In this document: piece after piece, positions 1 to 41,585 of the stretch
How positions within the stretch are numbered: the first letter of the stretch is position 1
Layout: each line of letters opens with the position of its first letter
Origin: Candidatus Shapirobacteria bacterium
GTDB lineage: Bacteria; Patescibacteriota; Microgenomatia; UBA12405
Assembly: GCA_016188545.1 (NCBI GenBank)
Contig: JACPHO010000004.1
Span: forward strand, 1-41,585
DNA length: 41,585 nucleotides
Reading direction: 5' to 3'
Translations under genes and position numbers: made by a program
Notes under the pieces: model-generated
The model's input: the letters and a program-made list of their open reading frames with translations, nothing else
Told to the model about the DNA's origin: nothing
Databases searched by the model: none

Positions 1-138
1 AACACCAACAACTCTTTGGAAGGCAGCTTTGCTCATCTCAAAGACAAAGTACGACTTCATAGAGGTCTAAAAACAAAGAGAAAAATGAAACTAATTAACC
101 AAATTCTGTTGGGGAAAGCACCCGAAAAGTACCATTAA
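1..138 (+). CDS. IS transposase, C-terminal fragment (runs off the left edge)
   Basis: Frame 1 is open from the first base to a TAA at 136-138 and gives about 45 residues. The piece begins TNNSLEGSF and continues with an LK..V..HRGL stretch and a basic tail, which is the usual C-terminal signature of mutator/IS1249-like DDE transposases (N-T-N-x-L-E-G ... H-x-G-L). The catalytic core lies outside the window. No terminal inverted repeat is visible after the stop: nuclease-like sequence starts in the very next codon. The family call rests on a short motif only; another DDE family is possible. Confidence 0.65.
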   Translation, partial: NTNNSLEGSFAHLKDKVRLHRGLKTKRKMKLINQILLGKAPEKYH

Positions 139-582
139 GCCGAGAAATACATATTGGGAAAAACAGTGACATTGAGTGAGCTAAAAGCGGACAGGTACGG
201 AAGAATAATGGCACTGGTATATAGTGGTAAATCGCTGGTTAATGAAAAAATGTTGTTGAGCGGCTGGGCGAGATGGGATGGAACTAATAATAATTTGGGC
301 GATCAATTGAAACTTGCCTCGAACTTAGCTAGAGAAAAAGCTTTGGGGGTATATGGAAATTGTCGGGCTAGTGATGACAAAAATTGTGTTATTAAGGGGA
401 ATATTGAGAAAAGAAGCGGGGCGACTAAGGGTGGGGTGAGAAGATATTTTTTTCCGGGATGTAGTGAATATGAAGCGGTAGTGGTAGAAAAGGAGTTGGG
501 AGAGGACTGGTTTTGTAGTGAGATGGAGGCGAGTAAGGCTGGGTACGAGAAGGCGGGTAACTGTTTTGGGAAGAATTTTTGA
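139..582 (+). pseudogene. 5'-truncated staphylococcal-nuclease-like gene with C-terminal Cys/Trp domain
   Basis: The frame continues directly from the transposase stop and reads AEKYILGKTVTL, then DRYGRIMALV, VNEKMLLSGWA and a final helix ending ALGVYGNC. This is the C-terminal half of an SNase (thermonuclease) domain, and DRYGR carries the equivalent of Arg87 of the S. aureus enzyme. The N-terminal half with the catalytic Arg35/Glu43 equivalents is missing, so the product should be inactive. A TTG at 154 could act as start but would give only the remnant. The last 65 residues (KGNI, FPGC..Y, GE.WFCSE.EA..AG) form the small Cys/Trp module often attached to secreted SNases. No signal peptide remains. 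Confidence 0.75.
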
Positions 583-590
583 TAAAAAAA

Positions 591-839
591 TTACTTCGAT
601 AACAATAAGTTATGCTTAATAAGGAAAGATCTTCCTGATGAGGTTTTTAGGTATTGTTCGAATTCAAATGCTGTGTGTTTGTTTTGAAATGCGAAATATG
701 CCAAAAGGTTTATGGGTCGTCTGTGTGAGGTTGCCTTTACATATCCATTTTGATGGCGGCGGAATCTTTCTTTCAAATCATTTGTGCGGCCAAGATAGGT
801 TTTATTGTCACTACACTTAAGAAAATACACATAGTACAC
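591..839 (-). CDS. GIY-YIG nuclease-superfamily protein (YhbQ/UPF0213 type)
   Basis: 82 residues, the normal size for a stand-alone GIY-YIG domain. It opens MYYVYFLKC, the variant GIY strand, followed by KTYLGRTNDLKERFRRH, containing the YIG-equivalent YLG and the conserved Arg. A Glu near residue 59 (FEFEQYLK) matches the metal-binding Glu, and the family's KTSSGR.FL ending is present. The family is implicated in DNA repair or nucleic-acid cleavage, but this member's substrate is unknown. It is convergent with the SNase remnant (9-bp gap). A -10-like TATAAA lies about 13 nt before the ATG. Confidence 0.92.
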   Translation of the reverse strand: MYYVYFLKCSDNKTYLGRTNDLKERFRRHQNGYVKATSHRRPINLLAYFAFQNKHTAFEFEQYLKTSSGRSFLIKHNLLLSK

Positions 840-854
840 AAGTATTTTATACTA

Positions 855-966
855 CAACCCGTCTTCGCTTCGCTACGACGAGGTAAATGTAAACAACCCG
901 TCTTCGCTTCGCTACGACGAGGTAAATGTAAACAACCCGTCTTCGCTTCGCTACGACGAGGTAAAG
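855..966. repeat. 39-bp tandem repeat, about 2.9 copies
   Basis: Copies begin with CAACCCGTC at 855, 894 and 933, exactly 39 bp apart; the third diverges after about 34 bp where the tRNA starts. Each unit has a GC-rich core (CGTCTTCGCTTCGCTACGACG, imperfectly palindromic) and an AT-rich linker, and is far more GC-rich than its surroundings. A distant relative of the core is at 36655-36690. One + frame is open through it, but only because 39 is a multiple of three. Confidence 0.9.
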
Positions 967-1038
967 TGGACCATGGGAGACTTGAACTCCCCTCTTCGCA
1001 ATGCGAATGCGATGCTCTACCAGATAAGCTAATGGCCC
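967..1038 (-). tRNA. tRNA-Ala (anticodon CGC)
   Basis: On the minus strand a 72-nt cloverleaf folds fully. The 7-bp acceptor is GGGCCAT/ATGGTCC with the diagnostic G3:U70 wobble of alanine tRNAs. The D arm is GCTT/GAGC, the anticodon arm TCGCA/TGCGA with loop TTCGCAT (anticodon CGC), and the T arm GGGAG/CTCCC with loop TTCAAGT. The discriminator is A. The 3' CCA is not encoded (CTT follows). It lies 6 bp past the stop of pth, on the same strand, and the tandem repeat begins directly at its 3' end. Confidence 0.95.
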
Positions 1039-1044
1039 TTATAT

Positions 1045-1545
1045 CTAGATACTTGCCCGGATATCTTCGACTATTTTATCAATAGTTTCCTCGATTAGCA
1101 CTTTTTCTTTCGAAGTGAATGGAAGTAGAACATAGTCTTCGACAGGTAAGTTATTTTGGGGATGCCCAATACCAATCCGGATACGATTGATGGCTTGGGT
1201 TCCGAGATGCTGGACGGTAGAAATGACACCATTGTGACCGGCTGGGCCGCGATCAAATTGGATTTTCCACTCCCCTGCTGGTAAATCAAGATCGTCGTGG
1301 ATAACAAAAATGTTTTCGGGAACAATTTTGTAATAATTAGCAATTTTGGCGACAGCAATGCCGGAGTTGTTCATATACTCGTTAGTAATGGCAAAAATAG
1401 TATTTTTATCCTTAAGTATCTGGGCTGAGAGTTTTGGTGAGTTAGTTAGTGTTCCGGCGAGTTTACTGATCACTACATGACCGAGGTTGTGTCTGGTCGA
1501 TTCATATTTTTTGCCGGGATTGCCCAAACCGATGTATAGTTTCAT
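1045..1545 (-). CDS. pth: Peptidyl-tRNA hydrolase
   Basis: Hydrolyses the ester bond of prematurely released peptidyl-tRNA in the cytoplasm, recycling tRNA. 166 residues, slightly below the usual 185-195 because the C-terminal end is short. The signatures are intact: GLGNPG near residue 6, Y.STRHN with the catalytic His near residue 19, YMNNSG with the conserved Asn near residue 60, HDDLDL with the Asp near residue 83, and GPAGHNG with the second Asn near residue 104. It lies immediately upstream of tRNA-Ala on the same strand. The ATG at 1545 fits the family start. Confidence 0.97.
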   Translation of the reverse strand: MKLYIGLGNPGKKYESTRHNLGHVVISKLAGTLTNSPKLSAQILKDKNTIFAITNEYMNNSGIAVAKIANYYKIVPENIFVIHDDLDLPAGEWKIQFDRGPAGHNGVISTVQHLGTQAINRIRIGIGHPQNNLPVEDYVLLPFTSKEKVLIEETIDKIVEDIRASI

Positions 1546-1619
1546 ATATTAAGATGTATTATGACATATAAAGATGGCTTATAGATAGGAAGTTTTTGAT
1601 TTGATATGTTTGTTATCAC

Positions 1620-3623
1620 TTAATTGATTAGACTGCTAAATTCAGCCTCGTTAATAATTTTTGTCTCGAATTTTTTGGCATTAATAAATTTGCTGGAGCT
1701 GGATTCAGTTTCGTTTGTAATTAAATAATTAGTATTTTTGGAGACATTGCTGTGAACCTGACCACCTTGGGAAATTATGATATCTTCCAATTCTTTGCGA
1801 GGACGACTGAGGGTACCGGTGATACAAAAGGATAGGCCGAAAAATGCCAAATTTTTAATTTCTAATTTCAAATTAACATTTGAAAGAATTGATTCGATCC
1901 AAGAACGGCGTAGATTGATACCGGCAATAATTTTTTCAGCTAGAGTTTGCTGGAAGCCTTTGATGGATAAAAGATCATCGACAGTTAATGAGAGTAACTT
2001 TTGTGGAGTGTCGAAACCGGCATTAATGAGTTGGAGAATTCGTTTTTGGGAAAAGTTGGGTATGATGGACGCGTCAAACACTTCGACGATACTTAAGATT
2101 CTTTTTTTATCAATCTGATGAATGATGTTTTTAGCTGATTTTTCCCCTAAGTTATCCAAGTCTTTGATATTGGACACAGTTAGTTTATAAAAATCACCAG
2201 GGAGCCTAATTCGATTGACTTGGTAGAGCTTGGTGATGGTTTTTTCTGATAATCCAAGAATTTCCAGGGTGTCGCAGAATAGCCTGAGACTGCCGATAAT
2301 TTGAGGTAAACAATTTTGAGTATTGGGACATTTGAGAAACTTTTCTTCTTTGACTAATAGTGTGTGACAGGAGGGGCAGGTTTTGGGAAAATCTAGGTGT
2401 CCAGAATTAACCTTAGTAACTACTTTTTCAATGTGAGGAATTACATCTCCGCGTCGGCTGATTTGGACAACGTCACCGATATTTAACCCCATTTTTTGAA
2501 TAAGATCGTAGTTGGCCAGGGAGGCAAAAGTAACAATGGCACCAGAAAGTTCAATTGGTTCTACCTCTGCTACCGGAGTAATGGTGCCCATGGGGCCGAC
2601 TTGCCAGACTACTTCTTTGACTGTTGTCTGATTGTCCGAGGCGGGAAACTTGTAGGCGACTTGGAATTTGGGGCGGTTGTTGAGTGAACCTAAACTATTG
2701 GCGATATTTAGGTCGTTGATTTTGATAACCAAGCCGTCAATCTCATAAGGATAGCTAAGACGATCTTCGTCTAGAAATTTTTGATAAATTGATTCGATCT
2801 CTTCAAACTGGGTGCAAAGATGTGACTCTACTGTGGTAAATCCTAGGGACTGAAGTAGATCAATTTTTTCCTGCTCGGTGTTTACCGAAGCCATGATATC
2901 AACGGCATAGAGGGAACAATATTCGGAATACTTTGAATCAAGGCGTTGAGAAAGACCAGAGGCGGCATTGCGGGGGTTGGAATAAAACTCTCCGCTTTCA
3001 ATCTCCCCCTCCGACTGTTGTCGGAGACCCCTCTTTGACAAGAAGGGTAAGGTACTTTTTTGGACTTTCTGGTTTAATTTGCCAAAATCAGCTTTAGTAA
3101 CAACTATCTCACAACGGACGGAGCCACTAAAGCCTTTGGGGTTAGCGACAAAGTTTTTCATTTTGACGACATTTTGGGTGATAATATCGCCGATTTTACC
3201 GTCGCCTCGGGTAATGGCATCGATTAGTTGACCATTTTTGTATTCTATTTCCAGAGAGATGCCATCACATTTGGGTTGGACAACGTAAGATATGCTATGC
3301 ATATCAACGTTGCTGCCTGCGGCGCTTTTTTTTAATTCGAAATAGTGAATTAAGTTGGCAAAAGTATTGACCTTGTTTTGAGAAGACATGGGGTGGGTGT
3401 GATTCTTTTTAGACCAGCCGGTATCAAAATTTTCGTGACCGACTTTGCTAAAAATTCGGTGGTGGGGAGATTTTTGACGGAGAATTTCTTCAAGAGTGTC
3501 GTAGGTGTGGTCGTCCATTATTGGCTTACCACTAGTGTAGTAGGCTTTTTTGGCGGTGATGAGAAGCTCGCCGAGGGATTCGGGAGATTTATTTTCGATA
3601 TCAAGTGATTCTAAAGTCAACAT
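1620..3623 (-). CDS. ligA: NAD+-dependent DNA ligase LigA
   Basis: Seals nicks using NAD+ in replication and repair. Order of parts: Ia domain (MDDHTYDTLE), adenylation domain with KCDG nucleophile motif (Lys about 118 from this start), NPRNAASG, OB-fold, Cys4 zinc finger (CPSC ... CPNTQNC), helix-hairpin-helix repeats and a C-terminal BRCT domain (FCITGTL ... NTNYLIT). The start at 3623 (667 aa) is preferred to an in-frame ATG at 3662 because a TATAAT lies 6 nt before it, as at other genes here, and the extra 13 residues are not family-like. Two oddities: about 18 extra residues before NPRNAASG are encoded by a dispersed repeat (2996-3052), and the linker before BRCT is encoded by an AT-rich iterated repeat (1850-1882). 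Confidence 0.98.
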   Translation of the reverse strand: MLTLESLDIENKSPESLGELLITAKKAYYTSGKPIMDDHTYDTLEEILRQKSPHHRIFSKVGHENFDTGWSKKNHTHPMSSQNKVNTFANLIHYFELKKSAAGSNVDMHSISYVVQPKCDGISLEIEYKNGQLIDAITRGDGKIGDIITQNVVKMKNFVANPKGFSGSVRCEIVVTKADFGKLNQKVQKSTLPFLSKRGLRQQSEGEIESGEFYSNPRNAASGLSQRLDSKYSEYCSLYAVDIMASVNTEQEKIDLLQSLGFTTVESHLCTQFEEIESIYQKFLDEDRLSYPYEIDGLVIKINDLNIANSLGSLNNRPKFQVAYKFPASDNQTTVKEVVWQVGPMGTITPVAEVEPIELSGAIVTFASLANYDLIQKMGLNIGDVVQISRRGDVIPHIEKVVTKVNSGHLDFPKTCPSCHTLLVKEEKFLKCPNTQNCLPQIIGSLRLFCDTLEILGLSEKTITKLYQVNRIRLPGDFYKLTVSNIKDLDNLGEKSAKNIIHQIDKKRILSIVEVFDASIIPNFSQKRILQLINAGFDTPQKLLSLTVDDLLSIKGFQQTLAEKIIAGINLRRSWIESILSNVNLKLEIKNLAFFGLSFCITGTLSRPRKELEDIIISQGGQVHSNVSKNTNYLITNETESSSSKFINAKKFETKIINEAEFSSLIN
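1850..1882. repeat. AT-rich iterated micro-repeat inside ligA
   Basis: A run of reiterated AATTT/CTAATTT/CAAATT words lies within ligA at the junction of the last helix-hairpin-helix and the BRCT domain, and is translated there as a Lys/Leu/Glu/Ile-rich linker. The same word family occurs between genes at 5810-5878, 24888-24925 and 36320-36348, and inside pheS. Confidence 0.6.
2996..3052. repeat. Dispersed TTTGACAAG repeat, expanded copy inside ligA
   Basis: It starts CTTTCAATC, goes on through a C-rich block, a perfect 7-bp hairpin (CTCCGAC-TGTT-GTCGGAG, 3009-3026) and CCCCTCTTTGACAAG, and ends AAGGGTAA. It matches, block by block, the inverted repeats at 3671-3708 and 4099-4140 around the DUF559 gene, with the hairpin as an extra insert. 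On the minus strand it encodes LPFLSKRG...SEGEIE within LigA and keeps the frame. Confidence 0.8.
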
Positions 3624-3629
3624 CGAGTA

Positions 3630-3635
3630 ATTATA
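3630..3635 (-). promoter_or_regulatory. -10 element of ligA
   Basis: TATAAT on the minus strand lies 6 nt before the ATG at 3623. This spacing puts the transcription start at or next to the start codon, and it decides the start against the upstream ATG at 3662. Confidence 0.55.
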
Positions 3636-3670
3636 TCTCAACCCACCCCCTGTATTTTCCATTAACTATA

Positions 3671-4140
3671 TTTTCAATCCCCCTCAGTCCCCCTTTGACA
3701 AGGGGGAAGTAAAGGCAGAATATGTGTAGTGGGAAATATTGTTGATGATGCCATTCATAGTGAGCGAGGTGTGATTAGGTATTGGTCAGAGCTTAGAGAT
3801 GTTGCAAGGGTGAACAGGAAAAACCCGACTAAAGCTGAAGAAAAGTTGTGGATTGAGATACTAAAGAATAAGCAAACTGGTTATTTATTTTTAAGACAGA
3901 AGCCGATTTATAGATTTATTGCTGACTTTTATTGTTCTGAATTGAGTTTAATTATTGAAGTGGATGGTGATTCTCATGACAATAAAAAAGGAACAGATAA
4001 ATTGAGAGATCAGTGGTTGGAATGTATTGGTATAAAGACAATTAGATTTACTAATAAAGAGGTATTGGAAAACATAGAATTAGTTATAGAAAAGTTGATT
4101 CCCCTCCTTGTCAAAGGAGGGGTTAGGGGTGGATTGAAAA
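3671..4140. mobile_element. DUF559 nuclease gene framed by about 40-bp inverted repeats
   Basis: Left arm 3671-3708 and right arm 4099-4140 are inverted copies. Both start from the outside with TTTTCAATCC (10/10 identical), then a C-rich block, then TTTGACAAGG (10/10) and a G-run ending GGGGAA. Each arm also holds its own hairpin: TCCCCCTT-TGAC-AAGGGGGA on the left and CCCCTCCTT-GTCA-AAGGAGGGG on the right. The enclosed segment is essentially the DUF559 coding sequence, which reads through the right arm and stops 20 nt beyond it. No target-site duplication is obvious. That it moves is inference; that the arms are related is seen directly. Confidence 0.6.
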
Positions 4141-4160
4141 GTAGGATGGGTCAAGTATAA
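3729..4160 (+). CDS. DUF559 (Vsr/PD-(D/E)xK-like) endonuclease-domain protein
   Basis: 143 residues from a GTG start. The core begins [12 protein letters not shown], then [16 protein letters not shown] and [10 protein letters not shown], and ends [12 protein letters not shown]. This is the DUF559 fold, related to very-short-patch-repair endonucleases, with the acidic pair in IADFYC and the E-x-D of IIEVDG as likely metal ligands. The C-terminal tail [13 protein letters not shown] is encoded by the right inverted repeat, so the gene and the repeat are physically fused. The first about 25 residues are not family-like and a later start is possible. The product's target is unknown; a role in moving the flanking repeat is a hypothesis only. 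Confidence 0.85.
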
Positions 4161-4164
4161 ATCA

Positions 4165-4192
4165 TTGACTTTTCCTTATTATAGGGTAATAT
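4165..4192 (+). promoter_or_regulatory. Promoter of the J-domain gene
   Basis: TTGACT (4165-4170), a 16-nt spacer and TAATAT (4187-4192), ending 11 nt before the ATG at 4204. It lies just after the DUF559 stop and would give an almost leaderless mRNA. Confidence 0.5.
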
Positions 4193-4203
4193 ATGTGTAT
4201 ATT

Positions 4204-4548
4204 ATGGTCAAAAAAGCAGGCAGGACACCGGAAGAGATATTGGGCGTAGGTGTAAACGCGAGTGCAGATGAGATACGGAATGCATATCGGAGATTGGCCA
4301 AAAAGTATCACCCCGATGTCAGTAAAGAAAATGACGCTTTAGAAAAATTCATGGAACTGGAGGGGGCAGTAGATAGACTAAAAACCAGATCAAATTTAAA
4401 GGGCTTATTAGACTTCGATTTAAATAATTATGAGTTAGATTTGTCTAAGCCTGTTAAGTCTCGCGTCGTAGCTAGAGTTGGTACTGTAAGCATAGTTGAG
4501 AAAACATATTACATTGAAAAGAAAAAACCCAGATTGGGGAACGGTTAA
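4204..4548 (+). CDS. Small J-domain (DnaJ-like) protein
   Basis: 114 residues from the ATG at 4204; an ATG 39 nt upstream would add a hydrophobic stretch not typical of J proteins and lies inside the promoter. Residues about 6-62 are a J domain: [24 protein letters not shown] with the HPD motif needed to stimulate DnaK ATPase, then a helix III/IV stretch. There is no G/F region, zinc domain or full C-terminal substrate domain, only about 50 mixed residues. It is therefore a specialised co-chaperone, not DnaJ itself. Its stop abuts that of the convergent Fic gene (TAA/TTA, no gap). Confidence 0.9.
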
Positions 4549-5682
4549 TTAGACATTCGCCAGACAATAGTAGGCGCCTTTGGTGGAGCCACGTTTTTCA
4601 CAAACTTTATCGTCGATTAGTTTTTTGAGATCGCGCCAGATGGTGTCGTCGCTGATCATGGGGAGTAGTGACTTGGCGTCGGGCATGCGAAGGCCGCCGA
4701 ATTTTTGCATATACTCGACCAATTTTATTTGGCGTTCGGAGAGATGGACCTGTTTACCGCCAAGTTTTTGTTTGAATTTGATATCGCGGGAAAGGGATTG
4801 GACTTTTTCTTTGACACGGGTGAGCTCGATGCTAAGTGCTTGAGTGAAGAAATCGATCCATTTGGTGAGATCACGGTGGAAGATGTCGGAAGAAAGCTGG
4901 TGGGTGGACTGGATGGTGTTGTAATAGTCTTCGGCATTGCGGTCAAAATATTCTTCAAGAGAAAATAAACGACGGATGTCATAACTTTCGACATAAAGAG
5001 GGATCATGGCAAAGGCTCTGGAAACCCGACCATTACCTTCAATAAAAGGGTGAATAGCCACTAATATATATTGGGTAATAGCGGAGCGAATACTGGGATG
5101 AATGTCACGAGTTTGGGGGTCGTTGAGCCAATCAAGAAGGTCGGTCATAAGATATGGGACCTCGATGGCTGGGGGTGGACGATGAGCTATTTCGCCAGTA
5201 CGGGTGTTTTTGAGAACGACTTGCTGGTGACGGTATTTACCAAGCTCACTGTCAGGAATGATTTTGGTGGTGGTTAGGTCGTGAATTTTTTTGACTAGAG
5301 TAGCACTATAGAAGAAAGGTCGTGGACCATGTGAGTCAAAATTTGGTACGGTTTTTTCTTCAGGAAGTGGTAAATTTTTTTGATACATACTCCAGATTTC
5401 TTCGAGATAGGTGACCACATTACGGTAGTTAATAACTTCTTGAATGCTTCTTTGAGCACCAGTAATGTCTTGTCCCTCAATGAGTTTGGCGACTTCCTGA
5501 AAAGTTAAGTCGTTACCCTCGATACGGGTACCATAGTGGACAGTCCTAACAATAGCATCCTGTTGAAATTGCTTTTCGTAAGCAGGAATCAGTGGGGCCT
5601 CATCAATAATTGCCTTAGCTCCTTCGAGTGTGGCTATGTTGCGGAGGATGTTGTTATTGATTGAAAAGATCGGTGAAAACAT
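4549..5682 (-). CDS. Fic family protein with C-terminal winged helix
   Basis: 377 residues. An N-terminal Fic_N-like region contains GTRIEGN (about residues 51-57), which resembles the inhibitory helix ([S/T]xxxE[G/N]) but has Gly where Ser/Thr is usual. The catalytic motif HPFIEGNGRVSR (about 210-221) is complete, including His, the anion-binding GNG and the Arg, so AMPylation or related NMP transfer is plausible. The last about 65 residues (ERQIKLVEYM ... SDDTIWRDLKKLIDD) form a winged helix-turn-helix, as in Fic proteins that may autoregulate. No antitoxin gene lies beside it. The target protein is unknown. Confidence 0.95.
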   Translation of the reverse strand: MFSPIFSINNNILRNIATLEGAKAIIDEAPLIPAYEKQFQQDAIVRTVHYGTRIEGNDLTFQEVAKLIEGQDITGAQRSIQEVINYRNVVTYLEEIWSMYQKNLPLPEEKTVPNFDSHGPRPFFYSATLVKKIHDLTTTKIIPDSELGKYRHQQVVLKNTRTGEIAHRPPPAIEVPYLMTDLLDWLNDPQTRDIHPSIRSAITQYILVAIHPFIEGNGRVSRAFAMIPLYVESYDIRRLFSLEEYFDRNAEDYYNTIQSTHQLSSDIFHRDLTKWIDFFTQALSIELTRVKEKVQSLSRDIKFKQKLGGKQVHLSERQIKLVEYMQKFGGLRMPDAKSLLPMISDDTIWRDLKKLIDDKVCEKRGSTKGAYYCLANV

Positions 5683-5690
5683 CTTAGGTC

Positions 5691-5699
5691 ATTATAACA
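5691..5699 (-). promoter_or_regulatory. Extended -10 of the Fic gene
   Basis: TGTTATAAT on the minus strand, 8 nt before the ATG at 5682. The TGn extension plus a consensus hexamer makes a strong -35-independent promoter; the mRNA would be leaderless. Confidence 0.65.
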
Positions 5700-5737
5700 C
5701 TTTTTATAAATTTCAATGAGGGGAAAATGCGGGGAAT

Positions 5738-5878
5738 ACGATAAACGTAAAACGTAATACGATAAACGAGAAATAATAAGAGAGAAACGAAATGTGTAAT
5801 TGGTAATTTGTAACTAGTAACTAGAATAAAACAAAATAAATAGTAATTAGAAATTAGTAACTGGTAACTAGAATAAAA
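5738..5878. repeat. AT-rich iterated filler between the Fic gene and holB
   Basis: No gene is visible. The sequence is built of decayed short reiterations: (A)ACGTAATACGATAAACG words near 5740-5770, then GTAACTAGAATAAAAC occurring near 5815 and again near 5867, with AATTAGAAATTAGTAA in between. Similar filler occurs at several other gaps in this window. Confidence 0.6.
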
Positions 5879-6493
5879 CTAGGAAAGCATTAGAAAATCC
5901 AGGGCGGTTTTGGGATCGACGTTGGCTTTGATGAGGTTTATCGACTTAATAATTTTTTTAATCATTTGATGGTTGGCAATTGTTGGTGAGGAAACAAGTT
6001 TGGCTTGGGAGATGGACAGTTGTGCTTCTAGAAATAAAGTAGTGTTGATTTTGTCTGTGGCTAATTCTTGAGACATTAGTAATTTGTTTTCGATGGCCTG
6101 AGGAACCACTAATGGAGGACCTTTGTCAGTGGCATCAGGCTGGAAACGGATTTGGTGACACCGAGAAATAATAGTTGGTAGAAGGGCAAGGGGTCGGTTG
6201 GTGGTGAGAATAAAATAGTTGCCTGCTCCTGGCTCCTCCAGATTTTTTAGTAGCGCATTTTGGGATTCTGCATTCAGTTTTTCGGCATCATTTATCAGAA
6301 TTACTTTCGAAGAGTGAGAAAAGGGTTTGTTGGCCAGGAACTTGGTAGTCGAGCGAATACTGTTGATGTTGTATTCGGTAACTTCAAGAATATCGGGGTT
6401 GTTTTGGATTTGTTGGTGACCAAGTGAAGATAGCAGGTCATTTAAATCACCTTGGGAACCATGGATTACTAATGTAGATGGAAAAATCTTCAT
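5879..6493 (-). CDS. holB: DNA polymerase III subunit delta'-like (HolB) clamp-loader protein
   Basis: 204 residues. It has the AAA+ delta' layout: VIHGSQG at the P-loop position but without the GKT residues, as expected of the ATPase-dead delta'; VILINDAEKLN as the Walker-B-like strand; NALLKNLEEPG; and the sensor/SRC motif IISRCHQIRF. It is much shorter than the E. coli protein (334) because most of the C-terminal collar domain is absent. The start is set by a TATAAT 8 nt upstream. It is divergent from pilB with a 24-bp gap. Confidence 0.88.
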   Translation of the reverse strand: MKIFPSTLVIHGSQGDLNDLLSSLGHQQIQNNPDILEVTEYNINSIRSTTKFLANKPFSHSSKVILINDAEKLNAESQNALLKNLEEPGAGNYFILTTNRPLALLPTIISRCHQIRFQPDATDKGPPLVVPQAIENKLLMSQELATDKINTTLFLEAQLSISQAKLVSSPTIANHQMIKKIIKSINLIKANVDPKTALDFLMLS

Positions 6494-6500
6494 GTATATT

Positions 6501-6507
6501 TATTATA
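6501..6507. promoter_or_regulatory. Overlapping divergent -10 elements, holB / pilB
   Basis: The 24-bp gap holds TATTAT on the + strand (6501-6506, 11 nt before pilB) and TATAAT on the - strand (6502-6507, 8 nt before holB). They overlap by 5 bp, so one melted segment could serve both genes. Confidence 0.5.
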
Positions 6508-6517
6508 GAGAATAATT

Positions 6518-8260
6518 ATGAATGTATCTGCCACAAAAATTTACAAGAACTTACAGGAGGTATTGCTTGATCAAGGACTGATTGATGAGCAAAAAGCCAG
6601 TGAGATTAACTTGCGTCAACTAAAAACCGGAGAGTCTGAAGAAGAGATCATCCGTTCAATGAGAATTGTCACTGATGAAAAATTTTGTCGAGCGAAGGCG
6701 GTTTTGCTACAAGTTGATTACATTGATTTAGCGTCGATCGGTTTTTCTCCGGAGGCATTGGCTCTGGTACCTGAGAGTGTGGCTAAAAAATACAAGGTAG
6801 TCCCCTACTCCATGGATACTAAGGAGCAGTTACTAAAGGTGACAATGGTCAACCCACTAGATCTTGAAACGGTAGAATTTCTAGAAAAAAAGACAAATTA
6901 TCGCGTGGTTACGGCAATTTCAACCGAAAAACAAATTGACGATTTTATCAACGAAAAATATATTAGGGAGAAGGGCATCACATCAGAGGTGACTAAAGCT
7001 TTGGATGAGCGTAAAAAAGATGAATCGGCAGTGGTCGCCGAAACAGCGAATAAGGTTTCTTCAGAAGCTCCGGTAGCTAAAATAGTAACTACTATTTTGG
7101 AATTTGCTGTAAAGTCTCGGGCATCAGACGTTCACATTGAGCCACAAGAGGATAATGTTCGGATTCGTTACCGTATTGACGGTATTTTGCAAGAAAAGTA
7201 TTTATTGCCACGAAATGTTCAGGATGCTGTAGTTAGTCGTATTAAAATTTTGTCAAACTTGAAGATTGATGAAAAACGGGTGCCTCAGGACGGTCGTTTT
7301 TTCTTTTCTTCAGATGGTAACGATGTTGACCTTCGGGTATCTACCTTACCAACAACTTACGGTGAAAAAGTGGTGATGCGGTTGCTTAAAAAATCTCAAA
7401 AGGTGCCAACTTTGCCCGATTTAGGTTTGCGAGGACTGGCTTTAAAAAACCTTCAAGAAGCAATTGAGCGTCCTCATGGAATTATTATCGTTTGCGGACC
7501 TACAGGTTCGGGTAAAACTACAACACTTTACTCAGTTCTAGATAAAGTGGCTACTCCAAAAGTTAATGTGGTAACTATTGAAGATCCGGTGGAGTACCAG
7601 ATGAAAGGTGTCAACCAGGTCCAGGTTAATGTCCAGGCGGGGCTGACCTTTGCTTCGGCTTTGAGGTCTTTTTTGCGCCAGGATCCCAATGTTATCATGG
7701 TAGGTGAGATTCGTGATACAGAAACTGCCGAGCTGGCAATTAATGCCTCACTAACTGGACATTTGGTTTTTTCGACCCTTCATACTAATGATGCCGCTGG
7801 TGTGCCTCCACGGATGTTAGATATGGGAGTGGAACCGTTTTTATTGGTGTCATCTTTGACCTGCGTTGTTGGTCAACGCGTACTTAGAAAGGTGTGTAAA
7901 GATTGTGTTAGTGAAGAGCCCATGACTGCCGAATTTGAGGCTGAATTTAAGACTACCCTGGGGCCGATATATAACATGATCTCCCAGAAATGGGAAAAGG
8001 ATGGAAAGAAAATAACTTTACCAAAGATTGTCGGTTGTGATAAGTGTAATCATACCGGATACATGGGACGAATTGCTATCTATGAGGTGATGCCGATGAG
8101 CGAACGAATCGCCAAACTAGTTGTTGAAAAAGCAGCTGCCTCGGAGATTCAGAAGTTGGCTATGGAGGATGGAATGTTGACCATGAAACAAGATGGTTAT
8201 GTAAAAGTATTGGAGGGAGTTACCACGATTGCTGAGGTGCTGAGAGTGGCACAATACTAA
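6518..8260 (+). CDS. pilB: Type IV pilus extension ATPase PilB (GspE/PulE family)
   Basis: Cytoplasmic hexameric ATPase that drives pilus polymerisation. 580 residues: an N-terminal MshEN-type region (about 1-150), the SDVHIEPQ motif (about 205), Walker A GPTGSGKT (about 327-334), Asp box and DPNVIMVGEIRD Walker B (about 390), His box TLHTNDA, and a zinc-binding pair CKDC ... CDKC (about 462 and 508), which distinguishes PilB from PilT. It is the first gene of the pilus locus, followed by pilT after an AT-rich 55-bp spacer and then pilC. Confidence 0.97.
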   Translation: MNVSATKIYKNLQEVLLDQGLIDEQKASEINLRQLKTGESEEEIIRSMRIVTDEKFCRAKAVLLQVDYIDLASIGFSPEALALVPESVAKKYKVVPYSMDTKEQLLKVTMVNPLDLETVEFLEKKTNYRVVTAISTEKQIDDFINEKYIREKGITSEVTKALDERKKDESAVVAETANKVSSEAPVAKIVTTILEFAVKSRASDVHIEPQEDNVRIRYRIDGILQEKYLLPRNVQDAVVSRIKILSNLKIDEKRVPQDGRFFFSSDGNDVDLRVSTLPTTYGEKVVMRLLKKSQKVPTLPDLGLRGLALKNLQEAIERPHGIIIVCGPTGSGKTTTLYSVLDKVATPKVNVVTIEDPVEYQMKGVNQVQVNVQAGLTFASALRSFLRQDPNVIMVGEIRDTETAELAINASLTGHLVFSTLHTNDAAGVPPRMLDMGVEPFLLVSSLTCVVGQRVLRKVCKDCVSEEPMTAEFEAEFKTTLGPIYNMISQKWEKDGKKITLPKIVGCDKCNHTGYMGRIAIYEVMPMSERIAKLVVEKAAASEIQKLAMEDGMLTMKQDGYVKVLEGVTTIAEVLRVAQY

Positions 8261-8265
8261 TTAGA

Positions 8266-8315
8266 TAAATCCAAAATCGAAAATTCAAAAGTAAAAAGAA
8301 AAAAATAAAAACAAT
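8266..8315. repeat. A-rich micro-repeat before pilT
   Basis: ATCCAAAATCGAAAATTC followed by AAAAGTAAAAAG reiterations up to the ATG of pilT. The same A-rich words occur before the PilX-like gene (19829-19866), between rpsP and rnc (23607-23632), and inside pilD (11470-11510). Confidence 0.5.
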
Positions 8316-9386
8316 ATGAATATAAAAATTAAACAAATATTAGAACTGGCGGTGGCAAATGGAGCGTCAGATATCCATCTGTCAGTATCGACTCTGCCAA
8401 AACTGAGAGTAAATGGTGAGCTGATTGATATTGCCAATTTTGATATTAGTAACCCCTTGGCGACGACGGAAATGATCTTATCACTTTTGAGTGATGATCA
8501 AAGAGTTAGGTTTAGCACTGAAAAAGAATTGGACTTTTCAGTAACCTTAGAAGAAGCCCGTTTTAGAGTAAATATGTTTCTCCAGAGGAGTGAAGTTCGA
8601 TGTACGCTTCGGGTTGTGTCATCAACAATTCCTTCGTTTAAAGAACTCAAGCTTCCAGATATTTTTTCTGAAATTGTTAACTATAAACAAGGTTGTGTTC
8701 TGGTGACTGGCCCAACTGGTCATGGAAAATCGACGACAGTGGCCTCCGTTTTGAATAGAATAAATGAGGAACGAAAGGTTCACATGGTTACAGTCGAGGA
8801 CCCGATTGAATATATTTTGAAACCAAATAATTCAGTCGTTTCTCAACGAGAATTAGGTAATGACACTTTAAGTTTTGCAGCGGCACTAAAGTCGGTGTTG
8901 CGGCAAGATCCAAATGTAGTTTTTGTGGGTGAGATGAGAGACTTGGAAACGATCACCTCAGCTTTAACTATTGCTGAGACAGGGCATTTGGTGTTTTCGA
9001 CTTTGCACACTAATTCGGCAGCCCAGACTGTTGATCGAATCGTGGATGTTTTTCCGGAAGGATCTAAAGATCAGATAAAAGTACAACTGGCCAGTGTAAT
9101 AACTGCGATTGTATCACAAAGACTGATTCCAGCAATCGATGGTGGACGGGTACCAGTTTTTGAAATATTGATGGCTACCCCAGCAGTAAAAAATGCCATA
9201 CGTGATGGAAAATCATTTATGCTAGATAACATTATTCAAACCAGTGCAGATTTGGGAATGGTAGGTTTGGAAACCTCTCTGTCACGACTAGTACACCAGG
9301 GAAAGATTACTGAAGAAGTAGCCATGAGTTACTCATTGCGACCGAGTGAATTGCAAAGTAATCTAAGAAGCCTAAAAAAATTATGA
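8316..9386 (+). CDS. pilT: Type IV pilus retraction ATPase PilT
   Basis: 356 residues, the normal PilT length. It carries the N-terminal GASDIHLSV motif, Walker A GPTGHGKST (about 132-140, with His in place of the usual Ser), VEDPIEY Asp box, RQDPNVVFVGEMRD Walker B, the His box STLHTNS, and a C-terminal AVKNAIRDGK matching the AIRNLIRE retraction motif. There is no CxxC pair, which separates it from PilB. It depolymerises pilin for twitching or DNA uptake. Its stop overlaps the pilC start by 4 bp (ATGA), implying translational coupling. Confidence 0.96.
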   Translation: MNIKIKQILELAVANGASDIHLSVSTLPKLRVNGELIDIANFDISNPLATTEMILSLLSDDQRVRFSTEKELDFSVTLEEARFRVNMFLQRSEVRCTLRVVSSTIPSFKELKLPDIFSEIVNYKQGCVLVTGPTGHGKSTTVASVLNRINEERKVHMVTVEDPIEYILKPNNSVVSQRELGNDTLSFAAALKSVLRQDPNVVFVGEMRDLETITSALTIAETGHLVFSTLHTNSAAQTVDRIVDVFPEGSKDQIKVQLASVITAIVSQRLIPAIDGGRVPVFEILMATPAVKNAIRDGKSFMLDNIIQTSADLGMVGLETSLSRLVHQGKITEEVAMSYSLRPSELQSNLRSLKKL

Positions 9387-10594
9387 GTAAGTTTGTATAT
9401 AGGGCAAAAGATTGGACGGGAAAAACGGTAAGGGGTGTACTAGATATGGCGACTAAGGCACAGGTGGTTGAATCTATAAAGAGTAGTGGGTTGGTACCGT
9501 TGATGGTAGAAGTAGATAAGGATAATGTGTTAAAAGAGTTTTATAAAAGATTTGCTTATCGGATAAAGTTTAAGGACATTACCTCAATGACTCGACAATT
9601 GTCGACAATGATGACTGCTGGCTTGCCACTGACTGATGCACTTCAATTACTTAAGAACCAACTGGAAACTAATCCACCAATGTATGAAATTTTGGATTAT
9701 TGTCTAAATCAAGTCCGGGGAGGTCAACCTTTGGGCAAGTCGATGATTAAATATGAGAACATTTTTGGGGAGGCATACATTGCCTCAATTAGTGCTGGAG
9801 AAGAAGCAGGAGTGTTGGAAGAAATACTGACTAAGCTGGCAACTAACATGGAGAACCAAAACGAATTTAATGGTAAGGTTAAGGGAGCAATGATTTATCC
9901 GATGATTGTGGTTATTGGAATGATTGCGGTGGCATTCGTTATGATGATTTTTGTGATTCCCAAATTGACTAGTTTGTATACAGATTTTGGCTCAAAGATG
10001 CCAGCGTCAACCCAACTCTTGATGTCGATGTCAAATTTTGCAACCAGGTGGTGGTTTTTGTTCCCGATTTTTGGTGTGGGACTAGTGATGTTTTCAAAAG
10101 TGACCGAGAAAAATCCGGGTTTGCGACTCAAGGTGGATTTGTATAAATTAAAAATACCCATTTTGGGTGAGTTAAACCGAAAAACGATGTTGGCTAATAC
10201 TCTGCGGACGATGTCAATGCTTCTGGCGGCAGGTATCAGCTTGGTGGAGGTATTAAGGATTGTGTCTAAAGTAGCGGGTAACGAAGTTTACTATAGATCA
10301 TATGTACGCATTGCGGAGAGAGTCCAGAAAGGTTTTTCGGTATCAAATTCGTTTGAAGAAACTGGAGTTTTTCCATTAATAGTTGAACAGATGGTGTCGA
10401 CTGGTGAAGCGACTGGTAAACTAGATGAAGTGTTACTAAGAGCGTCAGATTATTTTGCCACTGAAGCTGAGCAATCAGTTAAGGCTTTAACATCGGCTAT
10501 TGAGCCAATCATTATGATTATTTTAGGTCTGGGTGTTGCTTTTTTAGTGGTGGCAGTCATTATGCCGATTTATAACTTGACAAGTCAATTTTAA
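9383..10594 (+). CDS. pilC: Type IV pilus inner-membrane platform protein PilC
   Basis: 403 residues with two T2SSF repeats, each with a long cytoplasmic helical part (first at about 65-190, second at about 270-395), and three membrane segments near residues 170-190, 215-235 and 375-398. The motif TRQLSTMMTAGLPL of repeat one is echoed by NTLRTMSMLLAAGISL in repeat two; E(E)AGVLEE and STGEATGKLDE mark the ends of the repeats. It connects the ATPases to the pilin pool. It overlaps pilT by 4 bp and is followed 17 bp later by the first pilin. Confidence 0.96.
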   Translation: MSKFVYRAKDWTGKTVRGVLDMATKAQVVESIKSSGLVPLMVEVDKDNVLKEFYKRFAYRIKFKDITSMTRQLSTMMTAGLPLTDALQLLKNQLETNPPMYEILDYCLNQVRGGQPLGKSMIKYENIFGEAYIASISAGEEAGVLEEILTKLATNMENQNEFNGKVKGAMIYPMIVVIGMIAVAFVMMIFVIPKLTSLYTDFGSKMPASTQLLMSMSNFATRWWFLFPIFGVGLVMFSKVTEKNPGLRLKVDLYKLKIPILGELNRKTMLANTLRTMSMLLAAGISLVEVLRIVSKVAGNEVYYRSYVRIAERVQKGFSVSNSFEETGVFPLIVEQMVSTGEATGKLDEVLLRASDYFATEAEQSVKALTSAIEPIIMIILGLGVAFLVVAVIMPIYNLTSQF

Positions 10595-10611
10595 AAGCAT
10601 TTAATTAAGTT

Positions 10612-11310
10612 ATGAAAAATATAAATGTGGCCATGCCTACCGGCAGGCAAGGTTTTACCTTGGTTGAATTACTAATCGTCATTGCTCTGATTGCAATTTT
10701 GTCGGTGGCTGTATTGGCAACTATCAATCCAATTGAGCAATCAAACAAGGCAAAGGATGCCACTGTTCAGAATGATGCGGCTGAAGTGTTGAATGCATAT
10801 GAACGTTATTATGCTGCGCAAGCATCATATCCTTGGGTTGATCTTTCAGGTGCCGCATTAACCGTCGACTCTGCGGCATTTATGAATAGTAGTCAGATTG
10901 GCTTTGGACTGTGTGCCTCAAATGTGGTTGGGGCTACTTATTCAAGTAGTTGCTCCCCTAGAAACTCACAGGGCTTGCTTTTGAGTACAACTGAGCTTAA
11001 AGATTCATTTTTAGAGAAGAATTATACTAAATTTCCAACTAATGTAGCTAACCCACCAGCATTTACTGACATGATTTATACCGTTAAAGATCCAGTAGCC
11101 AATGGAAACTCAATCCATGTCTGTTTTATTCCAAAGGCCAAGGCAAATCGCACAGTAAATTCTAAACTTAAATTGTTGGCACTTGATGTTAACAATGTTC
11201 CAACAACTTACGGGGATGCAGATGTTTCAGATGCCACACAATTTTCAAATGGTTATGCGGTGTGGACGTTCACCACCGGGGCTACCTCGATGTTTAAGTG
11301 TGTACCCTAG
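10612..11310 (+). CDS. Type IV pilin-like protein (candidate major pilin)
   Basis: 232 residues. Class III leader with prepilin cleavage at G/FTLVELL and Glu at +5, then a hydrophobic helix to about residue 40 and a globular domain with paired Cys. Its position right after pilC and before pilD makes it the best candidate for the main pilin, but the size is large for one. The leader is MKNINVAMPTGRQ; its DNA (10632-10650) contains the palindromic word GCCTACCGGCAGGC, a motif that is typically dispersed in genomes, so the leader seems partly built from a repeat. Translation could also start at the second ATG (10633). Confidence 0.9.
   Translation: MKNINVAMPTGRQGFTLVELLIVIALIAILSVAVLATINPIEQSNKAKDATVQNDAAEVLNAYERYYAAQASYPWVDLSGAALTVDSAAFMNSSQIGFGLCASNVVGATYSSSCSPRNSQGLLLSTTELKDSFLEKNYTKFPTNVANPPAFTDMIYTVKDPVANGNSIHVCFIPKAKANRTVNSKLKLLALDVNNVPTTYGDADVSDATQFSNGYAVWTFTTGATSMFKCVP
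10633..10650. repeat. GCCTACCGGCAGGC palindromic word in the pilin leader
   Basis: The 14-bp word is a near-perfect inverted repeat (GCCT.CCGG.AGGC) and much more GC-rich than its surroundings. It encodes the residues MPTGRQ just before the prepilin cleavage site. Confidence 0.4.
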
Positions 11311-11365
11311 TATTGTAAGCAGTATAATAATGTGGGATTCTTTGTCACAGTAAGGAATTTATTGC

Positions 11366-11374
11366 TGTTAGAAT
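11366..11374 (+). promoter_or_regulatory. Extended -10 of pilD
   Basis: TGTTAGAAT, 5 nt before the ATG at 11380, in the 69-bp gap after the pilin. It would give pilD and the following prepilin genes a leaderless transcript separate from pilB-T-C. Confidence 0.5.
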
Positions 11375-11379
11375 AATTT

Positions 11380-12162
11380 ATGGAGTTGTATTTGACGGCA
11401 GTATTTTTTCTAGTTGGATTGTGTGGGGGAAGTTTTGTTAATATGCTTTTGTATCGAACAGAAGTCAGATATAAAATTCAAAAGAAAAAAGTAAAAAGTA
11501 AAAACGAAAGTAGAAGTTTCTGTGATTTTTGCGGAGAGCAGCTTAGATGGTTTGAAAACATCCCAGTAGCTTCCTGGGTGATATTAAAAGGTAGGAGTCG
11601 ATGTTGCAACAAACGACTCCCCCGCCTGTATCCGACAGTAGAAATGACTGTAGGTGTTTTGTTTGCATATATTATTTATCATTTATCATTTATCATTGAT
11701 TGGAACCTGCCAATTTATTTGATAATAGTGTCTCTGTTGGTGTTTTCAGCGGTATTTGATTGGAAATATATGATCTTACCGGATTTTTCAACATATATTT
11801 TAATTGGTTGTGCTGGATTGCTTTGGTTCCTCAACAATTTTGGCGACTATAATTTTATTTTTGCTGGTTTGGGAGCTTTTTTGTTTTTATTGATACTTCA
11901 TCTGGCTACAAAAGGACAGGGAATGGGTATGGGTGATGTAAAATATGTTTTTTTTATGGGATTATTGTTAGGCTTAACTAGGACAGTACTGGCATTTTAT
12001 TTGGCATTTGTAGTTGGAGCATTAGTTGGGTTGGTGCTGATTATTTTTTATAAAAAAAATAAAAAAAGTCGCATACCATTTGGACCATATTTGATTATGG
12101 CGACACTGGTTGGTTGGTTTTGGGGGGAGGGCATATTATTATATTTGTATAAATGGTTTTAA
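11380..12162 (+). CDS. pilD: Prepilin peptidase PilD (A24 family)
   Basis: Membrane aspartic protease that cleaves the leaders of all pilins in this locus and may N-methylate them. 260 residues: GGSFVNMLLYR near the N-terminus, a zinc module (CDFC at about 48-51 and a CC pair at about 73; the usual second CxxC is degenerate), the first catalytic Asp in FDWKYMILPD, the second in GMGMGDVKY, and about seven membrane segments. The loop before CDFC is lengthened by an A-rich repeat (YKIQKKKVKSKN), and YIIYHLSFII is encoded by reiterated TTATCATT words. The end overlaps the next pilin by 10 bp. Confidence 0.96.
   Translation: MELYLTAVFFLVGLCGGSFVNMLLYRTEVRYKIQKKKVKSKNESRSFCDFCGEQLRWFENIPVASWVILKGRSRCCNKRLPRLYPTVEMTVGVLFAYIIYHLSFIIDWNLPIYLIIVSLLVFSAVFDWKYMILPDFSTYILIGCAGLLWFLNNFGDYNFIFAGLGAFLFLLILHLATKGQGMGMGDVKYVFFMGLLLGLTRTVLAFYLAFVVGALVGLVLIIFYKKNKKSRIPFGPYLIMATLVGWFWGEGILLYLYKWF
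11470..11510. repeat. A-rich micro-repeat inside pilD
   Basis: ATAAAATTCAAAAGAAAAAA followed by GTAAAAAGTAAAAA is the same word series as the non-coding spacer before pilT, yet here it is in frame within the zinc-module loop of pilD. A second in-frame reiteration, (TTATCAT)x3, is at 11672-11696. Confidence 0.6.
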
Positions 12163-12821
12163 ATTGGAGTAAGAGAGGTTTTACATTAATCGAATTGATG
12201 ATAGTAATGATGTTGATTGGTCTGATGGCACTAATTTTAGTGATGGCTCTTAACCCCGGGGTGATAGTTGATAAAGGAAATGATTCTCAAAGAAAGAAAG
12301 ATTTAGGTCGGATCAGGATTGCCTTTGAGGAGTATTTTAATGATAAGAAGTGTTATCCAAGTCAGGTATTGATAGATGGATTAGAGTGTGAAAAAAATGG
12401 TTTTAAACCTTGGTTATCAAACTGGCCATGTGATCCAAATGGTCAAAAATATTATGTGATGACAGATGATTCTAGTTGTCCGCGATCGTATAGAATACTA
12501 ACGAACCTGAAAAATCGTCAGGACCCAGTGATTCCTAGTGGATGGTATAGCCAAAATTCTAGTTCGAAATTTGGCGATGGTACAGTAACGATAAATGATG
12601 TCAATTATGGTATCTCAAGTCAAAACGTGTCCTGGTATGAAGAGATGGTACCTCCACATTGTTACACTTCCTTTAAAGGCTGTTACCTGATTCCCGGTTT
12701 AGGAAGGTGTAATGCGCTACCACCAGGAGAACAACATGTTGGAGCTTATTTACATCCAGATTGTATGCCAGAGTGTCAGGTTAGCTGTTGTGAAGACGGT
12801 CAGATTTGTGTTTTGCCTTAG
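12153..12821 (+). CDS. Prepilin-like protein
   Basis: 222 residues starting MVLNWSKRG/FTLIELMIVMM, a clear type III prepilin leader with Glu at +5. The C-terminal about 70 residues are unusually Cys-rich (about 10 Cys), suggesting a disulfide-stabilised head exposed at the surface. The start lies inside the last codons of pilD. It is more likely a minor or specialised pilin than the major subunit. Confidence 0.88.
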   Translation: MVLNWSKRGFTLIELMIVMMLIGLMALILVMALNPGVIVDKGNDSQRKKDLGRIRIAFEEYFNDKKCYPSQVLIDGLECEKNGFKPWLSNWPCDPNGQKYYVMTDDSSCPRSYRILTNLKNRQDPVIPSGWYSQNSSSKFGDGTVTINDVNYGISSQNVSWYEEMVPPHCYTSFKGCYLIPGLGRCNALPPGEQHVGAYLHPDCMPECQVSCCEDGQICVLP

Positions 12822-12829
12822 GAGTGGTT

Positions 12830-13333
12830 ATGATTAGGTTAGTGAAAAGACAAGGATTTACATTGATTGAGTTGATGGTAGTAATTACTATAATCTCCTT
12901 ATTAACGGTCGTGACCGTATCTCAATTTCAGACTGCCAAAAAAAAAGCCAATGATGTGGCTCGTAAAGGTGACATCAATGCTGTTTCAAAGGCATTACAG
13001 ATGTATTTTAATGATTATGGTTATTTCCCGATGGAGTCGGAAATTAATTGGGGGGGGACATTTGAAGATTCCTCAGCCAGTCCAGCTTATGTTTATATGA
13101 AAAAAATGCCGAGAGAAAATTATTTGCCGACAAAACCATATTGCTATAAAGTCAGTCCGGATCAAAAGAAATATGGTTTATTTGCGCAATTAGAAAACGT
13201 GACTGACAAGGAGTGTGACCGAAATAACAACAACTCAGCCGATGATAATAATTATATGTGTGATGGTGTTGGTTATTGTTACGGGGTGGCATCACCAAAT
13301 ACAAGTTTATCTAGCAATGGTGATTTGGAGTAG
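12830..13333 (+). CDS. Prepilin-like protein
   Basis: 167 residues from the ATG at 12830, chosen over one 24 nt upstream because GGAG lies 5 nt before it and the leader MIRLVKRQG/FTLIELMVV is then of normal length. The helix is followed by KKKANDVARKGDINAVSKAL and YFNDYGYFP, the standard pseudopilin (PulG-like) continuation. The stop region overlaps the next prepilin start by 17 bp. Confidence 0.88.
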   Translation: MIRLVKRQGFTLIELMVVITIISLLTVVTVSQFQTAKKKANDVARKGDINAVSKALQMYFNDYGYFPMESEINWGGTFEDSSASPAYVYMKKMPRENYLPTKPYCYKVSPDQKKYGLFAQLENVTDKECDRNNNNSADDNNYMCDGVGYCYGVASPNTSLSSNGDLE

Positions 13334-13775
13334 ACAAAATACTGGTTTTACTTTGGTTGAGTTGTTGATTTCAATTGGTATTATGGGAACTTTGATGGCA
13401 ATTTTGTTACCAAATTTTATGGGAGCTAGAGAAAGGGCTAGGGATGCTCAAAAGATACAGGATTTAGGAACAATGAAGAACGCCCTTAGATTGTATTATA
13501 ATGATAATCAAACTTATCCAGCTGGTTCAGGTGGATCATTGGGGGTGGGGATGACTGCTTATATGAGTAGTGTGATAAATTTGGGATATACTTATGACTA
13601 TTATCAACTAGATAATGGTGATGGTTTTGTAATCTGTGTTGGGCTGGAGGCTGGAGCAGGTACTGAAGATACAACTTCTCAACAAAAGTGTGGTGTGTCA
13701 GGATTAGGGGTGGGAATTTGTGGAATGGGGGTGGGTCAGACAGGAAATAATATATTTACAGTTTGTGCTAAATAA
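13317..13775 (+). CDS. Prepilin-like protein
   Basis: 152 residues from the ATG at 13317, giving leader MVIWSRQNTG/FTLVELLIS; an ATG 102 nt upstream would add an implausible 34-residue extension inside the previous gene. It is followed by ARERARDAQKIQDLGTMKNAL and YYNDNQTYP, the pseudopilin pattern shared with its neighbours, then a Gly-rich tail. Overlap with the previous gene suggests coupled translation. Confidence 0.87.
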   Translation: MVIWSRQNTGFTLVELLISIGIMGTLMAILLPNFMGARERARDAQKIQDLGTMKNALRLYYNDNQTYPAGSGGSLGVGMTAYMSSVINLGYTYDYYQLDNGDGFVICVGLEAGAGTEDTTSQQKCGVSGLGVGICGMGVGQTGNNIFTVCAK

Positions 13776-13806
13776 GAAGAGATTTATGAATTAAGATTTA
13801 TGAAAT

Positions 13807-14226
13807 ATGAATAAAACAAAAAATGGGTTTACGCTATTTGAGCTGTTGGTGAGTATTTCGATTGTAGCGATATTGTCGGCACTGGCAATAGTTTCATTTA
13901 GTTCGGCCCAAAAGAAAGCTAGGGATTCTAGAAGGGTTCAGGATATGTCGTTGATTCAAAAGGCAGCGGAACAGTACTATATGTTAAGTTCCTCAAATTA
14001 TCCGACAACATTGAGTGTGGGAACGTCCTGGTCGGCTGGTGGACAGACGGTATTAGAGGTAATACCCCTGGATCCAAAAGGGGTTGGTTATACGGCTACC
14101 ATGAGCGTCAGTAGTTATTGTATTTGTGCATTTGTAGAAGGGACTGGTGGTAATTCAACCAATAGCGCTTGTAACTTTGTTGGTGCCGGTGCCAAGATTT
14201 ATTTTTGTGTGAAAAACCAACAATAA
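13807..14226 (+). CDS. Prepilin-like protein
   Basis: 139 residues with leader MNKTKNG/FTLFELLVSISI, then KKARDSRRVQDMSLIQKAAEQYY, again the pseudopilin N-terminal helix. The head has four Cys near the C-terminus. The 31-bp spacer before it is a reiteration of AAGATTTATGAA(T) words. The near-identical helices of this series of genes suggest tandem duplication followed by divergence of the heads. Confidence 0.87.
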   Translation: MNKTKNGFTLFELLVSISIVAILSALAIVSFSSAQKKARDSRRVQDMSLIQKAAEQYYMLSSSNYPTTLSVGTSWSAGGQTVLEVIPLDPKGVGYTATMSVSSYCICAFVEGTGGNSTNSACNFVGAGAKIYFCVKNQQ

Positions 14227-14245
14227 TCGCTTCGCGGAATAACCA

Positions 14246-14686
14246 ATGACCAATAACCAATTTTCAAATAACCAGAAAAATCAAAAGGGGTTTACACTGA
14301 TTGAGTTGATTGTGACGATGACAATAGTGGCAGTGTTGACGACAGTAGCCATGATTAGTTTTGGGGGAACCAATAAAAGGGCCAGGGATGGAAGAAGGGC
14401 CTCCGACATCCAGAAGATAGCGATTGCTTTAGAGATGGCCCGTCAAGTTGGTGGCACTTATCCAGTAGCCTCAGGTGGTCAAGCACCAGATCTGGTAAAT
14501 GGACAATATTTACAAAAGTGGCCAGATGATCCGAGTGGATATATTTACTATTACCAGAGACCAACTAATTATACTTATAGTCTAAGTTCTTATATGGAAG
14601 ATTTGGGGTCAACAAATGGCACTGGAAGCTATGGTAATAATTGTGATGCACCAGGAAATTGTAATTATCAGGTGTCTAATCCTTAG
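14246..14686 (+). CDS. Prepilin-like protein with repeat-derived leader
   Basis: 146 residues. Leader MTNNQFSNNQKNQKG/FTLIELIVTM: the Asn/Gln-rich part is encoded by reiterated CCAATGACCAATAACC-type words continuing from the spacer, so the leader appears to be built from a micro-repeat. Next come KRARDGRRASDIQKIAIAL and the DDPSGYIYYY stretch usual in PulG-like pseudopilins. It is followed by a 30-bp gap and a FimT/GspH-type prepilin. Confidence 0.87.
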   Translation: MTNNQFSNNQKNQKGFTLIELIVTMTIVAVLTTVAMISFGGTNKRARDGRRASDIQKIAIALEMARQVGGTYPVASGGQAPDLVNGQYLQKWPDDPSGYIYYYQRPTNYTYSLSSYMEDLGSTNGTGSYGNNCDAPGNCNYQVSNP

Positions 14687-14716
14687 GTTAAGAGTAAAAG
14701 AGTTTACAATAATAAT

Positions 14717-15235
14717 ATGCGACATGGATTTACACTAGTTGAGTTGATGGTGGTAATAACTATAGGAATCGTGATAACTGGTGGAGCGATGGTGTCGGTG
14801 ACAAAATATGTGGCTAAAGAAAAACTAGTTCAAGCCGCCAGTGAGGTGGTTTCGATGGTTGATCTGGCCAGAAATATGGCAATAATCAATCAAGTGACAG
14901 CTGGCTTTACCAACCTAGACTATGTGGCTGTGACCCTGACAAGTAGTGGAGTAGTTTCAGTGTTTCCGGTAAATAACATTAGTGGTGTGGGTAGTAGTTT
15001 GGTAACAAAAAAAATCGGCAGTGGAGGAATTGTTTTTAGTAGTTTAAATTTAGGTGGACTACAATTTGCTGCTGGTAGTGGAAAATTAGTAGGGAAAAAT
15101 CCAAGTCCTTCTTATCAGAGTTATCCCCTCCCTCCCACCACAAATGTGGGAATAACTATTTCGAGCACTGAAGTCAGTGAAACTCAGCAAATTATTATTA
15201 GTCCGTTTGGTGGAGTGACCAACACAAAGTTATGA
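14717..15235 (+). CDS. Minor prepilin, GspH/FimT-like
   Basis: 172 residues, leader MRHG/FTLVELMVVITIG. The region after the helix (VQAASEVVSMVDLARNMAIINQ) matches GspH/FimT minor pseudopilins rather than PulG types, and the body is a beta-rich Gly/Ser/Val domain. With the next two genes it forms the expected minor-pilin initiation set (H, I, J types). A TACAAT lies 6 nt before the ATG. The stop overlaps the next start by 4 bp (ATGA). Confidence 0.88.
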   Translation: MRHGFTLVELMVVITIGIVITGGAMVSVTKYVAKEKLVQAASEVVSMVDLARNMAIINQVTAGFTNLDYVAVTLTSSGVVSVFPVNNISGVGSSLVTKKIGSGGIVFSSLNLGGLQFAAGSGKLVGKNPSPSYQSYPLPPTTNVGITISSTEVSETQQIIISPFGGVTNTKL

Positions 15236-15642
15236 CTAAGATAAATATCTTGGGTCAAAGTCTGGTTGAGCTGGTGGTATCAATTGGAATAATAACCTTG
15301 GTGATATCGGGATTGGTGTTTTTAATGTTGGGTACCTTGGGTACAAAAACTAAAAGTTATGATCGGAAAAAAGCTGTAGAAATATCACAAAATGTAATTG
15401 AGGGAATGGTTCAAACTAAGAATAGTGACGGGGTGTCTTTTTGGAATCTAAACTCGACTTATTGGAGTACCATGGGTGAGGATCATATAAATGGGGAATA
15501 TAATTATTTTGTGACAGCTACTCAGTTTAGTGGTAATGGTTGTAGTGCAGTGATCGTTGAATGTCTGAATGTAAAAGTGAATGTTGTCTGGAAAGATGAC
15601 CAGACTCTGGAAAGTTTTAATAGATTTTTTTCGAGAAAATGA
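15232..15642 (+). CDS. Minor prepilin, PulI/PilV-like, with Gln at +1
   Basis: 136 residues. The leader is MTKINILG followed by QSLVELVVSIGI: Glu is at +5 as required, but the first mature residue is Gln instead of Phe/Met. This is seen in some minor pilins and may reduce N-methylation. The continuation (RKKAVEISQNVIEGM) fits GspI/PilV. ATGA overlaps on both sides tie it to its neighbours. Confidence 0.85.
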   Translation: MTKINILGQSLVELVVSIGIITLVISGLVFLMLGTLGTKTKSYDRKKAVEISQNVIEGMVQTKNSDGVSFWNLNSTYWSTMGEDHINGEYNYFVTATQFSGNGCSAVIVECLNVKVNVVWKDDQTLESFNRFFSRK

Positions 15643-16160
15643 GTCAACGAGGATTTACTTTGGTGGAAATGGTAATGATAGTGGGAGTCTTGGGAATTAT
15701 TATGGTGTCTGTGTCGAATATAATGATCAGTTCGTTTCGGGTTAAGACACGGGTGGAAGTGGCTGATCAAGTAGAAGAGAATGGGACTTCGGTTTTACGC
15801 CAGTTGCGAGATAATATTATTTTGGCGACGGGAGTGGGGATGACCTGTGCGGTTAATAGTGATGATATTGGATCAACATTGTCTTTTATGAATACCAATG
15901 ATGGAGTGGTGACTAACTTGGTATGTTATGAGGAAGTGAAAATCGCTTCCGAGTCGGCAAACGGTAGTTTTGATTTGACTTCGCCAGATGTTAAGGTTAC
16001 GGGATGTAATAATTTTGCTAAATGCGAACTTTTCCCTGACTCAAGTGACAGGATAACCCAAGTAAACTTATCGTTTACACTATCTTCAGGGAATACATCA
16101 GCTCCCGCGGAACAGTCAAAGACAAGAAGTTTTCAGTCGAGTGTGGTACCGAGAAACTAG
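15639..16160 (+). CDS. Minor prepilin, PulJ/PilW-like
   Basis: 173 residues, leader MSQRG/FTLVEMVMIVGVLGI, then VADQVEENGTSVLRQLRDNI, the usual GspJ/PilW second helix. Three Cys are in the head. It closes the prepilin run; the next genes on the strand are of toxin-antitoxin type and look inserted between the prepilins and the large secreted protein. Confidence 0.87.
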   Translation: MSQRGFTLVEMVMIVGVLGIIMVSVSNIMISSFRVKTRVEVADQVEENGTSVLRQLRDNIILATGVGMTCAVNSDDIGSTLSFMNTNDGVVTNLVCYEEVKIASESANGSFDLTSPDVKVTGCNNFAKCELFPDSSDRITQVNLSFTLSSGNTSAPAEQSKTRSFQSSVVPRN

Positions 16161-16182
16161 ATAAAAAATGCCATAATATATT

Positions 16183-16449
16183 ATGTTACCAAAATCAGTT
16201 AAATCAGTACTTTGGTCGTACGATACGAGTAAAATTGACTTGGATTTGCACAAAAAACTCATTGTTTCATCTGTACTAAATTTTGGTAATTATAAGGCTA
16301 CAAATTGGCTATTTTATAAATACGGTAAAAAACAAGTTGCAAAAATTGCAAAACGAATACCGGTTTTGCAGTGGAATGTGAAATCTCTTAATTATTGGTC
16401 ACTATTGTTGGGAATTAATCCCAGACCAAAACCAGAAATCGTCAATTGA
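16183..16449 (+). CDS. DUF6922-like partner of an AbiEii-type nucleotidyltransferase
   Basis: 88 residues, beginning LPKSVKSVLWSYDTSKIDL and ending NVKSLNYWSLLLGI. This L-P ... W-x-x-D-x-x-K-[IL]-D ... LNYWSLLLGI pattern is that of the small proteins usually placed directly before AbiEii/AbiGii nucleotidyltransferase toxins. The role would be that of antitoxin or partner, inferred from context. The TGA overlaps the next gene's TTG start by 4 bp. It is out of place inside the pilus locus. Confidence 0.7.
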   Translation: MLPKSVKSVLWSYDTSKIDLDLHKKLIVSSVLNFGNYKATNWLFYKYGKKQVAKIAKRIPVLQWNVKSLNYWSLLLGINPRPKPEIVN

Positions 16450-16724
16450 AAGTATTGCACTGGGAAATATTGGATGAAAAACGAAAAAGAATATTACCGA
16501 TGCTAAAAATTGTTTCCAGTGGTTTTTACTTGGCAGGTGGGACTTCTTTGGCGTTACAGTTGGGACATCGTGATAGTGTTGATTTTGACTTTTTTACGGA
16601 TAGTGAGTATGATATTGGAGATTTATTTGAAAAAGTTGAGCAAGCCACAATATACACATCTATTACTTATAATATTTTCCTATTGACAGACTGTATGTTA
16701 TGGGATAGAATTGTGGAAAGTTAA
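16446..16724 (+). pseudogene. AbiEii/AbiGii-type nucleotidyltransferase, 3'-truncated
   Basis: From a TTG start the product begins MKVLHWEILDEKRKRILPML and has the family motif GGTSLALQLGHRDSVDFDFF near residues 31-51, with the G-G-T nucleotide-binding turn and the D-x-D metal pair. Normal members have about 200 residues; this one stops at 92 after a non-family tail. The missing part includes the rest of the NTase core and the helical domain, so it is probably dead or regulatory only. A near-consensus promoter for the next gene lies in its last 45 nt. Confidence 0.72.
16683..16711 (+). promoter_or_regulatory. Promoter of the secreted Cys-rich peptide gene
   Basis: TTGACA (16683-16688), a 17-nt spacer and TAGAAT (16706-16711): a perfect -35, ideal spacing and 5/6 match at -10. 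The start would be near 16718, giving a 30-nt leader to the ATG at 16748. It lies within the truncated NTase frame. Confidence 0.65.
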
Positions 16725-16747
16725 TTTTAATATTTTTACTAAAAAAT

Positions 16748-17032
16748 ATGAGAAAGTTTGGAGTAGATATCGTTAGGATTGTTGTTGGTGTTGCAGTGTC
16801 TGCTGGTTTGAATGCCTCTGTTCGACCTATCAATGCGGTGGATTATGCTAGTGGTGCACTTATTACCAATGCTCAACTTATGAGACCTGATGGATCCCAG
16901 CATGATAATGAGTGTTCAAATGATGCAGCTTGTAATCCTGGTAGTGCAAATCCAAGAAATTGGACTAGAAGATGTGATATGTCTAGCTATTCTATAGATG
17001 AAGGTGGTAATCAAGGTGGAACTTGTAAATAA
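16748..17032 (+). CDS. Small secreted four-Cys protein, unknown function
   Basis: 94 residues. N-terminal basic residues and a hydrophobic segment (about 8-24), then NASVRPINA, look like a signal peptide. The mature part is polar, rich in Asn, Asp, Ser and Gly, with four Cys (56, 62, 76, 93). The spacing C-SNDAA-C resembles C-GSNAD-C at the N-terminus of the next, 912-aa protein, so the two may share a disulfide-knot design. It has its own strong promoter and lies inside the pilus locus. I do not recognise a family; a pilus-associated or released peptide is a guess. Confidence 0.65.
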   Translation: MRKFGVDIVRIVVGVAVSAGLNASVRPINAVDYASGALITNAQLMRPDGSQHDNECSNDAACNPGSANPRNWTRRCDMSSYSIDEGGNQGGTCK

Positions 17033-17090
17033 AAATTTTCTTGAATAAAATCTGATTTGCAGTTTTGTTTCGTTGTGGTAGGCTTATTTT

Positions 17091-19829
17091 GTGAGAGGAA
17101 AATTATTATTTATTTCATTTTTATTTTTATTTTCTTGTTTTGTTCCTATTAGAGTTGTGTTTGCTGGTTGTTGTAGTGATGGAACTACGAGTTGTGGTTC
17201 AAATGCAGATTGTCCAGATATTCCAAATTGTTCTGGCGGCGGAAACTGTAATGGAGTATGTAATGACCAAGATGGCCCAGGTTGTGGTGTGCCACCGCCA
17301 CCTCCAACAGGTGGCGGGCCGGCGCCGACGGCGTGTTTTTTGCCGGGGACGGAGGTGAGAATGAGTAGTGGAGGGGTGAAGAAGATTGAAGATATAAAAG
17401 TGGGTGATAAGGTTAAATCATTTAGTGACAAAGGCGGTGATGAAGTGGTCGAGTCGACGGTTAGTCAGATATTTGAGAGAACTAGAGATTTTTATTATTC
17501 ATTAGTTGCCGAAGGCTATAAGGTTAAAGCGTCAGCTGAACATCCATTTTATGTGGGAAATGGGGAATATAAAACAATATCGGAACTAAAGAGGGGTGAT
17601 ATCGTTTATATTCTCAAAAATAATTCCCTGGTCAAGAAAATAGTTAGTTCAAATACTCGGGTTGATGAATCGACGCCGGTATACAACATGAGCGTGGATA
17701 AGACAAATACCTATTTTGCGGGTGGGTTTGCTGTCCACAATAAAGGTAATCCACCCGTGTGTTACCATGGAGAAGTGGATTGTCCAGCCGGGACAACTAG
17801 GGGGTCACGGGTGATCAGTACATTTTGTTGGTATGATGACCCAAATGGACAGTGTCGCTTGGGGAGCGCCCAACAGATAACTGGCTGTTGCCGGATGATT
17901 ACGATTGACAAAGAACGAGTGTGTGTAAATAATCAAGGAACTACTTACAATTGTGTTCCGATTTGTACAGAGACAGAGACGTGTGTACCAAAATGCGGTC
18001 AGGCAAAAGTGTGTGGAGGGAGCTGTGCCAATACCGATAATGGCACATCACCAGTGGTATCGATTGTCTCACCCAATGGATCGGCAGCTAGTCCAACCAT
18101 TATTGCTGATACAACCCCCTTGCTAAGGTGGGGCGCTCTACCAGCGTCCGGTAAGGCCGACAGATATTTTCTGCAAGTACTTGATAGTGGGGGGACGGTA
18201 GTTTGGAGTCGATATGTTCAGGCGATTGGTACGTCTGGAGTTAGTACTGGAATTGCTCTGGGAGCTGGTGTTTATCACTGGCGAATTAGGGGTGAAAACA
18301 CTTCTTGTGGAATTGATGCTAGCCCGTGGTCAACTAGTGGTTATATGAAACTGAGTAGTGTGCCGACGGTGAGTTGTTTATTGTTAAAAAATGCTAATGG
18401 GACAGTGGTGCCTTGGGAGAGTGGTAATCAAAATCATATTATGAATCCAGCATTTGTGAATACGGCTTTTCCGAAACGAGTGACTTTTCAGGCCTGTGTG
18501 ACTGATCCAGATGGTTTTGTCGATGTTCAAAGCGCCAAAATGGAATGTAATGGAATGACTTACAATATGGCATTGGGAGCGGGTAGTGGAACTGGAGTAA
18601 CGGCGACGGTAACAGTTAATTTTACATCGGCGGATAATTCTGATACGGCTTGTCCGATTTTAGTTGATGTTAAGGACGTAGCGACACAAAATGATCCGGT
18701 GATATGGACGGATACTGGATATAAATTTAAAGTGTGGGAGGGAAACGTGGTGGTGTCGGGGACAGTCTATGATAGTTCTGATTCGGCGCTGGGGGCACAG
18801 TGTCCCTCGGGGGTGGGTTATTCAACTCCAGCTGGTGCAGGGATGAACTTTAGATATGTTGATTTTACCCCAACTGTTGGTAGTTTCGTGCGTATAAATG
18901 CCAACAGCGATAGTACCTATATTGGTGGTCTAGTTAATTGGGGGAAAACTTATTCTGTAATACCAAATTCGGATTTTATAGGCGGAACGGTTCGGTCAAG
19001 ATGGGTCGATGTAGGGGTGGGGACAACCAGTTGCGGGTCGCAACTGAGTCTGAATAATTCAGTGGTTAACCCATATATGACTAGTCCGACATTGAGGGTA
19101 GATATTGCCTCAGCACTAGGTCAACCAGGATGGTTTCAGGTGGTAAATGGAGGAATTCAAGCAGCTGGTTCTGTTTTAACACTTGTACCCGCAACTTGTG
19201 GCCAAGATGCTAATTGTGTTGGAGCAATAGCCAAGACGAATAATAGTCTTATTTCAGGGTCTACCATTAGTAATGGTGGTTGTGTCTTGGGTCAGGCTAA
19301 TTGTCAATACGGCAATCCCAATAATTGGTATAAAAATATATCGACCTTATCATCGGCGGAAAAGTTTGATTACCGTTATTATTATGATAAATATTTTTTG
19401 GGAAATGGAGGTGGAACAACCTTGCCGGCTGATTCGACCATGACAATGGTTAAGGCTAGAGGAGGGGTGGGAGTGTTTTTTGTTAATGGTGATTTTAGTA
19501 TTAACGAAGACAATACATTGAATTCTGGACAATCACTCATGGTTATAGTTAAAGGAAAAATTGACTTTAGCCAGGGAGTGAACCGGTCTGATGGTATTTT
19601 TGTGGCAGATGGGGGTATGACTCTTGGTGGAGCGTCGGCTACACAGTTGACTATAAATGGCTCGTTGTATTCAGCTAATTCTGGTGGAGATATTATTTTC
19701 TCCCGACAATATAGTAATGATTTGGATAACAATATTAGTCCAGCAATCGTAGTAAATTATCGACCTGATCTGGTATTCAACTTACCAGGTTCATTTCTAA
19801 AGGTACTGTCGGGATGGAGGCAGAACTGA
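17091..19829 (+). CDS. Large secreted Cys-rich protein with internal Hint domain, putative pilus-linked adhesin
   Basis: 912 residues from GTG. In order: signal peptide (cleavage after VFA, about 25); an eight-Cys segment (27-65); a Pro/Gly linker; a Hint (hedgehog/intein) domain about 82-217; a second Cys-rich part (about 224-312); a fibronectin-III-like module (about 325-422, YFLQVLDSGG, YHWRIRGE); further beta-rich parts; and a C-terminal region (VFFVNGDFSI, GSLYSANSGG, VVNYRPDLVFNLP) resembling the ends of proteins next to PilX in other pilus loci. It lies directly before the PilX-like gene, as PilY1-type tip proteins do. That it is a pilus tip adhesin is inference; secretion and the Hint domain are well supported. 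Confidence 0.85.
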   Translation: MRGKLLFISFLFLFSCFVPIRVVFAGCCSDGTTSCGSNADCPDIPNCSGGGNCNGVCNDQDGPGCGVPPPPPTGGGPAPTACFLPGTEVRMSSGGVKKIEDIKVGDKVKSFSDKGGDEVVESTVSQIFERTRDFYYSLVAEGYKVKASAEHPFYVGNGEYKTISELKRGDIVYILKNNSLVKKIVSSNTRVDESTPVYNMSVDKTNTYFAGGFAVHNKGNPPVCYHGEVDCPAGTTRGSRVISTFCWYDDPNGQCRLGSAQQITGCCRMITIDKERVCVNNQGTTYNCVPICTETETCVPKCGQAKVCGGSCANTDNGTSPVVSIVSPNGSAASPTIIADTTPLLRWGALPASGKADRYFLQVLDSGGTVVWSRYVQAIGTSGVSTGIALGAGVYHWRIRGENTSCGIDASPWSTSGYMKLSSVPTVSCLLLKNANGTVVPWESGNQNHIMNPAFVNTAFPKRVTFQACVTDPDGFVDVQSAKMECNGMTYNMALGAGSGTGVTATVTVNFTSADNSDTACPILVDVKDVATQNDPVIWTDTGYKFKVWEGNVVVSGTVYDSSDSALGAQCPSGVGYSTPAGAGMNFRYVDFTPTVGSFVRINANSDSTYIGGLVNWGKTYSVIPNSDFIGGTVRSRWVDVGVGTTSCGSQLSLNNSVVNPYMTSPTLRVDIASALGQPGWFQVVNGGIQAAGSVLTLVPATCGQDANCVGAIAKTNNSLISGSTISNGGCVLGQANCQYGNPNNWYKNISTLSSAEKFDYRYYYDKYFLGNGGGTTLPADSTMTMVKARGGVGVFFVNGDFSINEDNTLNSGQSLMVIVKGKIDFSQGVNRSDGIFVADGGMTLGGASATQLTINGSLYSANSGGDIIFSRQYSNDLDNNISPAIVVNYRPDLVFNLPGSFLKVLSGWRQN
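17295..17317 (+). other. 9-bp GC hairpin at the linker/Hint junction
   Basis: CCGCCACCT-CCAAC-AGGTGGCGG forms a perfect 9-bp stem within the coding sequence for the Pro/Gly linker, 17 nt before the first Cys codon of the Hint domain. The surrounding 50 bp are the most GC-rich stretch in the gene. Confidence 0.55.
17334..17741 (+). other. Hint / bacterial intein-like domain (residues about 82-217)
   Basis: Block A is CFLPGTEVRM with GGVKKIEDIKVGDKV, where Cys82 is the N-terminal nucleophile. Block B is ASAEHPFYV, corresponding to the TxxH motif with the His kept and Thr replaced. Block F/G is YNMSVDKTNTYFAGGFAVHN, ending with His216-Asn217. The residue after Asn217 is Lys, not Cys/Ser/Thr. 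There is no homing endonuclease insert. This fits bacterial intein-like or pretoxin-type Hint domains that self-cleave rather than splice. Confidence 0.85.
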
Positions 19830-19867
19830 AAAATAAAAAATCAAAATAAAAAGTAAAAAATAAAAAA
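19830..19867. repeat. A-rich micro-repeat before the PilX-like gene
   Basis: Reiterated AAAAAT/AAAAAGTAAAAAAT words fill the whole gap up to the ATG at 19868, the same series as before pilT and inside pilD. Confidence 0.5.
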
Positions 19868-20719
19868 ATGATAAATAAAGTAATGAATAGATTGTTGTGG
19901 GACAGGCGCAATGACGTTTTTCAGGGTGGGCAGGTGGCGTTGATAGTCCTACTAATTTCAGCGGCGGCAATGACTATTGGATTGTCAGTGTCGAAAAAAA
20001 CGGTAATTGACACTAGAATTGATACTAATGAAGAGCAATTGAAACAGGCTTTTAACACAGCAGAGTCGGGAATTGATTATTACCTTGGTACTGGTAGCAC
20101 AAAGTTTGTGACACCTGACAATCAAAGCGTGGCAAATGTGATTGTCAGAAATATTGGTCAAGGTGTGACTATAAATTTTAATCAGTATACATTGGTGAAC
20201 AAATCGCAGGAGTATTGGATGATGGGACACTTGGCTGATGGGAGTATTGATAATAATACCTATTATCAGGGGGCTAGTCTATCGATTTGTATAGAGAGTT
20301 CTTTTAATGGGGCGGTAAAAGCGGATTATTTTTATCAGGATGCAGGTTCTAACTATTTGGTTTATCACAATGGTTATAATTTCACCGCAGGATATGTCAA
20401 TGGTTTTTCAGATCTAAATCCTCTACCTGGTCAGGGAAATTGTATAACTGGATATCGCGAATTGGGTTTGTCGATTCCTTTGGGTGGTGGGATTAAGCCG
20501 ATATTATTGTCGGTTAAACCAATACGAAACGGAGTACGGATGTATGTGTTGGGTAGTGGGGTGGCGTTCCCTGTACAGGGAATTGAACTGAGTTCGACAG
20601 GGAAGGTTGGTGATGCAACCACTGGTGTAAACCGTAAAATCAACGTGACTAGATTGTATCAAGTTCCTAGTTTTGCTTTGGATGCGATTACTACCTTTGG
20701 GAGTGTGTTGAGTAACTGA
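19868..20719 (+). CDS. PilX-like pilus assembly protein
   Basis: 283 residues. Basic N-terminus, then GGQVALIVLLISAAAMTIGLSVS as a membrane helix, followed by EEQLKQAFNTAESGIDYYL, the PilX_N signature (A-[FY]-x-A-A/E-[SA]-G-[IV]-[DE]). PilX-type proteins are minor pilus components involved in assembly or adhesion and are usually co-encoded with PilY1-like tip proteins. This matches its place directly after the 912-aa secreted protein. The body is beta-rich without Cys pairs. Confidence 0.8.
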   Translation: MINKVMNRLLWDRRNDVFQGGQVALIVLLISAAAMTIGLSVSKKTVIDTRIDTNEEQLKQAFNTAESGIDYYLGTGSTKFVTPDNQSVANVIVRNIGQGVTINFNQYTLVNKSQEYWMMGHLADGSIDNNTYYQGASLSICIESSFNGAVKADYFYQDAGSNYLVYHNGYNFTAGYVNGFSDLNPLPGQGNCITGYRELGLSIPLGGGIKPILLSVKPIRNGVRMYVLGSGVAFPVQGIELSSTGKVGDATTGVNRKINVTRLYQVPSFALDAITTFGSVLSN

Positions 20720-20736
20720 GGAATAGTGTTTATACT
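20708..20736 (+). promoter_or_regulatory. Promoter of pilM-N-O
   Basis: TTGAGT (20708-20713), 17-nt spacer, TATACT (20731-20736), ending 6 nt before the pilM ATG. It overlaps the end of the PilX-like gene and would give a leaderless pilMNO mRNA. Confidence 0.6.
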
Positions 20737-20742
20737 GAAGTA

Positions 20743-21774
20743 ATGAGTAATACGATTGGTCTTGATATTGGCGTTGGAAGCATAAAATTGGTGTCGATTT
20801 CAAAGGGTTCGAATGGTGGAATGGTCTTAGATGCCGTTGGTGAAACTAAAACACCAATGGTTGACTGGATAAAGGAAGATAAAACCGGAAAACCGTTAAA
20901 AGAAGTAGCTAACGCTATTAAGATTCTTTTGGCTGATCTAAAAATTAAACCGACCCAAGCAGTCACTAGCTTACCCGAGGATGAGGTTGTTTCACGACTA
21001 ATTAGATTACCTCCACTGAAAGAAAGTGAAGTTAGGGATGCTTTGAAGTTTGAAGCGGAGACCTTTGTCCCCTATCCCCTTGATCAGGTATCTATTGATT
21101 ATGAAGTCTTAGATCAAGATGAGTCAGGGCGATTAACTATCTTTGCCATTGCCGCCCGTAATGAGTTGATAAATGCTTATGTGAAGTTGTTTAAGATTTT
21201 GGGAATTGACTTGTTGGCATTAGAATCGCCGGCGATTGCGATGCGTCGGGTGGTGGTGGAGTCGGTATCCAGTACCGCGGGAATGCTTTTAGTAGACCTG
21301 GGGGAAAAGTACTCTGATATAGTGGGTATTAACTCAGGCAAAGTGTACTTTACCAGAGCGATGTCAGTAGGCGGTGAGTCACTGACAAGAGCTATTTCGA
21401 TTAACTTAGGTCTCGATATGGCCTCAGCAGAAGAATATAAGAAAGCGTATGGATTGAAGGAAATACAACTTGAGGGAAAGATAAAAAATGCAATTACTCC
21501 AGTATTTAGTAGCATGGCTGAAGAAATTAGAAGGGGCTTGGCATCTTTTCGTGAAGAGCAAAATAAAGCTGCTGATCTACTGGTGCTGAGTGGAGGTGGA
21601 GCAAATTTGCCTGGATTGGCTGAAGAATTGACTAAAATAATAGGCATTGAAGTACACGTTATTCAACCGTTTATAAAAATGGATACGACAAAGATAGTCT
21701 TACCTTTGGATTTAAATACAGAGGGTTGTCGGTTTAGTTTGGCGGTGGGATTGTCATACAGGGGGATTATATGA
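20743..21774 (+). CDS. pilM: Type IV pilus assembly protein PilM
   Basis: Actin-like cytoplasmic ATP-binding protein that docks on PilN. 343 residues: phosphate-1 motif GLDIGVGSIKLV near the N-terminus, RLPPLKESEVRDALKFEAE and FVPYPLDQVSIDYEVL (the PilM signature), GMLLVDLGEKYSDIV as phosphate-2, and LVLSGGGANLPGL as the adenosine motif. Its TGA overlaps pilN by 4 bp. The set M-N-O without P and Q agrees with a single-membrane cell envelope. Confidence 0.95.
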   Translation: MSNTIGLDIGVGSIKLVSISKGSNGGMVLDAVGETKTPMVDWIKEDKTGKPLKEVANAIKILLADLKIKPTQAVTSLPEDEVVSRLIRLPPLKESEVRDALKFEAETFVPYPLDQVSIDYEVLDQDESGRLTIFAIAARNELINAYVKLFKILGIDLLALESPAIAMRRVVVESVSSTAGMLLVDLGEKYSDIVGINSGKVYFTRAMSVGGESLTRAISINLGLDMASAEEYKKAYGLKEIQLEGKIKNAITPVFSSMAEEIRRGLASFREEQNKAADLLVLSGGGANLPGLAEELTKIIGIEVHVIQPFIKMDTTKIVLPLDLNTEGCRFSLAVGLSYRGII

Positions 21775-22316
21775 GTGAAATGAACCTAAATCTAATACCA
21801 TCAAAAGCAAAGTTTCAGGCGGCCCGAATCAGAATACAAAAACAGGTTAGATTGTCGGCAATAATTATTATAATGATATGGACTTCAGTTGCAGCAATAA
21901 TATTTAGTTTGACATTGATTGTTAAAGTAAGAGTGAACTCTGCTATGGCAAACCAGAAAAAAGTCCAGCTGAACTACAACTCAATGAAGGATAATATCGT
22001 GACCAGTCAAAAACTGAAATACAAAGCGAAAATGGTGGGAGGAGTACTGAATAATAGATTTGAATATGGTACTTCATTTGAAACAATCAACAATTTATTT
22101 CCACCGACAATTAGTTTAAAGAATTTTGATTTACATGATGGTGGTATATTCCTGGTGAAAGGGATAACTTCCGAAAAAGTCAATGTTGATTTGCTTGAAA
22201 GTATGGTAGAAACAATAAATCGTGGTGAAAATGATAAGTTGAAGTCAGCCAGATTAACAGCACTGACTCTGAAGGGTGGGGTTTGGGATTTTACTTTGGA
22301 GGTGGAATTAAGATGA
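21771..22316 (+). CDS. pilN: PilN-like pilus assembly protein
   Basis: 181 residues. The N-terminus MNLNLIPSKAK matches the conserved PilN motif (I/L-N-L-[IL]-P) that binds PilM. A membrane segment follows (about 25-50), then a coiled-coil and an alpha/beta ferredoxin-like domain. It is flanked by ATGA overlaps with pilM and pilO. Sequence similarity of the periplasm-facing part is weak; the call leans on the motif and order. Confidence 0.85.
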   Translation: MSEMNLNLIPSKAKFQAARIRIQKQVRLSAIIIIMIWTSVAAIIFSLTLIVKVRVNSAMANQKKVQLNYNSMKDNIVTSQKLKYKAKMVGGVLNNRFEYGTSFETINNLFPPTISLKNFDLHDGGIFLVKGITSEKVNVDLLESMVETINRGENDKLKSARLTALTLKGGVWDFTLEVELR

Positions 22317-23074
22317 AAAATTTTTCGATTGATATTCCGGACAAAATATTTGGGATTGATTCATTAAACATCATCATTTTCACACCATTATTAGTGTTAG
22401 TAATTCTGTTTTTATTGAGTGTCAACGTAGTTTTTATTCCAAAATTTAATGAGTTATTGTCGATGCAAAATAATTTGACCGATGTTCAAGGGCGGACCCA
22501 GACAGTATTGGAAAAAACAATATATATTCAATCAATTGATTCAACAGAACTGCAAAAGAATGAAGATTTTCTTTCAAGTGCTCTAATGCCACAAAATAAC
22601 TCTTACCTTTTGGTTGGAGTAATCAGAAAAGTAATTACTAAATTCGGCTTTCAAATTGATAGTTTTTTGATCAACCCAGGTAAAGTTAGTGACGAATCAG
22701 CCAAATCTACACTAACAAAAGGGGTCTCAAAAATTCCGATTAAGGTGGTAATTACTGGTCCAAAAACAAGCTATCTTGATTTGGTTAAGGGATTGGAAAA
22801 AACATTACCTTTATTATCTATCTCAAGCTTTAAAATGTCTTCACTTGGTATTTTGGTAAAACTAGATTTGGAAATATCGGCTTTTTATATCGAGGATAGT
22901 TCATTGTTTGACATAAACAAGTTGACTCTGGCTGATTTAACCTTGAAGAAGGAGGAAACAGACTTGGTTACCAACCTATCATCATTTGAGATACTGGAAA
23001 AAGGAGAAGGTATTATAGTTGAACCAAAAGTAGAGTTCAAAAAGTACGACAGAAAGGATCCTTTCAGCCTTTGA
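22313..23074 (+). CDS. pilO: PilO-like pilus assembly protein
   Basis: 253 residues from the ATG at 22313, which overlaps the pilN stop (ATGA) and is preceded by GGAGG 10 nt upstream; an ATG 30 nt earlier lies inside pilN. One membrane segment (about 20-45), a coiled-coil stretch, and an alpha/beta domain. It forms the PilN-PilO lattice in the family. The call depends mainly on topology and order. Its last 11 bp overlap the 3' end of khpA on the other strand. Confidence 0.8.
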   Translation: MKNFSIDIPDKIFGIDSLNIIIFTPLLVLVILFLLSVNVVFIPKFNELLSMQNNLTDVQGRTQTVLEKTIYIQSIDSTELQKNEDFLSSALMPQNNSYLLVGVIRKVITKFGFQIDSFLINPGKVSDESAKSTLTKGVSKIPIKVVITGPKTSYLDLVKGLEKTLPLLSISSFKMSSLGILVKLDLEISAFYIEDSSLFDINKLTLADLTLKKEETDLVTNLSSFEILEKGEGIIVEPKVEFKKYDRKDPFSL

Positions 23075-23297
23075 CTTCTAGGGAATAACGAATATTAGGG
23101 TAAGTTAAGTTGAGAATAGTACGAATTGATTTAATGACTTTCCCCTCTTTGCCGATGATTTGACCAATAATTTCTGGTACGGCGGTTATTTCAAATAAAA
23201 GAACACCTTCGTTATCTTGTGAGTTGATAACTACGGACGAGGGGTCAGTAACGACTGCCTTAATAAGATAGTCGAGGGTATCATTGATTGTGGACAT
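23064..23297 (-). CDS. khpA: KH-domain RNA-binding protein KhpA
   Basis: 77 residues, a single KH domain with the GxxG loop in IIGQIIGKEGKVIKSIRTIL. KhpA binds RNA, often with KhpB, and influences cell division and translation in Gram-positive bacteria. It directly follows rpsP (2-bp gap), the arrangement common in Firmicutes and CPR. Its tail overlaps the convergent pilO by 11 bp, with no room for a terminator. Confidence 0.93.
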   Translation of the reverse strand: MSTINDTLDYLIKAVVTDPSSVVINSQDNEGVLLFEITAVPEIIGQIIGKEGKVIKSIRTILNLTYPNIRYSLEVKG

Positions 23298-23299
23298 AT

Positions 23300-23575
23300 T
23301 TATGCTGAATCTTTGGCTACTTTGGGTTTAACTTTAACCTTTTTGGGGTACTTGTCAGGGTTGAGAAGCTTGTCAACTCCCAAGGTTAGCTGGGCACCAT
23401 TTTTGGTCCATGTCTGAAGCTTTTCCTTATTAACATCAAGAGTTTTGGTTTGGGGGGTATAGAAACCTAAATCATCGACGAATTTACCATTAAATTTGGT
23501 TCGGGATTCAGCAACCACAATTCTGAATGTGCGCTGATGTTTCTTACCCTTGGGGAATAGTTTTATCTTAAGCAT
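23300..23575 (-). CDS. rpsP: 30S ribosomal protein S16
   Basis: 91 residues. It begins MLKIKLFPKGKKHQRTFRIVVAE and contains GFYTPQTK, the S16 signature region, followed by a Lys-rich tail. It is an RNA-binding assembly protein of the 30S body. It heads the rpsP-khpA pair, with an extended -10 7 nt before the ATG. Confidence 0.97.
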   Translation of the reverse strand: MLKIKLFPKGKKHQRTFRIVVAESRTKFNGKFVDDLGFYTPQTKTLDVNKEKLQTWTKNGAQLTLGVDKLLNPDKYPKKVKVKPKVAKDSA

Positions 23576-23582
23576 AGGATGG

Positions 23583-23591
23583 ATTATAACA
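23583..23591 (-). promoter_or_regulatory. Extended -10 of rpsP
   Basis: TGTTATAAT on the minus strand, 7 nt before the ATG at 23575. rpsP would be transcribed as a leaderless message. Confidence 0.65.
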
Positions 23592-23606
23592 GAAATAGAC
23601 TAAATT

Positions 23607-23632
23607 CCAAAGTAAAAAATAAAAAGTAAAAA
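23607..23632. repeat. A-rich micro-repeat between rnc and rpsP
   Basis: CCAAAGTAAAAAATAAAAAG followed by TAAAAA words, related to the spacers at 8266-8315 and 19830-19867. Confidence 0.45.
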
Positions 23633-23634
23633 TG

Positions 23635-24330
23635 TTAAGATGGTGATAAAATTTTGACTGCGGCTATGGCAGCTGATTCTTCGGCTTTTTGTTTGGAGTT
23701 GCCACTACCGGTGGCGATTAGGTCGGTGCCGATATAAGCGGCGACCTCGAATATTTTTTGATGATCGGGGCCAGTTTCTTTGATGGTCTCGTAACGGGGG
23801 GTAATCCCGTTCCTGGCCTGGGCGATTTCCTGAAAGCGACTCTTGGGATCTTTGTAGATTTTTTGTTGGGAAATGATGGTGATTTCTTCTCCTAAAAATT
23901 TTTCGAGAAGCCGGTTTACGGCCACCTGACCCAGGTCAAGATAGACGCTACCAATAATACTTTCAGTGGTGTCAGCGAGGATAGATTGATTTTGTCGACC
24001 TTGGTGACTCTCCTCTCCACGGCTAAGTTTTACAAATTTACCAAGTGATATTTTGTTGGCTAAATTGGCCAAATTTTCAGTACATACTATGAGTGACCGG
24101 AGTGAGGTGAGGTCCCCTTCTGGAAGATCGGGGAACATAGTGTAAAGCTTTTCTGTGGTCCACAACTCTAATACTGCGTCACCTAAGAATTCGAGTCGTT
24201 CGTTGGATACCAATTTTAATGCTCGGTTTTCATTTAGATAAGAGCGATGGATGAGGGCTTGTTCAAGTAAAGCGGGGTTTTTAAATTTGACTCCGAGTAG
24301 ATCTTGAAGTTCCTGTAGGGTGTCTGTCAT
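23635..24330 (-). CDS. rnc: Ribonuclease III
   Basis: Double-strand-specific endoribonuclease for rRNA and mRNA processing. 231 residues from the ATG at 24330, preferred over one 27 nt upstream because it overlaps the nusB stop (ATGA). The signature NERLEFLGDAVLEL holds the catalytic Glu/Asp; a second acidic set is in LADTTESIIGSVYLD. A C-terminal double-stranded RNA-binding domain follows (DPKSRFQEIAQ ... GSGNSKQKAEESAA). Confidence 0.97.
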   Translation of the reverse strand: MTDTLQELQDLLGVKFKNPALLEQALIHRSYLNENRALKLVSNERLEFLGDAVLELWTTEKLYTMFPDLPEGDLTSLRSLIVCTENLANLANKISLGKFVKLSRGEESHQGRQNQSILADTTESIIGSVYLDLGQVAVNRLLEKFLGEEITIISQQKIYKDPKSRFQEIAQARNGITPRYETIKETGPDHQKIFEVAAYIGTDLIATGSGNSKQKAEESAAIAAVKILSPS

Positions 24331-24680
24331 TCTGTTTTGAGGATACCACCAAGACAACCGTTTACAAACGAGGGACTACTGTCGGTACCAAATTCTTTGG
24401 CCAACTCGACTGCCTCGTCAATAATAACTTTTGGAGGTGTGTTTTTTTGGAACATTAGTTCCCAAATGGCGCAACGAAGGATGGATAAATCTACTTGGTT
24501 TATTTTTGCAATGGGCCACTTTGGAGCATAGATAGAAATTGATTGGTCGATTTCACCTAGGTGACTGATAATTTCAACTGAGTCCGGAGTTGATGGCTCG
24601 GCATTCCCGCAGTTATGGGCAAAAACAGACTGCATATTTTTTATTCTTCGAAGGTGTCGAGGATCTTGATGACTTTTCAC
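24327..24680 (-). CDS. nusB: Transcription antitermination factor NusB
   Basis: 117 residues from GTG, shorter than the usual 135-145. It keeps the helical NusB pattern: RRIKNMQSVFAH in helix 1, INQVDLSILRCAIWEL, PPKVIIDEAVELAKEFG and SFVNGCLGGI. It binds NusE and boxA RNA during rRNA transcription. It lies between rpmF and rnc, a common gene set for RNA processing. The GTG is preceded by GGTGG about 11 nt upstream. Confidence 0.93.
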   Translation of the reverse strand: MKSHQDPRHLRRIKNMQSVFAHNCGNAEPSTPDSVEIISHLGEIDQSISIYAPKWPIAKINQVDLSILRCAIWELMFQKNTPPKVIIDEAVELAKEFGTDSSPSFVNGCLGGILKTE

Positions 24681-24714
24681 AGTTGTTTATCCACCAAAGG
24701 CGGATCGATTATGA

Positions 24715-24870
24715 TTATGATGTTTTACAATTTGGACATTCGAAACCGGCTAGTTTAGGTTTGCCACAATGCTTGCAGGCAACGGGCTTTTGGATTGTAG
24801 GTCCGGTGTGAGTGGCTCGGCGTCGACCTTGACGTCGTGAAGATGGCCAATGTTTAGGTAGTGCTGTCAT
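24715..24870 (-). CDS. rpmF: 50S ribosomal protein L32
   Basis: 51 residues, too short to stand out by length alone. It begins MTALPKHWPSSRRQGRRRATH, a variant of the L32 N-terminus (x-P-K-x-x-x-S-x-x-R-x-x-x-R-R), and has the zinc ribbon CKHC ... CPNC in the second half. It starts the rpmF-nusB-rnc operon, with an extended -10 directly before the ATG. Neighbours agree with its role in translation. Confidence 0.93.
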   Translation of the reverse strand: MTALPKHWPSSRRQGRRRATHTGPTIQKPVACKHCGKPKLAGFECPNCKTS

Positions 24871-24876
24871 GGGGTT

Positions 24877-24885
24877 AGTATATCA
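24877..24885 (-). promoter_or_regulatory. Extended -10 of rpmF
   Basis: TGATATACT on the minus strand, 6 nt before the ATG at 24870. Confidence 0.55.
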
Positions 24886-24887
24886 AA

Positions 24888-24925
24888 ACAATTAAGAATT
24901 AGGAATTAAGAATTAAAAATTATGA
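24888..24925. repeat. Iterated AATTAGGAATTAAG-type micro-repeat
   Basis: The gap between recG and rpmF is filled with AATTAAGAATTAGG/AATTAAGAATTAAAAATTATG words. It has no coding potential, and the same word family is in the gaps at 5810-5878 and 36320-36348. Confidence 0.5.
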
Positions 24926-24927
24926 AT

Positions 24928-26850
24928 TTAATCTCGCAATGAAGAATCTTGACTGTTTACTTCGATTAAGTTATTTAGATCAAACTCTTGGACAATAAGG
25001 TCATTGATTATTTTCGAGGCGAGATTGATTGAGCTGGCGTCTAGATAGAAATGACCGTGTTGGAGAGTGGAAAACAGCATTCCCTGCCCCCTACTCTTAA
25101 GATCAAACTCAGCCAGTTGCTGGCCTTCAAAATGGTTAGTCAGATAATTTAGCCGTGGATTACTGCTATTACCGAACAAGTAGCAATACCCTTTGCTGTT
25201 ACCTCGTCCAACACGACCTCTTAGCTGATGGAGTGAGGCTAGACCAAATCTATCAGCTGACTGAATAATAATTACGGTAGCGTTGGGAAAATCAATACCG
25301 ACTTCAATGATTGGGGTGGTGATTAAAATATCGATAGTCCCATTTTGAAAACTGTCAAATATTTTTTTTCGGTCTACTGGTTTTATTTTGCTGTGAATTA
25401 GTTCTAGTCTTAGTTTGGGGAAAACGGATTGGAGATTTTTGAATTCAGTGGTGGCAGATTTTACTTCAGTTAGAACCTCTGAATCTTCGATAAATGGGCA
25501 AACTATAAATGCTTGCTCTTTGGTTTTTTTAATGTGAGTATCTAGCCACCGATAACAATCTTCAACTTTTGGCGGTGATACTACAAAAGTTTTTACTGGT
25601 TGCCACCTAGGAAGATGGGACAGAGTAGATACATCCAAGTGACCATATATAGAAAGGGCAAGTGTTCGGGGAATTGGGGTGGCAGTAAGTGAGAGGCTGT
25701 GGGGTGGGTTCTTGTATTTATTTAGAAAGTTGCGCTGAGAAACGCCAAACTTATGTTGCTCATCAATTATCAACAGAGCCACTTTTTTAAGTAAATTCTC
25801 CTGTTGATAAAAAGCCGCGTGTGTAGAAATGATAATGGCATTGCTGGGAACTGATTTTAGTTTTGACTTGTTATCAAGTAAAAGTACTGGGCACTTTTTA
25901 AGTAATGTTGAAAAAGAAGTGTAGTGTTGTTTGGCCAATATCTGAGTTGGTGCGACTAGTAGAGTTAGTTGATTGTTGGTGCTGGTAAGATGGGCGGCGA
26001 GGATGGCCACTATGGTTTTACCAGATCCGACATCGCCACTTAATAGCCGGTGGGCTGGTCTTTTTCCCAGTAGATCTGATTTGACTTCATTCCAAGCAAT
26101 TTGTTGACTGGGACTAAGATCGTAGGGTAAAAAATCAGTTTGGGCAGCGGTGGTAAGTAAATAGGCAGGTTTTTGTTTAGAGGTAGTTTGTTTTTGAAGA
26201 TGGGAAAGTGACAAAAGAGACAATGATTGATTTAAATTTATTCTTGTTTGGGCAAGTGATAATTGGCTTGGGTTAGAAGGTTGATGGATTTGCTTTAGGG
26301 CTTCTGTTTGATGAAGTAGCTGGTATTTGTTAATAATTGATTTGGGTAAAAGTTCATTTACTGGTTTAAGTAAAATTGGAAGGTTTTGGTGAATCACTTT
26401 TTCAATTTGCGATGACTTTAGGCCAGTTGTTTGGTGATAGATAGGAATTATTCGACCGGTTTTGTTACCTACGAGTGGAGCGACGACAGTGGCTTTGTTC
26501 TGATAAATGGATGGGGTTCCTGCAATACTGATAGTCTGTCCGATAACTATTGTCTTACTTAAGTATGGCTGATTGAACCAAATCAAATTTAAACTTCCGG
26601 TGTTATCCCGTATCGTTGCTCTTTGGATATTTTTATGGGCACGAGTGTAAACATTTTGAAAATTTATAACTTCACCGCTAAATGTCGCCGGAGTACCAAT
26701 TTCTAATTCAACAATGCTTTTGGTATTGGAAAAATCTAGATAGCGATGAGGATAAAAGTGGATTAGTTTGGAAATGTCATTGATGCCCAAGAACTCGAAG
26801 AGCATGTTGGTTTTTGGTCCGATTCCGACTAGAGTGGTAAGGGAAGACAT
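24928..26850 (-). CDS. recG: ATP-dependent DNA helicase RecG
   Basis: Remodels stalled forks and Holliday junctions. 640 residues, slightly under the usual 680-700. Order: N-terminal HhH-like start (LVGIGPKTNMLFEFLG), wedge/OB domain (about 50-140), helicase motif I GDVGSGKT (about 270), Ia APTQILAKQH, motif II DEQH (about 363), SLTATPIPRTL as motif III, and motif VI QLRGRVGRG, then the RecG TRG-like region. The start is supported by a -10 8 nt upstream and no other Met nearby. Confidence 0.97.
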   Translation of the reverse strand: MSSLTTLVGIGPKTNMLFEFLGINDISKLIHFYPHRYLDFSNTKSIVELEIGTPATFSGEVINFQNVYTRAHKNIQRATIRDNTGSLNLIWFNQPYLSKTIVIGQTISIAGTPSIYQNKATVVAPLVGNKTGRIIPIYHQTTGLKSSQIEKVIHQNLPILLKPVNELLPKSIINKYQLLHQTEALKQIHQPSNPSQLSLAQTRINLNQSLSLLSLSHLQKQTTSKQKPAYLLTTAAQTDFLPYDLSPSQQIAWNEVKSDLLGKRPAHRLLSGDVGSGKTIVAILAAHLTSTNNQLTLLVAPTQILAKQHYTSFSTLLKKCPVLLLDNKSKLKSVPSNAIIISTHAAFYQQENLLKKVALLIIDEQHKFGVSQRNFLNKYKNPPHSLSLTATPIPRTLALSIYGHLDVSTLSHLPRWQPVKTFVVSPPKVEDCYRWLDTHIKKTKEQAFIVCPFIEDSEVLTEVKSATTEFKNLQSVFPKLRLELIHSKIKPVDRKKIFDSFQNGTIDILITTPIIEVGIDFPNATVIIIQSADRFGLASLHQLRGRVGRGNSKGYCYLFGNSSNPRLNYLTNHFEGQQLAEFDLKSRGQGMLFSTLQHGHFYLDASSINLASKIINDLIVQEFDLNNLIEVNSQDSSLRD

Positions 26851-26858
26851 AACAGCTT

Positions 26859-26868
26859 ATGTTATCAT
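26859..26868. promoter_or_regulatory. Symmetrical -10 shared by recG and the 39-aa gene
   Basis: ATGTTATCAT reads as TGTTATCAT on the + strand (6 nt before the ATG at 26875) and as TGATAACAT on the - strand (8 nt before recG). The two extended -10 motifs overlap by 8 bp in a 24-bp gap. Confidence 0.55.
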
Positions 26869-26874
26869 TTAGGC

Positions 26875-26994
26875 ATGAGAATTTTGGGTAAAAAGATTGG
26901 TAGGAAGGGAGTCACTAAGGTTATTTTAGTGCTGGCGATGTTGGCGTTACTTCTAGGAGGCATGACGCCTTTTCTGAGTTTGCTAATTCAATGA
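26875..26994 (+). CDS. 39-aa single-span membrane protein coupled to PBP1A
   Basis: ATG at 26875 to TGA at 26992-26994: a basic N-terminus (MRILGKKIGRKGVTK), one hydrophobic segment of about 20 residues (VILVLAMLALLLGG), then MTPFLSLLIQ. The stop overlaps the PBP1A start (ATGA), which favours real, coupled translation, and it has its own -10. No family recognised. A role in membrane insertion or regulation of PBP1A is inferred from the coupling alone. Confidence 0.65.
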   Translation: MRILGKKIGRKGVTKVILVLAMLALLLGGMTPFLSLLIQ

Positions 26995-29636
26995 GAAAAA
27001 AGAATTTAATAAATAGACTAAAGTCATTGGATTTTGGAAGTCGGCGGTTTTGGTATCGAGCGGTTTTAGCGGTGCTAGTTTTGGGCTTGGTGGGATACAT
27101 GGCAGTACTGGTTACTTTTGTGTGGTACTCAAAGGATTTGCCGACTCCGAATAAAGTAGTTCGAAGAGATGGTTTCTCCAGTAGAATCTATGATCGCAAC
27201 GGTGAACTGGTTTATGATGTTTACAAGGATGCGAAGAGAGTCCCGGTGGTATGGGAAGATGTACCAGATACTTTGAAAAATGCCACTGTTGCCGTTGAGG
27301 ATAAGGACTTTTATAAACATCAGGGCTTTGACCCACTTACCCCTTTTAGAATCATAAAAAATATATTTACTTTAGGTAAATTTACTGGGGGATCGACGCT
27401 TACTCAGCAATTAGTTAAAAATGTTTTGTTAACTTCTGACCGAACGGTAACTAGAAAAATAAAAGAATTCATGTTGTCTGTTCAAATAGAGGCAAAATAT
27501 AAGAAAAGTGAAATTTTACTGATGTATTTGAATGAGTCACCTTACGGTGGTGCTGATTGGGGGGTGGGGATTGCGGCGGAACAATATTTTGATAAAAGCG
27601 TAAAAGACTTAACATTGCCCGAGTCGGTAATTTTAGCTGGTTTACCTCAAAGACCAAACGTCTACTCCCCTTTCTCCAAGACTCCAACCGCATATATTGA
27701 TAGAGCCTCACATGTGATTGATCGAATGGTTGAGGATGGATACATTAGTGAAGATATGGGGAAGGAAACTCTAGAAGCAGTTAAAAACTTTAAGTTTGCC
27801 GAGAACAAGAGTCAGTTGGCAGCTCCTCATTTCATTTTTTGGTTAAAAGATGAACTGAGTCGTAAATACGGTGACGAGGTTGTAGAAGGAGGCGGACTGA
27901 AAATTACTTCAACCTTAGATTTAAAGTTACAGGAAAAAGTCCAAACAATTGTTAGTGAAGAAATTGATAAAGCGGAGAAATTGGGTATTAGCAACGGGGC
28001 GGCAGTGGTGATTGATCCGACAAATGGACAGGTGCTGGCTATGGTTGGCTCACGCGGTTATAACAGCGACAAGACAGATGGTAAATTTAATGTGGTTACC
28101 CAAGCACTACGTCAACCAGGATCGGCGATTAAGCCAGTAACTTACCTGACAGCAATTCGAAAAGGTTATTCAGCAGCATCAATGGTAATGGATACGCCTG
28201 TCACTTTTCCTGGTACTGCCGGTCAAAAAGACTATAATCCTCAGAACTATAACGGCAAGTATAACGGTCCATTGAGTTTAGCTCAGGCTCTGGGTAACTC
28301 AATAAATACGGTAGCAGTTAAAATGTTGGCCAATGTTGGGCTATCAAACATGTTGAGGCAGGCATACGATATGGGAATGACCACACTGGAACCGTCGACA
28401 GAGAATCTGAGGAAGTATGGTTTGGCGGTTACCTTAGGTGGTGCGGAGGTGAAAATGATTGACTTGGCATCCTCATATGGAGCGTTTGCTAACGGTGGAA
28501 AGCGAGTTGACCCGGTAGGTATTTTAAAAGTAGAAGACCGGAGTGGAAGAGTCTTGGAAGAGTTCAAACCGTCAGCTGGTAAGCAGGTAATGTCACCACA
28601 GGAAGCTTTTATAATTTCTAATATATTGGCCGACAACAACAATCGCATAATTACTTTTGGAGCAGTAAATGGACTTCAGATATCTGGATATCAAGTGGCA
28701 GCTAAGACCGGAACCACCAATGATAAGAAAGACAACTGGACTATAGGCTGGACACCTAATCTGCTAACTACTGTTTGGGTGGGCAACAATGACAACACTC
28801 CAATGTTAAAAGTTGCCTCTGGTGTATCGGGGGCTAGTCCGATATGGAAACGGATAATGTTAGCTAGCTTGCCTGGTCGGCCTAAGCAAGATTTTTCTAT
28901 TCCATCATCCATTGTTCATATGGACGTTGATAAAGTTTCTGGCTATGCCTCTCACGATGGATTTCCGTCAGTTGGTGCTTATTTTGTAGACGGAACCCAA
29001 CCAAAGAATAACGATCCAATCCATTTAAAGCTAAAAGTATGCAAAGATAAAGGTGGTCTAGCTCCTCCGGAGGATATTAGTAATGGTAATTTTAATGAGA
29101 AAGAGTTTTTTAAGTTTAGGGAGGATGACCCGATATCCAAAGATGGCAAAAATCGTTGGCAGGAAGGGATTGATGGATGGGTAAGTCAACAACCGGATAA
29201 AGACAAATATTTTCCACCGGAATCCTACTGTCGGAATGATGGTACTTTATCGGTTAAGTTTGATGAGCCATCAGATCACGCCTCAACGAGTAACAATTTG
29301 AATGTAAAGTTATCAACTGATTCACTAAAGAAGATCACTGAGATGAAGCTGTGGGTCAATGGTGTGGAGAAAAAGGTATGGAGTGAAAGGCCATTTGAAA
29401 TCAACCTTCAGTTGGAAGATGGATTGTATACATTGAAAGCACGGGCAACTGATAAGGATGGTGCTAGTAACGAAAGAGAAATAAAAATTGGAGTTAACAA
29501 ACCATGGGACTGGACACCTTCTCCTACTCCTACGACAGTTCCTACCTTAGGTCCAACTATCGCACCAACACCTACCACGAGTGTGATTGTCCCAACCTTA
29601 GTTCCAACAGTACTTCCCTCACCTACTTCGATATAG
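26991..29636 (+). CDS. Class A penicillin-binding protein (PBP1A family)
   Basis: Bifunctional peptidoglycan synthase. 881 residues: a membrane anchor (about 23-46); a GT51 glycosyltransferase domain with VEDKDFYKHQGFD (catalytic Glu about 103) and GGSTLTQQLVKN; and a transpeptidase domain with SAIK (Ser about 377), SIN and KTGT (about 571) active-site motifs. An Ig-like region follows (NLNVKLSTDS ... LYTLKARATDKDG) and then a 40-residue Pro/Thr-rich tail (TPSPTPTTVP...), suitable as a wall-spanning stalk. It follows the 39-aa membrane protein by ATGA overlap. Confidence 0.96.
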   Translation: MRKKNLINRLKSLDFGSRRFWYRAVLAVLVLGLVGYMAVLVTFVWYSKDLPTPNKVVRRDGFSSRIYDRNGELVYDVYKDAKRVPVVWEDVPDTLKNATVAVEDKDFYKHQGFDPLTPFRIIKNIFTLGKFTGGSTLTQQLVKNVLLTSDRTVTRKIKEFMLSVQIEAKYKKSEILLMYLNESPYGGADWGVGIAAEQYFDKSVKDLTLPESVILAGLPQRPNVYSPFSKTPTAYIDRASHVIDRMVEDGYISEDMGKETLEAVKNFKFAENKSQLAAPHFIFWLKDELSRKYGDEVVEGGGLKITSTLDLKLQEKVQTIVSEEIDKAEKLGISNGAAVVIDPTNGQVLAMVGSRGYNSDKTDGKFNVVTQALRQPGSAIKPVTYLTAIRKGYSAASMVMDTPVTFPGTAGQKDYNPQNYNGKYNGPLSLAQALGNSINTVAVKMLANVGLSNMLRQAYDMGMTTLEPSTENLRKYGLAVTLGGAEVKMIDLASSYGAFANGGKRVDPVGILKVEDRSGRVLEEFKPSAGKQVMSPQEAFIISNILADNNNRIITFGAVNGLQISGYQVAAKTGTTNDKKDNWTIGWTPNLLTTVWVGNNDNTPMLKVASGVSGASPIWKRIMLASLPGRPKQDFSIPSSIVHMDVDKVSGYASHDGFPSVGAYFVDGTQPKNNDPIHLKLKVCKDKGGLAPPEDISNGNFNEKEFFKFREDDPISKDGKNRWQEGIDGWVSQQPDKDKYFPPESYCRNDGTLSVKFDEPSDHASTSNNLNVKLSTDSLKKITEMKLWVNGVEKKVWSERPFEINLQLEDGLYTLKARATDKDGASNEREIKIGVNKPWDWTPSPTPTTVPTLGPTIAPTPTTSVIVPTLVPTVLPSPTSI

Positions 29637-29689
29637 ATTGATATTAATATATATTGATAGAACAGGTAATATCTTATTTTATATAGTTG

Positions 29690-29716
29690 TTAGCACTCAT
29701 TGAAATTGAGTGCTAG
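29690..29716. promoter_or_regulatory. CIRCE operator (HrcA-binding site), orphan
   Basis: TTAGCACTC (29690-29698), 9-nt spacer, GAGTGCTAG (29708-29716): 17 of 18 arm bases match the CIRCE consensus TTAGCACTC-N9-GAGTGCTAA, and the spacing is exact. A TTGATA (29654) and TATATA (29680-29685) lie before it on the + strand, as at heat-shock promoters, but no groESL, dnaK or hrcA gene follows: only an eight-codon frame, then a gene on the opposite strand. No T-run follows on either strand, so it is not a plain terminator. Confidence 0.8.
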
Positions 29717-29724
29717 TTGTGGAG

Positions 29725-29907
29725 CTATGGTTTGGAAGTTGATTCTGATTTTGTAACGGCTACTCTTTTTTCAGGATTTCTTGGTTGGAAAAGCTTGATA
29801 TTATCTGTCTTTACTTTTGCGATAGCGGCAAGATCTTGACGCTGTGTTTGGGCTAATTCTTGAGCCAATCTATGTTGCTCTATCCACTTTTGTAGCTGTT
29901 CTGACAT
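29725..29907 (-). CDS. Small charged helical protein, unknown
   Basis: 60 residues from the ATG at 29907 (MSEQLQKWIEQHRLAQELAQ...), Gln/Lys-rich and probably mostly helical, with a polar C-terminal tail. An in-frame TTG 30 nt upstream is less likely because it lies against the terminator of the candidate RNA. No SD and no clear promoter. Codon use is like its neighbours. It might be a real small protein expressed by read-through. Confidence 0.5.
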   Translation of the reverse strand: MSEQLQKWIEQHRLAQELAQTQRQDLAAIAKVKTDNIKLFQPRNPEKRVAVTKSESTSKP

Positions 29908-29939
29908 TTGGTTTGTGAAAATAATAATTAATGTCAACG

Positions 29940-29964
29940 AAAAACCCCCGACTTGCGTCGGGGG
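29940..29964 (-). terminator. Intrinsic terminator of the candidate small RNA
   Basis: 8-bp stem CCCCCGAC/GTCGGGGG with loop GCAA, directly followed on the minus strand by UUUUU. Confidence 0.85.
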
Positions 29965-30056
29965 TTGAGTTGACTTTGGTTACTTCTTTACGTCAAACAC
30001 CCACCGACTTGTCGGTGAATAAGTTTGCAAATAGTAACGAGACGTAAAGAGGTCAT
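29940..30056 (-). ncRNA. Candidate small RNA (about 115 nt) with own promoter and terminator
   Basis: On the minus strand, TTTACA and TATTAT are 17 nt apart (30063-30091). A start near 30056 leads into a long-range stem TCTTTACGTC/GACGTAAAGA (arms 30041-30050 and 29985-29994) that encloses the hairpin CACCGA-CAAG-TCGGTG. It ends at a strong terminator, CCCCCGAC-GCAA-GTCGGGGG plus five U (29940-29964). No frame longer than 22 codons exists. One C-A mismatch further out in the long stem is a G-U pair on the other strand, so the orientation is not proven by pairing. Confidence 0.55.
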
Positions 30057-30062
30057 TGAAAC

Positions 30063-30091
30063 ATAATACTAAGACCGTAGTAGTTTGTAAA
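30063..30091 (-). promoter_or_regulatory. Promoter of the candidate small RNA
   Basis: Minus-strand TTTACA (30086-30091) and TATTAT (30063-30068), separated by exactly 17 nt. It lies just past the stop of the 58-aa frame at 30102. Confidence 0.6.
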
Positions 30092-30101
30092 GATGTTTAT
30101 T

Positions 30102-30278
30102 CTAGTTCGGGGCACGAATCGAAGGAGTTTCGGCGGTAGATATTTTTTGAGCTGCCAGTATCTCGTTCACTAGATTTCGAATTTCAGGTTTATCCATTAG
30201 AGGATTGCCTTTGTAACCTCCCTCGGTAACGAGAGACTGGGCAATAACTAGTAGTGTTTTTTGGTCGTATTCGGACAT
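30102..30278 (-). CDS. 58-aa small protein, unknown
   Basis: ATG at 30278, TAG at 30102. The product begins MSEYDQKTLLVIAQSLVTEG and continues PLMDKPEIRNLVNEILAAQK; it is soluble, mixed-charge and mostly helical. AAGGA lies about 10 nt before the ATG. It sits between the pheT terminator and the candidate small RNA promoter, so it is a separate unit or is read through. Like the 60-aa gene to its left it begins MSE, but the sequences are otherwise different. Confidence 0.55.
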   Translation of the reverse strand: MSEYDQKTLLVIAQSLVTEGGYKGNPLMDKPEIRNLVNEILAAQKISTAETPSIRAPN

Positions 30279-30303
30279 AAATATAAGGAAAATAATAAAG
30301 AAA

Positions 30304-30328
30304 CAAAAAGCTCCCGGATGGGAGCTTT
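30304..30328 (-). terminator. Intrinsic terminator after pheT
   Basis: AAAGCTCCC-ATCC-GGGAGCTTT (9-bp stem) followed on the minus strand by UU-G-UUU. It is placed about 85 nt after the pheT stop and closes the thrS-to-pheT block. Confidence 0.8.
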
Positions 30329-30412
30329 AAAATTTATATAAATAAACTTAACTAAGTTCCCGAGTCCGGAAGCGTAAACCAAAAGAAATTGTATGAACTA
30401 TTTAGTAACATT

Positions 30413-32158
30413 TTAGTTTAGATTAAAAGTTTTGAGATGAATTTTTTTGGCTGTTTTATCGTCGCAGTTGTAATAGCTGACTCGGAAAGTGTAACGAGTC
30501 TGATAGATGTCGACTATCTCCATTGACCAGAGGATATCTTTATCGATTTGTTCAGAATATATTTTGATGAGGGAAATCGGGTCTTGAGGTCTATCCAGAT
30601 TGACATTTGCATCTAAAGATATAATCTGTGAAGTTAACTCAATAGCGTGGTTGTATTGGTCGCTAGGAATATATGAGTCTGGTTTTTCTAAATCATCAAG
30701 CATGGTTTCGTTGATTTTTTCACCATCATAAGTTCCCAGGGCATATTTTTCAACATATTGTCCATTCGCCTGATGGTATATTTTGCCTATTTCAAAAAAT
30801 TTGGGGTTGGGTAACTTGTAACGTTTATATTGGTCGAGCTGCTGCTTTAGTGAAGGAATCAAACTTTGACGGAGGTAGATAACTTCGGCGTTGATACTAT
30901 TTTCGGTTTTTATGACAGTCTTTGGGTCAACTGCTTCTGACACTAGTGGCCAGGTGATTACTTCATCGTAACCTTCGGAAACTAGTCTGTCTTTGATTTG
31001 CTCGATTAAGAATATTTCAGCGGGGGTAATGTCTTTGACCTTTTTGGAGTTTAATGGCTGATCTTTAGGAATATTATTGTAGCCACAGAATCGGATAACT
31101 TCTTCGGCAAGGTCTTCGGAAATAGTGATATCTTTGCGGATAGATGGCGGGGTAACTAGCGAGACTGTGCCGTCGTCTTTTGCAGGATCAGGATTGTTCA
31201 CAACAACACACCCGAGATTTGTTAACGTTTTTTTTGAAAAATCTGTGGGGATATTAATTCCGGAAATAATGCTTGACGAGTTGTGGTCAAAATTTATACT
31301 GGGAGTTTCTAGTGGGTTTGGATAATAGTCATAAATATTTGAACCAATAGAACCACCGCAGTTTTCTATAATAAGTTTGGAAAGAAAGTTGATTGCACTG
31401 GGAATTAGGTCGGGGTCAAGAAATTTCTCGAGTCTAGTGGCGGCTTCAGTGGTTACTTTTAACTGGTGACTGTTTTGATGGACGGTGGTGGGGTTATAGA
31501 CTGCAAACTCAATAATGGTATTGGTGGTGGAATTGTCTATGGCACACGATTCACCACCCCAAAAACTAAGACTTAATGCTGTGCTTCGATTGTTGACCAT
31601 TAAGATACTTTTGTCGATGGGGAGGTGTGTTCCATCAAGACTTCTAAACTCCGTGTATTTTGGATTCATCTGCCAAATGAGATTGTCTGTGGATTTGGAT
31701 GTATCGAAAGCATGGTTGGGAATTCCATACATGTACATGGCGTAGTTGGTGAGGTCGACTAAAGTATTGATACTGTTTGCACCGTGAATACGGACAAACT
31801 TTTGGAGCCAATCAGGTGACTTTTGGTTCTGAATATGAACAATCTTGACAGCCATTACCCGAGTGACATTGTCAGTTTCGACTTTTATTGGCAAAGTATA
31901 ATTTGATTTGGGTAATCCGTCGTTTGATAGACTTTCGAGAGGTAAATCATATAGAACTGATAGGTCACGGGCGAGACCATAGTATCCTAGACAATCACCA
32001 CGGTTAGTTTTGATATCAAGGTCAAAAACGATTTCTCCTTCGATTTTTTCAAAATAGTTTGTCCAGTGCCCAATCATAGTAAGATCGTCCCGGAGTTTTT
32101 GCGGCTCGACATTTAAATCAGGGAGAAATGTTTTAAGATGAGAATAAATTAGTTTCAT
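30413..32158 (-). CDS. pheT: Phenylalanyl-tRNA synthetase beta subunit, short form
   Basis: 581 residues against about 790 in E. coli. It starts with the B1 part (MKLIYSHLKTFLPDL), goes straight to DLDIKTNRGDCLGYYGLARDL, so the EMAP-like tRNA-binding OB domain is absent. The B3/B4 editing region (HAFDTSK, FRSLDGT) is present but shortened. B5 has RKDITISEDLAEEVIRFCGYNNIP, and B6/B7 the catalytic-like fold. The end (YTFRVSYYN) is only a partial anticodon-binding FDX-ACB domain. It overlaps pheS by 4 bp (ATGA) and forms the alpha2-beta2 enzyme with it. Confidence 0.95.
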   Translation of the reverse strand: MKLIYSHLKTFLPDLNVEPQKLRDDLTMIGHWTNYFEKIEGEIVFDLDIKTNRGDCLGYYGLARDLSVLYDLPLESLSNDGLPKSNYTLPIKVETDNVTRVMAVKIVHIQNQKSPDWLQKFVRIHGANSINTLVDLTNYAMYMYGIPNHAFDTSKSTDNLIWQMNPKYTEFRSLDGTHLPIDKSILMVNNRSTALSLSFWGGESCAIDNSTTNTIIEFAVYNPTTVHQNSHQLKVTTEAATRLEKFLDPDLIPSAINFLSKLIIENCGGSIGSNIYDYYPNPLETPSINFDHNSSSIISGINIPTDFSKKTLTNLGCVVVNNPDPAKDDGTVSLVTPPSIRKDITISEDLAEEVIRFCGYNNIPKDQPLNSKKVKDITPAEIFLIEQIKDRLVSEGYDEVITWPLVSEAVDPKTVIKTENSINAEVIYLRQSLIPSLKQQLDQYKRYKLPNPKFFEIGKIYHQANGQYVEKYALGTYDGEKINETMLDDLEKPDSYIPSDQYNHAIELTSQIISLDANVNLDRPQDPISLIKIYSEQIDKDILWSMEIVDIYQTRYTFRVSYYNCDDKTAKKIHLKTFNLN

Positions 32159-33147
32159 AATTCAGTCGGTTTATAAGCCAAGTTGCCACCCATTAATGTT
32201 CTGATATCAGTTATGTTGTTTTGAGCCATGGTCCAGCGGTCAAGACCCATTCCAAACGCAAAGCCAGAATAAATGTGATGATCGATGCCGGCCATCTCTA
32301 ATACTTTGGGATGAATCATACCTGAGCCACCCATTTCGATCCAACCGGCGTGTTTGCATAAGGTACAACCTGCGCCGTGACAGTTAAAACATTGCATATC
32401 AGGACCTACCCCCGGCTCTACCTCTGGATAGTATTTACATCGATAACGAACAACAACTCCGTCACCGTATAAGGTTTTGAACATAAGGTCCATAGTACCA
32501 ATCAAGTCTTTCATAGTAACTCCCCTATCGATGACCACTGCTTGGTACTGATGGAAGACAAAATGGTTGCTACGATTAACTTTTTCGTTACGATAGACAC
32601 TACCCGGGAAGGCAGCTCGAATAGGGAGATTTTGACCCTCTTTTTGGAGTAGGTACGATTCAATGGTCGATGTTTGGGTTCGGAGAAGATAGTTGGGTTC
32701 GTGAATATAAATCGTATCTTGCATATCCCTCGCGGGGTGGTTTTTGGGGACATTGAGGCGTTCGAAATTGTATTCGTCGGTAACTATTTCAGGACTGTTG
32801 TATATAGAAAAACCTAATTTTCGGAAAACTTCGTTTAACTGACGTTCGGTGATGGTGATAGGATGGAGATGGCCAATTTTGGGAAGACCAAAATTGGAAT
32901 TTTCAATTTTCAATTCACAATTTTCAATTTTCGGAAGGATATTTTGTTTTTCTGAAATTAATTTTTCGACAGAGTTTTTAAGATTATTTAGTTCTATGCC
33001 AAACTGTTTTGGGTCGGTGGCAGTTTTGATTTTGGCAAATTCCTGGTTGATGAGTCCGGAGCGACCTAGGTATTTGATACGAATATTTTCCAGCTCAGAA
33101 GTGGATTGACAAGAGCCAATTTCATTTTTTATTTCGTCTAGTTTCAT
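32155..33147 (-). CDS. pheS: Phenylalanyl-tRNA synthetase alpha subunit
   Basis: 330 residues. A short N-terminal coiled coil, then the class II core: HPARDMQDTIY and LLRTQTS (motif 2), CFNCHGAGCTLCKHAGWIEMGG split around a CxxC/CxxC pair, and FAFGMGLDRWTM (motif 3). Supplies phenylalanine activation to the alpha2-beta2 enzyme. The linker between coiled coil and core (ENCELKIENSNFG) is encoded by an AT-rich iterated repeat, 32892-32933. A terminator-like hairpin ends just before the start, possibly an attenuator. Confidence 0.97.
   Translation of the reverse strand: MKLDEIKNEIGSCQSTSELENIRIKYLGRSGLINQEFAKIKTATDPKQFGIELNNLKNSVEKLISEKQNILPKIENCELKIENSNFGLPKIGHLHPITITERQLNEVFRKLGFSIYNSPEIVTDEYNFERLNVPKNHPARDMQDTIYIHEPNYLLRTQTSTIESYLLQKEGQNLPIRAAFPGSVYRNEKVNRSNHFVFHQYQAVVIDRGVTMKDLIGTMDLMFKTLYGDGVVVRYRCKYYPEVEPGVGPDMQCFNCHGAGCTLCKHAGWIEMGGSGMIHPKVLEMAGIDHHIYSGFAFGMGLDRWTMAQNNITDIRTLMGGNLAYKPTEL
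32892..32933. repeat. Iterated AATTTTC micro-repeat inside pheS
   Basis: Reiterated AATTTTCAATTTTC words with one AATTCAC variant, in frame with pheS and encoding KIENCELKIENSNF. Such arrays are otherwise intergenic in this window. Confidence 0.65.
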
Positions 33148-33153
33148 ATTACT

Positions 33154-33181
33154 AAAAATCCCCCGCTTGCACGGGGGATTT
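33154..33181 (-). terminator. Intrinsic terminator or attenuator between rplT and pheS
   Basis: AAATCCCCCG-TGCAAG-CGGGGGATTT (10-bp stem) followed by a U-run (33154-33158) on the minus strand, ending 6 nt before the pheS ATG. The upstream segment GGAGGATTT (33193-33201) can pair with the first arm (8 of 9 bp), a possible antiterminator. No promoter fits between hairpin and pheS. Confidence 0.8.
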
Positions 33182-33206
33182 AAATTTAATTAAAATCCTC
33201 CGTGTC

Positions 33207-33548
33207 TTATTTTATAAAGGCGACGATGGATTTGAAAGCCTCAGGATCATGAATGGAGATCTCAGAGAGCATTTTACGATTTAGTTCGACTTTCTTGGTT
33301 TTCATGAGGTTGATGAAGTTAGAATAGCGGATCTCAAATGGCTTGAGAGCAGCATTGAGACGAATGATCCAGAGCTTACGCATATCACGACGGCGGATAC
33401 GACGACCTTCGTAGGCGTAGTTACCAGCATGCATGACAGCTTGATGGGCGACCTTGTACCTTTTGTGACGGGTCATCCAAAAACCTTTAGCGGCTTCTAG
33501 AACTTTTTTATGATGTTGATGACGGACAATACCTGTTTTGACGCGCAT
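33207..33548 (-). CDS. rplT: 50S ribosomal protein L20
   Basis: 113 residues with the typical start MRVKTGIVRHQHHKKVLEAAKG (about 20 shown), RRRDMRKLWIIRLNAA and a C-terminal helix, the standard L20 layout. It is essential for early 50S assembly and in several bacteria represses its own operon. It lies 66 bp after rpmI; that gap is a reiteration of TTTATAAAG/GTTAATAAAG words, and TATAAA lies 7 nt before the ATG. Confidence 0.97.
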   Translation of the reverse strand: MRVKTGIVRHQHHKKVLEAAKGFWMTRHKRYKVAHQAVMHAGNYAYEGRRIRRRDMRKLWIIRLNAALKPFEIRYSNFINLMKTKKVELNRKMLSEISIHDPEAFKSIVAFIK

Positions 33549-33550
33549 GG

Positions 33551-33612
33551 GTTAGTTTATAAAGTTAATAAAGTTAAAAGTTTATAAAGATAAAAGTTTG
33601 TAAAGTTTATAA
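33551..33612. repeat. Iterated TTTATAAAGTTA micro-repeat between rplT and rpmI
   Basis: Repeated GTTTATAAAGTTAATAAAG words fill the whole gap. It may also provide the -10 (TATAAA) of rplT. Confidence 0.5.
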
Positions 33613-33614
33613 AG

Positions 33615-33830
33615 TTATCTAAAACCGAGCATTCGCTTTACTTTTAGAGCAAAACGACCTAGTACGGGATGTTTGCCTTTTAGACGACGAAGTTGCTTTT
33701 TACTTTTGGTACGGCGAAGATGACGGTGGAACGAAGACTCGCGTAAAACAACACCATTTTTGGTTACCTCAAAACGAGAGCTAACGGATTTTCGAATTCT
33801 TAGTCTTTTGCTAGTTGTTTTCATTTTCAA
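33615..33830 (-). CDS. rpmI: 50S ribosomal protein L35
   Basis: 71 residues, very basic: MKMKTTSKRLRIRKSVSSRF, then HRHLRRTKSKKQLRRLKG. It matches L35 (normally KTxxxxxKRFxxTxxGxxKRxxAxxxHxLxxKSxKxKRxLR), with a C-terminal extension common in CPR. It overlaps the infC end by 20 bp. Start at the first ATG (33830) or the second one (33824). Confidence 0.93.
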   Translation of the reverse strand: MKMKTTSKRLRIRKSVSSRFEVTKNGVVLRESSFHRHLRRTKSKKQLRRLKGKHPVLGRFALKVKRMLGFR

Positions 33831-34380
33831 TTTTAATAGGTTTTTTCTTGGTGGGAGCGACCGTGAACTGCAGTCTTTTACCCATTAATCTTGGTTCTCC
33901 TTCCGGAGAGCCGTGATCAATCAGATCTTTTTTGTACCTTTCAATAAGATCATAGCCAAATTCCTTCTTTTGAATTTGGCGACCTTGGAATTTTATACTT
34001 AATTTGACTTTATTTCCAGTGGTCAAAAACTTTATAGATTTTCGAAGTCCAGTCTCATAATCGTTATCACTAATGAACGGGGTCATTTGGACTTCTTTCA
34101 TCTCACCACCCTTGACTCCTTTCTTCTCGGCCTTAAGCTTTTTCGATTCCTGATATTTGAACTTAGTGAACTCGATAAGCTTAACTACAGGTGGCTTGGC
34201 CATAGGGGCGACTTCAACGAGATCTAGTTCAGTTTCTTGGGCCATTTTACGGGCTTCACTAATGGAAAGTACTCCAATTTGTTTGGCTTCTTCGTCGATC
34301 AATCTGACTTCAGTTGCCTGAATGTATTGATTTGTCCGATAAAATTTCTTGTTCTGGTTTTGATTTCTGTAGGTCGCCAT
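33811..34380 (-). CDS. infC: Translation initiation factor IF-3
   Basis: 189 residues. N-domain: VRLIDEEAKQIGVLSISEARKMA ... DLVEVAPMAKPPVVKL; Lys-rich linker; C-domain: PFISDNDYETGLRKSIKFLTTGNKVKLSIKFQGR. Prevents premature subunit joining and proofreads start codons. The start here is ATG, not the rare AUU used for autoregulation in E. coli. Only 5 bp separate it from thrS, and a TGATAAAAT is 7 nt before the ATG, so it has a probable leaderless start of its own. Confidence 0.97.
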   Translation of the reverse strand: MATYRNQNQNKKFYRTNQYIQATEVRLIDEEAKQIGVLSISEARKMAQETELDLVEVAPMAKPPVVKLIEFTKFKYQESKKLKAEKKGVKGGEMKEVQMTPFISDNDYETGLRKSIKFLTTGNKVKLSIKFQGRQIQKKEFGYDLIERYKKDLIDHGSPEGEPRLMGKRLQFTVAPTKKKPIKIENENN

Positions 34381-34385
34381 GTAGG

Positions 34386-36308
34386 TTATTTTATCAGATT
34401 TAGGGATTTGGTGTTAATTAAATCCTTAATTTGGGACAAAAATTCGGAAGTTTTGATGGCACCAAGATCTTGACCATCTCGTTGACGAACGGCCACCGCG
34501 TCAGACGAGGCTTCGCGGCCACCAATAACCAGCATAAAAGGAATTTTTTCCACTTGGGCGTCTCTGATTTTGCCTTGCATTTTTTCGGGACGATCATCAA
34601 TCTCGGCTCTAATCCCCTCTTTCTTTAGCTCAGCCATGACTTGGTTGGCATAATCATGTTGGGTGTCAGTGATAGGAATTATTTTGGCCTGGACTGGTGA
34701 GAGCCAAACTGGGAATGCTCCGGCAAAATGCTCAATAATGACTCCAAAGAATCTTTCCATTGATCCCAATATTGTGCGGTGAATCATAACAGTTTGTTTT
34801 TCTTGGCCGTCATTGTCAATGAATTTTACATCTAGTCCTCGCCCCATTTTCTTGAGATATTTGGCGAGATTTTCTCTTGTTTTATATTTTTCTTTGAATG
34901 TTTTGAGTACCCAGAAATCATCGATATCCTTTTCGGAAGTTTCAGAGAATGAAGGCAAGTTGAAATCAAATTGGATCGTGCCTAGTTGCCATTCACGTCC
35001 AACTGAATCTTTTACTTTTGAGTCGATTTTTGGCCCGTAAAAAACACCCTCTCCTTCATCTACTTTGTAGTTAATGTTTTCTAGCTCGAGTGCTTTTTTT
35101 AGGGAATCTTGGGCGAAGTCCCACATTTCAATTGACCCTAAATATTTTTCCGGTCTGGTTGCCAGGTAGGCTTGATATTCCTTAAATCCAAAAATATCTT
35201 CGTAAACAAATCGGGTTAGTTGTAGAATTCCGCGAACTTCATCGATGACCTGTTGTGGGGTACAGAAAATGTGAGAATCGTCTTGAGTGAAACCACGAAC
35301 ACGGGTTAATCCATGAAGAACTCCGGCTTTTTCATAGCGGTAAACAGTGCCCAACTCACCCATTCTAAAAGGTAGCTCCCGATAACTTCGAGGGCTAGAT
35401 TTATAAATTTGGACGTGGTTTGGGCAATTCATCGGCTTTAACTGTTCGTCGATGGTATAGTCGTTTTTACTTTCACCTTCAATATTTTGGTGAAGCATGA
35501 CCGGGAACATGGAGTTGATGTATTTGGTGTAATGTCTGGTTTTGACAAACATATCCATACCGGCGATATGGGGTGTATATACCAATTGATATCCACGTCG
35601 AATATGTTCTTCTTTCCAAAACGTTTCGACTATATTTCTGATAGTTGCCAGTTTTGGATGCCACAGAATCAGTCCGGCACCTGTTAATTGATTGGTAGAA
35701 TACAGATCAAGTTCTTTACCTAGTTTTCTATGGTCACGTTTTTTAATCTCTTCGAGATTGGCGAGATGTGCTTCCAGATCGGCCTTGTTTTCAAAAGCGG
35801 TTCCATAAATTCGAGTCAACATCTTATTTTTTTCATCACCGTGCCAATATGCTCCAGCGATCGAGAGTAACTTGAATGCTTTGATTTCGCCAGTAGATTT
35901 GACGTGAGGTCCGGCACAGAGATCAACCAATTCAGTACCGGTCTTATAAACAGAAATAGCTTCTTGACGTTCTTTGATGCTGACTAGCCATTCCATTTTG
36001 TAGGGATTGTAAGCAAAAATTTTTACGGCTTGGTCGTGGTCCATTTCCTCCCTGGTTATCGGTTGATTTTCGTCAATAATTTTCTGCATTTCGGCTTCGA
36101 TCTTCGAAAAATCTTCTTTGGAGATTTTGAAATCCCCTCTTGGTTCAAAGTCGAAGTAGAATCCTTCGTCGGTAGCTGGACCCATGGCCATATAAAATTT
36201 ATCCTGGCCGTAGAGTCTAACCATGGCTTGCATAAGAGTATGCTCGGCGGAATGGCGGATTTTGTAAACTTGGTCGTCTGATTTTTGTGATGCTGTAAGT
36301 TGTGACAT
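34386..36308 (-). CDS. thrS: Threonyl-tRNA synthetase without TGS domain
   Basis: 640 residues. It begins directly with the editing domain (RHSAEHTLMQAM, with the HxxxH pair, and CAGPHV), so the N-terminal TGS domain of about 60 residues is absent. The class II core has the zinc ligands in MNCPNH, QDDSHIF and MIHRTILGSMERF; then the anticodon-binding domain (VWLSPVQAKIIPI ... GKIRDAQ.EKIPFMLVIGG). First gene of the thrS-infC-rpmI-rplT-pheST order known from E. coli and many others. No obvious -10 lies close to the start. Confidence 0.97.
   Translation of the reverse strand: MSQLTASQKSDDQVYKIRHSAEHTLMQAMVRLYGQDKFYMAMGPATDEGFYFDFEPRGDFKISKEDFSKIEAEMQKIIDENQPITREEMDHDQAVKIFAYNPYKMEWLVSIKERQEAISVYKTGTELVDLCAGPHVKSTGEIKAFKLLSIAGAYWHGDEKNKMLTRIYGTAFENKADLEAHLANLEEIKKRDHRKLGKELDLYSTNQLTGAGLILWHPKLATIRNIVETFWKEEHIRRGYQLVYTPHIAGMDMFVKTRHYTKYINSMFPVMLHQNIEGESKNDYTIDEQLKPMNCPNHVQIYKSSPRSYRELPFRMGELGTVYRYEKAGVLHGLTRVRGFTQDDSHIFCTPQQVIDEVRGILQLTRFVYEDIFGFKEYQAYLATRPEKYLGSIEMWDFAQDSLKKALELENINYKVDEGEGVFYGPKIDSKVKDSVGREWQLGTIQFDFNLPSFSETSEKDIDDFWVLKTFKEKYKTRENLAKYLKKMGRGLDVKFIDNDGQEKQTVMIHRTILGSMERFFGVIIEHFAGAFPVWLSPVQAKIIPITDTQHDYANQVMAELKKEGIRAEIDDRPEKMQGKIRDAQVEKIPFMLVIGGREASSDAVAVRQRDGQDLGAIKTSEFLSQIKDLINTKSLNLIK
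34388..34396 (-). promoter_or_regulatory. Extended -10 of infC
   Basis: TGATAAAAT on the minus strand, 7 nt before the infC ATG, overlapping the last codons of thrS. Confidence 0.5.
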
Positions 36309-36317
36309 AGAAAAAAA

Positions 36318-36350
36318 ATTTCTAACTTCTAATTTCCAATTTCAAAAAAA
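36318..36350. repeat. Iterated AATTTCTAACTTC micro-repeat upstream of thrS
   Basis: AATTTCTAACTTCTAATTTCC words directly before thrS on the minus strand. The rest of 36309-36513 holds no gene; 36370-36380 has a TATAAT-like -10 on the minus strand that could serve thrS. Confidence 0.45.
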
Positions 36351-36411
36351 GTGGAAATGACTTGATTTATTATATAAAAATTAAAATAAAAGTTACTGAT
36401 TGAAAAATTAA

Positions 36412-36440
36412 CGGATTCCCGCCTTCGCGGGAATGACAGA
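36412..36440. repeat. REP-like palindrome ATTCCCGC-CTTC-GCGGGAAT
   Basis: A perfect 8-bp stem with a CTTC loop (36415-36434) followed by GACAGA. It is GC-rich in an AT-rich gap and of the type found dispersed in many bacterial genomes. There is no T-run, so it is not a terminator. Confidence 0.7.
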
Positions 36441-36513
36441 TCGAGCCCAGGCATGGGAAACTCAAATTACCCACGAATGGGCAATGTAGTAGTCGTAATT
36501 ACAAATGATGACA

Positions 36514-36590
36514 TGGTGACCGCTAGTGGACTTGAACCACTGACCTTTTCAATGTCAATGAAATGCTCTAGCCAACTGAGCTAAGCGGTC
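36514..36590 (-). tRNA. tRNA-Val (anticodon GAC)
   Basis: Minus-strand cloverleaf: acceptor GACCGCT/AGCGGTC, D arm GCTC/GAGC with loop AGTTGGCTA, anticodon arm TTTCA/TGAAA with loop TTGACAT (anticodon GAC), T arm AGTGG/CCACT with loop TTCAAGT. Discriminator A is followed by an encoded CCA (36514-36516), in contrast to tRNA-Ala in this window. It stands alone between thrS and the DUF5660-like gene. Confidence 0.95.
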
Positions 36591-36710
36591 GAATTGTAAA
36601 GTGTATCAGTCAACTTTGGCTTGACTTGTTTAAGAGTCGGATGACTGAGCTAACCCTCCTTCACTACGTTACGGACGGGCGAAGGCGGTCGATAGAGGGA
36701 TTATAACAGA

Positions 36711-37286
36711 CTAACCAATGCTTCGGGAGACTCCGGATTCATCACTGAACATAAAGGCGTCGCCACCTTTTTTCTTGTTTTTAGCCGTGTTCCAAAAATA
36801 ATTACGTTTCTTTTTCTTGGAGGCGAAAGCTTGAACCCAGAGACACGTTTCAGATATGCTTTGGCGAACAGTAGCAATAAAATTGCGGATGCGGATGAAA
36901 AAATTTACTTGATACTCGGATATGTCGGTAATTTCATTGATGGCGATATTTTCGACACTTTTTTCAAGATTGTCGGTATTGTTGGCTAGCTTGGCAATTT
37001 CACTCCTCAGCTCTACTAGGGCTTTTTCCAAGTCCTTTTGACGTTGATCAAACAAAACTTGGACTTCGTGCTGGAGGTGGCTGATACCCGAAAAAATCTC
37101 TTTAGACGACGGAGATTTTTCCCCAAATTCAATAGTTTGACCTATTCCTAAGATTCCTCGAAGGCTAAATTTTTGTGGAGGTAGAGGAGATGAGTTGGTC
37201 TGTGATTCCGGCTGTGATTCGCTGCCAAAGAAATTTTTGGTATGTACTTTTTTTGGGTCACTTTTTGTTACACTTCCCCCTGCCAT
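36711..37286 (-). CDS. Coiled-coil protein, DUF5660-like
   Basis: 191 residues. Polar, Ser/Pro-rich N-terminus (about 1-65), a long coiled coil (about 70-120, LQHEVQVLFDQRQKDLEKALVELRS...), a hydrophobic-charged helix (about 128-155) and a basic tail KKKKRNYFWNTAKNKKKGGDAFMFSDE. The ending GGDAFMFSDE...SRS is what I recall from DUF5660, a family restricted to Patescibacteria; function unknown. No signal or clear membrane span. Promoter with extended -10 and a perfect palindrome just upstream. Confidence 0.75.
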   Translation of the reverse strand: MAGGSVTKSDPKKVHTKNFFGSESQPESQTNSSPLPPQKFSLRGILGIGQTIEFGEKSPSSKEIFSGISHLQHEVQVLFDQRQKDLEKALVELRSEIAKLANNTDNLEKSVENIAINEITDISEYQVNFFIRIRNFIATVRQSISETCLWVQAFASKKKKRNYFWNTAKNKKKGGDAFMFSDESGVSRSIG

Positions 37287-37292
37287 GGCGGG

Positions 37293-37320
37293 ATTATAAC
37301 AAAAATTTACAATTTTTGTT
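37293..37320 (-). promoter_or_regulatory. Extended -10 plus perfect 23-bp palindrome before the DUF5660-like gene
   Basis: TGTTATAAT (37293-37301) is 6 nt before the ATG. It partly overlaps AACAAAAATT-TAC-AATTTTTGTT (37298-37320), a perfect 10-bp inverted repeat where a repressor could block RNA polymerase. Confidence 0.55.
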
Positions 37321-37380
37321 GTTACGCTTTAGATCGTAATAAACTTATTTTCAAAGCGGAATTCTTGTAATATCAAAAAA

Positions 37381-38187
37381 CTAAAGCTTTTTCAAAAACT
37401 CAAATACTTTTTGTTGTGTTAGTAAGTAGTAGACCAAGTTGAGGTTTTTTGCCAAGTCTTTGTTTTTGGAGATAACCTCATCGGCTTCTTTGTCGGAAAC
37501 AGTGATGTTGTTAGTTTTGGCGATATGGTCAATACAAAGATTTGTAATCCATTCTTGACGGATTTGAATGTGGAGCTCTCCCTGATACTTTTCCAAAGTT
37601 GTATTTTTAGATTTAAGATAACTATTGATAGTTAGACCTGCTTGTTGAGTTTGGTCTACGAGTTGGGACATTTTATTCTCAACATCGTTTTTAATAAGCA
37701 TTTCTGGAATATCTACCTTGGCATTTTTGATCAGACTGGCTATGGTTTGATTGAGTCGGTCGTTATCGTCGGTAGCAGTGCTATTGATTTTCTTAATATC
37801 TGCTTGATAGTCCTTGGTAAGTTCGACTTGGGGAAGCTCACAGCCGATCATTTCGACTTGCCATTCTTTACCGAGTTCGAGTGGTGGGTTGACAACTTTA
37901 ATTTGGGGTTGAACGATCGGATGGAGTTTGTTTTCAGCAACAACATCACTATAGAGTTTGCTGATTAGAGTGGTGAGAATTTCTTCGATAATACGGTGTT
38001 CATGGATATTTTCTTTTACAATATTAAGAGGTGCTTTACCCTTTCGAAAACCTTTAGATTCAAAATTTGCCTGAGCTGTTGAAAGAACTTTATCATTAGT
38101 TTTGTTAATTTCTTCGACTGAAAAAGAGCCGGTAATGACAAAAGTCTTGTCTTTGTTGGGTGTAAATGTGGTGGTTTTGTTGTCCAT
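37381..38187 (-). CDS. tig: Trigger factor lacking the PPIase domain
   Basis: 268 residues from the ATG at 38187, chosen over an in-frame start 57 nt upstream because that one lies inside the divergent gene. The ribosome-binding N-domain has GFRKGKAPLNIVKE, the family signature for L23 docking. It then passes directly into the helical C-domain (PEMLIKNDVENKM ... YQGELHIQIRQEWI), so the FKBP-type PPIase domain (about 100 residues) is missing. It would still work as a ribosome-bound holdase for nascent chains. Confidence 0.92.
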   Translation of the reverse strand: MDNKTTTFTPNKDKTFVITGSFSVEEINKTNDKVLSTAQANFESKGFRKGKAPLNIVKENIHEHRIIEEILTTLISKLYSDVVAENKLHPIVQPQIKVVNPPLELGKEWQVEMIGCELPQVELTKDYQADIKKINSTATDDNDRLNQTIASLIKNAKVDIPEMLIKNDVENKMSQLVDQTQQAGLTINSYLKSKNTTLEKYQGELHIQIRQEWITNLCIDHIAKTNNITVSDKEADEVISKNKDLAKNLNLVYYLLTQQKVFEFLKKL

Positions 38188-38196
38188 AGTTAGGGC

Positions 38197-38206
38197 TATG
38201 ATATCA
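38197..38206. promoter_or_regulatory. Symmetrical -10 shared by tig and the lysozyme-like gene
   Basis: The segment reads TATGAT on the + strand (38197-38202) and TGATATCAT on the - strand (38198-38206), 10 nt before the tig ATG. The gap between the divergent starts is only 18 bp. Confidence 0.5.
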
Positions 38207-38835
38207 TGAAGAAGCGAATAAAGATGCAAAAAGTAATCAGCCAAATTAGTCGATTTGTGTTCACGTCAGTACTGGTCGTTTTACTGTTGGTATTGGCTGT
38301 AGTTGAGGTGCTGGTATTAACAAACGAAAAGAAGGAACAGTCCCCTTCACAATTGGCCGTTTCCCACTCTAATAATGTAGTATTGGCAAATAGTGAGGGT
38401 GATGTGGCTGGCGACATGGTTGAGACACAAATTGTGGGTGAAGATGCTCGACCATTGATAATTAAAAGATATTTGGAAAAATATAAATCCCCTCTCGCTC
38501 CTTACTCTAACCTCATCTTTGAGCTGTCGGAAACATATGGGTATGAATATTATTGGATAGTTGCCATAGCCCAGCAAGAATCAAACTTATGCAAAAAAAT
38601 TCCCGAAAATTCCCACAATTGCTGGGGTTATGGAATTCATAAAAATGGAACATTACGATTTGATAGTTATGAGCTGGCATTACGAAGTTATGCTGAGTAC
38701 CTAAAAAGACAGTATTTTGACAAAGGATTGAATACTCCTGAACTAATTATGAAAAAATACACCCCGAGCTCAAATGGTTCGTGGGCGTTTGGGGTAAAAC
38801 AGTTTATTCAGCAGTTGGAATCGGGTGACTTTTAG
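38206..38835 (+). CDS. Membrane-anchored lysozyme-like (glucosaminidase/transglycosylase-type) protein
   Basis: 209 residues. A basic N-terminus and one membrane helix (about 17-39) anchor an extracellular domain from about residue 85: YSNLIFELSETYGYEYYWIVAIAQQESNL with the likely catalytic Glu125, then NCWGYGIHKNG and SYELALRSYAEYLKRQYF. This is the lysozyme-like fold of wall hydrolases. Probably remodels peptidoglycan. The exact start is uncertain: given the -10 at 38197, the second ATG (38224) would lie just after the transcription start. Confidence 0.85.
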   Translation: MKKRIKMQKVISQISRFVFTSVLVVLLLVLAVVEVLVLTNEKKEQSPSQLAVSHSNNVVLANSEGDVAGDMVETQIVGEDARPLIIKRYLEKYKSPLAPYSNLIFELSETYGYEYYWIVAIAQQESNLCKKIPENSHNCWGYGIHKNGTLRFDSYELALRSYAEYLKRQYFDKGLNTPELIMKKYTPSSNGSWAFGVKQFIQQLESGDF

Positions 38836-38890
38836 TGAACTTGTGTCCTTTTGCTAATCCAAGCATAAAAGTGCGTAATAGATCTGTATA

Positions 38891-38919
38891 TTGACTTGTC
38901 TTATATATTTTGTTATAGT
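38891..38919 (+). promoter_or_regulatory. Strong intergenic promoter
   Basis: TTGACT (38891-38896), 17-nt spacer, TATAGT (38914-38919) with a TGT extension. The transcription start would be near 38926, only 2-3 nt before a terminator-like hairpin. Confidence 0.65.
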
Positions 38920-38925
38920 AGCCAC

Positions 38926-38972
38926 AGATCCCGGGGTGGCTCCTCTAAAAAGCATGCTCTGGGATTTTTTTT
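38926..38972 (+). ncRNA. Candidate very short RNA or attenuated leader
   Basis: From the predicted start, ATCCCGGGG (38928-38936) pairs with CTCTGGGAT (38957-38965), 9 bp with two G-U, and is followed by eight T: a complete terminator. The loop also contains GGCT...AGC. The 3' arm plus T-run can pair instead with AAAAAATCC just downstream (GGATTTTTT-TTGG-AAAAAATCC), a second perfect 9-bp hairpin. The rest of 38973-39191 is AT-rich, has no gene, a second T8 run at 39024-39031 and a hairpin TTGTAT-GCG-ATACAA, and leads to the next gene. Confidence 0.5.
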
Positions 38973-39191
38973 GGAAAAAATCCAGAAAAAAAACAGGAGA
39001 ATTTTGGTTTTGTACTGCTTTGAGGATTTTTTTTGGGCTTGTATGCGATACAAACCTTCTGAATAATTAAAAATAAGATTATTTTATTCATGTACTGTGG
39101 TTTGAATCAGCCACCACTTTGATCTTTTGTAGTGTTAACACGTATTTTTCCTTTTATTGTGAGATTATTTTTTTCTCAAAAATTTACAATT

Positions 39192-39200
39192 TGTTATAAT
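39192..39200 (+). promoter_or_regulatory. Extended -10 of the 80-aa gene and efp
   Basis: TGTTATAAT, 9 nt before the ATG at 39210. Confidence 0.65.
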
Positions 39201-39209
39201 GTTGACCAT

Positions 39210-39452
39210 ATGACACAAACAGCCAAGATGCTGCTAGAAAAAATTACTGCAAAAATACCAAGAGTAAAGTCTCAGGTCGATGGATTGAATGGTGTATTGG
39301 AACGTGGTGAGTTTTTTAAACGGGGTGAGATTGTCCCTTTGACGGAGGCAGGTCGAAGCGTTAGACAGACATTGTTAAAACACAACCTGCTGTCGTTGGC
39401 TGATTTGTATGCCAGAAGGGAAATTGTAAGAAGGGAAATACCTAATGATTAG
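39210..39452 (+). CDS. 80-aa protein of unknown function preceding efp
   Basis: 80 residues from the ATG at 39210 (MTQTAKMLLEKITAKIPRVKS...), soluble, basic and helical. An upstream in-frame ATG at 39132 would lie ahead of the promoter and is rejected. It ends LARREIVRREIPND-like after a segment EIVPLTEAGRSVRQTLLKHNLLSLADLY. I do not recognise a family. It is in the same transcription unit as efp (36-bp gap), so a link to translation is possible but unproven. Confidence 0.75.
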   Translation: MTQTAKMLLEKITAKIPRVKSQVDGLNGVLERGEFFKRGEIVPLTEAGRSVRQTLLKHNLLSLADLYARREIVRREIPND

Positions 39453-39488
39453 TTGATCCGATTTTGGAATAGGTTTACAATACCGACT

Positions 39489-40055
39489 ATGGGAATGATA
39501 TCAACAGCACAACTAAAAAGAGGTATTTATATAATCTTTCACGACGAGCCACACATGGTGGTTGATATGACTTTTGTATCTCCGGGTAAAGGTTCAGCCT
39601 TTTATAAAGTTAAACAAAAATCGCTTTATTCCGGGCGGGTTGTGGAATATACCTATAAGTCAGGAGAAAAGATAGAAGAGGTACTAGTAGAAACCCACGA
39701 AGCTGAGTACTCATATTTTGATGGAGAGGGTTATGTCTTCATCGAGCCAAGGACGTTTGAGCAATATACCGTGGCGGCTGATGTGGTGGGAGATGACAAA
39801 ATATACCTAAAAGAAGGGCTTTTGTACCGCATCAAGTTTTACGAAGAAAAACCAGTTGGCGTAACCATGCCAAAAAGTATTGTCTGTAAAGTTGTTGACG
39901 CAGAAAACTCAGTCAAGGGTGATACGGCGACTTCCGCGATGAAAAATGCAATATTGGATACGGGTGCAAAAGTACTAGTGCCATTATTTATCAAGGTTGG
40001 AGAAGAGGTGTCGATCAGCACAGAAACAGGTACGTATTTGTCGAGAAAGAATTAA
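39489..40055 (+). CDS. efp: Elongation factor P
   Basis: Binds between the P and E sites and rescues ribosomes stalled at polyproline. From the ATG at 39489 the product is 188 residues, exactly the E. coli length, and Lys34 falls in SPGKGSAF, the loop that reaches the peptidyl-transferase centre and is modified in many bacteria. An in-frame TTG 36 nt upstream is rejected for this reason. Three beta-barrel domains are recognisable (KVKQKSLYSGRVVEYTY; VTMPKSIVCKVV; VLVPLFIKVGEEVSI). No EpmA-type modifying enzyme is in the window. Polyproline stretches in the 912-aa secreted protein are potential clients. Confidence 0.97.
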   Translation: MGMISTAQLKRGIYIIFHDEPHMVVDMTFVSPGKGSAFYKVKQKSLYSGRVVEYTYKSGEKIEEVLVETHEAEYSYFDGEGYVFIEPRTFEQYTVAADVVGDDKIYLKEGLLYRIKFYEEKPVGVTMPKSIVCKVVDAENSVKGDTATSAMKNAILDTGAKVLVPLFIKVGEEVSISTETGTYLSRKN

Positions 40056-40085
40056 TTTAAATTCTACTCAAATTTTTCGTTAACG

Positions 40086-40138
40086 ATTTTTATCGCTCCA
40101 GCGAGGTCCACGTTGTGGGATCAACGAGCAATAAAAAT
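40086..40138. repeat. 13-bp inverted repeat in the efp / 127-aa convergent gap
   Basis: ATTTTTATCGCTC (40086-40098) and GAGCAATAAAAAT (40126-40138) pair with one mismatch, which is a G-U pair on the minus strand. The 27-nt loop has its own small stems. A perfect 17-bp palindrome, ACTTCAAAATTTGAAGT, follows at 40143-40159. There are no clear U-runs, so termination is only one possibility. Confidence 0.5.
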
Positions 40139-40174
40139 ATTAACTTCAAAATTTGAAGTATGGAAACGATTATT

Positions 40175-40558
40175 CTATAAGCCAACTTCGGTGTCGATCT
40201 GGGGAGGGTTGAAGTTTATTCCGGTATTGACGTTGTTATCGACTTCATGAAACTTATCTTTCAAGTCTTGAGGTAACCGACGAGTGTCGGCAACTTCGGT
40301 TGGTAATGGGGTCACGTTTGAGGTTGGAGTTGGGGCTACACGGCCAGGGGCTCTGGGGGTACGCCTGGCAAAAGAGGTGATCATGGCGATTATTAGAAGC
40401 AGGAGGACTACTGTACCCAAACCGAGAAGTAGTCTTAACTTTGGATCTTCAGGAATTGACCAACCAAAGAGTTTGAACTTCTTACTAACCATTTCCTGAT
40501 CTTCTTTGGTTTGAAGTGGATTGAGGTTATCGAGGTCTTGGTTTTGATAGTCGTCCAT
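40175..40558 (-). CDS. Single-span membrane protein with Pro/Thr-rich outer part, unknown
   Basis: 127 residues. A polar, acidic N-terminal part (about 1-42), one membrane helix (about 43-64, LLLGLGTVVLLLLIIAMIT), then RRTPRAPGRVAPTPTSNVTPLPTE and a short acidic tail. The N-in topology is expected from the Arg pair after the helix being weak evidence, so orientation is uncertain. Its ATG overlaps the stop of the preceding gene (TAATG), a sign of coupled translation and related function. Confidence 0.75.
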   Translation of the reverse strand: MDDYQNQDLDNLNPLQTKEDQEMVSKKFKLFGWSIPEDPKLRLLLGLGTVVLLLLIIAMITSFARRTPRAPGRVAPTPTSNVTPLPTEVADTRRLPQDLKDKFHEVDNNVNTGINFNPPQIDTEVGL

Positions 40559-41418
40559 TATTGAGAATAAAATTTGGTAACAATAAGTTTTAGATCAGCT
40601 GAAATTTCCCGAAGATAGTTATTGCCCTTAATAAGTTCAATTTTGGAGTCGGGATAAAAATTAGAGAACTTTGTTTGACTCTGATTTTTGCGGGTATATG
40701 TTAGGGAGGAATTAAATGAAGTTGAGACAAGATCTGATTTTACTGTCAAACTACTAATCCACTGTTGACTTTCAGGTCTGATATTGGGGTTGTTGCGGAT
40801 GTCGGTAGCAATGTCTTGAAGTCTATCTAAAGTCAATTGGCGCAGGTTGATCTCGTGCTGGACTAATGAGGTGTAGATAACTCCCTGAATAACTATGTAT
40901 TTCTCTTTAAAGTCTTCTGTCCATTTTTTGAGATCGTCGTCATTGTTAATGGCGGGAACAACCGTGACCTGTTCTGCGAACCAAGCCTCCCATTTTCCTA
41001 GATCGATTTGGTTTTTCTCTGTCTGGGTCGGATTGGCAGATTTGTAGTCATCGAGCAAGACTCGAAGAGCCAACAAATAGGATTTAAAGGCTTTGTTGCG
41101 ACTGTTGATGGCACTGATGGCGGCAGAAAATTTTTCTTTTTGAGTAGTAATTGTGCCGTACTTGGTATAAACGCGTTTCTTGTCGACATAGACGAGATAG
41201 TCTTGCTGATATTGATCGTACTGAAAAAGATAGTCTTTTTTGTATTGATCAAAAAGCCGAGGGGTAGGAGTCGGTGGGGCTGGTGTGGCAGTAGCTGAAG
41301 CTGTGGCTGTAATTTCAGGGGTGACAGTATCGGCTGATGGTGAGGCAGAAACAGTGGAGTCTTGTGCAAAGGATGGCGAAGCTCCAGTGAGGATCAATAA
41401 AAACAGTAGTAACCACAT
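40558..41418 (-). CDS. Secreted helical protein with Thr/Pro/Ala-rich linker, unknown
   Basis: 286 residues from the ATG at 41418, preferred over an in-frame GTG at 41451 because a TGTTATATT lies 5 nt before it and the signal peptide MWLLLFLLILTGASPSFA/QD is then of normal length. A low-complexity Ser/Thr/Ala/Pro linker (about 20-55) follows, then a Tyr/Lys/Gln-rich, mostly helical domain with several coiled-coil stretches (FDQYKKDYLFQYDQYQQDYL). No enzyme motif is seen. With the 127-aa membrane protein it forms a two-gene envelope unit. Confidence 0.8.
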   Translation of the reverse strand: MWLLLFLLILTGASPSFAQDSTVSASPSADTVTPEITATASATATPAPPTPTPRLFDQYKKDYLFQYDQYQQDYLVYVDKKRVYTKYGTITTQKEKFSAAISAINSRNKAFKSYLLALRVLLDDYKSANPTQTEKNQIDLGKWEAWFAEQVTVVPAINNDDDLKKWTEDFKEKYIVIQGVIYTSLVQHEINLRQLTLDRLQDIATDIRNNPNIRPESQQWISSLTVKSDLVSTSFNSSLTYTRKNQSQTKFSNFYPDSKIELIKGNNYLREISADLKLIVTKFYSQ

Positions 41419-41423
41419 AAATA

Positions 41424-41432
41424 AATATAACA
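41424..41432 (-). promoter_or_regulatory. Extended -10 of the secreted helical protein gene
   Basis: TGTTATATT on the minus strand, 5 nt before the ATG at 41418. It lies downstream of the alternative GTG start, which it argues against. Confidence 0.55.
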
Positions 41433-41541
41433 GATTATGTGGGTTGGGCACCGTTGTAATTTGGTCACTTTTTTAGTATGTTTTTACCTGTTCTTCGGTT
41501 AACAGTATTCAAATGACTCGGTGAAGAGTAAAATCAATGTC

Positions 41542-41585
41542 ATGAAAAAAGATATGGTTGTGCCTATTGTTCAAGTAAAAATGTA
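41542..41585 (+). CDS. Start of a gene cut by the right edge
   Basis: ATG at 41542 opens a frame MKKDMVVPIVQVKM that runs off the window. A TAAAAT lies 7 nt before the ATG, in the same geometry as other leaderless starts here. Too short to identify. Confidence 0.4.
   Translation, partial: MKKDMVVPIVQVKM

Follow-up and report, generated by a model that had tools for sequence, protein, structure and literature searches.

How does a single-copy, essential gene come to hold a palindromic repeat inside its reading frame, and what could have carried the repeat there? The question arises at ligA in a 41,585-nucleotide stretch of DNA from a Candidatus Shapirobacteria bacterium (contig JACPHO010000004.1 of assembly GCA_016188545.1; hereafter the window), the gene lying next to a small nuclease gene that is itself enclosed by hairpin repeats.

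A repeat within the reading frame of ligA

The gene for NAD-dependent DNA ligase, ligA, occupies positions 1620–3662 on the minus strand as an intact open reading frame of 680 amino acids, with its probable start at an internal methionine (residue 14, at about 3623). Its product contains the full set of LigA domains (Pfam) and scores above the NCBIfam cut-off for the LigA equivalog, and it is the only ligA found in the 8 contigs (981 kb) of the genome. A preliminary description had placed a 57-bp repeat in frame at 2996–3052, and the sequence, the open reading frame and a two-hairpin fold all confirm it: the letters of the plus strand, TTTCAATCTCCCCCTCCGACTGTTGTCGGAGACCCCTCTTTGACAAGAAGGGTAAGG, encode LPFLSKRGLRQQSEGEIE on the minus strand, and the frame continues undisturbed on both sides. 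As single-stranded DNA, this type-B terminal repeat, present here on its own, folds into two stacked, adjacent hairpins, with an energy of −11.8 kcal/mol for one strand and −13.6 kcal/mol for the other (z-scores against shuffled sequences, −3.1 and −3.5). An Rfam search of the region found no family.

The core hairpin, CCCCTCTT-TGAC-AAGAAGGG (about 3027–3048), has the TGAC loop that is common to the repeat arms of DUF559 nuclease genes. The other hairpin, CTCCGAC-TGTT-GTCGGAG (3009–3026), had been taken for an extra 18-bp piece, but it is the variable middle hairpin of many full-length arms in the repeat family, and its stem recurs in the ligA insert of L025, from the same genus (UBA2283), and in a DUF559 arm of L069. 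Alignment of the inserts further suggests that AATAAAACTCTCC at 2983–2995 is a putative remnant of an older, type-A repeat (compare ATAAAACCCTTC in L025, L005 and L048). Because this remnant adjoins the 57 bp, the net insert relative to short-loop relatives amounts to about 23 codons.

The corresponding stretch of the best-matching solved ligase, 1DGS, is about 19 residues shorter than that of the window LigA. In an AlphaFold model based on 17 sequences, the insert (residues 202–224) has pLDDT values below 50 and lies between two confident helices of the adenylation domain, which mostly scores 80–93; the insert is, in this model, a floppy surface loop just before the NPRNAASG motif.

The LigA loop among relatives

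A genome search with LigA returned 28 loci, nearly all from Candidatus Shapirobacteria, and a search of the order found LigA in 30 of 43 genomes. We compared the loop that separates the LN motif from NPRNAASG. In about half of the 30 Shapirobacterial LigAs it is short (for example QISEEKYS), as the preliminary description had supposed of LigA proteins elsewhere, and the remaining loops hold either other subtypes of the same repeat superfamily or unrelated palindromes. The loop reads KIIKKDALPSLSKGGLRRTSEGEIENEGF in L025, VKKDTPALSREGDGEGF in L005 and IFPPLSRGGAEGGG in L029, with related peptides in L030, L007, L014, L017 and L048. The loop of L018 contains a different palindrome, GTAGGAACGCATTATAATGCGTTCCTAC, and that of L006 contains CGTCATTGCGAG... 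with an inverted partner; by inspection, these two palindromes resemble the GTAG and CGTC classes of REP sequences (Di Nocera et al. 2013, PMC3733652). Further repeat-like loops occur in L066, L019 and L027 (RHPEPAEG, GLDPSKVEG and SKEQSRLFPTSRPSS). The ligA frame of L027 is broken into two open reading frames, and the ligA of L012 contains a stop codon.

The presence of the repeat is patchy. At least 10 changes are needed to account for it on a quick LigA tree from which the loop was left out and in which 10 of 27 inner branches are weakly supported. L018 and L029 are sisters on this tree and carry different repeats; L004, sister to L025 and its closest LigA relative, is without the block. 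The pattern that would speak against insertion, identical residues shared by all relatives and conserved as protein, is absent. DNA identity is instead concentrated in the insert: between the window and L025 it is 91–93% in the insert and 69–72% in the flanking ligA, and L005 and L048, which belong to different genera, agree at 46 of 47 aligned insert bases (0.98) against 0.69 in the flanks (p = 2 × 10−6). Since insert identity so far exceeds flank identity, it is the repeat family, not the gene, that the inserts track, and their likeness is, as judged from these alignments, DNA-repeat similarity and not protein conservation. The claim that a mobile repeat is tolerated in a single-copy essential gene is supported on both counts, patchiness and excess identity.

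In L025 and the window, a type-B copy (TTTCAATC ... TTTGACAAG) seems to lie between type-A remnants (ATAAAACCCTTC ...). Given this nesting, the site has probably been struck at least twice, and the inserts as a whole could reflect either repeated insertion at one place or the overwriting of an older insert. A shared ancestral insert with later sequence exchange is a possible alternative to repeated insertion.

DUF559 genes, their inverted arms and solo repeats

Just upstream of ligA lies a complete element (about 3671–4141) that consists of a left arm, TTTTCAATCCCCCTCAGTCCCCCTTTGACAAGGGGGAAG (3671–3708, plus strand), a DUF559 gene for 143 amino acids (3729–4160, plus strand; PF04480, 98.9 bits against a cut-off of 20.6) and an inverted right arm, CCTCCTTGTCAAAGGAGGGGTTAGGGGTGGATTGAAAA (4103–4141, minus strand), the arms being located by repeat scan, fold and flank alignment. 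The gene, the sole DUF559 gene of this genome, begins with GTG, although its true start may be further in, and its 3′ end runs through the right arm. Among DUF559 proteins, residues E37, E77, D79, G80, H83, D90 and R93 are invariant. The predicted structure (pLDDT 84) matches the folds of NGO0050 (3HRL), the homing endonuclease I-Bth0305I (3R3P; TM-score 0.79 by target) and, less closely, Vsr (1VSR); the sequence profile also retrieves 3R3P (E = 4 × 10−5). By profile, modelled fold and conserved acidic and histidine residues, the gene is assigned as a DUF559, Vsr-like PD-(D/E)XK nuclease. PADLOC returned weak, partial matches only.

Such genes are common in the order: 26 of 40 sampled genomes have DUF559, with 1 to 8 matches each, some of them with stop codons. 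Many of the loci share a layout in which an outer end (TTTCAATC or AAACCC, with no GTAG tag) is followed by a variable middle hairpin, a core hairpin with a TGAC loop, the gene, and then the same parts inverted. We scored the arms by local alignment of the left flank with the reverse complement of the right flank, using as controls 305 pairs of the same geometry (mean 18.8, maximum 30). The flanks of 21 of 28 DUF559 loci of the order score above all 305 controls, with the other 7 below. GIY-YIG nuclease genes, one of which adjoins another repeat in the window, served for that reason as controls and also as the second family of candidate partners; in the same genomes, only 2 of 28 GIY-YIG loci have such arms (Fisher p = 3 × 10−7 against DUF559), and we rejected them as partner genes. 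Three tandem 39-bp copies of ACAACCCGTCTTCGCTTCGCTACGACGAGGTAAATGTAA lie at 854–970, immediately upstream of a GIY-YIG gene (633–836, minus strand). A direct repeat family of the window, D1, is accounted for by seven successive genes at 10651–14779 that have a common GFTLIELLVVITI-type start (type IV pilin-like N-termini).

The arms extend beyond the order. Across the phylum, 13 of 23 DUF559 loci exceed the same threshold, as do 8 of the 12 loci scored on plasmids of other phyla (scores 35–135), namely two from Deinococcus, one from Picosynechococcus, two from Pseudanabaena and one each from Qipengyuania, Sphingomonas and Sphingobium; one of these elements separates sufB from sufC and another paaD from paaZ. 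Plasmid loci of Azospirillum, Sinorhizobium and Methylobacterium have no inverted arms above threshold, and the arm score of the Synechocystis plasmid locus is below it.

Core stems differ among arms yet stay paired: for 20 distinct stems, pairing within an arm exceeds pairing between arms at most positions. The right arms of L074 and L081 are nearly identical except for a wholesale swap of the middle hairpin that keeps the palindrome. Covariation and swap together point to selection on single-stranded structure. Element turnover, as read from the sequences, is visible at a Fic/holA-like intergenic site: the element is of type A in G024, whereas in G018 it is of type B and lies behind a residual half of a type-A arm. 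In three relatives (L088, L076 and L069) the intergenic interval beside the Fic gene contains DUF559 elements of different subtypes; the corresponding region of the window (5690–5879) is empty of a DUF559 element.

It is to these arms that the ligA repeat belongs. Nine LigA inserts, from nine genomes, match DUF559 arms beyond 100 dinucleotide shuffles, with scores against the null maximum of 50 versus 35 for the window, 63 versus 36 for L025 and 70 versus 31 for L005; the inserts of L006, L018, L013 and L028 show no arm match beyond 100 shuffles. The preliminary reading of a mobile repeat in ligA therefore stands, but it overlooked that the repeat corresponds to the end of a DUF559-nuclease element, one of which adjoins the gene. 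Derivation of the ligA copy from that neighbouring element was considered and rejected: the element's own arms score 32 against the insert, versus 50 for arms of other genomes, and the insert is common to UBA2283.

Copies outside DUF559 loci are found genome-wide. A strict repeat pattern recovered only the three window copies, and blastn together with looser type-A and type-B patterns gave the others, including three further blastn copies in this genome on contigs 4 and 8; the copy in ligA escaped a scan of the window for repeats with seed 11, and indels are the probable reason. In the 40 genomes, all compared as draft metagenome-assembled genomes (MAGs), the type-B pattern has 32 matches (0 in the control) and the type-A pattern 176 (1 in the control). 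Repeats of either type occur in 23 of 26 DUF559-positive but 1 of 14 DUF559-negative genomes, and within the family of the window's genome in 23 of 25 against 1 of 6 (p = 7 × 10−4); repeat and DUF559 copy numbers correlate (rho = 0.58), kinship being ignored in all three comparisons. In some genomes, G022 among them, a LigA insert is present and no DUF559 gene was found. G014 yields 8 matches to DUF559, of which some are partial or degraded, along with 43 type-A repeats; many of these repeats are clustered on the 39-kb contig 37.

Genes other than ligA are also affected. Repeats sit in long open reading frames at 11 of the 30 type-A loci inspected and at about six distinct sites of type B; by reading, some of these frames resemble mutM, ribonucleotide reductase, CTP synthase, rarA-like and miaA-like genes. 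In the window's own genome, valS, also an essential gene, has a second in-frame type-B copy, LKKSPLSKGDLEG (L035/L169; G000 contig 8, about 83660), that is absent from all aligned relatives, up to 85% identical. Two genomes (L232 and L250) have an in-frame type-A repeat at one and the same position of a MutM/Fpg-like gene, possibly another site of recurrence besides the LigA loop.

Mobility, its alternatives and what it may mean

We think it likely that the repeat in ligA derives, as a solo and non-autonomous copy, from the end of a small DUF559-nuclease element and was mobilised by the nuclease. A Vsr-like or homing-like DUF559 protein would cut or nick at the hairpins, and whole elements as well as single arms would then be copied to new sites, as RAYT presumably does for REPs, or as in homing. 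A repeat that entered the surface loop of LigA would survive as an in-frame copy adding only flexible, harmless peptide; LigA with the insert presumably stays active, and the loop may have been struck, or overwritten, repeatedly. We infer the driving role of the nuclease from the company that the repeats keep. Against it stand the 7 of 28 loci of the order and 4 of 12 plasmid loci whose flanks score below the inverted-repeat threshold. No target-site duplication was resolved, the best empty site being a valS relative of 85% identity. In Caulobacter, VsrA, a DUF559 protein, has been interpreted as a host mismatch-repair nuclease (PMC12907096, 2026), and mobility therefore need not extend to every DUF559 gene.

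A narrower account, which is a version of this explanation rather than its opposite, makes DUF559 a homing endonuclease: it would cleave repeat-bearing or repeat-free alleles, repair would spread the gene with its arms, and solo repeats would be targets or scars. This is a fair way short of probable, but it is a serious candidate. I-Bth0305I is the best structural match of known function, by profile and predicted fold; the type-A and type-B elements of G024 and G018 at the Fic/holA-like site, the latter behind a type-A half-arm, fit the account, as do inserts that are more alike between species than are their flanks. With EDxHD/Vsr-like homing endonucleases, the predicted window nuclease would share the fold, comparable active-site residues and a selfish mobile-gene context, but the DUF559 gene is free-standing between inverted hairpin arms, with no intron or intein, and classical homing leaves two inverted hairpin arms and hundreds of solo arms unexplained.

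It is unlikely that these are ordinary REP-like or MITE repeats moved by something else, such as a RAYT acting in trans or replication slippage, with DUF559 as a captured passenger. GTAG and CGTC REPs do lie inside the genes of many bacteria, the CGTC class without a known transposase (PMC3733652), and repeats occur in some genomes in which no DUF559 was found (G013, one match). However, the association is specific to DUF559 and not to GIY-YIG, and it recurs with different subtypes in several phyla. Furthermore, the window's genome gave no match to the Y1 transposase of the RAYT family (Y1_Tnp). A by-hand comparison places repeats in 10 of 21 genomes with Y1 and in 14 of 19 without it; the distribution of the repeats therefore does not track Y1 genes. 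The anatomy is nevertheless familiar from the REPtrons and TIRtrons of REP/RAYT systems, whose intragenic copies are often in replication and repair genes, one of them in a DNA ligase of O. terrae (PMC3733652): both have a small gene between inverted hairpin repeats and solo repeats elsewhere in the genome. The partner here is a Vsr-like PD-(D/E)XK nuclease (PF04480) instead of a Y1 HUH transposase, and its arms, which contain a variable middle hairpin, are not tagged with GTAG or CGTC. MITEs are likewise short and non-autonomous, of inverted-repeat character and dependent on the ends of a partner gene, but the ligA copy is a solo arm rather than two terminal inverted repeats with a deleted middle, and a classical transposase is missing.

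A functional LigA extension selected at the level of the protein, with only coincidental likeness to the repeats, would agree with a frame that is open in all intact copies and a constant loop position, but it is scarcely credible, and we rejected it for the patchiness of the insert and its matches in DNA: no insert is present in about half of the relatives, the inserts come from several repeat families and resemble one another more than their flanks do, the model shows no ordered structure, and the same repeat sits in valS and other genes. An assembly or binning artefact, conceivable in a draft MAG of 8 contigs (92.6% complete, 4.4% contaminated), is very improbable given the intact frame and the homologous insert at the same codons in an independent genome of the same genus (L025).

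In Rickettsia, palindromic elements (RPEs) of about 150 bp likewise lie in frame in essential or housekeeping genes of a reduced genome, where they add a peptide (PMC10969869). The window repeat resembles them as a short palindrome in frame in conserved genes, adding a peptide that homologues of LigA and ValS are without, but its family is of about 40–60 bp, with another sequence, in another phylum and with a clear partner family in DUF559; the 57-bp copy of this Patescibacterium is, by description, set apart from the Rickettsia sequence family. As in-frame palindromes of Rickettsia and intragenic REPs are known, the ligA insertion is a further case of a known kind. The searchable literature holds no mobility paper linking DUF559 with transposon, inverted or palindromic repeats; subscription literature was outside the search, and the novelty of the DUF559 link is therefore provisional. 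DUF559 has so far been a domain of unknown function or one assumed to act in mismatch repair. To our knowledge, the mover of in-frame palindromic insertions is known only for RAYT-linked families, and there mainly by inference.

With confidence that is evenly balanced, we propose that DUF559 genes with arms are widespread, undescribed minimal mobile elements, in which a nuclease of about 110–150 amino acids moves its own double-hairpin ends; that their lone ends make up many of the hairpin repeats found within and between genes in several phyla; and that the LigA loop is a recurrent landing or overwriting site. DUF559 is, beside RAYT, a second, unrelated family with the anatomy of a gene between inverted hairpins, in Patescibacteria, Deinococcus, Cyanobacteria and Alphaproteobacteria. 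If DUF559 moves the repeats, the family would gain a function, the origin of a large number of anonymous hairpin repeats would be explained, and these genomes would offer a natural experiment in how essential enzymes acquire new loops, as in LigA and ValS and, going by likeness, in MutM-, MiaA- and RarA-like proteins.

Follow-up and report, generated by a model that had tools for sequence, protein, structure and literature searches.

Bacterial genomes commonly contain short hairpin repeats, of which the RAYT transposases are, to our knowledge, the only established partners. In Rickettsia, palindromic elements lie in frame within protein genes, as do the repeats described here, and we know of no cognate nuclease gene for the Rickettsia elements. 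RAYT-REPIN systems (PMC3116915, PMC2817692, PMC8266576) comprise short hairpin repeats with a tail, occurring singly or in inverted pairs and found within genes too, together with a single-gene enzyme, a Y1 (HUH) transposase, which lies between inverted copies and whose lineage matches the repeat subtype. CGTC-tagged REPs, which are small palindromic repeats, also intragenic and present in several phyla, have been reported without a dedicated transposase (PMC3733652). Two proteins of related fold or the same domain family complete the background: I-Bth0305I (PDB 3r3p, EDxHD/Vsr-type), the product of a mobile gene and a homing endonuclease by the title of its entry, and the Caulobacter DUF559 protein VsrA, which the relevant report (PMC12907096) interprets as a Vsr-like mismatch-repair endonuclease, apparently with no mention of repeats flanking its gene.

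Here, a locus is described in which each of the listed features of RAYT-REPIN systems recurs, but with a DUF559 PD-(D/E)XK/Vsr-like nuclease as the enzyme. The GTAG tetranucleotide that stands beside the RAYT-REP hairpin is absent from the arms read in the window and its relatives and, in contrast to classical REPs with their high copy numbers, the repeats found in the genome under study amount to about half a dozen (a lower bound, as are all of the genome-wide repeat counts). Since both the enzyme fold and the missing GTAG tag set it apart, the DUF559-repeat system is RAYT-REPIN-like and not a member of that group. Similarly, the repeats share size, palindromic form, intragenic placement and a range of several phyla with the CGTC-tagged REPs, but the CGTC tag by the stem is absent from the window's copies, and a gene is associated here. 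The system differs from I-Bth0305I in that the gene here is bracketed by hairpin inverted repeats, which also spread without it. A literature search, the coverage of which lay outside bioRxiv and most subscription journals, returned no description of an association between DUF559 genes and repeats, and a mobile unit composed of the two appears to be previously undescribed.

The window, meaning the whole stretch of 41,585 nucleotides that was analysed, is contig 1 of a 981-kb Candidatus Shapirobacteria genome assembled in eight contigs (G000). A reading of the sequence alone had proposed that a DUF559 gene is bracketed there by inverted hairpin-plus-tail repeats, and both arms are indeed present (Table 1), forming with the gene a compact unit of about 0.5 kb. 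The left arm, read on the plus strand from position 3671, is TTTTCAATCCCCCTCAGTCCCCCTTTGACAAGGGGG, and the right arm, read downwards from 4140 on the minus strand, is TTTTCAATCCACCCCTAACCCCTCCTTTGACAAGGAGGGG; in each the TTTTCAATC tail is outermost and the hairpin faces the gene, with the arms oppositely oriented. That each arm is a hairpin in its own right was confirmed by single-arm folding (z of -2.2 for the left arm and -3.2 for the right). The right arm is nuclease coding sequence, as had been stated, since the open reading frame reads through it to its C-terminal end. The further statement that the arms share their outer and inner sequences in inverted orientation holds for orientation and layout, but the arms are not identical, with complementarity of 81% across 27 nt and 77% across the outer 22 nt. 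Likewise, the quoted repeat motif occurs in both arms but is confined, in its exact form, to these two within the genome, the family being broader. With up to two mismatches, the core occurs at three sites in the window against 0.01 expected from shuffled sequences. The nuclease-less third copy in ligA was found to have a tail and core of the same kind but to read TTTGACAAGAAGG and not TTTGACAAGG. An Rfam scan of the window returned tRNAs only.

Table 1. Coordinates of the nuclease unit and associated features in the window.
Feature	Position	Strand	Description
ligA	1620..3662	-	Host of the solo repeat; loop carries repeats of different subtypes in relatives
Solo repeat without nuclease	2996..3048	+	In frame in ligA; long form with an additional internal hairpin
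Left arm	3671..3707	+	Outer tail TTTTCAATCCCCCTCAGTC, then hairpin with stems 3688-3695 and 3700-3707
DUF559 nuclease gene (PF04480)	3729..4160	+	GTG start, 143 aa; E 1.9e-28; Vsr/EDxHD-type fold
Right arm	4101..4140	-	Hairpin 4101-4109 and 4114-4122, then outer tail; within the nuclease reading frame
fic/holB spacer	5683..5878		Slot without a DUF559 unit here; unit present in at least five relatives (G012, G015, G018, G019, G022)

The open reading frame between the arms scores 98.9 bits, above the curated DUF559 cut-off of 20.6, and is the sole DUF559 gene detected in the genome. The nearest relatives of its product in the named collection are from Candidatus Shapirobacteria; a phage collection contained two distant matches, and PADLOC returned only weak domain matches. 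An AlphaFold2 model of the protein has a confident core (pLDDT 85) and is matched best by gonococcal NGO0050 (3hrl; Z 14.7, rmsd 1.6, 93 aligned), then by the homing endonuclease I-Bth0305I (Z 12.6, rmsd 2.3, 94 aligned), and also by Vsr (1vsr; Z 9.5, rmsd 2.1, 93 aligned). As modelled, the fold, taken with the conserved acidic and histidine residues, is that of a PD-(D/E)XK/Vsr-EDxHD nuclease. The protein is likely to be an active enzyme, to judge from its residues, since E37, E77, H83 and D90 are invariant among 46 sequences and D66 and D79 are nearly so.

The association of DUF559 genes with inverted repeats was then compared with that of other genes in a family sample of 34 genomes, many of them incomplete and fragmented assemblies, of which 28 have DUF559 genes (53 matches in total). 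The 300 nt upstream of each gene were compared with the 300 nt downstream, an inverted similarity score of at least 36 (a threshold of our own setting) being counted as positive; 41 DUF559 genes were scored, 40 of them well placed and one near a contig end, and 439 other open reading frames from the same stretches served as controls. Inverted-repeat flanks were found at 24 of the 40 DUF559 genes and at three of the 439 neighbouring frames, the three control matches being A+T-rich and of low complexity. Small stand-alone nuclease genes of the GIY-YIG type in the same genomes were positive in one of 28 cases, again with an A+T-rich match, so that DUF559 genes are flanked far more often than control genes, as the sequence-only reading had suggested should be checked. 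The 16 DUF559 genes that fell below the threshold count against the mobile-unit reading, although most of them do have a hairpin on one side or both. Overall, a perfect G+C-bearing hairpin lies on one or both sides of 36 of the 41 DUF559 genes and 63 of the 439 controls. Hairpins of this kind might simply terminate transcription or stabilise mRNA at the ends of genes, given that they are G+C-rich and lie near such ends. However, few controls (5/439, against 15/41 DUF559 genes) have such a perfect hairpin both upstream and downstream, and the arms share tails and sequence subtype and recur within ligA, within valS and at syntenic sites of presence or absence, which leaves this explanation with hardly any credit.

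GIY-YIG genes were themselves considered as a parallel nuclease-repeat system after the fic/holB spacer of G009 was seen to hold a GIY-YIG-like gene with GTCATCCTGAG/CGGAATGACA-type repeats in opposite orientation. This is a single case, and the idea was dropped in view of the 1/28 result, the genes serving instead as a negative control. Several family GIY-YIG genes (L290, L301, L305, L306) are flanked instead by strong direct repeats. The window's own GIY-YIG gene (591-839, minus strand) adjoins three tandem 39-nt units (CAACCCGTCTTCGCTTCGCTACGACGAGGTAAATGTAAA) at about 856-966, ahead of a tRNA gene (967-1038, minus strand).

If gene and repeat belong together, related nucleases might be expected to carry related repeats. 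The repeat is shared in all 12 pairs of units whose proteins are at least 70% identical, in 20 of 34 pairs at 60-70% and in 41 of 407 pairs below 50%, while paralogues of less than 60% identity within one genome mostly have different repeats (2/21 share one). The rank correlation between repeat similarity and protein identity is 0.21, and remains 0.175 when only pairs from different genera are considered and hot-spot locus pairs are omitted; none of 2000 permutations gave a value as high in either case. Repeat type tracks nuclease relatedness in the sequences compared, as cognate pairs would be expected to show. With a rho of about 0.2 the co-variation is modest, which counts against the mobile-unit reading, and part of it could derive from shared vertical history, an effect that the different-genus subset lessens but does not fully remove.

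The work on Caulobacter VsrA (PMC12907096) makes a passenger role for the nuclease the main rival: something else would spread the repeats, and a Vsr-like repair nuclease would have been captured between two copies. The mismatch-repair role proposed for that DUF559 protein, the Vsr-like fold of the domain and the excess of solo repeats over gene-bearing units are all in keeping with such capture. Against this, other small genes, GIY-YIG nucleases included, have not been captured in the same way, the repeat subtype fits the nuclease lineage across genera, and in other phyla the same layout appears, built on different repeat sequences. A passenger role is accordingly regarded as unlikely, but as the alternative deserving most weight.

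Movement of the unit was examined at orthologous sites. The pth-ligA-fic-holB-pilB block is conserved across the family, and the comparison of empty with filled sites that the sequence-only reading had called for revealed presence/absence variation at the syntenic ligA/fic and fic/holB slots. The ligA/fic slot holds a DUF559 unit in the window's genome, G009 and G025; G002 has a unit adjoining fic, near a contig end; and in most of the other genomes read neither slot is filled, the fic/holB spacer often being only 60-80 nt long. A type-B repeat in G012 is interrupted at its hairpin apex, and a type-A unit comes next. Whole units have also been duplicated within genomes: two copies in G235, set in unrelated flanks, share 99.5% identity across 557 nt that include the arms, and several copies in G291 share about 88-95% across roughly 0.8 kb, although linked duplicates may have arisen via recombination. 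On these comparisons, past mobility of the unit is supported by sequence. The ends of the unit are inverted, as in a classical IS element; the few junctions read showed no target-site duplication, and no fixed target was established at the sites examined, both of which count against the mobile-unit reading.

The missing target-site duplication would suit homing, in which a free-standing DUF559 enzyme cuts allelic or ectopic targets, the arms are parts of the target carried along, and solo and paired repeats are remnants. The second-best structural match, to I-Bth0305I, points the same way, as does the repeated occupation of the same slots and loops, which cutting of the empty site would explain. 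However, simple homing would not be expected to leave solo repeats, neat inverted pairs whose tails point outward, or duplicated units at sites with unrelated flanks, and homing is judged quite improbable as the explanation.

Repeats occur away from nuclease genes as well. When 909 kb of family stretches were searched with the arms, 62 solo copies and 12 pairs were found away from nuclease genes (some stretches and loci overlap), whereas reversed arms gave five solo copies and no pairs on the same sequence. Five of the 12 pairs are inverted, and gene-less inverted pairs in G008, G020 and G018/G012, situated at the ligA/fic and fic/holB slots, are the counterparts of the inverted pairs of REPINs. 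Solo repeats of type A are present in three of the five genomes read as carrying a type-A nuclease and in five of the 29 others, a difference that is suggestive only. In the window's genome, a looser search for the core TCTCCCTTTGACAAGGGAG located at least three further copies (C4:45045, C8:371941, C8:83661).

Some of these copies lie in frame within host genes. The ligA solo copy encodes, on the minus strand, the segment around LPFLSKRGLRQQSEGEI, and folds, additional internal hairpin included, with a z of -3.1; the copy at C8:83661 lies in frame within a valS-like gene for a class I aminoacyl-tRNA synthetase, and encodes KKSPLSKGDLEGL. The ligA loop ahead of FYSNPRN contains repeats of several subtypes in G000/G024, G008, G016, G019 and G021 and a distinct GTCATTGCGAG repeat in G014, while G001, G002, G009, G012 and G020 have just a short loop. 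Across genomes, several mutually unrelated hairpin repeats have entered the same position in a surface loop of LigA. In Bacteroidia, entire nuclease units lie in frame in leuS, metH, recJ and acs, between domains of the host protein; leuS is occupied at more than one site and metH at two or more. At one leuS loop, three of 27 parsed loci, as well as the query locus, have an insert of 153-203 residues, and the other 24 have 5-19 residues; the filled loops contain DUF559.

Units were also sought in two other classes, sampled via a Bacteroidales and a Megasphaera locus, in which 81 of 149 and 52 of 150 genomes have DUF559. Inverted flanks were found in 29 of 52 units against 3.3% of mismatched pairings, the loci being the best-scoring and not a random set, and the null being mismatched pairing and not neighbouring genes. 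In some of these genomes (L180, L183, L193, L197, L227) the arms seem flipped, with the hairpin outermost and the tail inward. Further units were found on plasmids of Deinococcus psychrotolerans, between paaD and paaZ and with 70-nt arms, and of Pseudanabaena sp. ABRG5-3, with inverted arms. The gonococcal and Picosynechococcus DUF559 genes have strong direct repeats, not inverted ones. Matched arms are absent from ycjD, the DUF559 gene of E. coli, which stands outside the mobile-unit picture and counts against it. Most of the ycjD query is present in 3365 of 5426 E. coli genomes, but the gene was rejected as a clean case of presence and absence: an MFS transporter gene follows sapF in the three ycjD-less strains read and, because it occupies the place of ycjD, the locus is not a simple empty site.

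Taken at the level of sequence comparison, the association, the co-variation, the presence/absence variation, the duplication of units within genomes and the in-frame insertions are supported; that the nuclease acts on the repeats, and the DNA structure cut and the copying route, are what we infer from them. Most likely, the DUF559 nuclease would recognise its own type of repeat as a hairpin or by the tail and would then nick or cut there, and the repeat, the pair or the gene-bearing unit would be copied to a new site in replication or break repair. Movement of the repeat by the nuclease is favoured because the unit has no other gene, and because neither the window's genome nor many others with units yielded a Y1 transposase. 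A Y1/RAYT or other transposase could instead move the repeats in trans, as the REPIN-like layout and the Y1_Tnp matches in 15 of the 34 family genomes might suggest. Against this, G000, G011, G012, G017, G018, G019, G021, G025, G027, G030, G031 and G033 all have DUF559 and gave no Y1_Tnp match, albeit from incomplete assemblies, and action in trans seems very improbable. The parallel with RAYT-REP families drawn by the sequence-only reading, with DUF559 in place of Y1, is upheld by flanks, presence/absence, type matching, inverted pairs and unit duplication, but strained by the low copy number and by ycjD. The DUF559 gene and its repeats probably constitute a mobile unit of RAYT-REPIN-like character built on a nuclease of Vsr/EDxHD fold, and there is a real chance that the system is a separate class of repeat plus cognate enzyme.

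More tentatively, DUF559 nucleases may prove to be a second, independent class of repeat-mobilising enzymes, present in several phyla, that spread lineage-specific repeats by active-site-dependent cutting of the hairpin, with repeat or unit able to insert in frame in essential genes without destroying them. If so, part of the hairpin repeats that have so far been without a dedicated enzyme would have one, and a candidate agent would be at hand for repeats such as the CGTC-type REPs. A function would also be offered for many DUF559 proteins, which form a common yet poorly explained family. Many apparent DUF559 fusions to leuS, metH and other genes would be predicted to be mobile insertions as opposed to functional fusions, with consequences for annotation and for the understanding of how essential proteins tolerate inserts.
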